A DNA stretch of 64,000 bases, taken from positions 29,196,166-29,260,165 of the forward strand of contig CAIIXF020000011.1 in NCBI GenBank assembly GCA_903813345.2, written 5' to 3'. The notes under the pieces are model-generated. The model was not told where the DNA came from. It saw only the letters and a list, made by a program, of their open reading frames with translations, and ran no database searches. This document shows, in pieces, positions 1 to 64,000 of the stretch. The position numbers and the translations under genes are program-made. This DNA comes from Owenia fusiformis (taxonomy: Eukaryota > Annelida > Polychaeta > Sabellida > Oweniidae). Position 1 is the first letter of the stretch, and each line of letters starts with the position of its first letter.

Positions 1-1369
1 ATTTCATGGGTCTATGGCAGTATGGGGAATTTTCAAGTTGATCAATAATTTTCGAAACCATATTTCTAGATGTATTTTTAGATGTAGATTTCAAATATGA
101 CATCCCCTTGGCTGAATTTTGAATATTTAATGACTTAAATCAAGATTATTTCTTCTCGCATCTGGTCTATTGGTTAAGGAATTCTTAACTTTACAGTTTC
201 TATTATGAGCCTCAGATTACTGACTGCCTACCTTGATTCTTTATGCTTTGTAACTAACTGATGATTGGCACATTTTTCAATATTCATATTTTGTTGGATG
301 GTTGTGGTAAGGAATCATTTTGTTAACTCATTTAGAGGTTGAAAATGCTTGCAAATTGGCTTGATATGGTGTCACTGATCATTGTCCAATATATCGATAC
401 ATTTATTCAAATTTTTACATGCATATGCAATATCCCACATAGGATTTACGTGCATGTGCATTGGATTTACAATGATCCACATGTGTGTCAAATTCTACAT
501 AGAATTTACAATGTGAATGTATCGACATGTCACATCCAGCATGGGTTTTACAATTGTGTATCTTTTTGTCACATCTTGGTTCTTTGAGAAATAACTTGGC
601 TTGTTTTCCCAGGGGGTGAATCTACATAGCCTAGCTTCACCTCATTCACTAGAGCATATAGTTCTTCTTTCCTCCGAGTCCCCCCCCATTACCCTTCGCA
701 TTCGTTCGACTTCACTTCTTAAAAGAGAGCTCCGTCTTCACTCTTTCAGTTTACAATAAATCTCTGATCTCACCGGGCCAATCAGAGTTTATCGTCGAAA
801 TTCGAATGAGCTTCTATTTGGTCATTTCCTATGACATCACCACAAAGTTAATGAGCACATATTTAGCATGCGTTCCTTCCACTTCACTGATTGGTCGAGA
901 AAGGGTCAGCGTGGTAGATTTGAAATGCTTTATTACCCGGGCTGCCACAGGCACCAATCTTTGGGATGGGGCTGCTAAACTGTAATATAGTCTATACTAG
1001 GCAGAGGGTAGTTTATAACTAGACTCCGCTCGCAGGGTATCCCCCCATAGATGGTATGGTCAGATTTGTAGGATTTTTATTACATCCTTTGATGCCAAGT
1101 GGAAATCCCCAATCACAGTTTCAAAGATGGTCATTTATGTACGAAAAATTCTTCTATTAGTGTTGTTAATAAGTGTGTCAAGGCAACTGTTTGAGAGGTT
1201 GATTTGGATTTTCCGGATAGGTTTCTTGTTCTTGTCATAAAAATCTAAAACTGTTGCTTTTTAGGTGTGCTGAGAAAATCTTTAAGGCGGGATATGATAT
1301 TTTTAATCAAGTGGGTTGAATAAAGTATACAGAATGTATATGGCTTGATATTGCTACTAGTATATTGTT
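1..1369. other. Gene-free flank with a dispersed repeat fragment
   Basis: No open frame here looks coding; the longest has simple low-complexity content with no splice context. Around 680-735 lies a dispersed motif (CATTCGTTCGACTTCACTTC followed by TTAAAAGAGAGCT). It recurs in reverse at about 21930-21985 and 24165-24215, and in degraded form at about 34920-34960, so it is a repeat rather than a unique regulatory site. Confidence 0.5.
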
Positions 1370-1519
1370 ATCCCATCGAACGAAGTTCGGAGGGATATAG
1401 GGAACGCCTCCGTCCGTCCGTCCGTCCGTCCGGGCAATAACTCAAATACCGTTGGCCTGATTTTGTTCATATTTTGTACACATATACCCTATGGGGGTAG
1501 AAGTTCTGCTCGAAAGCCG

Positions 1520-2150
1520 ATTTTCAAAATGGCCGCTCATTTCAAAATGGCGGCCATTTTAGTGCCGATTTTACAGTAATTTAGGTGTAATAAGTAAAAC
1601 TGTAATAGCAATATGTTTTAAATGTAAAAAAATTATAAAGGACATTAATAATGCTACAAATGTAGATATTAAAGAAGCACATGGCAGCCATCTTGAAAAA
1701 TGGCGGCCTTTACTCATCATTTTACGATTTTTGCTGTAACTCAAAAAATAGTGGAGCGATTTTGTTCATATTTGGTATGTGAATACTATAAGCATAACAC
1801 ACTGTCTAAAGACACTTTTGGTAGAAGACGGCCATTTTGAAAAAAATTTGAAAAATGGCCGCCATTTTAACGTATTTTACTATAACTCGAAAAGTAGTGA
1901 CGCGATTTTGTTTATATTTGATATGTGAATACTTTAAGCATGGCACATTGTCTAATAAAACTTTGGGGAGTAGTCGGCCATTTTGAAAAATGGCCACCAT
2001 TTTTATGTGTGTTATTTTACAAGTATGTGTGTGATTTTTCAAATCAAAATACTATAAGCAGACATTTTAAAGGTGGCTACTTACAAGCATATTATTTCTT
2101 CTGATGACAACTTGGCTAGTGAGCAGCCATTTTGAAAATGGTGGCCTTTC
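1520..2150 (+). repeat. About 145-bp tandem core of the outer element
   Basis: The motif GCCATTTTGAAAAATGGC and its variants recurs at about 1685, 1829, 1976 and 2123, a period of 144-147 bp, each time followed by a similar TTTTRCTRTAACTC..AGTRG..GATTTTGTT segment. Each unit contains a self-complementary GGCCATTTT/AAAATGGCC stretch. Core repeats of 120-170 bp beside a microsatellite are typical of pearl-like elements. Confidence 0.6.
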
Positions 2151-2230
2151 TGGTGTGTTGTTTTTATGTCACCACCAAAAGTGGTGACATATTGTTATGG
2201 TCTCCGTTTTTTTATGTCACCACCAAAAGT

Positions 2231-4250
2231 GGTGACATATTGTTATGGTCTCCGTTTTTTTCTGACGGCGTCCGGCGGTTGGAGGTTGGAGGTTGGCGTC
2301 CGGCGGTTGGCGTCTGTAACAATTTCTTACAACTTCCTATAACTTAACAAATACTGTTTAGACTGACTTCAATTTTTTTCTAAATCATCTACATGTTCTC
2401 AGAAGTTCAAATCTGACTTTAGATTTGACATTTGACCTTCAATGACCTTCTCAAGGTCAAAAAGGTCTTTTTTCAACTTGCTTCACATTGACTAAATTTT
2501 TTTTCAAAATCATCTACATGTTCTCAGAAATTCAAATGGTGACATATTGTTATGGTCTCCGTTTTTTTCTGACGGCGTCCGGCGGTTGGAGGTTGGAGGT
2601 TGGCGTCCGGCGGTTGGCGTCTGTAACAATTTCTTACAACTTCCTATAACTTAACAAATACTGTTTAGACTGACTTCAATTTTTTTCTAAATCATCTACA
2701 TGTTCTCAGAAGTTCAAATCTGACTTTAGATTTGACATTTGACCTTCAATGACCTTCTCAAGGTCAAAAAGGTCTTTTTTCAACTTGCTTCACATTGACT
2801 AAATTTTTTTTCAAAATCATCTACATGTTCTCAGAAATTCAAATCTGACTTTAGATTTGACAGATTTGACATTTGACCTTCAAATCTGACTTTAGATTTG
2901 ACATTTGACCTTTAATGACCTTCTCAAGGTCAAAAAGGTCTGTTTTCAACTTGCTTCAAATTGACTAAATTTTTTTTTCAAAATCATCTATGTGTTCTCA
3001 CAAATTCAAATCTGACTTAAGATTTGACATTTTACCTTCAATGAACTTCTCAAGGTCAAAAAAGGTCACAAAGGTCTGTTTTCAACTTGCTTCAAATTGA
3101 CTAAAAAATTTTTTCAAAATCATCTACGTGTTCTCAGAAATTCAAATCTGACTTAAGATTTGACATTTGACCTTCAATGACCTTCTCAAAGTCAAAAAAG
3201 GTCAAAAAGGTCTTTTTTCAACTTGCTTCAAATTGTTTTCAACTTGCTTCAAATTGACTAAATTTTTTTTTCAAAATCATCTATGTGTTCTCACAAATTC
3301 AAATCTGACTTAAGATTTGACATTTTACCTTCAATGAACTTCTCAAGGTCAAAAAAGGTCACAAAGGTCTGTTTTCAACTTGCTTCAAATTGACTAAAAA
3401 ATTTTTTCAAAATCATCTACGTGTTCTCAGAAATTCAAATCTGACTTAAGATTTGACATTTGACCTTCAATGACCTTCTCAAAGTCAAAAAAGGTCAAAA
3501 AGGTCTTTTTTCAACTTGCTTCAAATTGACTAATTTTTTTTTTCAAAATCATCTACATGTTCTCAGAAATTCAAATCTGACTTTAGATTTGACATTTGAC
3601 CTTCAATGACCTTCTCAATGTCAAAAAAGGTCAAAAAGGTATTTTTTCACCTTGCTTCAAATTGACTAAATTTTTTTTTCAAAATCATGTACATGTTCTC
3701 AGAAATTCAAATATAACTTTAGATTTGACTTTACATTTGACATTTGACCTTCAATGACCTTCTCAAGGTCAAAAAAGGTAAAAAAGGTCTGTTTTCAACT
3801 TGCTTCAAATTGACTAATTTTTTTTTTCAAAATCATCTACGTGTTCTCAGAAATTCAAATCTGACTTAAGATTTGACCTTTAATGACCTTCTCAAGGTCA
3901 AAAAAGGTCAAAAAGGTCTGTTTTCAACTTGCTTCAAATTGACCCAGTTTTTTTCAAAATCATCTACATCTTTTCAGAAGTTCAAATTTGACTTTACAAG
4001 TTCTCAGAAGTTCAAATCTGACTTTACATTTGACATTTGACCTTCAATGACCTTCTCAATGTCAAAAAAAGTCAAAGAAGTATTTTTTCAACTTGCTACA
4101 AATTGACGAATTTTTTTTTCAAAATCATCTACATGTTCTAAGAAGTTCAAATCTGACTTAAGATTTGACATTTGACCTTCAATGACCTTCTCAAGGTCAA
4201 AATAGGTCAAAAAGGTCTTTTTTCAACTTGCTTCAAATTGACTAGAGGTT
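2231..4250 (+). repeat. Helentron 5' tandem core array (about 130-bp units)
   Basis: The first part is a 308-bp tandem duplication (2231-2538 and 2539-2846) starting at GGTGACATATTGTTATGG. It is followed by about ten units of roughly 120-140 bp built from TTTGACCTTCAATGACCTTC, CAAGGTCAAAAAGGTC, CAACTTGCTTCAAATTGAC and TTTTCAAAATCATCTAC. Two further partial units lie at 13860-13985 beyond the ORF. No coding potential is seen. GACCTTC/AAGGTCA hexamers recur throughout and resemble nuclear-receptor half-sites, but their spacing follows the repeat, so no regulatory role is claimed. Confidence 0.8.
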
Positions 4251-5397
4251 ATCAAACTAAATCATAAACGGTGTTTCCTAAGTTCAAGACTACATATCAG
4301 TATTTTTGGTTGAAGGTCATATAAGTATATATAAGTATATATAATTTAGTCATATAAGGTCAGGGTATACAGTCCTATGAAGGTTCTACACATATTAACA
4401 TTTAATTAAAATTTTGCACCAATTTTTACTTACAGATTACTTATACCATTTTCCTTTTAACCTAGGAACTGGATACTCACCCAGGAATGGCTCTACAAAG
4501 AGCATATAGCTGAAGAAAAGAATACATACAAGAGGCCTGAACTTAGGGAAGGGCTTATATCTATTCTTTTCTCCACCTATATGCTCTTTGAATTCTTCAG
4601 ATATAGTAAGTATATATGGATATTAGTAGGTATTAGTATATGACAGTTAAGGGAAATTTTTAGTTGAATATGAATGTTGCCCAAATTAAAGAAAAAATTT
4701 TCTGTGTCTCAAGAATAGTTCTTGGTCTTCTCTTCATTGTGGCACTTCAACATATTCATTTATGCTTCCATTCTGAAAAACTGAACAGCTACAAATTTTC
4801 TGTCTGAAGTAAATGTCTAAGTATAATCATTTGAGAGAAAAACAGTGGAAAACAGTTACCAAAGATGAGAAGTACTGAATTAAGAAAAAAGCTTTACAAC
4901 AAAAGTTCAGTGTTTCAAATATGTTGATTATTTGTTTTACAGGGATAGGTGTTTTAATCCATGAATTTCTTTGTTTCATTAATTGTATAAATCATGATTA
5001 TTAAACACATATTCCTGTACAGTGATAAGTTTATTGTTGGCATGAAAGCATTAATGTTCTTCACATTTTGAAAGAAGTTGGAACATTTGGATGTTATGAT
5101 GTTATTGCAATACGTTTACATTTTCTTCAAAATAACAATTTAGTCAACAAGATTAGTAAATGAAAATACATTTAAATATAAATTTTCTTTCCATATAAAT
5201 GTGCAAAGAACATTTGATATCAGTTTATTTATATTCAAAAACACTGTTTTCCTTTAACTATATAACATAAAATATAACAGCACTTTAAAAATACTCATGT
5301 TTTATTCAATAATTTGTTAAAAATCATCTGTTCTCAATTTATTGTTATTTTGTCATTTCAGACATAAACTAAAGTGATCAGCAGTTCATCGTCAACC
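4251..5397 (+). other. Helentron 5' leader, non-coding
   Basis: AT-rich and without a coding-like open frame. Near its end the sequence CATTTCAG at about 5353-5360 would serve as a 3' splice site just upstream of the ATG at 5398, suggesting a spliced 5' leader for the transposon transcript. No promoter can be pointed to with confidence. Confidence 0.4.
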
Positions 5398-5562
5398 ATG
5401 GAAAGAGGTGAAAAACAAAAAGAAAAGAACAGTGGTACAGTTCAAGAGGATCCTTCAATCATAAGTAGTTGGTTCAAGAAATCAAATAAACAAGAAAAAT
5501 CTCATGCTGTACAAATAGAACTTAGTAAGTGTGAACAAGTGGAAAAAAACAAAATACAGTAG
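5398..5562 (+). CDS. Short N-terminal Helentron frame (54 aa), out of frame with the main ORF
   Basis: The ATG at 5398 sits in an ideal Kozak context (ACCATGG) and opens a 54-residue lysine-rich frame (MERGEKQKEKNSG...) ending at TAA/TAG near 5562. The main transposon frame, one register away, is open from 5519 with no ATG until 5663. The basic, charged composition matches the start of the main protein, so this probably encodes its true N-terminus, joined by splicing or broken by a frameshift. A perfect donor GTAAGT lies at 5525; the nearest acceptor that restores frame is AG at 5566-5567, implying a very short 43-nt intron. If neither is used, it is an upstream ORF. Confidence 0.4.
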   Translation: MERGEKQKEKNSGTVQEDPSIISSWFKKSNKQEKSHAVQIELSKCEQVEKNKIQ

Positions 5563-8500
5563 AACAGAACAGTTATTGAATAATAAGAAACTAAGTAAAA
5601 CCAATCAAAATGAAGATTTGCCTAAAAAAAGGTATTGTGCTAAATATACGGCTGAACACAAAATGGCAAAAGAACTGTCTGAGGATAAATCTCCCAAAAA
5701 AGATATATTACACCAAAATAAAGAATCCAAAAAGTCACGAGCTGAATATATGGCAAAATACAGAAAAAGAAAGCACGAAGAACTATGTGAATACGAGACT
5801 TCTAGAAAGAAAATGAAAAGACAAAATCCAGAATACAAAGAAAGAGAAAATGAACTAAAAAAGAAACGACCTGGAAGAAAAAAGGAGATGGCAAAAATTG
5901 TACAACAGAAGGCAAACAAAAGACAAAATCCAGAATACAAAGAAAGAGAAAATGAACTAAAAAAGAAACGACCTGGAAGAAAAAAAGAGATAACAGAAGA
6001 TGTACAAAAGAAAGCAAACAAAAGACAAAATCCAGAATACAAAGAAAGAGAAAATGAACTAAAAAAGAAACGACCTGGAAGAAAAAAGGAGATAGCAAAA
6101 ATTGTACAACAGAAGGCAAACAAAAGACAAAATCCAGAATACAAAGAAAGAGAAATTGAACTAAAAAAGAAACGACCTGGAAGAAAAAAGGAGATAGCAA
6201 AAATTGTACAACAGAAGGCAAACAAAAGACAAAATCCAGAATACAAAGAAAGAGAAATTGAACTAAAAAAGAAACGACCTGGAAGAAAAAAGGAGATAGC
6301 AAAAATTGTACAACAGAAGGCAAACAAAAGACAAAATCCAGAATACAAAGAAAGAGAAAATGAACTAAAAAAGAAACGACCTGGAAGAAAAAAAGAGATA
6401 ACAGAAGATGTACAAAAGAAAGCAAACAAAAGACAAAATCCAGAATACAAAGAAAGAGAAAACAACTTGAAGAAAAAAAGACCTGGAAGAAAAAAAGAGA
6501 TAGCAGCACGTGCAATAGCAAGGAAAATCAGACAGAAGAGTGATAAATACAGAAAAAAGACAACATTGCGAGAAAAAGGGAAACACACCGGACAACTTAA
6601 AACAGAGCAGCTGATCAAAGATTTCAATATGAACTCTTCTAAAAAGCCATTTTATGTGTGTACAGCATGTCACCAAATGTTCTATCGTTGCAGTGTCAAG
6701 AAATTTAAAGTTTTTAATGATTCAGCAAGGCTTTGTAGTACTAAAACAAAAAGTGTCAGGGATATAGAATGGATTTGTTTGACATGTTCTAAGCAAATCA
6801 AGAATGGTCATATTCCATCTGTGTCAGTATACAATAAAACACTATTTCCTGTTATCCCATTGGAATTGAGAGACCTTACTCCACTTGAATGGCGATTGCT
6901 ATCACCAAGATTACCATTCATGAAGTTGCGTGCTGCACCCTCCGGAGGGCAACAAAAGATAACTGGGAATGTTGTAAATGTTCCGGCAAATGTAATACAA
7001 ACAGTGACATTGTTACCAAGGTTGCCAAGTAATGACAACACCATACAGGTAAAACTTAAACGACATCTGAAGTACAAGTCCTTTGTTTCTTCAGAAAATG
7101 TCAGGCCGGAAAAATTAAGAGAGGCAGCAGAAATTCTCACAAAGAAAACATTGTTTAAAGGAGAAGGTATACAAACTAATAAAAATTGGAAATCATTTGA
7201 ACCAACCATAGACGAAACTGAAAACTATTTAGAAAGGTCCAAGACACAGAAAGTAACTAGAACAGAATATCATCATGGAATTGTACCTAAAGACAATACT
7301 AATACAATTGATGGTTTGAATTCAACTTCACCATCTAAACATGGACCAGAAGATCCTCTAAAATCTCGACAATCAACGTCTGGAACAGAAAATCCTGAGA
7401 ATGTGGTTCCTCCATTAGACAGTGCCGTTACTGAAGGTGGGAGTATGGTTCCATCACCAGCACCACTAAAATGCTTACATGATGATTTTGTACCAACAGG
7501 AAAAGGAAAAGATAGTTCTTTAGAAATTAAATCACCACCTTCTAGTGAAAGCAAATATTTAAGTTCAGGAACACTACATGATGCCGGCATGTGTTCCTCC
7601 TCAGGTGCTAGTGTATCATTGCATTCCCAAGAATCAATGGAACCTTCTCTATCAGATGATACTAAACCTGATTTCAGTAGAAAACAAAATGGGAAAGGTA
7701 CTCTTTCAGCAATCGCTTCGTATCACCAAGGGTCATCAACATTTAAAGACTCCAGTCGTGGCAAACAGTGTACACCGATGGCATTTGCAGCTATTGGATA
7801 CAGTTCTTTTAAAAATGCAAGGTACTGGGAAAAGCATGATATGAATTATGTTCTTCAGAGTGGTGATCATGTCTACAATTCAAATACCCACAAGTATGAC
7901 TACTATGACAGTGATGAGTTGCCAAAATATTACTATTATGAAACTAAGAAAGTTGAGATGAAGTGTGATATGTGTTACTTTGGTATTTTGAATGAAAAAC
8001 ACAAAGTATTTCAAGCATTGAGCAGTGCGTTAGAACATTCATCAGATGTAATGGTTACATGTGCAGGTTTCACGACTGCTATAATGAAACGAGAGAACAA
8101 ATACTTTTGGTTTGATTCACACTCAAGAAACACCAAAGGTCTTTTACATTGTAATGGGAAAGCAGTATTGATGAGGTTTCCAAATCTAATTGCAACTGTT
8201 AATCATATATTCAAGTTGTATGAGAATAACATTGGGTGTCAGTACCAATTGACATGTATACAGACATCTGTAGAGAAAGATTTCAAACTAGCTGATGTAA
8301 CTCATCTAACAGGCCACAATGTAAAAGGATTGAGCACTGTTATACCAAATGTTAGTAATGAAAATGATAGCTGCCTGACAGCAAGTAACACCTATGTTTG
8401 CAATGAGAAGAGAGGAAATTCAATTAGTAATGACAAAGACATATCAGGAGATATACAAGTTGAATCCAATATAAATGAAGAGGTTTGGGAAGAGATTGCC

Positions 8501-11500
8501 ATAGATAGTGAACATGGTAACTTGGATACACTTCTCACATCCCCTGATTATATTGAGGAAAATGAAAGGGATATAGTGTACAACATTGCTCCAGGTCAGT
8601 ATAACATTCCTTTAAATATATTCCAAGATATGTATAGCGAAGAGCTAGCATTTCCAAACATTTTTGTTGGTTCTTCACGAACTCCTCAGTCTGAAAGACC
8701 AAGCAAGAAAAAGTTGTATTACAGTGAACTGGTAAAAGCTGAATTAAGAAACATTGACAGAAGAGCAGCTCAATGCACAGATAATATTTTCTTTAAAACC
8801 AAGAAACTACAAATGCAGCAATTATCTGATAAGGCGAATATTGCCATCAGAAAACTCCAGACAAAAGGGCAAAAACTCACAGCATCGAAGGTGAAAGATT
8901 CAGAACATATAACTAATTTAATTCACCATGATAAGGGATATAAAATATTAAAAACCCTTCGAGGATCACCTCCCTATTACCAAAAAGCTCACAAAGATCT
9001 ACTAGCAATGATTAGAACTGTTGGACCTCCAACTCTATTCTGTAGCTTCTCTTCGGCTGAAACACGATGGCCTCATTTGCTTCAAACACTTGCTAAGTTG
9101 GATGGTGAAGATATAACACTACAGGAAGCAAGGGATTTGAAATGGTCTGAAAAGTGCAGGCTCATTCAACTCGATCCAGTTATGTGTGCCAGACATTTTA
9201 ACCACAGAGTCAATTATCTCTTCAATCACACATTAAAGAGTAAGGATTCTCCAATTAAAAAAATGAAGGATTTCTTCTACAGGGTAGAATTCCAAAATAG
9301 GGGCAGTCCACATATCCATTCCCTTATTTGGTTGGATGGAGCACCAAATATTAATCACTGCCAAGATATTGAAATTACTGCTTATGTCGATTCTGTTATT
9401 TCCTGCCATATACCATCAAGTGAAGAAGATGAAGAACTCTCTGAGTTGGTTCAACTCCAACAACACAGGCACACACACACTTGTAGAAAAGGTAAAAAGT
9501 TCCAGTGCAGATTTGGATATCCTCTACCACCGATGTCATCGACAACAATTTTATATCCTTTAGACAAGGATAATCCTGATTTCAAAAAACATACAGAAAA
9601 TTGGTCCCATATCAATGAAGTGATAAATGGTCTTAAGTTTGGCGAGGACATATCATTTGAAGATTTTCTCTCAAAAACCAAACTTACTGAAGAAATGTAT
9701 TTACTTGCTGTATCAGCCAGCTTGAAAAAAAGGACACTTTTTCTGAAACGACAGCCATCTGAAATACGAAGCAATGCCTATATTCCATTTCTGTTGAAAC
9801 TTTGGAAAGCAAACATGGACTCTCAAATTTGTCTAGACTCATACGCTGTTGCTATGTACATTTCATCATACATTATGAAAGACCAGAAAGGTATGAGTGA
9901 GCTTTTAAGATCATGCTGTGAAGAAGTTGAAAGAGGAGCAAGTTCTATTCGAGATCAATTAAAAACCATTGGTAACAAATTTCTAAATTCAGTGGAAATA
10001 AGTGCCCAAGAAGCAAGTTACATTTGCCTTCAGTTGCCAATGGTTCAATCCTCGAGAGCAGTAAAGTTTGTGAACACAAGCCCTGAAGAAAACAGAGTAT
10101 TTTTACTTAAACCCAGAAATGTACTTGAAACTCTTGATGATGATGATGAAGATATTAGCTGCAAGGACCAAGTACAAAGGTATTGTGATAGGCCACATTC
10201 ACTTGAACATTGTACATTTGCTGAATATTCTGCATACTATGATGTTAAAACAAAGTCCATGCAGCCAACTCAAAGAAAAAAACCTTACATTCTGCGATAT
10301 GTTCATTACAACAAAGAAAAAGATCCCGAGAACCATTACCGTGAACAGCTTATGTTACATACGTCCTGGAGAAAAGAAAGTAACATAAAAGGAACTCATT
10401 CTTCGTATGAAGAAATGTTCTTTAAAAGACAAGAGGACATCAACCTACAAAAAGCCAAGCTTGAACCATTTTCTGAATATATTGATGAAGCTATGGATAT
10501 GGTGGAAAATGAAGTAAATGAGCCCTACATCGATGATACAATTGCACCTTGTACTGAGGCAAATGAGGAGAGAGATGTAGCTATAGATGAAAAGAACAAA
10601 CAGGAGCGAGATGATACCTGTCATTATTCTACAGATCAATCATGTAATATAGATAAGCAGTTGAAAGCAACCCGAGAAATGCAAGAAACAGAATATTCCC
10701 AATTAATGAGATCTTTAACAATAACGCAAAGGGGATTTTTGAATCATATTGTCCATCATCTGAAAACATGTGATACTGCAATTTACAAATTTATCAATGG
10801 AGGTGCTGGTGTAGGGAAAACACACTTAACAAAAGCTATATATCAAACTTTAACAAAATATTTCAACAGCAGGGTGTCTAATCCACCAGATGGCATATTT
10901 ATTTTGGTTGCAGCACCAACTGGGAAGGCTGCCTTCCTCATAGAGGGAAATACAATCCATTCTATATTCAAGGTGCCAGCAAATCAAGGTTTTAATTATG
11001 AACCATTGACATCAGATAAGCGAAATACGCTTAGACACAAACTACACAATTTGAAACTTTTAATAGTGGATGAGATATCCATGGTTGGCAACAATATGTT
11101 AACCTTTATTCATAAACGCTTACAAGAAATTACTGGAGTTCCTAAAGATTTTGGTGGATTACCAATTATTGCCGTTGGTGATTTTGGACAACTTGCACCA
11201 GTTTGCGATAACTGGATATTTTCTGATCTGAAAAGGGGGTATGGCTCTTTAGCTACAAACCTGTGGCATAATTTTCAAATCATGGAGTTAGTTGAAGTGA
11301 TTCGACAAAAAGAGAAAACTTTTGCAGAAGCTCTTAACAGACTTCGTGTAGGGACACATACAGATGCCGACATAGAGTTATTTAGCAGTAGGTGCATTTG
11401 TAGAGACAGTGATAACTATCCACTTAATGAGCAGCACCTTTTTCTCAGTAATAAGAAAGTCAATGAACACAATGAATCTGTATATTCACTTTCTTTGTTA

Positions 11501-12793
11501 CGCAAACAGCATTTTAAAGCATATGATGTAGTTGTTGGAGATCTATCATCTGAGCACAAATCAGCAGTCCTGCAAAGAATTCCTGATGATCCTGCAAAAA
11601 CAATGCAACTGTCAAATATGTTAAAGATCTCTGTAGGACTCAAGTATGACATTTCTGTAAATATGGACGTTGAGGATGGTCTCACAAATGGTGCAAATTG
11701 TATCGTTAAAGACATTTCCTCCATCTCATCCAGCTATGCATCTGGTGTTATTTGGGTACATTTTAATGAAGCACGTATTGGCAAAATGACAAGACAGCAA
11801 AATAAGCATTTATATACACAGCTTATTGACAAATCCTGGACACCGATAATACCAATAAGTAGAGAGTTTCAAGTTGGACGAAGCAAGCATGCTCGAGTTT
11901 TACGAAAACAATTTCCCCTTCGTCCTTCTAATGGTAAAACAGTATGGAGAGCACAAGGAGATACCATGAATAAAGTTGTCATTGATTTTACCGGGAGAAC
12001 AAGCAGACATGTGCATTATGTAGCACTGAGTCGTGCAACTAGCCTTGATGGCTTATTTCTGCTCAACTTTGACCCAAGCAAGATCAAAGTTGATGATCAA
12101 GTTCAAACAGAAATTGAAAGGTTAAGGAATGCTCCACAAGGAGATGAATATAATAAACTTTTACGGACACAATCAAGCTTGAAATTAGTATATCTGAATG
12201 CACAGTCACTCCACAAACATCTTGAAGATATCAATGCACATGAAGCACTTCTAAGTTCCCATATTATGATGTTTTCTGAAACAAGATTTAAAGAAAGTGA
12301 TGATAAAGTTATTGACAACTTTGTAGGCGTGCATTACATTGAACAGTCTCATTTAAGACCATTCCATGGTTCATCATTGTATTATAAGACTTCTCTTCAT
12401 TTAGAAACACTTATGGTGGAGAACCACAAAGGCATTGAGATAATAGTTGTAAAACTATCCACGGATATACATATTGTTGAACTATATAAACCCCCACAAA
12501 TTATGGTGAAAACCTTGATTGAAGCACTGGACACAGCAAGGATAGTAACAACTTCTTTTACAAATACCATCATACTTGGAGACATTAACATCAATGTTAT
12601 GACACCTGAACATAATCTGATAATAAGCTATCTTTCCAAATATGGGATGAAGCAAATAAGTACAGGCTATACAACAGACCTTCGAACAACCATAGATCAC
12701 ATTTATACCAATTGCAAATCTGACAATGTCCAAGCAGGTACAGAAGAAGTGTACTACAGTTACCATAGTGCTATATGGGTTGCATTAGATTGA
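5531..12793 (+). CDS. Helentron replicase: Zn finger, peptidase-like, HUH Rep, PIF1-type helicase, AP-like endonuclease
   Basis: About 2420 aa, uninterrupted. The frame is open from 5519; the first ATG is 5663 (residue 45), and the true start is probably upstream at 5398. Domains in order: basic 34-residue repeats (96-333); CxxC pair (C377/C380, C416/C419); a cysteine-peptidase-like domain with GKQC (C747) and FDSH (H864), as found in several Helitron-like proteins; Helitron-like N region and Rep with HUH motif (H1261-I-H1263) and two-tyrosine motif YISSY (Y1443, Y1447); PIF1-type helicase with Walker A GGAGVGKT (about 1757-1764), Walker B IVDEIS (about 1846), GDFGQLAP, and C-terminal AQGDTMNKVVID and VALSRAT; endonuclease-exonuclease-phosphatase domain (about 2217-2420) with LNAQS, SETRF, LGDIN (about 2349), TIDHIYTN (about 2387) and YHSAIW. 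Rep-helicase-endonuclease order defines Helentrons. All catalytic motifs are intact. It would nick, unwind and strand-transfer its own ends in the nucleus. Confidence 0.92.
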   Translation: MNKWKKTKYSRTEQLLNNKKLSKTNQNEDLPKKRYCAKYTAEHKMAKELSEDKSPKKDILHQNKESKKSRAEYMAKYRKRKHEELCEYETSRKKMKRQNPEYKERENELKKKRPGRKKEMAKIVQQKANKRQNPEYKERENELKKKRPGRKKEITEDVQKKANKRQNPEYKERENELKKKRPGRKKEIAKIVQQKANKRQNPEYKEREIELKKKRPGRKKEIAKIVQQKANKRQNPEYKEREIELKKKRPGRKKEIAKIVQQKANKRQNPEYKERENELKKKRPGRKKEITEDVQKKANKRQNPEYKERENNLKKKRPGRKKEIAARAIARKIRQKSDKYRKKTTLREKGKHTGQLKTEQLIKDFNMNSSKKPFYVCTACHQMFYRCSVKKFKVFNDSARLCSTKTKSVRDIEWICLTCSKQIKNGHIPSVSVYNKTLFPVIPLELRDLTPLEWRLLSPRLPFMKLRAAPSGGQQKITGNVVNVPANVIQTVTLLPRLPSNDNTIQVKLKRHLKYKSFVSSENVRPEKLREAAEILTKKTLFKGEGIQTNKNWKSFEPTIDETENYLERSKTQKVTRTEYHHGIVPKDNTNTIDGLNSTSPSKHGPEDPLKSRQSTSGTENPENVVPPLDSAVTEGGSMVPSPAPLKCLHDDFVPTGKGKDSSLEIKSPPSSESKYLSSGTLHDAGMCSSSGASVSLHSQESMEPSLSDDTKPDFSRKQNGKGTLSAIASYHQGSSTFKDSSRGKQCTPMAFAAIGYSSFKNARYWEKHDMNYVLQSGDHVYNSNTHKYDYYDSDELPKYYYYETKKVEMKCDMCYFGILNEKHKVFQALSSALEHSSDVMVTCAGFTTAIMKRENKYFWFDSHSRNTKGLLHCNGKAVLMRFPNLIATVNHIFKLYENNIGCQYQLTCIQTSVEKDFKLADVTHLTGHNVKGLSTVIPNVSNENDSCLTASNTYVCNEKRGNSISNDKDISGDIQVESNINEEVWEEIAIDSEHGNLDTLLTSPDYIEENERDIVYNIAPGQYNIPLNIFQDMYSEELAFPNIFVGSSRTPQSERPSKKKLYYSELVKAELRNIDRRAAQCTDNIFFKTKKLQMQQLSDKANIAIRKLQTKGQKLTASKVKDSEHITNLIHHDKGYKILKTLRGSPPYYQKAHKDLLAMIRTVGPPTLFCSFSSAETRWPHLLQTLAKLDGEDITLQEARDLKWSEKCRLIQLDPVMCARHFNHRVNYLFNHTLKSKDSPIKKMKDFFYRVEFQNRGSPHIHSLIWLDGAPNINHCQDIEITAYVDSVISCHIPSSEEDEELSELVQLQQHRHTHTCRKGKKFQCRFGYPLPPMSSTTILYPLDKDNPDFKKHTENWSHINEVINGLKFGEDISFEDFLSKTKLTEEMYLLAVSASLKKRTLFLKRQPSEIRSNAYIPFLLKLWKANMDSQICLDSYAVAMYISSYIMKDQKGMSELLRSCCEEVERGASSIRDQLKTIGNKFLNSVEISAQEASYICLQLPMVQSSRAVKFVNTSPEENRVFLLKPRNVLETLDDDDEDISCKDQVQRYCDRPHSLEHCTFAEYSAYYDVKTKSMQPTQRKKPYILRYVHYNKEKDPENHYREQLMLHTSWRKESNIKGTHSSYEEMFFKRQEDINLQKAKLEPFSEYIDEAMDMVENEVNEPYIDDTIAPCTEANEERDVAIDEKNKQERDDTCHYSTDQSCNIDKQLKATREMQETEYSQLMRSLTITQRGFLNHIVHHLKTCDTAIYKFINGGAGVGKTHLTKAIYQTLTKYFNSRVSNPPDGIFILVAAPTGKAAFLIEGNTIHSIFKVPANQGFNYEPLTSDKRNTLRHKLHNLKLLIVDEISMVGNNMLTFIHKRLQEITGVPKDFGGLPIIAVGDFGQLAPVCDNWIFSDLKRGYGSLATNLWHNFQIMELVEVIRQKEKTFAEALNRLRVGTHTDADIELFSSRCICRDSDNYPLNEQHLFLSNKKVNEHNESVYSLSLLRKQHFKAYDVVVGDLSSEHKSAVLQRIPDDPAKTMQLSNMLKISVGLKYDISVNMDVEDGLTNGANCIVKDISSISSSYASGVIWVHFNEARIGKMTRQQNKHLYTQLIDKSWTPIIPISREFQVGRSKHARVLRKQFPLRPSNGKTVWRAQGDTMNKVVIDFTGRTSRHVHYVALSRATSLDGLFLLNFDPSKIKVDDQVQTEIERLRNAPQGDEYNKLLRTQSSLKLVYLNAQSLHKHLEDINAHEALLSSHIMMFSETRFKESDDKVIDNFVGVHYIEQSHLRPFHGSSLYYKTSLHLETLMVENHKGIEIIVVKLSTDIHIVELYKPPQIMVKTLIEALDTARIVTTSFTNTIILGDININVMTPEHNLIISYLSKYGMKQISTGYTTDLRTTIDHIYTNCKSDNVQAGTEEVYYSYHSAIWVALD
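5816..6529 (+). repeat. In-frame 102-bp minisatellite, seven copies, in the Helentron ORF
   Basis: Seven copies of a 34-codon unit beginning KRQNPEYKEREN and containing KKKRPGRKKE. Copies 2 and 6 share the variant end ITEDVQKKAN; copies 4 and 5 share EREIEL; copy 7 diverges (IAARAIARK). The shared variants imply block duplication after the single units diverged. The unit is about half lysine/arginine with an AT-hook-like RPGRKK core, so a DNA-binding or nuclear-targeting role is likely but inferred. Being a multiple of three, the array can change copy number without breaking the frame. Confidence 0.95.
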
Positions 12794-12847
12794 ATTCCTG
12801 GAATTTAATCATTCAGCTTACACGCCCTACCACTGAGCTACACGAGT
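12787..12847 (-). pseudogene. tRNA-like sequence with A and B boxes (SINE head or tRNA relic)
   Basis: On the minus strand, TAGCTCAGTGGTAGGGCG (12840-12823) matches the tRNA D-arm/A box almost perfectly. GAATTCAATCT (12797-12787) resembles a B box (TTCAATC core). A-to-B spacing is 43 nt, the spacing in a normal tRNA. Anticodon and acceptor stems do not pair well, so this is not a functional tRNA. It overlaps the stop codon of the Helentron ORF (TGA at 12791-12793) on the opposite strand. Coincidence is possible but the joint match makes it less likely. Confidence 0.45.
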
Positions 12848-13854
12848 GGACTACCAGTATCATAAGTAACATTAATTAATCAAAAGTTCTGACCAACCAA
12901 TTGATATACTTACTGTGTTTATGTTGACAGGTACTAAGTACTGTAAAATACTATGTACCATGACTTAGTGAATCTACTGGAACTACAAGCAAACCTATAT
13001 ATTATATCATTTAAATGGATACAAATCTGACCTTATCAATATGGGACAACTTCATCACAGTCACCATCATGCCATATTGATTTCATTTGAGGGACTTCAG
13101 TATTTAATATTTGATCCAACAGTGGTTAACATCAGCTCAGATGAAACAACAAAATGTGTAACATCAGCCAGTTGATCAACCTACTCTGATTGTCTCTACA
13201 GGTATCTTAAGATTATGGGTAATTCTGTAGATTGGGTTAATTTGGTCACACTTTATTTTGACCAAGGCAAATGGAAAAATCAACAATTTTGATCTTTAAC
13301 CAAAACTTTCCTGGGAATGTTTGTCACCATAGTTTAATGGAAACTGAGATATAGGAACTATTAACCAACCCCAGGTGTCCACCAAAATAGGTATGTACCA
13401 AAATTTAGAAAATTGGAAATTCACCAAATAAAATACTGTCAAAATAACCTAATCTACAGTAAGTATTTTTCCTCTATTTCTAATTATTTTGCTACAGTCA
13501 TGTTTCTTACTCTGGGCAAATAATGTATTAGGTAATTAATAAAAACACAGAAATAAATTCTGCGCTAAGGGCTGATGTGAAAAAGTCAGACCACTCTAGT
13601 GTAAATCTTCAAAAGTGTATAGACAGTACAATGTTTGTACTGTGCCAAACGATCCTGAGACTGAAACATTTCTGGCATTTGGACACTTTCAACCTCAAAT
13701 GACATGAAATGTGACTCCTAGAGTAATCACCAATTTTGCATGTTTTATACCTGTATACATGTTTAGCTTTTATCAAAATTTGGTACATAGTACCAAATTA
13801 TGAGACTTATGCTTATACTATTTAACTTTTGATCACTATAATATTGTGTGCAAC
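12848..13854 (+). other. Helentron 3' non-coding region
   Basis: AT-rich, no coding-like frame, no internal repeat seen. It separates the replicase stop from the partial core units near the right terminus. Confidence 0.5.
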
Positions 13855-14076
13855 TAGTTTTAACTTGCTTCAGATTGAACAATTTCTTTTTTCAAAATCA
13901 TCTACAAGATCCCAGAAGCTCAAATCTTCAAAAACCTTCTTAAGGTCAAAAGGTATTTTCCAACTTGCTTTAAATTTACCAAATTGTTTTAGGTGGTGAC
14001 ATTTTGTCATGTTAATGCCTTGTATGATATTTGCTATTCATTTGTAAAAATGCCAGCCATTTCTGTTCGATGGGAT
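13855..14076 (+). repeat. Helentron right end plus right end of the outer element
   Basis: 13860-13985 carries degraded copies of the core unit (AACTTGCTTCAGATTGAAC, TTTTCAAAATCATCTAC). 13992-14002 is the subterminal repeat, followed by the hairpin TGACATTTTGTCA and TGTTAATGCCTTGTA. A similar tail (TGTCATATTAATGCCTTGTA) occurs alone at about 17187-17206, which supports this being a repeat terminus. 14065-14076 is the outer element's terminal 12-mer. Confidence 0.6.
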
Positions 14077-15660
14077 TCGCTACGCTTTGGCGTTGCCGTT
14101 GTTCTGGTTTAAATCATGTCTTGTTTATTGATAACAATTATTCACAGTTATGATTTTTTCATTTGAGACATGACAATGTTTTACACTCATATATCTGTAC
14201 TGTAGAGACCTATTAGAAAATGCAAGAAAAACAGCTCATATCCAGAAAAGTTATTTTTTCTATTTTATTGCACCCTTTGGTGCTTTAAGTTTGATTTCAA
14301 TGAACTAGATCCAGTGACAATCTTTGGGATGGATCATTATTGTTTCAACAGTATCTGAGTATAGGAAGTACCTATGTGACACCTTTTAATCAAATCGGAA
14401 CTGACAATTTCAGTTAAAATGACTACCAACATTTTTCGGTTGTTTTATTAGATAGTTAGCCCTTAAATCAAGACTTCGCTGGTGAACCTTTTCACACATA
14501 GTAATTTTTCACCAAAATAATCTTGAAATTATAAAATACATGCATAGTTTCCACATGTGACTGTATGATTCAAAATGCAATATGGTAGATGTAGTGTGGT
14601 TGCCTAATATATGTACATACTTATTGTGAACCTGCCCTTAGTCTCAAACCTTAATCCACAAGTCGCTGAGACAGTTGAGATATTGTTGTGTGTGGTTACT
14701 GTGTAAATTGAACCAGTATCCATTAAACATGGTGAAAGACGTCAAATAGACATCGTTATAGCATGTAATATATCATGTATGGGCACAATTTATCTTGATG
14801 TTGAAAATTGCAATAGTATAAAGATGGCGCTTGAGCTTATAATGGAAGCTGTGATTGTGTATATAAACTTTGGAGGTACAATCCCGACCCCATCATATCA
14901 TTGACTCGTTGATGGTGTCATTAGCTTACTGAGGTGCTTTCATTTTCTAATGCATGTAGATTCTCACTTTTATCTGTGATGTAACGGGCAAACAATTGTA
15001 TGATGGGGTTGGGTGGAACCTCTGAACTTGTAATTTGTAAGTCTATATGCTGAATATAAATGCACATAAAGTATTGTAAAAAGCTTAAATATGATTGATA
15101 TAAATTATAGGATTGAAAAATATATTATCATTTGTGTAATAAAATTGAAATGATTTGTTTTTGTTATTGAAATGTTCAAATTATGTAGAAGAGTAGGATT
15201 AACCATATCAACCTTGTCAATTTGAATTGTGTTTATTGTTTAACTGTCCGTGGTAGTGAAAGAACAACCTTCATTTTGTTAGTTGAAATGTTTTTAAGCA
15301 AAATAATTTAAATGAATGGCAAGTCAACATTTTTAAAGTTTGATATTGGGAACTTACAGTGAAATTTACTTCATTTTCCCACAAAACATTAAAATACCAT
15401 CCTACTGCCATAGTGGTTCTCTACTTGTAAATCCATGCTATATACTTATTAACTCTGTAATTTCATTGGTATTGCAAGGTGTCCGACTTCTTTCACCTCT
15501 TTTCCTCGTTAGTTTGAAAATTGAAGATGAGTATCAGAAATGTCCATATATAATAGTCAGTAACAACAAATCAATGCTTAATATTGACAAGTGGTGACAT
15601 TATTTTTTGGCCAGCATTCAGTGTAACAATAAACCCTGCCACCTTTTGATAATCATAGAC
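14077..15660. other. Intergenic, one short inverted repeat
   Basis: No gene seen. An imperfect inverted repeat spans about 14870-15028: GGAGGTACAATCCCGACCCC facing GGGGTTGGGTGGAACCTC. It is probably a small foldback element. The rest is unremarkable AT-rich sequence. Confidence 0.45.
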
Positions 15661-15730
15661 ATATACAAGGTGGGCCAAAAAACCAATAAACAAGTTTAAA
15701 GATGAATGATTCATATGATATACTATGAGG

Positions 15731-15853
15731 TTATATAATGGTTGATTCCGTATATCGTATTTATACTCAAGTGAGTATATAATATATTCACGAGTGACTG
15801 AAGGGAACGAGTGAATATATCATATACTCACGAGAGTATAACGATATACAGAA
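15731..15853. repeat. Long palindrome, arms about 60 bp
   Basis: ATATAATGGTTGATTCCGTA runs inward to TATTCACGAG, then a spacer of about 13 nt (TGACTGAAGGGAA), then CGAGTGAATA running out to TACAGAATCAACCATTATAT. The arms differ by only a few positions. It lies inside the decayed mariner-like element and could extrude as a cruciform. It looks like a foldback MITE. Confidence 0.85.
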
Positions 15854-15871
15854 TCAACCATTATATGATCT

Positions 15872-16086
15872 TATTATCCCACCCTAATCTTTAATCAATA
15901 AAAGGTTAATCTAAATTCAACAGTTGTATATCAAGTCGAAGAGTTGTATACGCTGCCCAGGCGTTGTATACGCTATCCAGGAGTTGTATATCGTTCTCAA
16001 GAGTTGTATACGATGCGTGTTGGTTTTATATTGCAGTTATACAATGCTATTATCCAATCATATAAAGCACTTAGGGTAGGATAACA
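15872..16086. repeat. 20-bp tandem array between inverted TATCCCACCCTAA motifs
   Basis: Five exactly phased 20-bp units lie at 15921-16020, each starting RMGTTGTATA and followed by a variable ten (TCAAGTCGAA, CGCTGCCCAG, CGCTATCCAG, TCGTTCTCAA, CGATGCGTGT). The array is bracketed by TTATCCCACCCTAA (about 15875) and TTAGGGTAGGATAA (about 16071), an inverted pair that may be the ends of a 210-bp MITE. Confidence 0.7.
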
Positions 16087-17135
16087 TGTATTATATATCA
16101 TTTAAAGATAAATCATTTCCTTACAATTTGACACTATCCGATTGAAAGAACTTTGTCTTATGGAATTAGACACTAGGATGTCGTGAGCAATGAGCAAAAA
16201 TAAAACATGGTGAACAATATCGCACCCTTGAACAGAAGATAAAGAAGTGTTAATGCACAAAAGTTTGTCAATATTATAGTAATTGTGTAGAAAATTGTAC
16301 TAATTTTGCACACATCAGGGATAACTGGTAGGGTGATTTCAACCTATGCTTGGATCAGGGATATGGGAATCTTAAGTATATTGATGTATAAATGGTGTCC
16401 AAATGCAAAATAGAGGTTGTAGATACTTTGTAGCTGCTGGAAGAGGTGCTAGAACGAACTCAGCTCAACTCAGTCATAACCATGATAGTGAGTTCGAGAC
16501 GTGTGAGCTCCTTGTGTTTATTCATTCATAGGTAGAAACATCCTTGAGAATTTCAAATGAATCCCTCAAACGGTTTGGCTGGAAACCTGTAGACAAGCCT
16601 TGACAGACAAGATTTTAGAACAGAAAATCCAAAATGGCCGCCTTAACATTTACCCAGATTGCCGAAAAACTAATCAGTTCTAAACTTTCATAGGTAGAAA
16701 CATCCCTGAGAATTTCAAATGAATCCCTCAAACAGTTTGGCTGGAAACCTGTAGACAAGATTATTCGGGACGCCCACCCAACCGCCTGGCAAACTGATTA
16801 CAATATAGCACCTTAAGGTGCGATAAAAATGATAATTCCCTAAAACACAATTCATAGTTAATTCAAAAGTACAAAATGTACCTCTTTTGAAGGTGCCTAA
16901 GTTCAAATTTCCCTCAATTTTCCACAATGTGGAAATCAGCACTGAATGTTATGACACCCCTTGTGTCAATTTTAGCCTAGAACTCCACAAGAAAACAACA
17001 ATTTTTCAATTGGATGGTATCATATTGTTAGGAAATGATTTATCTTTAAAATTATATATAATACCTGGCATGATAGAACATATATCATATGATAATCATC
17101 CTTAAACTTGGGTATTGTTCAATTAACCAATATAT

Positions 17136-17895
17136 CATAGTTTCTCTGATTATTGTATGGATTTGCATGTGGTAACAATCATTCTGTCATATTAATGCCT
17201 TGTAGCCTATTTTGAATTCCTGATATCACTGGATGAAAAGGCATGTGTATGCTGGGAAGGAAAATTGAAACATAAATTCAACATATCATCTCAGTATTCC
17301 CAATAAAACACAAAATAGGGAGTTTTTAGTTTATACATTTATTGCTTACATCTGATTTACAAACATGAACTAAATCATACTAATTGAAAACAAGAATGAG
17401 ATATTTTATTTATATATCTGTGGAGCTAATTTGGCAATTTACTTGGAAGGTTACATTGCTGCAGACATGAATGCCAATTGGTGCATTGTCATTTCAAGTT
17501 GCCACTTCCCATTATACATGTACAAATGTATACACAAAATTACAAAAATATACTATACAACACAAATGATTTCAAGGGAAACGTCACTGTTACCCCATAG
17601 TTCATTATTAAACTTTACAATAAAATCAGTGTCGAGCCCAGTATTTAATAAGCTGCCTTAATTACACAATTATTTTCTTAATTCGTTTTACTAGAGTGAG
17701 GACTAGTGATGCCAATTGCTATACATATTTTAGAAATGATATTTATAACCTGTGCGAACTGAGTGCTGGAAATGAGCAAGTCAGAGACTGTTAGACATTA
17801 TTCAAAACTATCATGAATGATGAATTAATACATGATAATTTGCAGTGTTTTTCAAATACTGTCCATGACTGATATTTTGTCCTATTGTTGCTGTT
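17136..17895 (-). other. SOD1 3' flank and probable 3' UTR
   Basis: Downstream of the SOD1 stop on the minus strand. Candidate poly(A) signals (AATAAA on minus) lie at 17405-17410 and 17338-17343, giving a 3' UTR of about 490-560 nt. A solitary Helentron-like 3' tail is at about 17187-17206. No other gene is seen. Confidence 0.45.
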
Positions 17896-20800
17896 CTATG
17901 CCTTGGTGATTCCAATGACTCCACAAGCTCCTCTTCCCCCTGCATTACCAGTTGTAGAACTGAGTTCATGTCCCCCAAGGCCCAAATCATCTACTCCATC
18001 ATGAACCTGAAACAGAGTAAATCTACACATTTTGGACAATGTAGGATTGTAGGTATACATTTTCTTGTACATGTACATGCAAATAGAATAATACAAAATC
18101 ATTGATCATTGTTCATGCAGTTCTCTGCAATTGCATGGTGCTGTGCCGTGCATTTTAGCATGCCTTTCCTATATATAAGACATTGGGATCCTGAATGAAA
18201 GAATTCCCTATTTTGTTGTTCCCTTGTGATTGAAGCCCATGGCCAATATTTTGCACAAAGTTCTTCCAATCAAAGGCACTCTGCATTTATTTTAAGTGAA
18301 CTCCAAAATTTCTTAGAAACACTCTGAATGCAAGTATTATTTCATAAGTATTTATGTTTGCAGTTAGCAAAATCTCACAATAACACGGGCTAATAGAGTT
18401 TCCACGTATATGGAGTATGACCGGTTCTTAGGCTACGAATATGACCTGTTTTGGAAAGTCATGAGAGGCACAGCTGCTTAAAATGGAAAATAAAGGTTAA
18501 CTTCTATATTATCCTTTTTGAAATTGTGTTTGTTGAATATAGTTTATGCTGTATTTAATAGTAATGTAACAAAAAAATGTTAAACATGAGCTATTTTAGC
18601 AATGTAACTGTTCATAATGGAATATCAATCAGAAAGTACAGATTTCTCGCCTTAGAGCCAAATCATTAATATCACAGTAGAAAAAAACAAATCCCAAACC
18701 TTTTTATGGCTAACCTGAACAAGATCTCCAAATCTCAGTTTATATGATCCCCCATAGAATGAGCAAGAGAAGGATTTATCTTTTCCCAGAGGATACGCTT
18801 GTGAAATGTCATGGAAACGAGTGTAACACGGCCCACTGATTGTTTCACAACCGTATTCTCCAATAATGGGGCACCAGTGACATTCGTATTCTCAAAAATT
18901 CAAAGATGTATCATATTTGGACAGAGCAGGCTAAATTATTTAAAATATTCATGACTAATTCGTAGATCTAGCCATATATTATACATAAGATGTGTCATCC
19001 TCTTCGGAGTTGCGTTGTGTTACACAAAAACTGATCAAAGATGCTGGAAACTAGGATTTTACGGCTCCAATCTAATATTAATACGTTTTCTCTTGATTAA
19101 GGTCCCTTGTGATATGCCTGGCATTATAAGTATACCAAGTATCATTCATTGACCAAGTAGGATAAAAAGAAAACGTTCGAAAGTGTTCATAAAAAGCAAG
19201 TACTCACCTCGTCTGTTTATAGGAACAAAAATACGGTCACACTCGTAAGCTTAGAACCGGTCATACTCAATATACGCGGATACTCTAGTAACCCGTGAAT
19301 AAGAGGAAGACCAATAGCTCCAAAATGGTTTTATTATCTCACCACCAAGAAGTGGTGACATATTGTTATGGTCTCTTTTTTGTGATGGCGGTTGGTGGTT
19401 GACATCTGTAACAAGTTCTTACAACTTCCAATAACTTTAACAACTTTTACTGTTTAGACGGACTTCAATTATTTTCTAAATCATCTACAAGATCGAGGCC
19501 AGTGTGTTGAAAGTTCATTTCAAAATTGATAAAAGCAAATATAGCATTGTACTAACCACTACAGTTCTTCCAATGATTGAGTTGGGTCCTACAAGATTTA
19601 GGAGTTTGTCAGTAATCTCTACTTTTGCAACACCATCATCACCAGCAGTAACATTGCCAAGATCACCTACATGTCTGAAATACATGTACAGAGTGAGTAA
19701 CAACACTTTGAATAATATTTGTGGGCCAACAGGGCCCAGGGATGTCTCCAGGATTTTTCTGAGGGAATGTGTCTACATCATCATAGCTTGCACTTGGAAG
19801 ATCAAGACTAGCTTCTCCATCTCTTTCACCAGACTACATACAGTAGTTCTTCTTTTCTCCTTGTCTCATTCTCATATCAGTAGCATGAACAACATTGAAC
19901 AAAATCCCTGGCTATTGGCTCAGATTTCTCATTTACAAACCCATCTCCCCTTCACGATTTAAGCAGCTAGCAATAGAGGTGTCAAGTATTAACCGGTTAA
20001 CCGGTTAACCGCCGATAATGCCTTGACCGGTCTGTGTTTTTATGGGCGGTTAGTTGACCGTGTATAATTCTGTGATTTCCCGCGCTTATTTTGCATGCTA
20101 ATCCGTTTGGTTTTATGGTGTCAGTTTCACGTAAGCTACTCATACATGTCATAAGTCCTATAACTCCTTACAAACATCCAATCAGCAACTTTAATCCCTG
20201 CCATATTGCTTTCCCGCGCTTACTTTGCATTTTAATCTGTTTGTTTTTCAAGCGTCAGTTTCATGTGAGCTACTCATACATGTGATAGGTCCGATAATTC
20301 CTTACAAACATCCAATCAGCAACTTTAATCCCTGCCACATTGCTTTCCCGCGCTTACTTACATAGAAAAGAGTAAAGCTTGACGAACGTAAAAAATAAAC
20401 GCCGATATATCATTTTTTCCAATTTGTTTCAACTTTCAAGATCGAAAATGAAGATTCTTGAAATTATCAGTTCAAATTTCCCGCCGGTTAACCGACTTTA
20501 ACCGGTAAAAACCCCCGGTTAACCGGTTAATGCTCAAGCGGTTAATTGACACCACTAGCTAGCAACACTAATGAGACAGATGTCAGATAATACTAATAAG
20601 TTAGATCCTACAATCTCTTGACATCCTCCGATCACAGGGCTTCAAAATCCAGAATATCTTCTTTCTTTTTACACCCTGCTATAAGCAGTTAGCATTTCCC
20701 CGATTAAGAACTCGCAATCTGATTGGCTGTCGCAACACTGCGACAGAAATCATGTATAAGTCATTGCGCATAATTAGATCACGTGATTCAGTTTAATTGG

Positions 20801-23800
20801 GGGCTTCCAAATTGGTTATAGCAGGGGAAGAAGGAGGTACGGATTCTGGATACCTGCTTAGGAGGATGAGCTTTGATGGCATGTGGGAGTCTGTATATGA
20901 AATGTTAGCTGCACAACACAAGAAATGTTTTGTTTTGATTTTCCAACTAAATATTGCAATAAGGTTGTAATAATAGGCTGTAATATATCAAAGAATAAAC
21001 GCTAACATAACTGCATAAAGAATCAGATCAAGTCCTCTGTTATGAAAGGAGACAATGATTGTACCTTTCTGCAGCATCTGGAGCTCCATGTGTCTTGCCT
21101 TCAGGATTAAAATGTGGTCCAGCACTTGTACAGCCTATAAAATAAAAATAAAATAGTATCTCTGTATTATATTTTGTATTTGGACCCTATGTTACTTCCA
21201 TTCCAGTTAATCATATGTGGAGCTCCTCCAGATTTGGACTTCTATGTACGTGTTGCACTGTGGTCCTTTCATTGCTTATTTATTAGATTTGATGATTGAC
21301 ACGCAATGAGATTTTAGTTTTGAACACAAGCATAAGGGCGATAGAAATAATTTTTAAATACAGCAGGCGGCAATCAACCTGTGTTTATTTAATAGATTTC
21401 GATCACTAATGCCTAAGTTTTTGAACATACCATTTGTATTGTCTCCAAACTCATGAATGTGGAATCCATGCTTGCCGGGAGTTAAACCAGTCAGTTCTCC
21501 ATCAACTTTAACTGGGCCATCAGCACCCTAAGATCACAAATACATTCAATTATGATTAGTATATTCAAATATGCCAAGTGTTTCTAAGCCGATCAGCAAA
21601 GAGTATTTCAAACTTGCATATTTGCAAGGTATGTGGTGATTCTGGTCAGCTGAGCAGAAACATTATTTCACAGTGCATTATGGTCTCATAATGAACTGAG
21701 AAGTACCATTATTAGTAAAAGAGAGGTGCCATGACAGTGCATTGTAGTTGCATGAAGAACCGGACAAAATCTTTTCTTATTTCTTATCATTCTTATTCAG
21801 ATACAAAATACTGTAAAATACTGCTGACACGCTACTACACACACGAGACCTACTTCCTACATGTGGTTGTGTATTTTAAAGCATTAAAAATCTGTTTGAT
21901 GTACAGTATCTCATTGCAAAACTGCAAAGCTCTCTTTTCAGAAGCGAAGTCAAACGAATCCAAAGGGCAACAATTGGGATTCAGACCACTGGGATTTGGA
22001 CGATTGGGTTTCAGACGATTGGGATTCTGACAATTGAGTTTCGAATGGATGGTCCGATCTCAGAATTCTTTCACGAGGTGCCAACTAGGCCTACGTCCGT
22101 TAATTTGAAATTTAGACCGACATGTACATGTACCAGGTGTTGAAAATCAAGGATTATGAGTATCATACTGCACCATTTTTCTTCAAACTTGTTTCACTAG
22201 AGTCCATTTCACTGCTTCATTGCGTCAGTAGAACGGCAAAAATAAGAAATTGGGAGACCATTGTGCAATAATATATGGAAAAGTATATTCATAATGTACA
22301 TGAATGACATTTGTATATTTCAGATTTTTTAGTTTTTTGTGCAATAAGCCTGTGCCGTCTTGTAATTTGAAGAATTTCAGTCATGTTAATCTTATTGAAA
22401 ATAACATGGCAGAGAAGCATTCAAATATAAGAGGCCACACACTTTATAAGCCAAACTAGAAGCAATCCTAGATATACAAATGTCATTCATGTACAATAGG
22501 AATATATTTTTCCATATATTATTGCAAAATGATATTTTGATTTCTTATTTTTTAGCTTTTACTGACGAAGTTAAACAGTGAAATGGACTCTAAGCAAAAC
22601 AAAAAAATGCCTCTCTGTTGGCACATTATACTGTTATACATGAGGGTCCCTCCTTTTAGCGGTGTTTGGGTCCCCAGCTTTGAGAAGCGAAATCAGCCAA
22701 TAGCACGTAGGACTTCCCACAACCATATACAGAGAGTATATGAACAGTGGCGGACCCAGGAACCAACAAGGGGGGGGGGCCCAAATTTCCGGTGAGAAAA
22801 AAATTTCCGCGCTTGCGCAAAAAAAATTTTGAGCCCCATTTTCTTCAAAATTTGGCTTAAAATTAAAAAATAAGGCCTTAGAAGGCCTTGTAATGACCAA
22901 AAAGGCCCACTTTTTGAGGCTTTAAGGCCTTTTTGGCCCAAAAATTTTTTAAGACCCAATTTTTTTTCTGGGCCCAACTTGGGGGGGGGCCCATTTTTCT
23001 TTCTGGGCCCACAAAAAGGGGGAGGCATGGTCCCCCTGGATCAGCCAGTGGGTCACCAGTGAGTAAATCTAGGCTACAGTGGGGGACAAAAATAAAACTC
23101 AACGTTCACAAGTTGTCACAATGAGCTAATTTCCAAGTTTCGTGTCTCAAACTCTCCCAAGCGGTAGAAAAATAATTCCCGTTCACTAAAGTAGCACAAT
23201 AAATGAATCCAAAGCTTCATACCTGCAAATAATGGATAAATCCCTACCAAATCGAATGAATGTTTTCATGAATCGCCATGTTTGGTATCCAAGGACAGTT
23301 GACTCCCAGAATGCAACATCAGTTAACCGTATTTACTCATGACAGGTTTCAAAATGGCGGAACAGCATTTTGAAAGCTGGCACGTGTCATGTTGCATTCT
23401 GGGAGCCAATCCTCCGTTCCGGCGCAATCGGGCGACAAAATTACCTCAACATTTGAAGAGTCGGCATAACATGTGAATATCCACTTCAACTTTTGCAGTT
23501 CTTATTTGTCAATAGGGACACAAATTCACTATATTTGGACTTACTAAGACTGAAATAGAGCACTGAATACACTGAGGTAAGAATTTATTACATGTGCGAC
23601 AGCATGTAATTTTCATAGCTTTTGCAATGCTTTATGATCCCCACTGTAGATCTAATTGTAATGTAACTAGGCTGGGCTAAAGTTACTTAGGTCCAAAACC
23701 TTCTCAATTTTGTAATATAGAGACTCGAGTAAGGCTAAAGGGCAGTGTCACTGTAACCGAGTACAGAGCTGAGCGCTCTCACACTGGGCCTGATTTCTGG

Positions 23801-23941
23801 AGTGTCCACTGGCGTGCGACTCTAAAATATCAACAGAGTTATGAGCTAACTCTTTGGTTAGTAACTTACTTCTTGAGTGAACGTGACAACGCCTTTGACG
23901 GCACCTGCACCGGCTAAACAACAGACTGCTTTGATAACCAT
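17896..23941 (-). CDS. SOD1: Cu/Zn superoxide dismutase, cytosolic (five exons, complete, 155 aa)
   Basis: Dismutates superoxide to oxygen and hydrogen peroxide in the cytosol. Exons on the minus strand: 23941-23870, 21527-21431, 21134-21065, 19674-19557, 18006-17896 (72+97+70+118+111 = 468 nt), all with GT-AG borders and matching phase. The start is the ATG at 23941, giving [11 protein letters not shown]; the stop is TAG at 17896. Copper/zinc ligands are all present: H47, H49, H64, H72, H81, D84, H121. The disulfide pair C58-C147 and active-site R144 are present. There is no signal peptide, so it is the intracellular form. Length matches the family (about 153-155). Odd: the family motif GNAGxRLACG reads [10 protein letters not shown] here, glycine at 145 where a bulky residue is normal. 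Introns 1, 3 and 4 carry transposable elements. Confidence 0.97.
18384..19297. mobile_element. TIR element in SOD1 intron 4, 5-bp target duplication
   Basis: The left end CACGGGCTAATAGAGT and the reverse complement of the right end (CACGGGTTACTAGAGT) are matching TIRs; similarity continues for about 65 bp through GAGTATGACCGGTTC. Both sides are flanked by AATAA (18379-18383 and 19298-19302), a 5-bp target site duplication. Length 914 bp; no transposase. CAC termini with 5-bp duplications fit the Transib/RAG-like superfamily best, though Transib targets are usually GC-rich. It contains the exon-like frame at 18715-18890. Confidence 0.7.
18715..18890 (-). other. Exon-like open frame inside the TIR element (possible captured exon)
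   Basis: On the minus strand, a polypyrimidine stretch ending TTTTTGAG precedes 58 open codons that end at CAG followed by GTTAGC, an acceptable donor. The peptide starts [14 protein letters not shown] and ends [10 protein letters not shown]. It has five cysteines (including CHWC), two histidines and a soluble-domain composition unlike random intron translation. I do not recognise it; the ending vaguely recalls the start of BAH-type domains, which is only an impression. It is not part of SOD1, whose reading frame is complete without it. It may be a gene fragment carried by the transposon. Confidence 0.35.
19331..19505 (+). mobile_element. Truncated Helentron/HINE left end in SOD1 intron 4
   Basis: TTATTATCTCACCACCAAGA followed by AGTGGTGACATATTGTTATG matches the left terminal hairpin at 2160-2200. 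It is followed by the same GTAACAAGTTCTTACAACTTCC and TTAACAA..CTGTTTAGAC segment found at 2308-2370. It breaks off at about 19500, shortly before SOD1 exon 4 (19557). Confidence 0.75.
19974..20557. mobile_element. Non-autonomous hAT MITE in SOD1 intron 3
   Basis: 584 bp with TIRs TAGAGGTGTCAA / TAGTGGTGTCAA (one mismatch in 12) and a perfect 8-bp target duplication GCTAGCAA at 19966-19973 and 20558-20565. TIRs of the YAGNGGTGTCAA type with 8-bp duplications are diagnostic of hAT. Subterminal TTAACCGGTTAACCGG repeats occur at both ends, the usual position of transposase-binding motifs. No transposase frame. Confidence 0.9.
20076..20343. repeat. 134-bp tandem duplication inside the hAT MITE
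   Basis: Two copies (20076-20209, 20210-20343) each start TTTCCCGCGCTTA and contain CTACTCATACATGT and AACATCCAATCAGCAACTTT. A third start at 20344 shows the duplication boundary. The inner CCAATCA box is a CCAAT-type motif present in both copies; no function is claimed. Confidence 0.85.
21971..22040 (+). repeat. 15-bp minisatellite in SOD1 intron 1
   Basis: About five units of ATTGGGATTCAGACC with variants (GGATTTGGACG, GGTTTCAGACG, GGATTCTGACA). It lies beside the dispersed CGAAGTCAAACGAATCCAAAG motif. No role is suggested by position. Confidence 0.8.
22187..22598. mobile_element. Foldback MITE in SOD1 intron 1
   Basis: Arms of about 130 bp: left TAGAGTCCATTTCACTG..CAATAATATATGGAAAA..CATGAATGACATTTGTATAT and the same in reverse from 22468 to 22598. 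About 145 bp of unique spacer separates them. No transposase. Confidence 0.85.
22744..23056. mobile_element. G-rich MITE with CAGTGGCGGACCCAGG ends
   Basis: The left end CAGTGGCGGACCCAGG and the reverse complement of the right end (CACTGGCTGATCCAGG) are inverted, each next to a homopolymer run of G or C. This end type (CAGTGGCGGATCCAGGGGG) is a widespread animal repeat family. No clear target duplication is seen. Open frames across it are products of the GC runs. Confidence 0.65.
23300..23397. repeat. Inverted CTCCCAGAATGCAAC pair with a central AAAATGGCGGA
   Basis: ACTCCCAGAATGCAACAT near 23300 faces ATGTTGCATTCTGGGAG near 23395, with CAAAATGGCGGAAC between. The first resembles the ZNF143/THAP11 motif (TTCCCAGAATGC), the second YY1. 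The spot is in SOD1 intron 1. Similar words occur in the pearl-like cores of this window, so it may be repeat-derived rather than a promoter. Confidence 0.35.
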
Positions 23942-24029
23942 TTTCGATTTTTCTTATTTTTTGACTTCCGGTGTTTTGCACTCGGCACTGATTTGTTTGG
24001 TCATGTGACTCAAGGTAGAGATGTATATA
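23942..24029 (-). promoter_or_regulatory. Putative SOD1 proximal promoter / 5' UTR
   Basis: 88 bp between the SOD1 ATG and a mariner-like MITE. On the minus strand it holds CACCGGAAGT (ETS/GABP type), GTCACATGA (E-box/CLEAR-like) and TGAGTCA (AP-1 core, TGACTCA on plus at about 24006). These are strong consensus words for a housekeeping, stress-responsive promoter. No TATA box. The role is inferred from position. Confidence 0.4.
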
Positions 24030-24871
24030 CAGGGTGGGACAAAAAAACAATACTCAAGTTTAAAGGTGAATATATATAATAATGTTGAAGTTGAAACATA
24101 TTCCATGTTTTCTACATCATTGAAAAGACAAATCATTTCCTAACATGTACCCTGTGAGTTTGTTATGAACTACGAAGAAGTGAAGTGAAGTCGAACGAAT
24201 GCAAAGGGTAAACAACATGACACCATCTGGTTGATAACCTATCTTTTCTTGAGGAGTTAGAGACTAAAACTGACACCAGGGGTGTCATGATTGACCAAAA
24301 TTCTTAAAATGAATTTACCAAATTTCCCTCCATATTGCAGTCACAACTGCACTCAATATGCTTGACCGAATCATTATAAATGTATTTAAGACGGTTGTAA
24401 TGAAGTTGTATTAAAGTGCAGCTAAATTCAATGCCCCGTGTGGGAACCTACAACCCTTGGATCCAAAGTCTAAAGGCTGGCCACTACAGCTGGACTATAG
24501 TAGCAACTTGCTATCAAGAGTCGTTACAGAGTTATACACGATTGATAGTTAGATCTAATTAAAAATATAATTATTATGGGTGAATTTGCACCTGACTAAA
24601 CTTGTATAAAAGTTCCACTTTTGGATGCCAAAATACAAATTTTCCTCATGATTCTCCACAATTTAGGAATTCGAAGTGAATAATTTTTTGATCGCTCGTG
24701 GCAGCCCTGGTGTCAGTTTTAGCCTCTAACCACAGGAAAACAAACCTTTTTTGTTAGGAAATGATTCATCTTTAAAATGATATATAATATATGGCATGGT
24801 TAAATATAGGCTATATCATATGATATTCATCTTTGAACTTGTGTAGGCTTATTGTTTTTTGGCCTACCCTG
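24030..24871. mobile_element. Mariner-like MITE immediately upstream of SOD1
   Basis: 842 bp with TIRs CAGGGTGGGACAAAAAAACA / CAGGGTAGGCCAAAAAACAA extending through AAGTTTAAAGGTGAATAT, and TA on both sides (24028-24029, 24872-24873). TA duplication and this end type fit Tc1/mariner. No transposase frame; the internal sequence is shared with the decayed copy at 15666-17135. Confidence 0.8.
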
Positions 24872-24937
24872 TACTTCGTTGGGTATGCCAAATGGGTATT
24901 TTTAATGTAATTATTGCATGACTGGTGTGAGCTGTAC

Positions 24938-25062
24938 AGGGGCATAGCCAGCTTTCAGTCGGGGGGGGGGGGTGCGATCGCCCAATTTTTTTTAGTCAGA
25001 GGGGTGCGATTGCATCCGTCGCACCCCCCCCCCCCTGGCAACGCCGTATGGCCGTGACATCT
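24938..25062. mobile_element. Short GGCATAGCCAGC / CTGGCAACGCC repeat with G and C runs
   Basis: The left GGGGCATAGCCAGC and right CTGGCAACGCCGTATGGCC are inverted ends of the widespread GGCGTAGCCAGG animal repeat. Between them lie twin GGGTGCGATCGC / GCGATTGCATCCGTCGCACC blocks. Related copies are at 50810-52690, 57385-57560 and 57930-58085. Confidence 0.65.
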
Positions 25063-25327
25063 ATTTTCATAGGCCTAATAACACCATTTCCATGTCGATT
25101 AGTTGCTTCAGTTTTTTCTTAGGAAAGAAAGAAGAGACCCTGAATGTATATATGTAGGCCTTACTTCCTGCGAAAGCTATGTAGATTTTGATACATAAGT
25201 TTCAAAATCTAACATGGCTCTCGAAGTGAGTAATGTAGGCCCAGTTTGATAATTGAAAATCATAATACAAGTTGGACACCTGCTCAAAAGATATCCGTAA
25301 TAGAAAAATACTACAAAACCTTCTCTC

Positions 25328-25865
25328 CACTGGTGATCCACTCGATTACGCTGGTTACCAAAACTGTTCGTTTTGGTAACAAAATGTCGGAACATCGAAG
25401 GTACGATTTTTCTCGTTTCCTTAGTTTACACGCTGTATGCACAATTCCCACGACATTAACACAAACGTGTATCAGTATCATATGTTTAAGAAATTGTACA
25501 TATTTGCGAACAAATAGTTCAGAAGACAACAGAATCGTCGATTTACTTCCTCACTTAAGTTACATAAACGGTTTTTCGAAAAACAGTTAAGATCATTGGG
25601 CTGCACTTTTAACCCAAACCGTTTATGTAACTTAAGTGAGGAAGTAAATCGACGATTCCGTTGTCTTCTGAGCTATTTTTTCACAAACATGTACATTTTC
25701 TAAAACATGTGATACTGATGTACGTTGTGAGAAAAAACGTCGTGAGGATTCTGCCTACAACGCGTGAAATAAGGAAAAAAGAAAAATCGTACCTTCGACG
25801 TCGCGACATTTTGTTACCAAAACGGTTCGTTTTGGTAACCAGCGTAATCGAGTGGATCACCAGTG
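25328..25865. mobile_element. Foldback element with 245-bp arms, CAC termini
   Basis: Arms 25328-25571 and 25619-25865 around a 47-nt loop. The outer ends are CACTGGTGATCCACTCG and its complement, flanked by CTCTC on both sides (25323-25327, 25866-25870), a possible 5-bp duplication. The inner arms contain CCAAAACxGTTCGTTTTGGT, itself palindromic. Arm divergence is low. Open frames on both strands across it mirror each other and are not genes. Confidence 0.9.
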
Positions 25866-25870
25866 CTCTC

Positions 25871-28404
25871 CCTATCCATCCCATTTTTCCGATCACCGGG
25901 CGTGGTTCAATGTCCCCGGTTCTATGTTTAACCTAGAATTTCTGAGCCTAAATCTGGAAATACACTCGGCCTCCATAAGTTTGGCAACCTTTTCTCCCCC
26001 ATTGAACTACGTGTTAAAGCCTCTTTAGGCTTACGTATATTTTTATTTGCTTACCCTGCGATAAAATTACTTAAATTATTGATGGAAACGCAAATTGACT
26101 TTATTTCCAATACCTCCAAAGGACGGGTGTCATTAAGGGCCCTTTTTAGCCCCCAAAGATATCTGATAATAATGCATATCATATTGAAGAAAAATCATTT
26201 GTGCTTTATAAAAATATAATTTCAGCGAATTTTGACCTTTGATGTTCACACAACAGTCATTTAAAGATCATATACCATTTTTGGTGTTTTTACAAAAAAT
26301 TCTTTATTTATTGTTGTCTAAGTAAATAGTATATAAATATTAACCAATTTAAATATATTAAAATGTAATATATGAAATACTGAAGAAAAGATACGATTAA
26401 AATTATTTTCATGGAAAAGCACATAGGGCAATATTGACAAAATGCAAATGCTATTTTGGTAGGTTCTGGGCTAGCAATGGGTACATTTCAACTGTGACTG
26501 TAATGGATTACTATTGACTTTTATCAACATCACAGGGCAACATTTAAGCAACTTAAATACAAGGAAAATCAAAGATATTCTCTCATTTCTAGAACGAGGA
26601 GCAAAAGCATGAATTCAAGGAAAATAAATGATGGCCTGTGCCAAAATATATAACATATGAGAAAGTTGTGGCACAGTAAAGGATATGTATAGGATATTAT
26701 ATGATTTTAAATGATTTTATCTTTATCTCCGAGTTGATATCAATATTTTGCCAAGTTAGCATAGCGAATTAGCGCAGATATTGATATAAATGAGTTGGAT
26801 TAACACAATATCACGAAAATTCATAGGATGTTCTATTTTTCCCATAGTTCACCTCTAAAACTAAACAAAGCATATCAAAACAACATCCATTCATCCCCGT
26901 GATGTCATCAAATCACTATGTAACAAAACACATCATATTGGTGGTAGTTCAAATCCCTGCCAAAAGGTGATATCTGTGAAATATTTTCCGTATTCCACAG
27001 ATATCACTTTTTCCACGCATTTGCAAAATATCACAAATATGTTTTCATGTTACCTAACAGAGCGGAACAGAGTTCAACTATGGGATAAAGAATAAAAAAT
27101 AGGTACATAATTGAATTACCACTCCAAAAATATTAAATATGAGGGTTTAAAGAAAGAATAGTGAATATGAGATTCAAAAAGACAAGTGGCCTCATGTCTC
27201 ACATTACCCAAACCCCAGATCCTCGATGTCATATATACTTGTATACTGTATATCAATGTCATTTACTGGGAGGATTAAATATGGAGTGTATAGCAATGGT
27301 CAATACGATATTTCCAGATGGATATTTTTTCACTAGAAGCGGAACCCAAACTCAGTGACATAGAATGACATAGACATTAACTTTTGCAATTAATAGAAAC
27401 TTGTTTTTTATTATATTTTTGTGTTCTATATTTGAGATGAAATAATATGAGATTCATTTCTACAAGGATGGAACGAATGTGAACTTGTATATTGAACTAT
27501 ACTCCTTTTCTGAATAAACAGAACAACATTTTACCCAAGCCAATTAAGAAAACCAAGGCCAATGAGTGTAATTTATGCCCAGTTAAACTAACACAATAAC
27601 AACTTTTTGTCTGGACTCACTTATTATGTAAGAATGAATTGTATTACTGTTTACTGCATTAAATGTCAAGTATACTATCTGTATTTAATTTCAAATGCCT
27701 ATCTCACTTATCGAAGGTATACAAGAAATGTTATTTTGAAACAAATTCAGCACAACCAAAACCATGTCCACATATATGACAAATCCAAGATGGCTGCCAC
27801 AATTTTAGATCCATGCACATGTGAAGAAGTTAGAAATACACATGGTCCACAAGTTCCATCCCCAATAAAATGGGAAGTTTAAGGTTTTCACACATATCAA
27901 CTCTATTCCTATATACTTTATATTTGTGGTAAGGCTTGTGATCTAGGTAAACTTAGCATGTTCATGTACCTCCTATCCTCTGAAGCTAAAAACAGAAATA
28001 GTGACTTCAATTGAGAAAAATGAATCTTATGGGCTCCATATACATTTTGAGTGGCTGTCTGGCTTAAGTTAGATACCACTGATAATCTGAGATTGAAAAT
28101 TATGTCAAGTTTAGTCCTCAGCCTCTCATAACGGATAACTTCGAGGTAATTGTGTTGTCACTGCAAAAACCTCTATTTCTTCATCACAAATCTACCATCT
28201 TTTGCATCTGTCAAAACCCTTCATTTCATGTTAATTATCAGACTTTTGCTTGTGCCATCATTAAATATATATATTCAACTTGTTATTCAGAATATTTCAA
28301 GAACTTTTCATGAATTTTTTTATTTTCACACTTTTGAAAAAATGACTAAGTCAGAGAATGGCCTCTTAAGGGCATGTCCCCTTTTCTCAATTTTTTCCAC
28401 AATT
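25871..28404. other. Intergenic, no gene seen
   Basis: AT-rich sequence between SOD1 and TMEM181. A small hairpin GGTGATATCTGTG / CACAGATATCAC lies at about 26965-27008. No convincing coding segment, RNA gene or large repeat. Confidence 0.5.
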
Positions 28405-28920
28405 ACAATAGGTCGAAAATTGATGCTAAATTTGACGAATTTTTAAAAATCGCCATTCCATGTTAACCAATGGGAAATGGTAGGTTTGCCGCAAGTCATT
28501 TGACAGAATATCCATCGATCCGAGTTCTTGCAAAAATACAAGTTAGGTAGGCAATTGAATTTGCTAACTTTATTTAACAGAACATTGGTTCCATTGATGC
28601 GTTTCTTCAGGTTCAACAAAGTTATATGTCTTTAAAGTCAAAATTGTTTTCAAAAAACTTCTCCCATAAAAATAACACAGGAGGCGAAAAATATTTTTCA
28701 AAAATGAAAAAAGAAACCTCGAAGCTCTGTAACTTCAGTACAAAAAAAGCTAGACGATTCAATTTTGATATAAAATTTTTTTGCTGAAACTTTTACTGAA
28801 CAGATATCTTGATTTCTGATTTGCCCCGAACCCACTATTTCCCATTGGTTTACATGGGAATGACAATTTTCAAAAAATCATCAAATCTATAATCAATTTT
28901 TAATTTATACACGGACAAAA
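28405..28920. mobile_element. Foldback element with about 85-bp arms
   Basis: Left AAAATTGATGCTAAATTTGA..CCATTCCATGTTAACCAATGGGAAATGG faces right CTATTTCCCATTGGTTTACATGGGAATG..AATCAATTTTTAATTTATAC. About 330 bp of AT-rich spacer lies between. No coding frame. Confidence 0.75.
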
Positions 28921-29455
28921 TGTAAAAAATCACTATTTGAAAATTTTGTTAACTTTTATGTAAACTTTTAAGTATATTTGTAGCCGGGATAGATTCTATG
29001 TAAAAGTATCTTTGTTCTTGCTTTTATTCTTCTCCAAATCGTTCCAATTTATTGTTGGATAATAACTTTTTCACTTTTCTTCACAAATTGCAATTGATTA
29101 ATTAAGATTTGATATAGGCTATATAAATGATTAAAAATAATGCTGAAAACAGTGAATAGCCTGAGTTTTCCCTAAGAGACAATAAATTACGTCTTCTTTC
29201 GAATTTAAGAAAAGAGTCAACTCAATGTCTCGGAGCAAACTTGTGTTTTCATCAGAATATTGAACAGTTTAGTTGGCCATTGTACAGTCATCTATAAAGT
29301 AAACAAGATTGTTTGAATGATTATTATTTACCCATCAGTGCATCACTTAACAAAACGTAAAAAATGATCAAGTAATTATTTTGCATTTTCTTATTTCCAA
29401 AACCATTAACAAAGGATAACACTGACATAAATAGTACCTGTATTGAACATTTAGT

Positions 29456-29500
29456 ATATAAATACAGAGGCGTAATAATGTTCCAATACCATCACAGCAA
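29456..29500 (+). promoter_or_regulatory. TATA-like box upstream of TMEM181
   Basis: TATATAAATA at 29456-29465 would place initiation near 29490, about 280 nt before the TMEM181 ATG. In AT-rich DNA such a match is weak evidence; it is the only promoter-like signal I see here. Confidence 0.25.
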
Positions 29501-29770
29501 ACAGTACAACTACAACTAGACTAGCTCTAGTCGCAGAATGCAATATCCAATATCTGAGGCAAATTGGCCAGTATGGCACTACTAGGCTACGACATTCTGC
29601 GTGATAATTTATTCCAATAACATTGCATTGATTTCTCTGGCTAATAACAAGAACTCTTGCATTTCAGAAACACTTCTATAGAACAGAATGTATACACAAT
29701 GTCAAATATTGAATTAATCTCGGATTTAGAAGTCTACATTGAGTAGAAGGGTCCATTTTCAGATTTCAAG

Positions 29771-32700
29771 ATGGATACCTTTGGACATTCTTTTAAAGAA
29801 CCAAGATGGACATCACAGATAAGGTCATTCCTGTCTCAATTTACAGACTTATTCAGTGCATTTGAATCGTACATTGCACCATCCTATCACCATGATAGGA
29901 TTGAGAGGTAAGAAGGGTATAACCATTACCGTTTTAAATCCAGTTTTAGACAGAGGAACTGGGATTTATTCCAAAGTGTATGGACTTATAAATGATAACT
30001 GCCTAAAATTCGCCTCAATATTGTAGAACGGCTTCTACATTTTACACATGTTTATAAGGCATCATGCATTATCATTTTCTGGCCAATCCTGGCAGTGGGG
30101 ACAGCTTGGAAGCAGCAAAGCCATGCTGTTGACATCAAACAGCTAGCACGGAAAAGATGACTCTTTTATGATCTTAGTCAAATCTTATCATTATTACCGG
30201 GCATTATTACCGATTAGTCATTACTTATGTATGTCTAAGTGTTAGGAATTATACCCATGTTGAGCCATATGACTCCTATAAAAGTGGCAGGTTGGCTTTC
30301 AGTTCTTATGCATAGGCTAGATCCTCCATCTAGGCCTACTTTTCTTTTTACTGAGAATGTCCTTATTTTTTAATTTTATGGGCCTTGAATTTTCAAGATT
30401 ACGGCTCACTTTTTGGTTTAAGGGCCAACATATTTTATCAGACTTAAAATATGCCCCCCCCCCCCCAACCTTATTGGTTTACAGATCCCCCCCCCCCCCC
30501 CCCCCGTAGGCCTAATGTATTGGTAAACATGAACACTTTTGAAATTGATTCATGCGGGCCTCTATTTTATGATGATAAAGACATACCATTTCCAATAGTT
30601 TGGTTTTACTTTTTTTTACAAAGAAAGAAAAGGAAAAAGAAAGGCCTCTAGAAACAGTCACTGAGCAAAATATATTTTTCATTTTCACTTCCATTTATAG
30701 ATGGCGTGTGTGTTTTTGACCTTGACAGTAGCCATATTAAAAATAAAATGAGAGAAATCGATGCGTGAGTTGGCGTTTTATTTTACTCTATTATCCTTTA
30801 GATGAGGCTCAATATATAAACATACTTTTATATTTTGTTCAACGTGAAAGAGACTACATATGGTTGTATTTTAGTGAACCTTATGCAGTTGTGTCATGAT
30901 CAAAACGGAATGATTGGGAGTGCAGACGCTTTTTGAATTTTATTTTCAGTTTTTTTTAGTTTTTATTTATTTATATTTTTTGAATGATGTTTAAGGAATG
31001 CTGAAATACTCAGTAAATGAGGTAGGAATTTGAATTGTTAAGGCGTGGATTATCTTTTATGTTGTAATCATGAAATCATCTAACAGCTAAAGTGCTGATA
31101 TATAATAATCAAGGGTGCGTTTTCAAACTACTATTTTTTTCAAGGCCTGTCTGCGTCGCTAACATGCTAAATATAAGAGTTAGCTGACGTTTGGGAGTCT
31201 TACTTACCTTCTAAAGGTTAGAACCCGAATCTTAATGAAACCATATCACCTTTGTTCCGTCAACCATGGAGCATTTGCCACAACATCCAAGAGGTAAATC
31301 ATGGATCGAGAAAATGAATGATTTCCTTGTAAGTTCCGGAAGTTTCAATACGAAAAATTACCGAACATATGTGAAAACCGAATATTTGTTCGTTGTTTTC
31401 ACGATTTACAGGTTCGTTTGTTCTTCAATGTTTTGGTCTAAATTATAAAGCATCACCAACAGGTCTTTCTCTATTAATCGACTAATACAGCAGACTGCTC
31501 ATATTTCTACGTAGCATTTCATTCAGACCAATAGTGGGAGTGTAGATCACGCAGTTTCGTTCGTTGCGTACTTCACTTGAAATTGGTAATTTTTAATATT
31601 GACTACTTCACTTAGCTTGGCGGATGTAGAACATTGCTTAATATTCTTTTAATTTTCACACCAGACATGCTTGGTTGACACGTCAACAAAGTAAAGTTCA
31701 AGGGTCAATGCGTTATTTCGTGATAACTACAACGCCTTCCCGGAAGTCAACATTGATGAAAAATGAAAAAGTCGGAAAAGCATTTACGCTAATTTCTATC
31801 AAATGCTATGTTTATGCATGGGCTTTCAACTAGAAGGGTATGCAACTCTATGTAATATTATGAGACTTTCAAAATGAGCAATGACATGGTTCCTTTTTAT
31901 GGCAATATTTCAAAAAGTATTAGATAAATGTATATGTTTTAGTATTATTTTGAATAAAAATCAATTTTAAATATGATTTAAGCATAAAATATATTCAATA
32001 TCATATAAAAGTAAACAAAAGAGACCAATAAGAATAAGAGTTATCAAGATGTTCTCTTTGAGTATTGCATTGTGGGTAATTATTCAAGAACACATTCCAA
32101 TAAAAAACATAATTTGTGGGAGAATGTTCACTTTCTGTATTGTCATAATTATGATGAATTCCAATTTTTATTAAATTATCAAGATGTATGTAGAAGATCA
32201 TGTTTTTATTTTTGAGTTATTTCTTTTAATCATCAATAAAAAGTGCAAAATAAGATTTTCTTGGAATGTGTACATTCTCCAATTTTGAAAACCCATGGCA
32301 ATGTTTATGTATGAAATATGGGAAGTTGCCTACCCTTCTAGTTGAAAGCCCATGGTTTATGCATCATCATCGACGCAACAAAGGTGATATAGTTTCATTA
32401 AGATTCGGGTTCTAACCCTTAGAAGGTAAGTCAGACTCCCAAACGTCAGCTAACTCTTATATTTAGCATGTTAGCGACGCAGACAGGCCTTGAAAAAAAT
32501 AGTAAACAGAGTGCTCCTACCAAAACAAATTTGCCTACATACCCCTGAGACTCTTATCTGATAGATAGAATGCACAAATAAAACAAAAGATTTGCTATTA
32601 TAGGTAAAAGGTTCTCTTGAAATTTCGAAGTGATTTTACCTGTTAATTCTGTCCATTGTCCACTATTTTGGCGGAAGTTACACTGAAACACAAACTCCAT

Positions 32701-35700
32701 GAAACGAAACGAAATCACTAGAAAAAATATGGCATACATTGTGCGCATGTGCAGCAAAGTTTTAACCAATCAGATTATTTGATTATTTGCGCACATGAAT
32801 TATTTGCTTCTGAGCACTTACAAGCTTACCACAATAAACAAACCTGGCAGACACTACCCTGAGCCTACTTCATTTTGGCGAAATTTCAGCTCAAACTCGT
32901 GACAAATTAACTATGCATACGCTGGTGTGAAGCCTTGGAGACACTCATTTTGGTAAATATGATTTATGGTGTATACTTTTCTGCAGTTTGTGGGAGTTTG
33001 GAACATTAAATGTTAAAATTCAAGAAAATATGCCAATAATACGACTAATCAATTAATATATACCAGCACTGTATAGATGATGATGATGGTTATCATACAG
33101 TCAAAAGATTGGGATGTTCTCCCGACACGGGGTAAAGTTTGCCCTCACTAACTAGACTAAACCATAGACATGGGATTCATTTGAGATTTCATTGATGAAA
33201 CAATTTAGACCTGGAACTCAGAAATGAATAATATTCCCTCAGTTTATAGCCAAGCAACCCCTAGGTAGCAACCACATCCTAACATAAGCAACGAACCTCA
33301 CCGCGTCCCTAGAACCAATCAAATTTTGACAAAATCAAGTATATTTGATTGGCTTTAAGGAAGAATAAAATGAGAAACACTCAGATAATGTATATTATAG
33401 TATAACCTCCTTGTAGGTGCAGGATTATGCTCACTCTCTCTTCAGTTCTCTGTGAAAATATTAATTAGGCTTTAATTCATTCATATTCATATTATTACTC
33501 TGATGATTTGTTGTTAAAGAATCATATCATGTTTTCATTTATGTTGCTCATGCTTTTATTATTATTTTATTAACAAAGTAAAGTGAGAAACGAAATGACA
33601 ATTCTCATGATATAATGGGTAACCGAAGAATATTTAAAACATATATTGATTTTGTGATATTCAAGTCAATATCACCAAATATATATTCTACCAAAACAGC
33701 ATGCATGCAGTTGAAAAAACAATATAGTACTGCCTACTGGTTATTATGATTACTCAAAATAACAGGTGATTTTGATAAAAAAAAACTGGAGAAAATAACC
33801 TGCATACTACAGGTTTAACCCCTGGAGCTAAGACTAAATTAGCTAGAGACAGATGACATTTGGTAGATTTTCATCCATCTGTTGGATCATTCGTCCACTT
33901 GTACCATTGGTTGTACCTAGGATGAAATGGTACAAATTGAAACTGATATTTATAAGTCATCTCGTATATGCAGATTTGCTAATGTTTATCCAATGTTTCC
34001 TTGGCATTTTACGAATTGGCATTTTCTAATTTCTTTTATTTTCAAGACAATGGCGATTTTTATGCCAAAAAGTCACTTTCAGATAGCATTCATTACGTGA
34101 TTAAGTAAATTTGGATCTTTATTTAAAAAAGACAATTAATGAAAATCTATTCATGGTACACACGTTTGTTGAGAATTATAGTATGTAGCAGATGTAATAG
34201 TAAAAATCCTATGAATAAAATTACACATTTTTATATGCATATGTTGCAGCATTGCTTATAAAATAATATGTAGGTTTATGAATTCTATCACTTAATTCCA
34301 TTGCTTAAGTATTTCTATATACTGTATGATATATTTCAGTTGTAGGCCTAATTCAGTTTTTTATTTCTGATATCAGTGCTCATATAGATTAAGATTTATG
34401 GATATTGATCTAGATTTAAAATCAATAAAGTTGTATCCTACTGCAGCACACATGTTACACATGAGGTCTGCAAATTAGATATAATAGCATCCTATGTTCT
34501 TAGCTGCATTCCATATATCTGATTCGTGGCATTTATCTATTTTATATAAAAGTACAAATGACTAGAAGCCACTCCAGATGAGACTATTTCAAGGGATCAA
34601 ATGAAAATCAAAAATCCTAAAGGTTGGAAATAACATTACATCAATAAATGCTGTTCCAGGTCGGTCCAGATGAGACTGTACGCTCTGAGTAAACGCCAGT
34701 TTGTGCTGGTGTTTGTTACCTTCTTCGTTTGCTTTGGTGTATCCATACTCATAGGATTGGCAGGTACGTCTTCAATGTGTATTCACTTGGAAAAGTCTAA
34801 TAAGCTCACCATAGTTCAAAATATATATTTTGCATCAACTCCATGATACACCTTTTTAATAGATTTTTTATTTATTTGAATGTTAATTATGTTCATTTGT
34901 TTTAATGATTTCATAACCCTCATTCGACTTAGCTTCTTAAAACAGAGCTTCGTCATCTCATAATATAGTCCATCTAGTTCAATGTGTCATGTTACTTTCA
35001 GGTCCTCCTATATTACAGTCCATCTAGTTCAATGTGTCATGTTAATTTCAGGTCTTCCTATTTTACAGTCCATATAGTTCAATGTGTCATGTTACTTTCA
35101 GGTCCTCCTATATTACAGTCCATCTAGTTCAATGTGTCATGTTACTTTCAGGTCCTCCTATATTACAGTCCATCTAGTTCAATGTGTCATGTTACTTTCA
35201 GGTCTTCCTATTTTACAGTCCATATAGTTCAATGTGTCATGTTACTTTCAGGTCCTCCTATATTACAGTCCATATAGTTCAATGTGTCATGTTACTTCCA
35301 GGTCCTCCTATATTACAGTCCATCTAGTTCAATGTGTCATGTTACTTTCAGGTCTTCCTATATTATAGTCCATCTAGTTCAATGTGTCCTGTTACTTTCA
35401 GGTCCTATATTACAGTCCATATAGTTCAATGTGCCATGTCACTTTCAGGTCCTCCTATATTACAGTCCATATAGTTCAATGTGTCATGTTAGTCATGGGT
35501 CATTTTATATTACAGTCCATCTAGTTCAATGTGTCATGTTACTTTCAGGTCTTCCTATTTTACAGTCCATCTAGTTCAATGTGTCATGTTACTTTCAGGT
35601 CTTCCTATTTTACAGTCCATCTAGTTCAATGTGTCATGTTACTTTCAGGTCTTCCTATTTTACAGTCCATATAGTTCAATGTGTCATGTTAGTCATGGGT

Positions 35701-38700
35701 CCTCCTATATTACAGTCCATATAGTTCAATGTGTCATGTTACTTTCAGGTCCTCCTATATTACAGTCCATATTGCTCAATGTGTCTAGTTCAATGTGTCA
35801 TGTTACTTTCAGGTCCTCCTATATTACAGTCCATATAGTTCAACGTGTCATGTTACTTTCAGGTCCTCCTATATTACAGTCCATATTGCTCAACGTGTCA
35901 TGTTACCTGTTACTTTCAGGTCCTCCTATATTACAGTCCGTACAGTTCAATGCCACATCATTGCCAAAGGTTCCACAAGACCTCAAGGTAAGTAACTGCA
36001 TCAACAATAAAGCCTTCATGTACTTTTGGCTCCATCCTGCCAATATATAACAGTATACAGGGCTCTCACCAGGAAATATTTAGGGTGTGGGGCTAACATC
36101 TCCAGAATAACCATTCAGTCGTGATAAATCATATTTATGTTATGTTTTATCCTTTTTACAGGCTATTATTGTATATTAAGTCAAGTTTAGACTGTGGAAA
36201 TAGTCATGATTTGCCAATAGGGTGTGGAGGGAGCTAAATAGAGTGTGGTGCTGCGCCACAGTCTAAAAGCCTGGCGAGAGCCCTGGTATAGACTATAGAA
36301 AGACTCATCAGTCTCTTTCTGGATTGAGGCAATATAAATCTTTCGAGAAAACAGGCACTGTGCCCAGATGATAATCTGAAAAATACTGTGTATCCAATCA
36401 ATTTCTATCACCAAGTTGAAAAAATCCTGGTTAGAATATGATATCGTGCAAAGCACATTATTTTGTGTTCTCATTGCTAATGTTATCACCATAATTATAC
36501 ACTGAATAGCGCAGATCATTATGAGTTATTTAATGTGTGATATTGTGATTTAAACTCAATAACAGTTTTTTGTATATTTCAGAAAGGTCCATTTATCAAA
36601 AGATCTCCACCCATGTCTCCCTACCACCAACAGCTGTGGCTCATAGCAGAGATCATACCCACTGGCAGCAAATGTAAGTTTATACATATTATTACACATG
36701 CTTTCTTTAGAAGAGTGGAATGTTACTTTATGTTTGTTTTGTGTCAGTTGTACACACTTATTAATGAATTTTGATTTTATTCAAGGGTTTCAATTCATTA
36801 CACAACCCTTACAAGATGTATTAATTAAGAACCATAACAGTATGTTCCAAAAATCCAGTTTCTAATTTGTTTCTAACATTTTGCATGTTAATGCCCTGTG
36901 CCACCGTTTTTAACCATGATAAATACAAACTTGTTTCTTTAATATGTTCACCAAATGTTACAATGTAAATCATGCAAATTCAAAGTTATTACAGCTGGCA
37001 GATCTTTTTTATGTTTCAAATCAATTTCAAATTCCTACCATAAGTGTAGAGTCCAGTAACAGTTGAAGCTCTCTTTACCAGTTGAAGCTCTCTTTTAAAA
37101 ACAAAATCATATGAATGCAATAAATACTTGTTATTTTCCATATCCTATTATTTAAAATTAATATCAACATGAGTATGCGATTTTATCCCATCCCTTAATT
37201 TTTTATTTGAGATGTTCCCTTTCTGAAATCTGGCTGCAAGCATGCACATTCTGTATTACTACATGCTATGAACAGGTACATGTACATGACAAACTAATTG
37301 TATAAAATGTGTGTATTTCAGCAACAGGGATCACTCATCCATTCACAGTAAGTGTCCAGATTAGAGGAAGTGAGAAGATCAAAGATGAGAACTCAAGCAA
37401 AGAGCTCTATGATGGACATATGCATAACAGAACTCGCATCTTGCAGTGTAAAAATGGGGTAAGAAAAGAAGAACTTATAAGAGTTGTACATGTACCTAGG
37501 TATGAGACATGCAAAAATATTTTGCCTCACCAAAATATTGCGGAATAATCAGATGATTTTTCAACTGGAAATGATGCAGTGGTAGTTTAATATCTCATTT
37601 AGTTATAATTTGCCTCACCTACTTATATTTGCCTGACCTATTTTTAGAATTTTAGTTTGCCCTTGTTGAAATTCAGAAACAGCCCATTTACTCTTGATTT
37701 AAAGCAATTTTATAAAATGGCATGAATTAGCTTCACCAACATTGATATTACAGAAACTCCTGTAGAGGTAAAGCATGTAATAACCTCATATTTTACACCT
37801 AGGTAAACAATGAGGACTTAGTTTTATGACATCAGTAATATGATAGTAAACAATGTTATTTCAAACATGTACATTGTAATTGTATTCAAAGGTTTGAGTA
37901 AATATGAAATCCACTTCAAAATGTTGACTAATTTTATGAGTCTGGTAGATTTGAAGTGGTTTACACTTTTACTTTCATGATTGTATTAGTAACAGATCTT
38001 TCAAGATAAGTCAACTTTGGGAACAATTGAAAATTTGACTTACATATTTTATAGTTTTTTGGTGGTTTGTATATTTATACAAATTCATATGTAGTTTATT
38101 GTTAAAAGTATAACATTTCAAATAGCTAAATTTTAACAGTAATACATGTAAATGATATCAAGATTTAAGTATATGTGGATGTACATGTACAACTTTACTC
38201 TCTTACTTTATGAGTTGCAAATAACTCAAATACATACAATCAGACATATTAGACATTTTGGCCCCCTATTATCATCATCATTTTTTCATTCTCATTGATC
38301 TTAATATAAGAATATAAATCCTGATGTATTTTTATTTACACTTTAATGGGAGTGTCTGAAAATGTTTTGAATTGAGATAATTTCTATATAAAAAGAGAAA
38401 CAAATTAGGCTAAACTGTATTCCCTTTTCAACCCAACATTTAATTTCTTTTTCTTTTTTATCCGATTTAAAGTTATGAATTTCAGACGTATTGCACATAC
38501 ACTGTATAGGATAAAACAAAAAATAAAACTGAACTTGAAAATGTAATTCATCAAAGCTCAAATATTACAAAATGTCAATTCCCATTTTCTGTTTTTCTGC
38601 TCCCATTGTATGAATTTTTATATCTTATGATTGTTTTGTTTCAGAAATGTGATGAGCTGATACTTCTTCATTTAGGCTTCCTAGACTTCACCTACTACAC

Positions 38701-41700
38701 AATTAGCATCACGTTCTATGACTTGGAGGATTCACCAGTCAATGTCAAAGATATTAAATTTTTTGTAAGTAATTGTACAAAAAATTGTGTCCTGGGATCT
38801 TTTGAATATTGTGTTCATCCCAAGGGACCACCAGCCTTTAAGCAGATGAATTATGTTGGTCTCTTGATAATCCCAATATCGAGAATCTCATATTAGATAA
38901 TCCTTATATATTCTCCTAAGTACTCAAACAATGTTGATACATATACAGTGAAGCCTGGGTGTATTGATTATCTATGGAGTCACAAAAATATGTTAACTGT
39001 AGGTAGATGTTCATTACAGAGGGTCATTTATACAGAAGTCTGTTGAGTTTTGGTGAGGAAGGATGTCCATTAGACAGGGGTTCGCTAAAGAAAACAGATT
39101 TAATTGAATTGGATTAGTTTATTTTCTCCCGAAACTTAATAGAGGATTAAGACACTACATTCAATTTCTAGAAAAACAGTGTTTTTTTTATTGTGCAATG
39201 GGTGACTTACCATTAAGTTTTGAATATTTAGAAAGTAATGTCATACTTGCTTGGATCAAAGTTTGAATAGGACATGTAATAATGAGTTGTCTAGGGGATG
39301 AGTTGTCAAAAGAATTCCACAGTAAACATCCGAGATACTTATATATAAGTATACATGTATATATAAGTTGCTGTTTTCAAATGTCATGACTCTTTTCATA
39401 AAAACATTTTTATTTCAGTATTAGTGACCTATAGACCTTTTAGATATTTTAACTATACATGTACTAATTGTTTTGTTTTCCATTCCAGTTCAAAAGCTAC
39501 AATCCTTCCTTTACATACATAGAGATCTGGTTCAGATTTGTATTTCTAGTCTTCTCTTTCTTAGCTACAGTAAGTATACTATAGCAGTATTTCATTAATT
39601 GTAGTGTGTGTGTAAAAGAATATATCTCCATCAAACATGAAGCCTCTGTAGTAGCCCCTAATTCTAACTCTAACACAGGTCGAAAAAGCATGCGTTTATT
39701 GGGAAATGTGGCAGTGTATATTTATCTCATTCAATAAATATTAATTTTGAAATGTCCCAGAATCACAAAACTTCTTAAAAGTGAAGAAGCAGGTATACTT
39801 TTGTCCTTTTGATATGATTCCTTTTCCTATTGCCTCTTTAATGTGATTCCCTTTCTTTCAGTGTTTATTTGCTCATTCCCTGCGCAAGTTTTCCATGAGA
39901 GACTGGTCTATTGAGCAGAAGTGGATGTCAGTATTATTGCCCTTACTGCTTTTATACAACAGTGAGTATTTCTTCTTTTTGAATACAACAGTTTAGTATA
40001 TTTTTGGATATAAATTATGAACAACCTAATGAGCAACCTATGTCGATTGAGGGATTGTTTTAAATTACTGTATTACATAATTTTATTCAGATAGTGTCTG
40101 GTAAATATATTAAAATTAAATGCTGCGAATTATTTGTTATATCTTGCCTCTTGAATTCAAAAAGTCTAAAGGGATTTGATGTTTTATTTAAGTAATCTCA
40201 AAATTTACATTTGTGTGTGTCAGAGCCTTAGATGTTTAATGTGTATCAATGAATAATTTTGTATTCATTAATAATCTTCATTTCCAGATCCCATATTTTC
40301 TCTCACATTCCTAGTCAATAGCTGGATTCCTCCAATGTTTGATGCAATATTTCAAGCCTCATTCCTGTGTGCACTTTTGTTGTTTTGGCTCTGTCTTTAC
40401 CATGGAGTTAGACAGGTAGGTTTGAGTCTCCTATAATAGAGGGTCTCTCCAGGCCAAAGCTTTTCTTGGAACACATTTAGATCTTAAAGATATCAGAGCA
40501 TATAGTGGAACTGCTAGCTGATAAGGGTTTAATGTAAAAGTCATGAGAAATGTTAATATGAAATTATTTATTTTGGATCTCATACATTTTACATTTATGC
40601 CCAAATGAAGAATTATGGAAAATACAGCAAGTTATGGATATTTTGTCTTTTCAGACAAAAAGATATTTCTGTAAATTCTACCTTCCAAAGCTGTTAGTTG
40701 TGGGTTTAATATGGATCGCAGCAGTCACCATAGCAACCTGGCAGTCTTACAATGAGTTAGTCGATCCAACATATAACTACAAACTGGACACAGGAAATTT
40801 CATGGTGAGTTCTGTGTTCCAATATTACAAACTATAAGTGGGTCAAGTAGAATGAATTTTGACCTATTACATGTTAATTGTCTAATTCATCACCCATTTA
40901 CTCATTTTAGGATGTGAACATATAAATATATTGCATTCTTCAGTCTAGAAAACATTCAAGAATTATTAGTAGCAGGGATCTACCCACATTGAAATCCCTG
41001 AGGTGCAGCGGCTCTGTCACAAAATCCTTAAAATGTTGCACAAAAATTGCAAAATACTTAAAAGTTGCATTAGAGATTCCAAAAACCGAAAATATTACAC
41101 AAAAAATTCCAAAATTTGAAAATGTTATTAAAAAGACAGCAAAATCCTCCACACAATTAATGAGAATTCAATATACATGTACTCCTACATATATATATTA
41201 CTTTCAGGGTTTTAAAATATTTTTCTTTGTGATGGGAGGTGTGTACATTCTGAACCTACTGTATTTATTGGTGCGAGCGTATGCAGAGCTGAGATCAATG
41301 CCTTATTTTGGTAAGTCAAAGTGACACCTTTAAAGATAGATACTTAATGTTCAAGCTGAAGAACTTTGCATTAAAAATTTTTGCATGATTTTTGCTCACT
41401 TTGAGCCCATGGTAGTTGTGCAGTAATTATACATTTGTAATTATAATTATACAAGGGGCGATCCATATATTCTGATAAAAATGAATTTTTATCAGAATAT
41501 ATGGACTTCCCCTTGTATATCTCTTTATTTTGGCTATTTTGATCATCATTATTTCTTTATGTTAACATAGTACTAAATACATCCATGAACAATGTAAATT
41601 TTGTGAATTCACAAGATTGAGTAACATCTTTATTGTTATATAAGAGTGTACTTTGCTCTATTTTCGTACCATTCATCAGCATCTCAAAGTCACAATCATG

Positions 41701-43507
41701 ACCAAAAATAGCGGGGAGTTATCTTCCATTATGACTATGCTCTTTCCCATCACTCAAGCTCCCCATACTACTCTTGAAGAATTAGGGTTCACACAAGTCA
41801 TTACTGCCCCATATTCACCAGACAACATTCACCAGATGAAGCACTATTAGGCTTCACTACATTTTGGGTGCTAAGGCATTATATGAGAGGTCATAAGCTT
41901 GATTCAGATAAGGGACTGATTTCAACGGCTTGAGCAAATCTTCAAGGGATACCAAACGGAGGACTGGAACACATCTTTATGGACTAAGTTTGTCAACAAC
42001 GCATGTGCGTCCAGGCTAATGGAAACAATCATAAATGAAATGATCCTCTCAACAATGAAGAATACTTCTGAATAAATGACTTTAAGAGTACTGTTCTACC
42101 TCCAGTACAAGTAGGTTGAAGCAACCATCTCGGCAAGATGAATATGTTTTGGCAGGAAATTTTCAAATTAACATCAGTCAAAATTTGCTGACCCGCGAAC
42201 CACTTTTACTTTTTTTGTAATTACAATAAAATAAATTGTAGATGTGATATGTATATGAAACATTGCTTGTCAATTCAGAATTATACAATGTACACTTGCT
42301 GAACATTTTAACTCAAATGGTTGAAAAATCTTGAAATGGCAGACCAATTCCCAGAACTTAATGATCACCCTGTATTTGGAGTAATACTTTGATTGAAATT
42401 CAAATTTTTATATCATTTTAGTCAATAAATAAAATTATTATTTTCTTTTTTCAGATCTGCGGCTGAAGTTTTTAACAGCTTTAATGTTGGTTGTGTTAGC
42501 CATCAGCATTGCAATTACAGCACTGAGGTTTGGAGTGGGCGTCTTACGGGACAACTTCGTAGCTCAGTTATCTACGCATTACCAAAATTCAGCTGAATTT
42601 TTGTCATTTTATGGCTTGCTCAATTTTTACCTTTACACAATGGCCTTTGTGTACTCTCCAACTAATAATGCTATGTATGGTAAGTTGCATAATTTTGAAA
42701 ACTTTGGTAGAATCAAAGCATATGTATTTCTCATTGGTCAATAAAGTTGTCAAGTTGGTGAGTTGCATACTTTTGCAAAGTTTGGTAGAATTAAATTAAA
42801 GATTTATTGAAAAAGGCACAATGTCACCAGTGTGCAAGATTTGCCATGTTTATAATATCAAATTGTTTATGTTTTTCAGAATCTCACTTCAAAGACAATC
42901 CGGCACTATCTATGCTGAATGATTCTGACGATGAAGTGATATATGGGTATGTCGCTTGCTTTATCTTCACATGATAAATTATATTCACCTTAGGACATTC
43001 CTCGTATCATGCAACTGATACTGTATAATTTCTGTCTCTTAATTTGTAAAGTGTTGCCTTTCCAATAGTGGACATGAAATAGCAATGTCTTGACATAGAT
43101 TAATATATAGTGCTGACATGGGATATAGAGCTTTTTGGAAATTGTGATTATACTTTTTAGATTTCTACTATAAGATCATTTAATAAATGGCTGAAAGAAG
43201 ACTACATGTGTTAAAACAAGACCCTTTAATCTTATAAGTATGTGTTCCTCAGGGTTGCAGAACATGACATACTTTATATTGTATGTTTAACCTGATGGTA
43301 GATTGAGCACTTCAATCAATGTCCTTTAAAGGGTTTTAATATGTAAATGTGTATATCATTAGGTTCACATCTAACATGTAAATTTCTAGGAATGAGTCCC
43401 TTTAACATGTAATTTAACCTTGTTTCAGGTCTGATGAGGAGAGACATGCCCTGACTACGAGGGGAGGGCGGAGGATACCAGAGAGTGATGAGGATGCCTT
43501 CAACTAA
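29771..43507 (+). CDS. TMEM181: Transmembrane protein 181 (fourteen exons, complete, 529 aa)
   Basis: GOLD/7TM-type membrane protein of the secretory pathway and cell surface; the human orthologue (GPR178) is a host factor for cytolethal distending toxin. Exons: 29771-29907, 34660-34763, 35920-35987, 36583-36673, 37322-37458, 38645-38764, 39489-39569, 39862-39961, 40288-40415, 40655-40804, 41208-41310, 42455-42679, 42880-42946, 43429-43507; total 1590 nt, phase consistent throughout. Cytosolic N-terminus (1-57), TM1 about 58-80 (VLVFVTFFVCFGVSILIG), luminal domain about 81-230 with sequons NAT and NRT, then seven further membrane spans (about 233-252, 268-280, 300-320, 334-350, 374-395, 412-432, 455-473) and an acidic tail (NDSDDEVIYG). 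Diagnostic blocks: RDWSIEQKWMSVLLPLLLLY, FLVNSW, LSTHYQNSAEFLSFYGLLNF. The start is supported by the match of exon 1 to the vertebrate N-terminal extension. Confidence 0.96.
31113..32517. mobile_element. Foldback/TIR element in TMEM181 intron 1
   Basis: Left CTATTTTTTTCAAGGCCTGT..TTAGCTGACGTTTGGGAGTC..AAGATT faces the same sequence in reverse at 32375-32517; arms about 135 bp. A second inner pair (CATGGGCTTTCAACTAGAAG at about 31818 and its complement at about 32325) nests within, so the 1.4 kb element has two palindromic layers. No transposase. Confidence 0.85.
34969..35919 (+). repeat. 50-bp tandem array duplicating the TMEM181 exon 3 splice acceptor
   Basis: About 20 copies of a 50-bp unit: CATGTTACTTTCAG, then GTCCTCCTATATTACAGTCC, then ATATAGTTCAATGTGT. 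The unit equals the last 14 nt of intron 2 plus the first 35-40 nt of real exon 3 (GTCCTCCTATATTACAGTCC GTACAGTTCAATGCC). Most copies therefore present a plausible acceptor and codons G-P-P-I-L-Q-S, but then an in-frame TAG (ATATAG or ATCTAG) replaces the exon's GTACAG. Two copies have lost TTTCAG (TTAGTCATGG). The array abuts the authentic exon at 35920. Confidence 0.95.
38948..39055. mobile_element. TACAGTRAARCCTG MITE, degraded copy
   Basis: In TMEM181 intron 6. It starts ACAGTGAAGCCTGGGTG and continues with GTTAACTGTAGGTAGATGTTC, matching the intact copy at 56170 (TTCACTGTAGGTAGGTGTTC). The right end is eroded. Confidence 0.5.
41450..41518. repeat. Near-perfect 69-bp palindrome in TMEM181 intron 11
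   Basis: ATACAAGGGGCGATCCATAT..CTGATAAAAAT facing ATTTTTATCAG..ATATGGACTTCCCCTTGTAT, arms about 33 bp with almost no loop. Likely a tiny foldback MITE. Confidence 0.85.
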
Positions 43508-46072
43508 ATCACAAAATATTTATTGCTTACCCCACCCCCATGCTTTGGGTGAAATGGGTAATTATGAAATATCAGCCCTTCCCATGGACAACCTTTTGGC
43601 TCTTAATTCATATAGTGAAATGTGTCCTGATGATATGTGGAAAGCTTCACAATTCATTCCATGAATGAATTATTATTTCACAATTTATCTCGCTAATGAA
43701 TACAAGCCTTGCTGAAGAATGTTGCTATATACAAGAATGGCGTAGTGTACCTTTATGGTCAAAATTATGGACTATTTGGCAGATTATTGAATTATGACTT
43801 TTTAGCATTTTCCATTCAATTATTCAGAAATGATTTAACAACTTAATGAAAAATCAAAAATTGTTTATTACACAGAAAATGTCAGGGAAGTGATGATCAA
43901 GGTGCTATACAGTGGATATGTACAACTGTACTGTAAATGTGAAATGTAAGCAAGTTTAATCAATGGAAAATTGAAAATATTTCATAGCTATATTATGTAA
44001 TGCTCATGTGTCTTGTCTGTATCGATTTATATTGTAATTCTTAAGATTATCTTCATTTTCACAATTTTATTGATTTTTAAAAGTATCCATGTATTATACT
44101 ATGATAATATTGATTGTTGACTGTACTGGAAGGTCTTTCTCATTTTATTGTCATTTGTGATTCCTGATGTCTGAAGATGAAGCTATGTGTCATTATTGGA
44201 AAAGAGAATGGAATTTCATGAGAGTACAGTTTCAGGAATTGTCTTTTATGAACATCCTTGATATGATTGATTGCGCTGTTCGTCCAGTATATTGAATGTA
44301 TTGTATGTCCCTATTCTACGAACTTTTGGATCAACCCTCGTACATTAAATAATAAATATATTATTCCATTTCTAAGATAAACCTCTTGGCATAGAAGACA
44401 AAAACTCGATATGTGCATTTTAAATATCAACAAGATCCTTATAATCATCATACTCTTAGATGTTAAGTCCCATACTTTAAAGTCCCATAGGGGTAGACTC
44501 CAATGTCAACATAAATTCTACATTTAACACATGATGTTCTCTGCCTGTTAGCATATAAAATGTATATTTTTCTTGTTACAATATTTACTTTTGTTATTTA
44601 GCATGTTCCAATACTCAGAATACCAATTTAGGTAAAGTACATATACATTTATACAGTTTATATCATGGTAAATCTGGTTGGGTTAGATATAAATTTTAGT
44701 TGATTTCTGGTTAAGGAGCTCTAATTTTTTACCCAAAGTATATCCAGACCTCTCAAACTCATTTATGTGTACAGAGAACTCCAAAGATTTTGAGAATTAT
44801 AGATAGAATATTCTCAACACATCTTTAAAGATGGCTGATGATATCCCACAATGCTTTGGGTTTGAAAAATGAGTGCAATTATCATATACGTGTAGATCTG
44901 TAAATAGCAAATGCTATAGCTTTGTGTGATATCTTGTGTATTATTGTGCCAAATACCATGCTGTAAAATCAAACATTTGATTGTATTGTAAATACTATAT
45001 GTTAATACTACAGTTGCTATGGCACTTATCACCCTTCATTCGCAAGAGGGTGTGTCATGAAAATATTTAACTCCTGGTCAATATTTTTTCTTACTTATTT
45101 ATTTCATTTTTTTGCTCTCACTATGTACAACACTCGGACATATATTTTATCCGTACTGCAAAATAACTTTTTAATATTACAGACCCATCATCATGTTTCC
45201 TGTACATGATTCAAAAATCATCCTACCCCAGGCCAAAAATAACTAACTTTTGGTTTTTTGACTGGTGCTTACATTACACCTACATGACCTAGAGGGCACA
45301 GTTGAAGATATTCTGGATATTGTAGCTCTGCATTTGAAGGATGAGTGGCCATGTCAGATTGGGGAAATAGGGGTATAATGCCAAAATTATAGATGTTACT
45401 TGCATGCCATGCAGATATGCATTCCTACTTTGCTGTGAGTACTCATTCTGTACTTTAAACCTGCACTTCTCTATTTATTTTCATGGGAAACATTTACAGT
45501 ACATGTATTGAAATGTTTATATTTGTGAATATTGTCTTGGAAATAATTACATTTTTGAATATGGAAAATATAGAAATGTGAATAATATGATTCACCGTCA
45601 CACCTGAATTTATTTGCAGATTTTCATGTATTTCATACATAGTTATTATTAATTTCAATCAATGATAATGTTCATGTTTTAATAAGGGCGTGAAAAATGT
45701 ACAAACATACGGAAAGGGGAATGTAAATATTGAGTAATATATAATTTATTGGTAGGTTATGTACATGTACATTTACTGTATATACATATATTATTGTAGA
45801 AATCCATTCTTGTATGCATTATACATGTTATACATCGAAAGTAAAAAGAAAATAGATTTACAGTGTTTCTATCATGCATAATGAACAAATTGAATAATTA
45901 AACATCTTATATGTAAATTATATCATGGGAAACTTATTTCACTTCAGAACTGTTAAATCATCACTAGTATTAATTGTTTTAAGATCACGATGTCTGAATA
46001 CAAAAAATAAATAATTAAAAAATAATTATATCTTGTTTTCTTTATATGTATGTATAATAAGGCTTTAATACA
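43508..46072 (+). other. TMEM181 3' UTR and downstream
   Basis: Follows the TAA at 43505-43507. An AATAAA at 44351-44356 would end an approximately 850-nt 3' UTR; further AT-rich candidates occur near 46004. No coding frame. Trailing sequence is AT-rich without recognisable repeats. Confidence 0.45.
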
Positions 46073-46204
46073 GTAAAACCTGTCACGTGGGACACCTTTG
46101 ATACCCCTAAAATGTGTTCCACATATAGAGGTTGATAAGTCAGTTGGTCTGAGGGTTCTGAAGTGTTCCACTAAAAGAGGTGTTCCACTTAATAGGTTTC
46201 ACTG
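46073..46204. mobile_element. TACAGTAAAACCTG MITE
   Basis: ACAGTAAAACCTGT at the left and AGGTTTCACTGTA at the right are inverted ends with TA flanks. GTTCCACATATAGAGG and GTTCCACTAAAAGAGG are internal repeats. Related to copies at 38948 and 56170. Confidence 0.7.
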
Positions 46205-48435
46205 TACCTGGTAACACATATTGGACTTGTGAAGACTTATGGGACAAGAACTGAATTTCCAAGTTTTGATATTTTCAGAGCTTTTTGGGAAAGAAGCTTG
46301 TTTCTTGGACTGTTGATGGAGCAAATTATAAGAAAAAGGGCCCCTTTAAGGATCTCTCATGCATTTCATGGAGTTTGATTTTGCAATAAATACCCTCTAC
46401 TTATGGAAAGCATAGAGTTCTGTTACTGCAATTTTGATTGGTTAGATGGAATTTGATCAACATATCCTGATTGGGTAAGGTTAGATCAAAGGATTACCTG
46501 AGTGTAATTTATGAGCTCTTAAAACACTGGAAAATTATGTTTAATTCACAAAAAAGCAAATAACTGATTTATATATTTTTTTTTATTATATTTCATCAAA
46601 ATCTTTTACAATATTTTTAACAAAAATATATATTAAGAGTAATTACAAGCCTTCTAAGTATATAATACTATTTAAAAACTTTATCTTGAATCCCAGGAAT
46701 CCTGGATGCTAAGAGTTGAAGCCTATGCTTCCTGTATTCTAGTATTTATCACTAATCAAAAATGTCAGTCTTCTAATTTCATCCCATATTGCACAGACAA
46801 TAGGCTATACAGATAAAAATTATAGATAAATTAATGATTTACAATATATTACACTGTTATTGTACTGTATCTCATTTGCTAATCAGGTTGAGCTGAGTGT
46901 TGCTCAACTGGTCATTGCTAGGTTCTCAGACAAACACCTCATACTTCCATTACACAGGAAAATAACAAATGCAAATGGTTTGTGATGCTATTTTAACAAG
47001 CTGGTCTCTTCTGTCTTGTTATGAAATACAGCAAAACTGTGCATACAAACACTTATCTAATCTGAATAACTCTCAATGTGAACACTTTCTCTGTCCTAAT
47101 TTTGTATTCTCCCATTGACTACCATGTTAAAAAAATCTGATGAACACCTAATAATCTGAACACTTTTGGCCAGTCTCAGTGACATCAGACATGTTATACA
47201 GTATACATGTATTTTAGATACTATTAAGGACTGCGCTACATAGTGATACAGTCTGTCACTCTACCCCACCTACACATCTTTGCGACTGTGCGCAATACTG
47301 CACAGGTTAAGTAGGAATCATTTCGTGATAACAAGTTAACAACATCCTCTCTGAACCTTGACTTTAGACTTAAGGACTTATGATATCACACATGGACATA
47401 TCAAAAGGTTGACAAATACAAATGTCATGTACAAGGGTCATGCAGTAAATACTTAATCAATCTCTGGACATTTCAACTGGATTCTGTGAACGTTTATCAA
47501 AATGAGAGTACTGTATTAGTTTGTATTGAATGACTTGTATAAATAAGTTGATATTAAAAAGAACTACAGCATAACCTTCTCTGCAATTTAATTTATATCA
47601 ATAATAAAATGTTCCCATGATTGTTATGGTACCCATTATCTTTAGTTATTATCTTTTTTATTTGGTGCCTGTACACAATTTCAGCAAAACATGTATATAG
47701 CTTCACTTTTGTACAATATGTAACTGCCGCTCATATTTTTGAACTGACTTCATTTTCTTTCTATACCACCATAACTTTCGAGAAAGGCCATGTTTCCATT
47801 GACTATCATTGGAAACAATTGAACTTAATAGGGGACTCATGCTGCACAAATTTTAATTTTGATTTGAGTTTGAGCAATAATATTTAGCTTACAATATGAT
47901 ACAAACTTTCATATTTTCATGTCTAACATGTAACTATATTTGTACAATGTATTCTTGAAAATGTAGACTTAACATGGAAAATAATACTAACTTATAGGAT
48001 TACCATTACTATATCATTGCAAGAATCTGATTCTGATTCATCAATGTATCACTGTGTGATCAATAATAATATATCTAACATCTCCCTGATTTTTTCAATT
48101 GATAAAAGTGTATTTTGCGAACTTCCGATCAGAAGTAAATTCCAATACTGAGCAATCCCAAAATTCCCTATTTTTATGTAGACCTGTATTTGGGAGAATA
48201 GGTCTTCAAAATAATTCAAATGGTATTACAATAACATTTTAAAAAGTGCTGATACTGCACATATTTTATCTTAATAAAATTCATGGCCATCAAAATAAAA
48301 TTGCACAGGTACCAACTAACCACTGATTAACAGGTGTATATAACCTCTTAAATGACTATGCAATGTGTAACTACACGTAATAGTTCTAAGATTATAACCA
48401 TCTCTGTTTTATATTGAGCATACTATATTATGCCT
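46205..48435. other. Convergent intergenic region between TMEM181 and MLYCD
   Basis: No gene seen. It lies between two convergent 3' ends, so part may be 3' UTR of either gene. Confidence 0.45.
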
Positions 48436-48570
48436 GGGTCACATTTGCTCTGATTCATCGGCCGGCGCCTGGCCGATTGAGTATTTTGTTCAAAATTGTA
48501 TTCAGTTTTGAATATAATACTCAATCCACCAGGCGCCGTAGTGAAAATCGGAGCAAATGTGACATTACCC
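48436..48570. mobile_element. Foldback MITE with 60-bp arms downstream of MLYCD
   Basis: GGGTCACATTTGCTCTGATT..CGGCGCCTGG..GATTGAGTATT faces AATACTCAATC..CCAGGCGCCG..CGGAGCAAATGTGAC. The arms are GC-rich against AT-rich surroundings and could form a strong hairpin. Confidence 0.85.
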
Positions 48571-48722
48571 TGTACTCCGGCAGTCCGGTGATTGAGAAAC
48601 TCATAGTAGGCTTATCTCTTTTTAATAGATATTGGATCTGTTTGTTTAGTAACAGAACTTCTGATATTCTTAGAACGCATCAGAGATCCTATTTTGACCC
48701 CATGATAAATTTCAAGTGTACT

Positions 48723-48728
48723 TTTATT
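48723..48728 (-). terminator. Candidate MLYCD poly(A) signal
   Basis: AATAAA on the minus strand, 71 nt after the MLYCD stop codon, in a T/A-rich context. It would give a short 3' UTR. Confidence 0.4.
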
Positions 48729-48798
48729 CAGTATATTTTAGCTGAAAATCATCACATATCTTTAATTCCATAAAATAAATCACTATACAACATCAACA

Positions 48799-51700
48799 CT
48801 ATAACTGACTCTTGTGTTCAATTGGTGGTCTAAATTGTTGAATCAAGTCCCTGACCTGAGCTGAACCTTCAATATGTTGCCTTTCCATATAGTTTTTGCT
48901 ATTTTGCTCAGTATCAGAGAGGAAGTAGCGATAATTCACCATTATCCCGCAGGAACTAGAAAGACCCCTTGGTGACACATCTGCCTTCCAGTTTAATCGC
49001 CACATGACTGCACCATTACGCAGGTGAAAATGAGCTGCAAATAAAAATGTTGTCATTTTATAATACCTTATTTACAGAACTCTTCTAGTTATCCTCAGAT
49101 TAATTCACTTTAATTATTTTCTTGAATACATATATCATAAGTAAGGTGATAAATGGTATATCTTGCAAGGAAAGACATCTTCCTAATCGATTGTTAGTTA
49201 ACACCATATAATGGATAACTTTTTGATCATAATGATGTGATTTCAGACAGGGGTATATTTAAATGTGTCAAGAATTCCCATAGGCTTTTATATATGGCCA
49301 GACTGATGTAGACAAACTGCACAAGTTGTAATACAAGGCCTTAGTTGCATTAATGCATGATCCCTCATAGTCTGATATTTAAAATTAAGGAGCAGCACTC
49401 ACCAACAGGGTTCAAAGCATATCCTCTATGTTTCTCTATATACAAGTATTTAGCACACAATCTCATAAGGGGTCCTTCTAGAATGGTCCGTAGTGCCTCT
49501 GATACTGCCCAGCTATTGTCAAGTAGCACTTTTTTTATAGCCTCTAATGGGAGCTGGTCAGTCAGTGGCAGGTTGCTCATTATGGACTTTATTTCTTCTT
49601 CGGTGAATACCTCCTCTTGGCATGCTGTAAACATGAATGATACACTGTATAAATAATATTCTGTAACATGCTTGCAATTTATACTTTTAAATATTTTGAA
49701 TCTGAAGTCAAATTTTACGTAACAATATCTAGTATGTACTGATTATAGACTGGAATCTTCAGAACCCAGTTGTTGTCCTGTCCTGATACAAAAGTCTGCT
49801 GTTTTGGAAATTGTGCTCTATTGCTCAATCAATAGATAAAGGATGATCTTATCAGTAAATACCAATGATAATCTATGCTTCCATTTTCTCTTTCATTTTG
49901 ATTCATTTAGCTTTTGATCTATGACTAAAAATATAAAAAATAATGACCCATGGAATATATACGCACCTTGGGGTGTCTTTTTCATGTTATTGATGAAATA
50001 TTGTATGATGTAATTTTGAATGAATAAAGTGAATTGAAATTGAATTGAATAGACAATACTATTATGAATGGTGTTCTATAATGTTGTTCGATATTGATGA
50101 ATGTGATCTCTATTTAGAAATATTACTTTGAACTTTGAAAAATTGTTGATATAAATCCCCATGAACTAAGTTCGATGGAACAACTAAGGTTAACTTACGA
50201 TTATGATGTAGGTGTTTGTTAATCTCAGTAATAAGCCAGTCTCTGAAGCCTGGGATTGGAGAAAGACTAGAAAACTTTGTCAAATTTCTAGGGTACTCAG
50301 CTAACAGTTCCCTCACCACACGTTTAATCAAATAATTGCCCAGGTCCACACCTTGTAAACCTGAAAATATAGGATTATGTAAATATAGGATTATGTAAAT
50401 ATAGGATTATGTAAATATAGGATTATGTAAATACAGGATTATGTAAATACAGGATTATGTAAATATAGTATTATGTAAATATAGGATTATGTGTGTCATG
50501 GGTTATCACAGTAAAGATTTTTCACATAAGATATAGATGGCATTTTCACTTGCAACCATTTTGCTGAATTGTCAGGACCCAGATCAATCTGCATATCTGA
50601 ATACAAAAAGTCTTACCAAAAATATATTTTAAAACATGTACTTTGTGATCTTAACACATGGACAGTATGCAAATACAATTGAACATGTTTGTCCATTCCA
50701 AGTCAAAAAACATTTTCCTTCAAATGTCCCCAAGGTGCGGGAGGTTTATGTAAAGGGAATGGATTATACTACAGTGAGATACTCCAGGTAAGGATGAATT
50801 GGGCACATGAGCAGGCAGCCTCGTAGCCAGGTGGGGTTCGATGGGTTAGAGCGAACCCCTACCTGGCCAACAAATCTTTCAAAATCATGCAGTTTTTCAC
50901 CATTCTCAGGGCCGTCAGATGGGGGGGTGCGATGGGTGCGACCGCACCCCCCTTTGACAACCCCCAAAAAAATTTGAAAAAATAAAAAATTTTGAAATTT
51001 TTTTTTGAATTTTTTTTTTTTTTCATTGACTCATACACTTTGAAAATGCCCAGAAAGCACCAAATAGCATCTCAAAATTGTAAAATTTTCTGGGGGGGGG
51101 GTTATTTATTTTATGTATAGTCTTTGACACTTTTAAAGTGCCCTGACATCATAGCTCCTTGATATAGTCAATGTTTCTTGGAGACTAACACTTACTCGCC
51201 CTTTGGCATCCCCACCCTACCTCGCTCTCTGGCACCCCCCCTTTAACCCCGCCCCCCCCCCCCCCCAAATTGAAAAGAAATTGTGATTTTTTCATATTTT
51301 TTGTTGAGTCATATACTTGGAAAGTGCCTATAGAAAGCACCAAATAGCAGATTAAAATTGCAAAATTTTCTAGGAGAGTTGGCCACCCCTCATATCCCAC
51401 ACAAAACAATTGAAATAATTCTGAATTTTGTGTATTGTCTCAGAGACTTTTAAAGTTCCCAGATATCAAGTAGCTCCTTGATATAGTCAATGTTTCTGGG
51501 GGACTAATACTTGCTCCCCCTCTGGCATTCCCACCCCACCTCTCCCTCTGGCACCCCCCCCCTTTGACACCCCTCCAAATAATGGAAAAAATTGTGATTT
51601 TCTCAAATGTTTTAATTGAATCATACACATTGAAAGTGTCCAGAGAGCACCAAATAGTGTCTTAAAATTGTAAAATTTTCTAGGAGGAGTAGCCCACTCC

Positions 51701-54700
51701 TCATACCCAAAACAAAACAATTGAAAAGTTCCGAATTTATTTCATATATTGTCTTAGACACTTTTAAAGTGCCCTGACATCATCAAATAGCTCCTTGATA
51801 TAGCCAATGATTCTTAGAGACTAACACTTACTCGCCCTCTGGCATCCCCGGCCCACCTCGCTCTCTGGCACCCCCCCCCCTTTAAACCCCCAAAATTAAA
51901 AAAATTGAGATTTTTTCATATTTTTTGTTGAGTCATATACTTTGAAAGTGCCTAGAAAGCACCAAATAGCATATTAAAATTGTAAAATTTTCTAGGAGAG
52001 TTGGCCACCCCTCACATCCCCCACAAAACAATTGAAATAATTCTGAATTTTGTGTATTGTCCCAGACACTTTTAGAGTTCCCAGGCATCATCAAATAGCT
52101 CCTTGATATAGTCAATGATTTTTACTTGCCCTCTCGCATCCCCACCCAACCTCCCCCTCTTGCATCCCCACCAAACCTCCCCCTCTGGCATCCATCCCCC
52201 CCCTTTGACCACCCCCAAAAACTAAAGCATTCATTTACTCAAACTCATTTGCTCAGAATTAATCAGAGAGCATCTTGAATTGACAGCATTTTCCTGTGCT
52301 GCCCCCTTCCTCTCTTTAGAAGAAAAATGATTGAAAATCTGAACTTCTTTAAATTGTTTCTATTGATTAAAACACCTTAAAGTGTCCAGAAATCATCTTT
52401 AGTCTAAAATCAATAAAATACTACAACATAGGCTGAATGACCCCAATATAGGGAGTAACCGACCCCCCCCCCCCCCCTCTGACTTACGCGATTTGATTTA
52501 CGCAGCAAAAATTGACAATTTCATATTCTCTTTAGTAAAAACCGCACCCCCCTTGGAGAAAAGTGTCTTACAGGCCTGATTCTGAGCACTTTTTAAGTGA
52601 TTTTGGCCATTTTTGGACCAAAATTGTCACAAGTAAACCCCCTCTATGGAATTTTTCAAGAAGTGAACCCCCTTGGCAAATCCTGGCAGGCATAGATGAA
52701 GATAGAATGTGTAAAGAGATGAACGTCTCACCTTTTTGTGTTGATGTTATTGAGTAGAATACTGCAGTGGTTATTTTACTTGTATCTTCTGTGTCTGCTA
52801 TAGTCTTGTTGTCACTCCCAGTTTCACGCACTATTGACTAAAACACATTGTTCTACTGTTAATACCAGTGGTCATTTCATAGAATAATGAAGTGAAGATT
52901 CATGTCATTTTAAGTACATGAACACATCGCAATTACTTACACATTAAATATCACACATTAAATTTAAAGGTATTTTATACTCGTATCATGATATGTGTCA
53001 CAGGACAAAAATATTGCCAAAGGAATTTTCAACTTAAGGATGGGACATTCGTGAAAGGACATAAAACTGTTGCATGCCGCTTCATAAAACTTTGACAAAT
53101 TTATCAAGGTGAGAACTCAAAAATCTCCACTTAACATCTTTAAAGAGTAAGCTACGAGAGTTCAGAAAAGACCACTAGGGTAGTTTTAACAAGTACTATG
53201 CTTTTTCCAAATAAGGGTACAGAGTCAGAGTTCTTCATAATAGTTTCTACTTCAAAAACAGATAATTCAATTTTTAATTCCAAAACAAGAACACAAATGT
53301 GTACAAAATGTCCCCACCAAGTGGTGATCCTGTGAAATGGTTATCCTGAAAATGAGTAGACAAGACTTTACCAACACAATTTGAGGACGGAAAATCCAAA
53401 GTGGCCACCTTAAAATTTACCCAGAATGCCAAAAATTTAGTCAGTTCTAGATTTTCATACTAAGAACCACCCCTGAAAATTTGAAATTGATCCGTCACAC
53501 AGTTAACCAGAAAACATGTAAACAAGACTTTACAGACAAGATTTCAGGATGGAAAATCCAAAATGGCTGCCTTGACATTTACCAAGAATGTCAAAAAACT
53601 AATCTGTTTGTAGATTTTCATACTAAAAATCATCCCTGAAAATATGAAATTGATCTACCAAACGGTTCACCTGAAAACGGGTAGACAAGACTTTACAGAC
53701 AAGATTTTAGGACAGAAAATCCAAAATGGCCGACAATAAAAAAGTCCTTATGAGTTTTACAGGCAAGATTTTAGGACGGAAAATCCAAAATGGCTGCCTT
53801 GACATTTACCCAGAATGCCAAAAAACTAATGAGATCTAGATTTTTATACTAAGAATCATCCCTGAAAATTTGAAATTGATCCATCAAACGGTTCACCTGA
53901 AAACGCGCAGACAAGACTTCACAGACAAGATTTTAGGACCGAAAAATCCAAAATGGCCGACAATAAAAAAGTCCTTATGAGTTTTTGCTGATTTCTTTTT
54001 ACAAAATTATCACATATAACTACTGTTAACAATAAAGTAGGGTTTTACAGCAAAGTACATCTGAAATTATTTATAAAGCTACTAAATAGTTAAAGTATGA
54101 AAACTCAAAAACACCATTCAATATGATACAAAGTATTATCGCGCGCTAACTTTTCTTAAGACATTCAAAATGGCTGACATGACTGAGCTAGCAGGTCCAA
54201 AACCTAATCAGATCTAGAATGAAGTGAGCTCAACAAGATGTTAAAGTTTTAAAAGCAACTGTGAAGCAGTTTTTCTTAAAGTTTGCAGACAAGGATTTTA
54301 GCATTCGACTTCAAAATGGCCGACAGGAAGTAGGTATCGAGTTAATTTTTTTTCATCCACATCTGTATGCACTCATAAGTTATCCCTGAAAATTTGAAGG
54401 TGATATCTGTAGCGGTTTTGGAGAAAACTGCCGGACGTACGGACAGACGGACAGACAGACGGACAGACAGACGGACGGACGCGCCTAGGCCGACAATATG
54501 GCCCCACACTATGTGGTGGGGACATAACAATTACCTGAATACTATCTGATATATCGCTAGTGAGGGCAGTATGAAGGACCACAACAGGCTCAAGAGGCAT
54601 ACTATTGTGCGTGAACACAAAACAGCGTCTGTAGGGCCCAACTCGACGCTTCAGGTCTGCCCAATTACGAATAGGATGTACAGCCTCATAATCAGATATC

Positions 54701-57344
54701 TAAAATAATGAAAAAAATGTTTGCAGATTTTCAAATAAATAATATTCCCCATTAAAGAACTTTGATATACATACAATCTTTAGACAAAAATAGAAAATAG
54801 AACAATATTTCAACACATCTTGGTGGTGACATGATAAATACTAGGGTTCAGATGATAAACAAAAACCACGGAGTTGCACAGTTTTTAGGGAAACTATGAA
54901 ACCATCGATGCTAAAGAAAATAGAAAATATACAAAATTTTTAAAATGCTCTTAATTTCTCATACCTTTTGAAGCATGTCACAAGATGATTGCCATGTGAC
55001 CCTCTGCAGGTGTACAAGACCAACACTGAACCACACTGAGATCAGCTCCTTAAGGGAGTTACTTAAAGTCCTAAGGTGTGGGTTATAGTGGCCAGGGCCT
55101 TGGCTTGAGATCAAGTTCTGGAAAGAAAATATTTGTTAACCATGAAGTTTATAACAAATTTTGTCCAAATTTTATTCTGAAAAATATACAAATATAGGGC
55201 TTTCATTTGATATTTTTGTACATTAAACCTATATTATATGCACGAAAAGAAATCAATTCGTAATTTCTTAACCACATGAATATTTGGAAAGGATAAATGA
55301 GTTAACCTTCACTCAAAAAATCTAAACCAAAAGATTATAAATCTGTACTTACAAGAATATCTGCTCTGATGTCTACTAGGAATTTCACACCACCCTCTAG
55401 GTGTCCTATTTGTTTGAATAATACTTGGTACTTTGGAATCAGAGACTGTCTCAGGCGATCTTCAATATTTAACAGAACATTTTGACCACGCTCCTGAAAT
55501 CAAATGATGTATTATTTAATTTTTATTCAGGGAAAGTTTTACATACAAAATATAGACAAGGCATTAACATGCATAATTGTCACCATCAAAAACCAACTGC
55601 CAAATTTTTTCACCAACTGATGAACACCATTCACAAAAAATTTGGAGTATGTCACCACTTCTGGTGATGACATAAAACATGCCCATGTAACAGATTAATG
55701 GATTGTTTATATCCTTTGCAGGAGTAAGTCTAGCTCCAGGCCCCTGCCAACAAGTCTGTGTGAGGTGTCTAGTCAAGTAGACGGGGGGGGGTCAAAGAGG
55801 TCCGTAACTAGACTATGCAGGACTAAATGTTGTCTACATTACAAGTAAATGTATAAACACTCCGAGCCAATCAGTCGCTCAGTCATGATCTCCGTAGTCT
55901 GTACTTTATGATATATAAGTTAATATATCAGCGACTGGCTCTGCAGAATCCTCTGATTGGCTGAATGTCAAAATCATTAATCATAACATAACCAGGCAAT
56001 TCCTGGAAATAATATATTGACATCAAAAGGCAGTTACTAAGCTAATAAAGTGGAATATCATCTGTCACTTTTGCTAGAGATAAAATATACAGCAAGCCGA
56101 AAGCAATTGTAATCTATAAGCTTGAAATATGTACTCAAGACAATCGGGATGCAGGCAAAACAAGAATACAGTAAAACCTGTGTACAGTGAACACCCATTG
56201 ACCAGTAGAAATGTCTTCACTGTAGGTAGGTGTTCACTAGAGAGTGGTGGTTTACTGTGTATAAACTTTTACATATTTTATCAACGTAAAAGTGTCTAAA
56301 TGTGCTTTGTTCCTTTTTTTCATGAAAACCTCTGATATTTATGTACACTTGTTTTATTACAAAGTTACCTGTGCAGATTTGAAGGACTGGGATAGATGGA
56401 GAATGTTCTTGTGATTGACACCAAAGTCCTCTCCTAATATACTGAGGAACTCCAGCCGATTCTCTGTCTCTAATTCTGTGTAGAAAGATACAAGCTGCTT
56501 GGTTTTAGCCTGAAATCAATGTAATAAGTATAAAACTATAATTTATGAAGGGACATCCAGACACTTACATTTTGGATTTGAAGAAAAATGATGAATTATG
56601 ATAACCAAATAATTCTGAAAATAATTATAATAAAAAACGTGCACATGGTAAATTACAATGCAATTTTATTTGCTCTTTGTTCTTGATTTTATTGTTCCTG
56701 GAAATATGCTATATGAGACTGCTTTAAAAGACATCCTTGTTTTACTCATATTTTGATACATGATACATACATATCAATGAGTAAAGAATTATGAGAGTTT
56801 AGAATAACCTACAAAAACTTTAACTAATAATAAACTACAAAATATTTTTGGCCCAAAAACGCCACTTTATAAAAAACACTATAACTTCTTTATTTACAAA
56901 CCTATATACATCATATTTTGCAGTTATATGGTGCCAGTGGTCCTGAGTAATATAATAATATAATAGGTCCTTCACAATGCATGGCTAGATTGCAACTTCC
57001 AAGTTTCATTTGGTATGCAAATTATGATTTTGGATCAAACATTCAAAAAAAGTTATAGCATTTTAAAAAACTGGCATTTTTGGCCCATCCTGTATATATA
57101 TAACAAAAAATATTTCTACGAAATTCCCATTAGAACATCTTACCTCAATGACATTAGAACTTGAGTCCTGGGCAGAAATGACATCAGATACAACTTGCCT
57201 CATTCTGTCCTTCAATTCAAACATTTTGCTATCAAGCCCTTGGGTTTCAGCCCCTTGTATTCCAGGCCCTTGTTTATCATGGCTACTCATTGCCAATTTC
57301 TGGAAGGCTAGAATGGGATTCGGTCGGTTGACTTGGTTCAGTGC
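48799..57344 (-). CDS. MLYCD: Malonyl-CoA decarboxylase (nine exons; 5' end incomplete)
   Basis: Converts malonyl-CoA to acetyl-CoA and CO2, relieving CPT1 inhibition; acts in mitochondria, peroxisomes and cytosol. Exons (minus): 57344-57144, 56509-56369, 55493-55353, 55117-54965, 54699-54535, 52837-52732, 50360-50199, 49624-49403, 49034-48799; 1527 nt, all GT-AG and in phase, 508 codons. Helical N-terminal domain, then the GNAT-fold catalytic domain with [10 protein letters not shown] (active-site Ser) and [18 protein letters not shown] (active-site His), as in human MLYCD. The C-terminus SQL is a peroxisomal PTS1 variant (human SKL). The first recognised exon begins in phase 0 without Met; its first 21 residues lack acidic residues, fitting part of a mitochondrial leader. 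A candidate first exon is 58775-58746 (MVAQCAIIHI, donor GTAAGA), unproven. Otherwise translation could start at the ATG 19 codons in, giving 490 aa. Confidence 0.95.
50361..50492 (-). repeat. 16-bp tandem array at the 3' splice site of a MLYCD exon
   Basis: About eight units of AAATATAGGATTATGT (plus strand) run up to the acceptor of the exon ending at 50360. On the transcribed strand the intron ends in CATAATCCTATATTT repeats and then TCAG. Each unit carries a pyrimidine-rich patch and a TAAT word resembling a branch point. Confidence 0.9.
50810..52690. mobile_element. Composite GTAGCCAGG element with 315-bp tandem core
   Basis: The left CCTCGTAGCCAGGTGGGG and right AACCCCCTTGGCAAATCCTGGCAGG are family ends. 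The core is at least four tandem units of about 308-319 bp; CCTTGATATAG starts at 51157, 51476, 51793 and 52101. Each holds a long C run, GCACCAAATAGC and AAAATTTTCTAGGAG. It fills most of the MLYCD intron and stops about 40 bp from the exon at 52732. Confidence 0.75.
53309..54525 (-). mobile_element. Pearl-like non-autonomous Helentron relative (HINE) in MLYCD
   Basis: Exact 12-bp inverted ends: ATGTCCCCACCA at 53309-53320 and TGGTGGGGACAT at 54514-54525. Read on the minus strand: terminal hairpin CCCCAC-CACATA-GTGTGGGG, a GTCCGTCC/GTCTGTCC microsatellite, then a tandem core of about four degenerate units of about 180-240 bp (CAAAATGGC, TTTACCCAGAATGCC, AAGACTTTACAGACAAGATT), and the right end GGTGGGGACATTTTGT. 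That right end differs at one base from the autonomous Helentron's GGTGGTGACATTTTGT, and the left end shares TTATGTC-CCACCA. It carries no coding sequence. Confidence 0.85.
55648..55680 (-). mobile_element. Solo Helentron/HINE terminal hairpin in MLYCD intron
   Basis: On the minus strand TTTTATGTCATCACCAGAAG followed by TGGTGACATACTCC, matching the left hairpin at 2160-2200. A second relic (TTTGTCACCACC..CGGCGGTTGG on minus) lies at about 58085-58150. Confidence 0.55.
56170..56262. mobile_element. TACAGTAAAACCTG MITE in MLYCD intron
   Basis: ACAGTAAAACCTGTGTACAG at the left, GGTGGTTTACTGT at the right, TA on both flanks, about 90 bp. Internally GTGAACACC and GGTGTTCAC form a second inverted pair. 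Confidence 0.7.
56849..57095. mobile_element. Foldback MITE in the first recognised MLYCD intron-exon interval
   Basis: TTGGCCCAAAAACGCCACTT..ACACTATAACTT faces AAGTTATAGCATTTT..CTGGCATTTTTGGCCCATCCTGTATA. Arms about 40 bp. The right end (CCCATCCTGTA) resembles mariner-type ends. It ends about 50 bp from the exon at 57144. Confidence 0.75.
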
Positions 57345-57384
57345 CTGAAAGTGAAGAATTGTTCCCTTTAATAATGGCACAGTA

Positions 57385-58150
57385 GGCCCGTAGCCAGGGT
57401 GGCGAGCAGAGGGAGCGGCTGCTCCCTCCCCCTGGTCAGAAATTCTTTTGAAATTATGCAGTTTTTCACCATTCTGAGCACTTTTTGCTAATAAAAATTG
57501 GCATATTTTGACCACTTTCGGTCTGAATTGTGAAAATGAGAATTTTGCACCCATTTGAGAAAAATCTTGTGGAGAACACTGGGTATGTCAATGCAATATT
57601 TGAAACCATTGTTTCAGTGAATCAACTCACTCAAGCCAATATTGTATCCTTGAGATATCCATCCTCTATTCAAAGATCAAGAATATCAGAAGGAGGTATG
57701 AGTTCTTGACACTTAGATGATGTGAGATGTGTGATAGCAATATATATTCATATTGTATTGTGGATACCAGTTACTTCTAGTTGATGCTGTTACTGTTAAA
57801 CTCTATGATATACTTGCAATATTTCAAGAAAAAATAGACAGATTGCAATAGCTCATTTAGTGAGCTAAAGTGTTAAACAAGGAATTCAATTCAGGCAAAA
57901 TGTCACCATCTGGCATTTGTTACGAATGCCAGGCCCATAGCCAGGGGGAGGGGGGGGCGTTTGGGGGTTTGAGCAAAAATTCTTTCAAAATCATCCATTT
58001 TTTGTCCATTTTTGGGCCAAAGTTGTCCAAAGTAGACCCCCTGGAACTTTTTAAAAAGTGAACCCCCCTTGGCAAATCCCGGCTGAAACGCCGACCTCCA
58101 AACACCAACCGCCGAAAGTTGAAGACTAAAACGTCAGAGGTGGTGACAAA
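57385..58150. repeat. Two GTAGCCAGG-family fragments upstream of MLYCD
   Basis: GGCCCGTAGCCAGGGTGG at about 57387 and GGCCCATAGCCAGGGGG at about 57930 each lead into TCTTTYRAAATYATSCA and a C run, as at 50810. They interrupt the region where the first MLYCD exon is expected. The stretch between (57560-57930) has no gene. Confidence 0.6.
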
Positions 58151-61100
58151 TAATCAAAAGTTAATCTTTCCTCAATATTATGATTTCTATAAATGTTGAC
58201 AATAGTCAAAATTAACTTGACAGGGATAAGAGATCACCATTATTGTCAAACCTTAAGTCTTTTCTAGGAAATCTACTCAAGCTTAAAGCATATAATCTAT
58301 GAATATTGTGATGACACTGTGACATAGACTTTAAAAAGAGAAGCATCCCATTATCGTGACTGTGATTTGCGTCATAGGAAGAGCATAAAAACATGATGAG
58401 CCAACGTGCATTATTAATTGATTTTGAGGAAAACTTGAAAATGAGATGCTTTAAATAGTAGGAACGTATAGACTGGTTGATATCAGGCTAAAATGATGCC
58501 CTTACCATCTTTATCAAAATGGTAGGCGTAAATCATATTAATTTTTTTGGTCTATTAATTTCCACCTTAAAATCATGAGTGTCTGCTTTAAAATTCTGGC
58601 CATGTCAAGATTTCTTGCTACCAAGAAAATGCTTCCTATCCTTTGTGGAAATGCCAAAATCATATGGAAGCTTCCATTGCAGGCCTCCTAGACTTAAACT
58701 CATGAAGTCATCAGTTCCGACTTTCCACCTGAACAACGTTCTTACAATGTGAATAATCGCGCATTGAGCTACCATATTGCGAACTACACAGCTGATGACT
58801 GCGTGAGTGGAAATTTAACAGGCATGCATTGTTTGAGGTACAGTGGCATGAACTGATTGATAAGACTATGAAATTTTCAAGGAATTCACGCCACAACACC
58901 CATAGTGGTTTGTATGATTGTTACATTCAGCATAAGATAAGGAGAATATCTTAGATAAAATCTTAGGAAATGAATTAATATACTGAATTTCAATGAATTT
59001 CAAGCAATTCATGTCACTGTACTCTTAAGCTTCAGAAGGATCCAGGTGAAGGAAGTTAATATATACAGAATTTCACTGAATGAAAATGAGCGAAGAAAGA
59101 TTTACTTCCAGTTTTCTATTTATGTTCAAATCAATATCAGAATTGGCCTAAAACCATGCCAGTCACCAAGAACCAGTATTGGTCCCTGGGCCTAATATAC
59201 ATGTAAGGTAGTAAATAGTACATATTCTACAGGGTAACACAAAAAAGGAACCCTCTATTTTTAATTATCATGGAATCTTCATGAATTTTCATGTGTAAAT
59301 AGTGTTCAACACAGAAAAACAATCATTATGGTATACAACATAGCATAACTGGAATTATATTTTCTATCAAAGCATTCTATCAGGCTAAATCACTAAAAAA
59401 TGCAAGATTGGGAATGTGTCTCTCTCAATATTTACCAAACAGGTTGCCATGCATACTTTACAAAGATTTTCAATAATAGTAGGCAACTAAGACATACTAA
59501 ATTATAATTTTTATGAAAGCAATAAAAAAAGACATGATTAAATGGTAAAGACAGAAATCCCAAATTCAAAAATTTACATTAAACTTGAATGTTCTTAGAC
59601 AATATTACATTAGGGGATAGAAAACCTCTATGTCTTAAATCCCAGAGTCATTAACAATGATTGAGTACTCTATCTACACAATTAAATTCATAAAGATGCC
59701 ATCATAAATGAGAAAGTTATTCCAAAATTAGAGAGTTGCATTTTAGTATATACATGTAATTATCCAAGATTTATTTCTTTAAATAAAATAAACTTTTGAA
59801 TGCATTAATGTACAGGGATGGGCAGCCAAGACAAAGTAATGATCATAACTTGCATTTCTGTGGTTCAGAACTTCAGCATATCTTTCTCAAATAATATGTG
59901 TAAAGAAAATGTTAACATGCAGACTGCCATATAAGGAAATTAGGATATTTGTCATCTAATTGTCACGTGAGGTTTTCTTGTAAACAACATTTTTAATGTT
60001 TAATCGTAAAAAGCACCTTTGGTCAACAGTTTAAGATTAGAAATGCTTTAAATATAACCTTTAAACCATTTAAGTATAAAAAGTTTATTCTTTAAGCAGA
60101 CTAATATATTATTTGACCATCCTAGTGGAAAAATCTTTCAAATCCTTTGCACAGATCTTTTAGAAAATCTGAATTTTTATACATTAATTGATTCTGAAAT
60201 AATATAAGGTTCTCACTTTTACTTGTTGGCATGGTGGTATAATATTTTTGTCAATATACATAAGAATAACAATATTAATATAGAGAGAGGTTTTGACGTC
60301 AATAAATTTCCAATATTATAAATTGAATTTCCAACGCAAAACAAAAGCATATTGGTTAAAAGCCCATACTTAAGACTTTACAGAAGATAATCATCTAAAT
60401 CATAAAATGTGATTTTCCCCAACCTTTTGACAATTCATGACACATATATACAATATTATTAAAAATAAAGAGCCAAAACCTCAAATATCTATGAAATAAC
60501 TCAATAGAAAATGGCAATGTCAAGAGCATGGAAATTCCATCTAATATTATAAAGCAGCTATGTGTCACTCAAACATATATTTTGAGTTATTGTAAAAGAT
60601 AAAAGATTTCAGAATGGTTGCTAGATTCCTAAAATATCAGATGATGAAATCATTTTATGTAAAAAATGATATTTTGCAGTAAAACCATTAGAACATTGAA
60701 AAATTTAACTGACCATAATCTACAATGATTAATAATATTTTGCATAAAATCAATACAAAACATTGAATAAATATATGTCATTTCATGCTTGATTTTCAAT
60801 ATGAATTTCATTCCAGAGTAATATGATATTGACCGAGGGAAATATGATATTGACCGAACGAGCATTGCGAGTGAGTGTCCTCAGGGATTTTGTTCATGGT
60901 GCTGAGGAGAAAGCAGGCCGTTCTTCAACTGTCCCGCAATTTGCATATTTGTCACCCATTTGTTGAAGAGATTGAAATCACGCCTGTTTTTTTGGCGTGA
61001 CAGAATGTCAAGCAAATATGCATTTTTTCAAATCATTGTGAAGCAAAAATGTTTCAGTTCAAGCAAAAAAACGAATGCCGAAATAATCGAACACAGTTAT

Positions 61101-61221
61101 TCGGAAGTTTCACGCGACGCATTTGCTTTGTTTTATCTTGTTCCTACCTGGAGGGAGATGCCCAAGAATGAATATTATGTTAAAATCAAGATAATAGCGA
61201 ACCAAAACTACAATTTTTTAC
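58151..61221. other. Intergenic or intronic, no gene assigned
   Basis: No recognisable coding exon apart from the weak MLYCD first-exon candidate at 58746-58775 (minus). A hairpin ATCACGCC..GGCGTGAC is at about 60975-61000. The final exon(s) of the gene at 61222-62591 should lie here but I could not identify them. Confidence 0.4.
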
Positions 61222-62591
61222 CTTTTTTAGTGTGATGAATCCTCCCCTTGTCTCATCTTTTATTACTTCTTTTCTATATGATACAGATGATTCTGTAGTC
61301 GAGTCTCTATGATTTTTTCCTCTTTGATTCCTTCCAGACCTTCTCACATTTTGTTTCTTAGTGTCAATATCTTTATTCACTTTAATATTTGATTCTATTT
61401 GATGTTTTCCAGTTTCAATATCATTTGTTTGTTTGTTTGTTGTTGGATTGGGCCATGCGATACCACATTGATGTAGCCAGCTGTTGCGTGGAATAACACT
61501 TTCGGGAATATATAAACGAGGCATTGGAAATGATAATGGTTTTGGAATTGTGAGATCCAACGCACCATTCGTATCACATATCTCAGAATTATAATGTTCA
61601 ACAGGAGCTACAACTTGAAGGAATCCATTTTTGTTGCTATATTGACTAACAAATCCATTGGTATGGTAACCATTTTTGGGAGATGATCTGTTTGAGAAAT
61701 TATGATACTCATCCAAGTCCACAAACTGATTATTGTTATTCAAACCTTGTGGTGATGGTGTTGTAAAGTCACGAAGCTGCTCAATTGAAGGAATCACATT
61801 TTGTGAAACGTCAAAATTTGAATTCAAAGATGGAGTATTTAAGGCTCTAGTGTTTTCTATGCTCTCCAAACTATCACTACTTTCATCTTTTATTTGTGCA
61901 CTATAACATACATCGTCATGTTCATCTGAGACCTTATTTCCTTCAATATTATTTTGCTGTTCTTCTGCATTTGGTTCAACATCATCAAGTTTGGTATGCT
62001 TTATTTTCTTTCCAGTTTTAGCACTAACTCCAAAATTACTATTTTTTCTTTTTCTGCTTCCACTATATTTAGTGTTCTCATCCAGTAATATCTGTCTAAC
62101 AATTTTAGACTTACTTTTCTCAAACTCAAGATCATTAGGGCTTAAATCTGGTTCATGTCCAGAATTTTCAAATTTATCCATGATTTCCTCTTTGATGTGA
62201 TCCATTATTTTATAACTGATGTCAGTATCTGAAGAATTTCCAGAGTTTGGTTTCGTCTCTTGTCTGGCATCAATGTCCCTGGGTGACAAATTTAATGGTA
62301 CATCTGCATCAACATTATCATCAGACTTTGCTCCATCACTGCTAGAGTTTGACAAAGTGTCATCAGTTTCATTAAGTTGTGTTGGAGTTTCAACAATCAC
62401 CAACGAGTTTTCATCTGATTCCTCATTGTCCAAAATCTCATCAATGTCTTCCTTTTTTACTTCCATATTATGATCGTTGATTACAAAACCATTAATTTTT
62501 TTTCTGTGGGCTGGTAGGTTTAGTTGATCAATTGAATTAACAAATACAGCTGAGCATTTATTATGAACAATTCTCTTGTGAATTTCACATC
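61222..62591 (-). CDS. Large exon of an unrecognised nuclear, probably C2H2-type regulatory protein (partial)
   Basis: About 456 codons open on the minus strand, from an acceptor (TATAGCAG, phase 1) to a donor (AAAAAAG then GTAAAA at 61221-61220, phase 0). No ATG start belongs to this frame at its 5' edge, so it is an internal exon. It opens with CEIHKRIVHNKC, which fits the second half (H-x4-H) of a C2H2 finger split by an intron. The rest is low-complexity and acidic, with basic patches (SGSRKRKNS, KTGKKIKH, RRSGRNQRGK) suited to nuclear localisation, and two CtBP-type motifs, VPLNLSPR and ALDLTIPKP. I infer a transcriptional regulator that may recruit CtBP. Neighbouring exons lie beyond 64000 or in the unassigned stretch below 61222. 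Confidence 0.55.
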
Positions 62592-64000
62592 CTGCTATAC
62601 TCAACCACAAATATCAACTAATGTCATTGTGAAAAATGTTAGACTTTACATACATGAAATAAATCATTTTTCTCATTTACACAAAAAACCTCTTCATCTG
62701 TAAATTCAAAATAATAGTTTTTCATACAAATTTTTACTACTAAGTTATTTCTACAAATATCGTTCAACACTGTTATTTCTACGAAAAATAGATCTACTTA
62801 AAGGTTTAATCTTGTTCATGATAACCTTTATTTTTGCTGTACTAGTATGTGACAATGTAGACAAACATGAACTAGTGATAAAAATTGTCAGCGTGTCCTC
62901 TATGAAGAATTAATATCTGAGATAAACAACCTCATTGGTTGAAATATCCTGACGAATAGCTTTAAGTGTCATTTTACATAGAACACAATCCTTGTGATTC
63001 TCAGAAAGGTAAATCAGGAACTTATCGATTTCTAGGAACTGGCCGATGAAACCTATTAAAAAGGAAGCTGTCCCAGTTCAACTTTATCTTAAAGCACTTA
63101 AACACAACAAACACTTAATAAAGGCTAAAAAGGAAGGAGTTGGATATAAAGGATTTAGGTGTAAAGATAACACCATCAGATAATCTGACATTATCATGGA
63201 TATTTAACGAAGTATGAATCACTTTTCAGATTACTTGTGATTTTTTTTAACCTAGCAATACCATGGATTTCTAACAATCAAAACAAAATATGTTAGGTCA
63301 TTGTGTACTTCCTCATTGAATATTAATAGTGAAAACAAATACAATTGATGTTGCAAGCAATAAGTAAAAAAACAATAATCTTCATGATTATAAAAAACAA
63401 TTCTGATTGGCTGCTTGCTACTTCCCTTTAGATAAGAAAAAGTTACTTCTTATAAGCCCTTAAGCATAACTGTGAATTGTGAGATTGCTTTTTGTAAATA
63501 TCCAATGTCTAGAAACATAAGGAAGGTATTTACCCTGTAATATAGCTCTCATTGACTTATTTTCAATGATCCAAATTTCAAATAAAGGTATTAGTTAATG
63601 TTTTTTTAGTAAAACATAAGTAAGCCAGACAAGTAATGTAAAAAGACAAAAAAGTAATTACTTCTAAGGGGAATGCCTATGTATCTTTCACAAGTTACAC
63701 TCCAAGAAAAAGAATAAAATGTTTGTTTTACTTCTCACTGATATATTTTACATTCTGTAACAAAAAATACAAAAATGTGTATGAAGACCACAGGGATGTT
63801 TCAGGATAATCAATCGGGTACCAGATAACAAAAACAATAGGAATATTACCTACCGGTATATATTAAAATCTACTTTCTGGCATATCTTAACATGACATTA
63901 ATTCATGTTATTTACTCAATACTGATAAATTTATGGTAAAATCACTCATTGTATTTTGAAATTTTAGAATCTCCTATTCAACACCATTGGGTTTTGACTT
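62592..64000. other. Probable intron upstream of the regulatory-protein exon
   Basis: AT-rich, no coding-like segment or obvious repeat. Expected to be intron of the minus-strand gene at 61222-62591, whose 5' exons should lie beyond the window. Confidence 0.4.

What the first reader, a model, noticed from the sequence alone, without database searches (positions are those of the whole stretch)
34969..35987. Splice acceptor and start of TMEM181 exon 3 tandemly amplified about 20-fold
The 50-bp intronic unit is a copy of the exon 3 acceptor plus its first codons. Most copies end in an in-frame TAG, whereas the true exon has GTACAG/CAG. The spliceosome meets up to twenty decoy acceptors before the real one; use of a decoy would give a truncated protein or, by splicing through several, a poison exon. 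This could be a copy-number-variable control of TMEM181 output.
Basis: seen in the sequence. Interest (0 to 1): 0.8.

Follow-up and report, generated by a model that had tools for sequence, protein, structure and literature searches.

The report
Tandem splice-acceptor copies before TMEM181 exon
In a marine worm's TMEM181 gene, one intron is mostly filled by 18 back-to-back copies of its own 3' splice boundary; the annotated protein matches use of the real boundary, so the copies are likely passed over in most messages, like the "mirage" repeats known from lancelets, although most of them would truncate the protein if used.

Summary
The window carries TMEM181, most likely of the annelid Owenia fusiformis: the 480-residue model matches a deposited protein exactly. 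A minisatellite of about 50-bp units (34960-35919) fills 960 of the 1156 nt of the intron before exon 3. Each unit copies the boundary: about 17 nt of intron end plus 33 nt of exon 3. There are 18 copies plus a partial one; 16 of 18 keep AG|GT. If used, 14 of the 16 meet a stop within nine codons; 35749 and 35863 stay in frame and open (+57 and +19 residues).

The regulatory reading is neither supported nor excluded. The decoys score like this gene's real acceptors, but the true acceptor outscores all 16 and has a longer AG-free stretch (38 vs 22 nt); the deposited protein uses it. Two mutated units hold the best cryptic donors of the intron, so a poison exon is possible on paper.

The structure is a "mirage" minisatellite, described in amphioxus genes and reported there not to disturb splicing. 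It is a new member of a known kind, here in an annelid.

The parts
34660..34763 (+). TMEM181 exon 2 (ATG of the first conserved methionine at 34670) up to the donor GCAG|GTACGT; by sequence encodes the first hydrophobic helix
   Evidence: gene model from 34670 identical to P0001 residues 13-492; acceptor read
34960..35001 (+). partial first copy of the unit
   Evidence: alignment of units, TRF start
35002..35919 (+). 18 full copies of the 50-bp boundary unit (lengths 47-64 nt), which start at 35002, 35052, 35102, 35152, 35202, 35252, 35302, 35352, 35402, 35449, 35499, 35549, 35599, 35649, 35699, 35749, 35813 and 35863; the acceptor is intact before 16 of them and broken before 35499 and 35699
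35449..35498 (+). unit whose acceptor end was replaced by GTTAGTCATGG; donor-like CAT|GTTAGT after 35487
35649..35698 (+). second unit with the same replaced acceptor end; donor-like CAT|GTTAGT after 35687
35749..35812 (+). 64-nt unit without the in-frame TAG; its acceptor would add 171 nt (57 residues) in frame
35863..35919 (+). 57-nt unit next to the true exon, without TAG and with a 7-nt insertion (35907-35913); its acceptor would add 19 residues in frame
35880..35919 (+). true acceptor region: 38-nt AG-free stretch and CCTGTTACTTTCAG
35920..35987 (+). true TMEM181 exon 3 (68 nt), source of the exonic part of the unit
   Evidence: its translation is identical to the deposited protein

Best explanation
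The array is a minisatellite made of 18 tandem copies of the boundary between intron 2 and exon 3 of TMEM181 (a "mirage" of that boundary), and it is predicted to be carried as intron sequence and removed, with most transcripts likely spliced to the true acceptor at 35920. Shown: each unit is a copy of the last ~17 nt of the intron and first 33 nt of the exon; 16 of 18 keep AG|GT; the true acceptor scores above all 16, has a 38-nt instead of 22-nt AG-free stretch, and a strong donor (AAG|GTAAGT) 68 nt downstream; the deposited protein uses it. Inferred: a short duplication of the boundary was amplified by unequal exchange or slippage; the exon copies drifted and gained stops because they are not translated; the copy touching the exon diverged, lost its TAG and gained 7 nt, giving the true acceptor a somewhat better context; exon definition then favours the copy paired with a real donor at a normal exon length. 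Untested: how often decoys are used. Low-level use of the nearest ones (35863, 35813, 35749) would be the first leak to expect.
For: Unit anatomy and counts. True acceptor 11.8 against 6.3-9.6 for the 16 intact decoys; 1 of 326 other intronic AGs outside the array scores as high. AG-free 38 vs 22 nt. Best branch-like match CTCAA at -28 before the true site, TTCAA at -21 before the 10 of 16 intact decoys that the call examined (recalled yUnAy consensus). The deposited Owenia protein uses 35920; the next protein in the ranking is 69% identical, so no second Owenia form of similar length stands among the 120 of 756 hits listed. The genome paper's gene set was built from RNA-seq, curated splice junctions and ab initio prediction (PMC9977687, passages). 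A search for short proteins with decoy-coded residues returned 1 hit among 15 candidates; it apparently runs from another animal's exon 2 into its intron and holds none. In 79 of 120 homologues that fit a simple pattern (P0001 among them) this segment is 61-78 residues, with no decoy-like insert. Amphioxus mirages in Adh3, TnC, globins and PGBD5: reported or suggested not to disturb splicing (PMC3087553, PMC3902484, passages).
Against: The intact decoys score like real acceptors of the same gene (median 9.6 vs 9.1); only 4 of 326 other intronic AGs outside the array reach that. Two of 11 real acceptors (36583 and 40655) have AG-free stretches of 15 and 21 nt, so 22 nt does not rule decoys out. 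The branch-like matches of true site (3.5) and decoys (3.0) are both weaker than those of 6 of the 10 other real acceptors examined (4.0-4.5). Each unit holds a second AG (TTACAG|TCC or TTATAG|TCC), 0.9-6.3 by the same matrix, so the field of possible acceptors is larger. The scoring matrix rests on only 11 sites. An annotated protein does not show absence of minor or decayed transcripts. No RNA and no second individual could be examined. In human ABCA7 a boundary VNTR of the same general kind goes with altered splicing.
Confidence: 0.74

Rival explanations
1. Copy-number-variable brake: decoy acceptors, or cassette exons from a decoy acceptor to the donors at 35487/35687, put a stop into part of the transcripts, which are then decayed; unit number would set TMEM181 dose.
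For: 14 of 16 intact decoys give a stop within nine codons. The two broken units hold the two best donor-like sites among 130 non-genuine GT sites from 34764 to 35987 (5.0; real donors 4.05-11.57). All 11 cassettes under 300 nt that end there carry a stop. Longer VNTR alleles at a human ABCA7 exon boundary go with more exon 19 skipping and lower expression (PMC5954066, passages).
Against: No usage data. The donor score of 5.0 lies above only 1 of the 12 real donors. Only one allele is known here. Amphioxus mirages are reported silent. In ABCA7 the isoform that keeps one repeat unit was about 2% and did not follow VNTR length. The broken units may be one mutation copied once, which needs no selection.
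Confidence: 0.12
2. The two stop-free proximal decoys make protein isoforms with 19 or 57 extra residues between the first helix and the GOLD domain.
For: Both are copies that lack the TAG; both are in frame and open through exon 3; 35863 would give a 125-nt exon, inside the range of 67-225 nt of exons 3-13. The linker length varies among homologues. Two weaker TTACAG sites, 35716 (3.5) and 35830 (2.1), would also stay in frame and open.
Against: No protein found carries such residues. The two copies share the variant, probably by descent, 114 nt (38 codons) apart, so the joint frame match is close to a one-in-three chance. 35863 scores second lowest of the 16 decoys (6.5).
Confidence: 0.08
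3. The array, or its length, is an assembly artefact.
For: Long-read consensus errors and haplotype purging can change tandem arrays; an aberrantly assembled mirage was reported in amphioxus (additional-file legend in PMC3087553).
Against: The array is 1 kb; the reads of the published genome have N50 of 25.75-30.75 kb and the assembly was polished with short reads (PMC9977687, passages); copies differ by distinct substitutions and indels. That this window comes from that assembly is inferred.
Confidence: 0.03

Closest known systems
"Mirage" minisatellites of intron-exon boundaries in amphioxus (Adh3, globins BflGb6 and BflGb9, troponin C, PGBD5)
   Same: Tandem copies of an exon-intron boundary (in BflGb6, as here, intron end plus exon start); many but not all copies keep splice signals; the boundary copy escapes homogenisation; regular splicing reported (PMC3087553, PMC3902484, passages)
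   Different: Annelid host and a different gene; 18 copies of about 50 nt (BflGb6 has 3 or 6 of 150-160 bp; Adh3 units are 10-72 bp); most copies carry a stop in the frame of the upstream exon; two copies turned donor-like
ABCA7 intron 18 VNTR (human)
   Same: Intronic minisatellite (25 bp) that includes a splice site of the neighbouring exon (PMC5954066, passages)
   Different: Repeats a donor, is known to vary widely in length, and has measured links to splicing and expression; nothing of this is known here
Dual-specific AGGT splice sites in tandem repeats (UBC, VCX3A)
   Same: Tandem units each with AG|GT (PMC10809524, passages)
   Different: There the site works as both donor and acceptor; here CAG|GTCCTC and CAG|GTCTTC score very poorly as donors
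NAGNAG and other tandem alternative acceptors
   Same: Several acceptors close to one exon
   Different: Those are a few bases apart and can be used; here copies are 50 nt apart and use is unknown (recalled, and listing)

Membership tests
Mirage minisatellite | tandem array whose unit spans an exon-intron boundary of the host gene | tested here: met
   unit = ~17 nt intron end + 33 nt exon 3
Mirage minisatellite | many but not all units keep the splice dinucleotides | tested here: met
   16 of 18
Mirage minisatellite | inner units homogenised, boundary unit divergent | tested here: met
   15 units of 50 nt average 92.5% identity (80-100%); the last unit has the TAG loss and a 7-nt insertion. 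No tree was built
Mirage minisatellite | regular splicing undisturbed | tested here: inconclusive
   deposited protein uses 35920; no RNA available
Mirage minisatellite | length differs between alleles | not testable with these tools
   one haplotype only; own-genome search did not complete
Dual-specific splice site repeat | unit's AG|GT serves as donor as well as acceptor | tested here: not met
   by sequence score only: -3.5 and -4.2 against 4.05-11.57 for real donors
Regulatory splice-site VNTR (ABCA7-like) | unit number changes splicing or expression | not testable with these tools
   needs RNA and several individuals

The most novel reading that the evidence does not exclude
A gene's own splice boundary has been amplified into a tunable decoy field: 16 competing acceptors, 14 of which would truncate TMEM181, two units that mutated from acceptor to donor and so would close a poison exon, and two stop-free proximal units that would lengthen the protein, with unit number acting as a dosage dial that differs between worms.
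Probability: 0.1. Interest if true: 0.75.

Novelty: new member of a known kind. Interest (0 to 1): 0.4.

Why it matters
It carries a structure described for cephalochordates into an annelid; no annelid case turned up in my searches of the open-licence library. With 16 near-identical natural acceptors ahead of one real exon, it is a ready-made test of how a spliceosome picks one acceptor among equals: by site strength, by AG-free distance, or by exon definition. Mirages have also been proposed as a source of new introns, and here two units have already turned from acceptor-like to donor-like.

Tried and rejected
Unit elsewhere: no further copy in the window on either strand at 32 of 50 or better. 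Other boundaries: none of the 23 other boundaries tested is duplicated. Selection on decoy acceptors: signal columns 41-50 are more variable than the rest with all 15 fifty-nt units (0.137 vs 0.053) and less variable once the two broken units are dropped (0.028 vs 0.054, 13 units); this is no test because copies are homogenised. Unit similarity does not fall with distance (r = 0.105). Frame match of the two stop-free decoys as a sign of function: rejected, since the two probably share descent. Second AG of each unit (TTACAG|TCC, TTATAG|TCC): 18 in the units score 0.9-6.3, below nearly all main decoys; joined to exon 2, 15 of 18 stop before the end of exon 3, 35716 and 35830 stay in frame and open, 35880 is open but shifts the frame. 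Proteins with decoy-coded residues: none found; 41 of the 120 listed homologues did not fit the pattern and were not counted. Exon 3 skipping would also truncate, with a stop at codon 76 of the joined frame.

Own mistakes: a first guess of the organism (Mytilus) was wrong. A first script failed at the end of exon 4 and gave a false frame; corrected. Searches took the exon 5 acceptor as 37328; the deposited protein uses 37322, so acceptor scores are quoted from the rerun (donor scores are not affected). Before the rerun the 16 decoys scored 6.0-8.8, the true site 10.5, and 3 of 327 other AGs reached the median taken over all 18 copies; after it 4 of 326 reach the median of the 16 intact ones.

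Not possible: comparison with related species' DNA, and the search of the own genome. Literature: PMC9977687, PMC3087553, PMC3902484, PMC10809524, PMC5954066, PMC2812944 and PMC7317903 were seen as passages only; all others as search listings; TMEM181 papers as a listing.

Full report
Identity of the locus. Exons read from the window give a 480-residue protein that is identical to residues 13-492 of P0001, a deposited partial protein of Owenia fusiformis. Pfam gives the TMEM181 GOLD domain and the Wntless-like membrane domain. The window is therefore taken to be from this annelid; that is an inference from the protein. Exon 2 is 34660-34763; exon 3 is 35920-35987; the junction is GCA G|GT CCT, phase 1. 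Exon numbers are nominal. An ORF from an unnamed source, apparently another animal, runs through the donor at the same codon, which suggests that the intron position is old.

The array. Of the 1156 nt of intron 2, 960 are the array. Eighteen full copies and one partial copy of a unit of about 50 nt lie head to tail. Fifteen of the 18 are exactly 50 nt and average 92.5% identity (80-100%); the others are 47, 57 and 64 nt. The consensus matches the first 33 nt of exon 3 at 30 positions and the true 17-nt intron tail at 14. The boundary is unique in this respect among the 24 boundaries tested.

What each decoy would do. Sixteen of 18 copies are preceded by an intact AG and begin with GT. If spliced to exon 2 and read through to the end of exon 3, 14 of the 16 stop: 12 at the same TAG, one earlier at TTATAG (35352) and one a codon earlier because of a 3-nt deletion (35402). 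Two, 35749 and 35863, are in frame and open, adding 57 and 19 residues. The two are related copies 114 nt apart, so this is not strong evidence of function. A second, weaker AG in each of the 18 units adds possible acceptors; 15 of these 18 also lead to a stop.

Why the true site should win. With a matrix from 11 other acceptors of this gene, the decoys score 6.3-9.6, the true acceptor 11.8, and the real acceptors 2.8-17.4 when each is left out of its own matrix (median 9.1). So the decoys are credible sites, and the true one is modestly better than every decoy. Every intact decoy has 22 AG-free bases before it and the true site 38, because the last unit lost its TAG and gained 7 nt. Two of 11 real acceptors (15 and 21 nt) have shorter stretches than the decoys, so this is a handicap and not a bar. 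The branch-like match before the true site is slightly better than before decoys, but both are weaker than before 6 of 10 other real acceptors (simple recalled consensus). Preference for the first AG after the branch point, and the harm done by an AG inside this zone, are documented (PMC7317903, passages). Only the nearest decoys would make exons of ordinary size: exons 3-13 span 67-225 nt, while 35863, 35813 and 35749 would give 125, 175 and 239 nt (computed from coordinates). Exon definition as the deciding force is an inference.

Cryptic donors. Two units (35449 and 35649) have GTTAGTCATGG where others have GTTACTTTCAG. This removes the acceptor of the next copy and makes CAT|GTTAGT, the two best of 130 non-genuine GT sites from 34764 to the end of exon 3 (5.0; 12 real donors 4.05-11.57, of which one is lower). 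All 11 cassettes shorter than 300 nt that end at one of them would carry a stop. This is the most credible route to a poison exon that I can see, and it is untested.

Evidence on use. The deposited protein follows 35920. The genome paper built its gene set from RNA-seq, curated junctions and ab initio prediction (PMC9977687, passages), so the model is likely but not certainly junction-backed. No other near-identical full-length protein stands in the list of 120 of 756 hits, and a search made for short decoy-containing proteins found none. These searches cannot see decayed or rare transcripts.

What is known. Tandem copies of intron-exon boundaries were named mirages in amphioxus Adh3 and seen in globin genes, troponin C and PGBD5; [quoted passage not shown] the Adh3 paper itself was not seen). 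The anatomical features that could be tested here are met. In human ABCA7, a VNTR that includes a donor site varies in length, and longer alleles go with exon skipping and lower expression, while the isoform keeping one repeat unit stayed near 2% regardless of length (PMC5954066, passages). So an effect on splicing is not far-fetched, though there it is not by use of the repeated sites. Human tandem repeats at exon-intron boundaries have been linked to new introns (PMC2812944, passages).

Verdict. The copy-number control is an open, testable idea at roughly one in eight.

Noticed in passing
50365-50492, - strand: A 16-bp minisatellite (8 copies of ACATAATCCTATATTT) ends a few bases before the inferred acceptor (TTTTCAG|GTTTAC) of a malonyl-CoA decarboxylase-like exon. 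Its units hold no AG, so it makes no decoys; a second repeat array at an acceptor in the same window.
   Followed up: partly
5531-12793, + strand: One open reading frame of 2420 residues with Helitron-like and PIF1 helicase domains and a 34-residue tandem repeat near its start (102-bp array 5816-6505): a Helitron-type transposon frame without internal stops.
   Followed up: partly
29771-29907, + strand: Likely upstream coding exon of TMEM181 (MDTFGHS...HHDRIER, then SVQMRL from exon 2) resembling the start of the Capitella protein P0016; the deposited Owenia protein begins differently, so alternative first exons are possible.
   Followed up: partly
37322-37328: The exon 5 acceptor is TTTCAG|CAACAG, with a second AG six bases on; the deposited protein uses the first. 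A possible two-codon alternative.
   Followed up: no
53356-53985 and 51108-52124: Further large tandem repeats (163, 227 and 317 bp periods), not examined.
   Followed up: no
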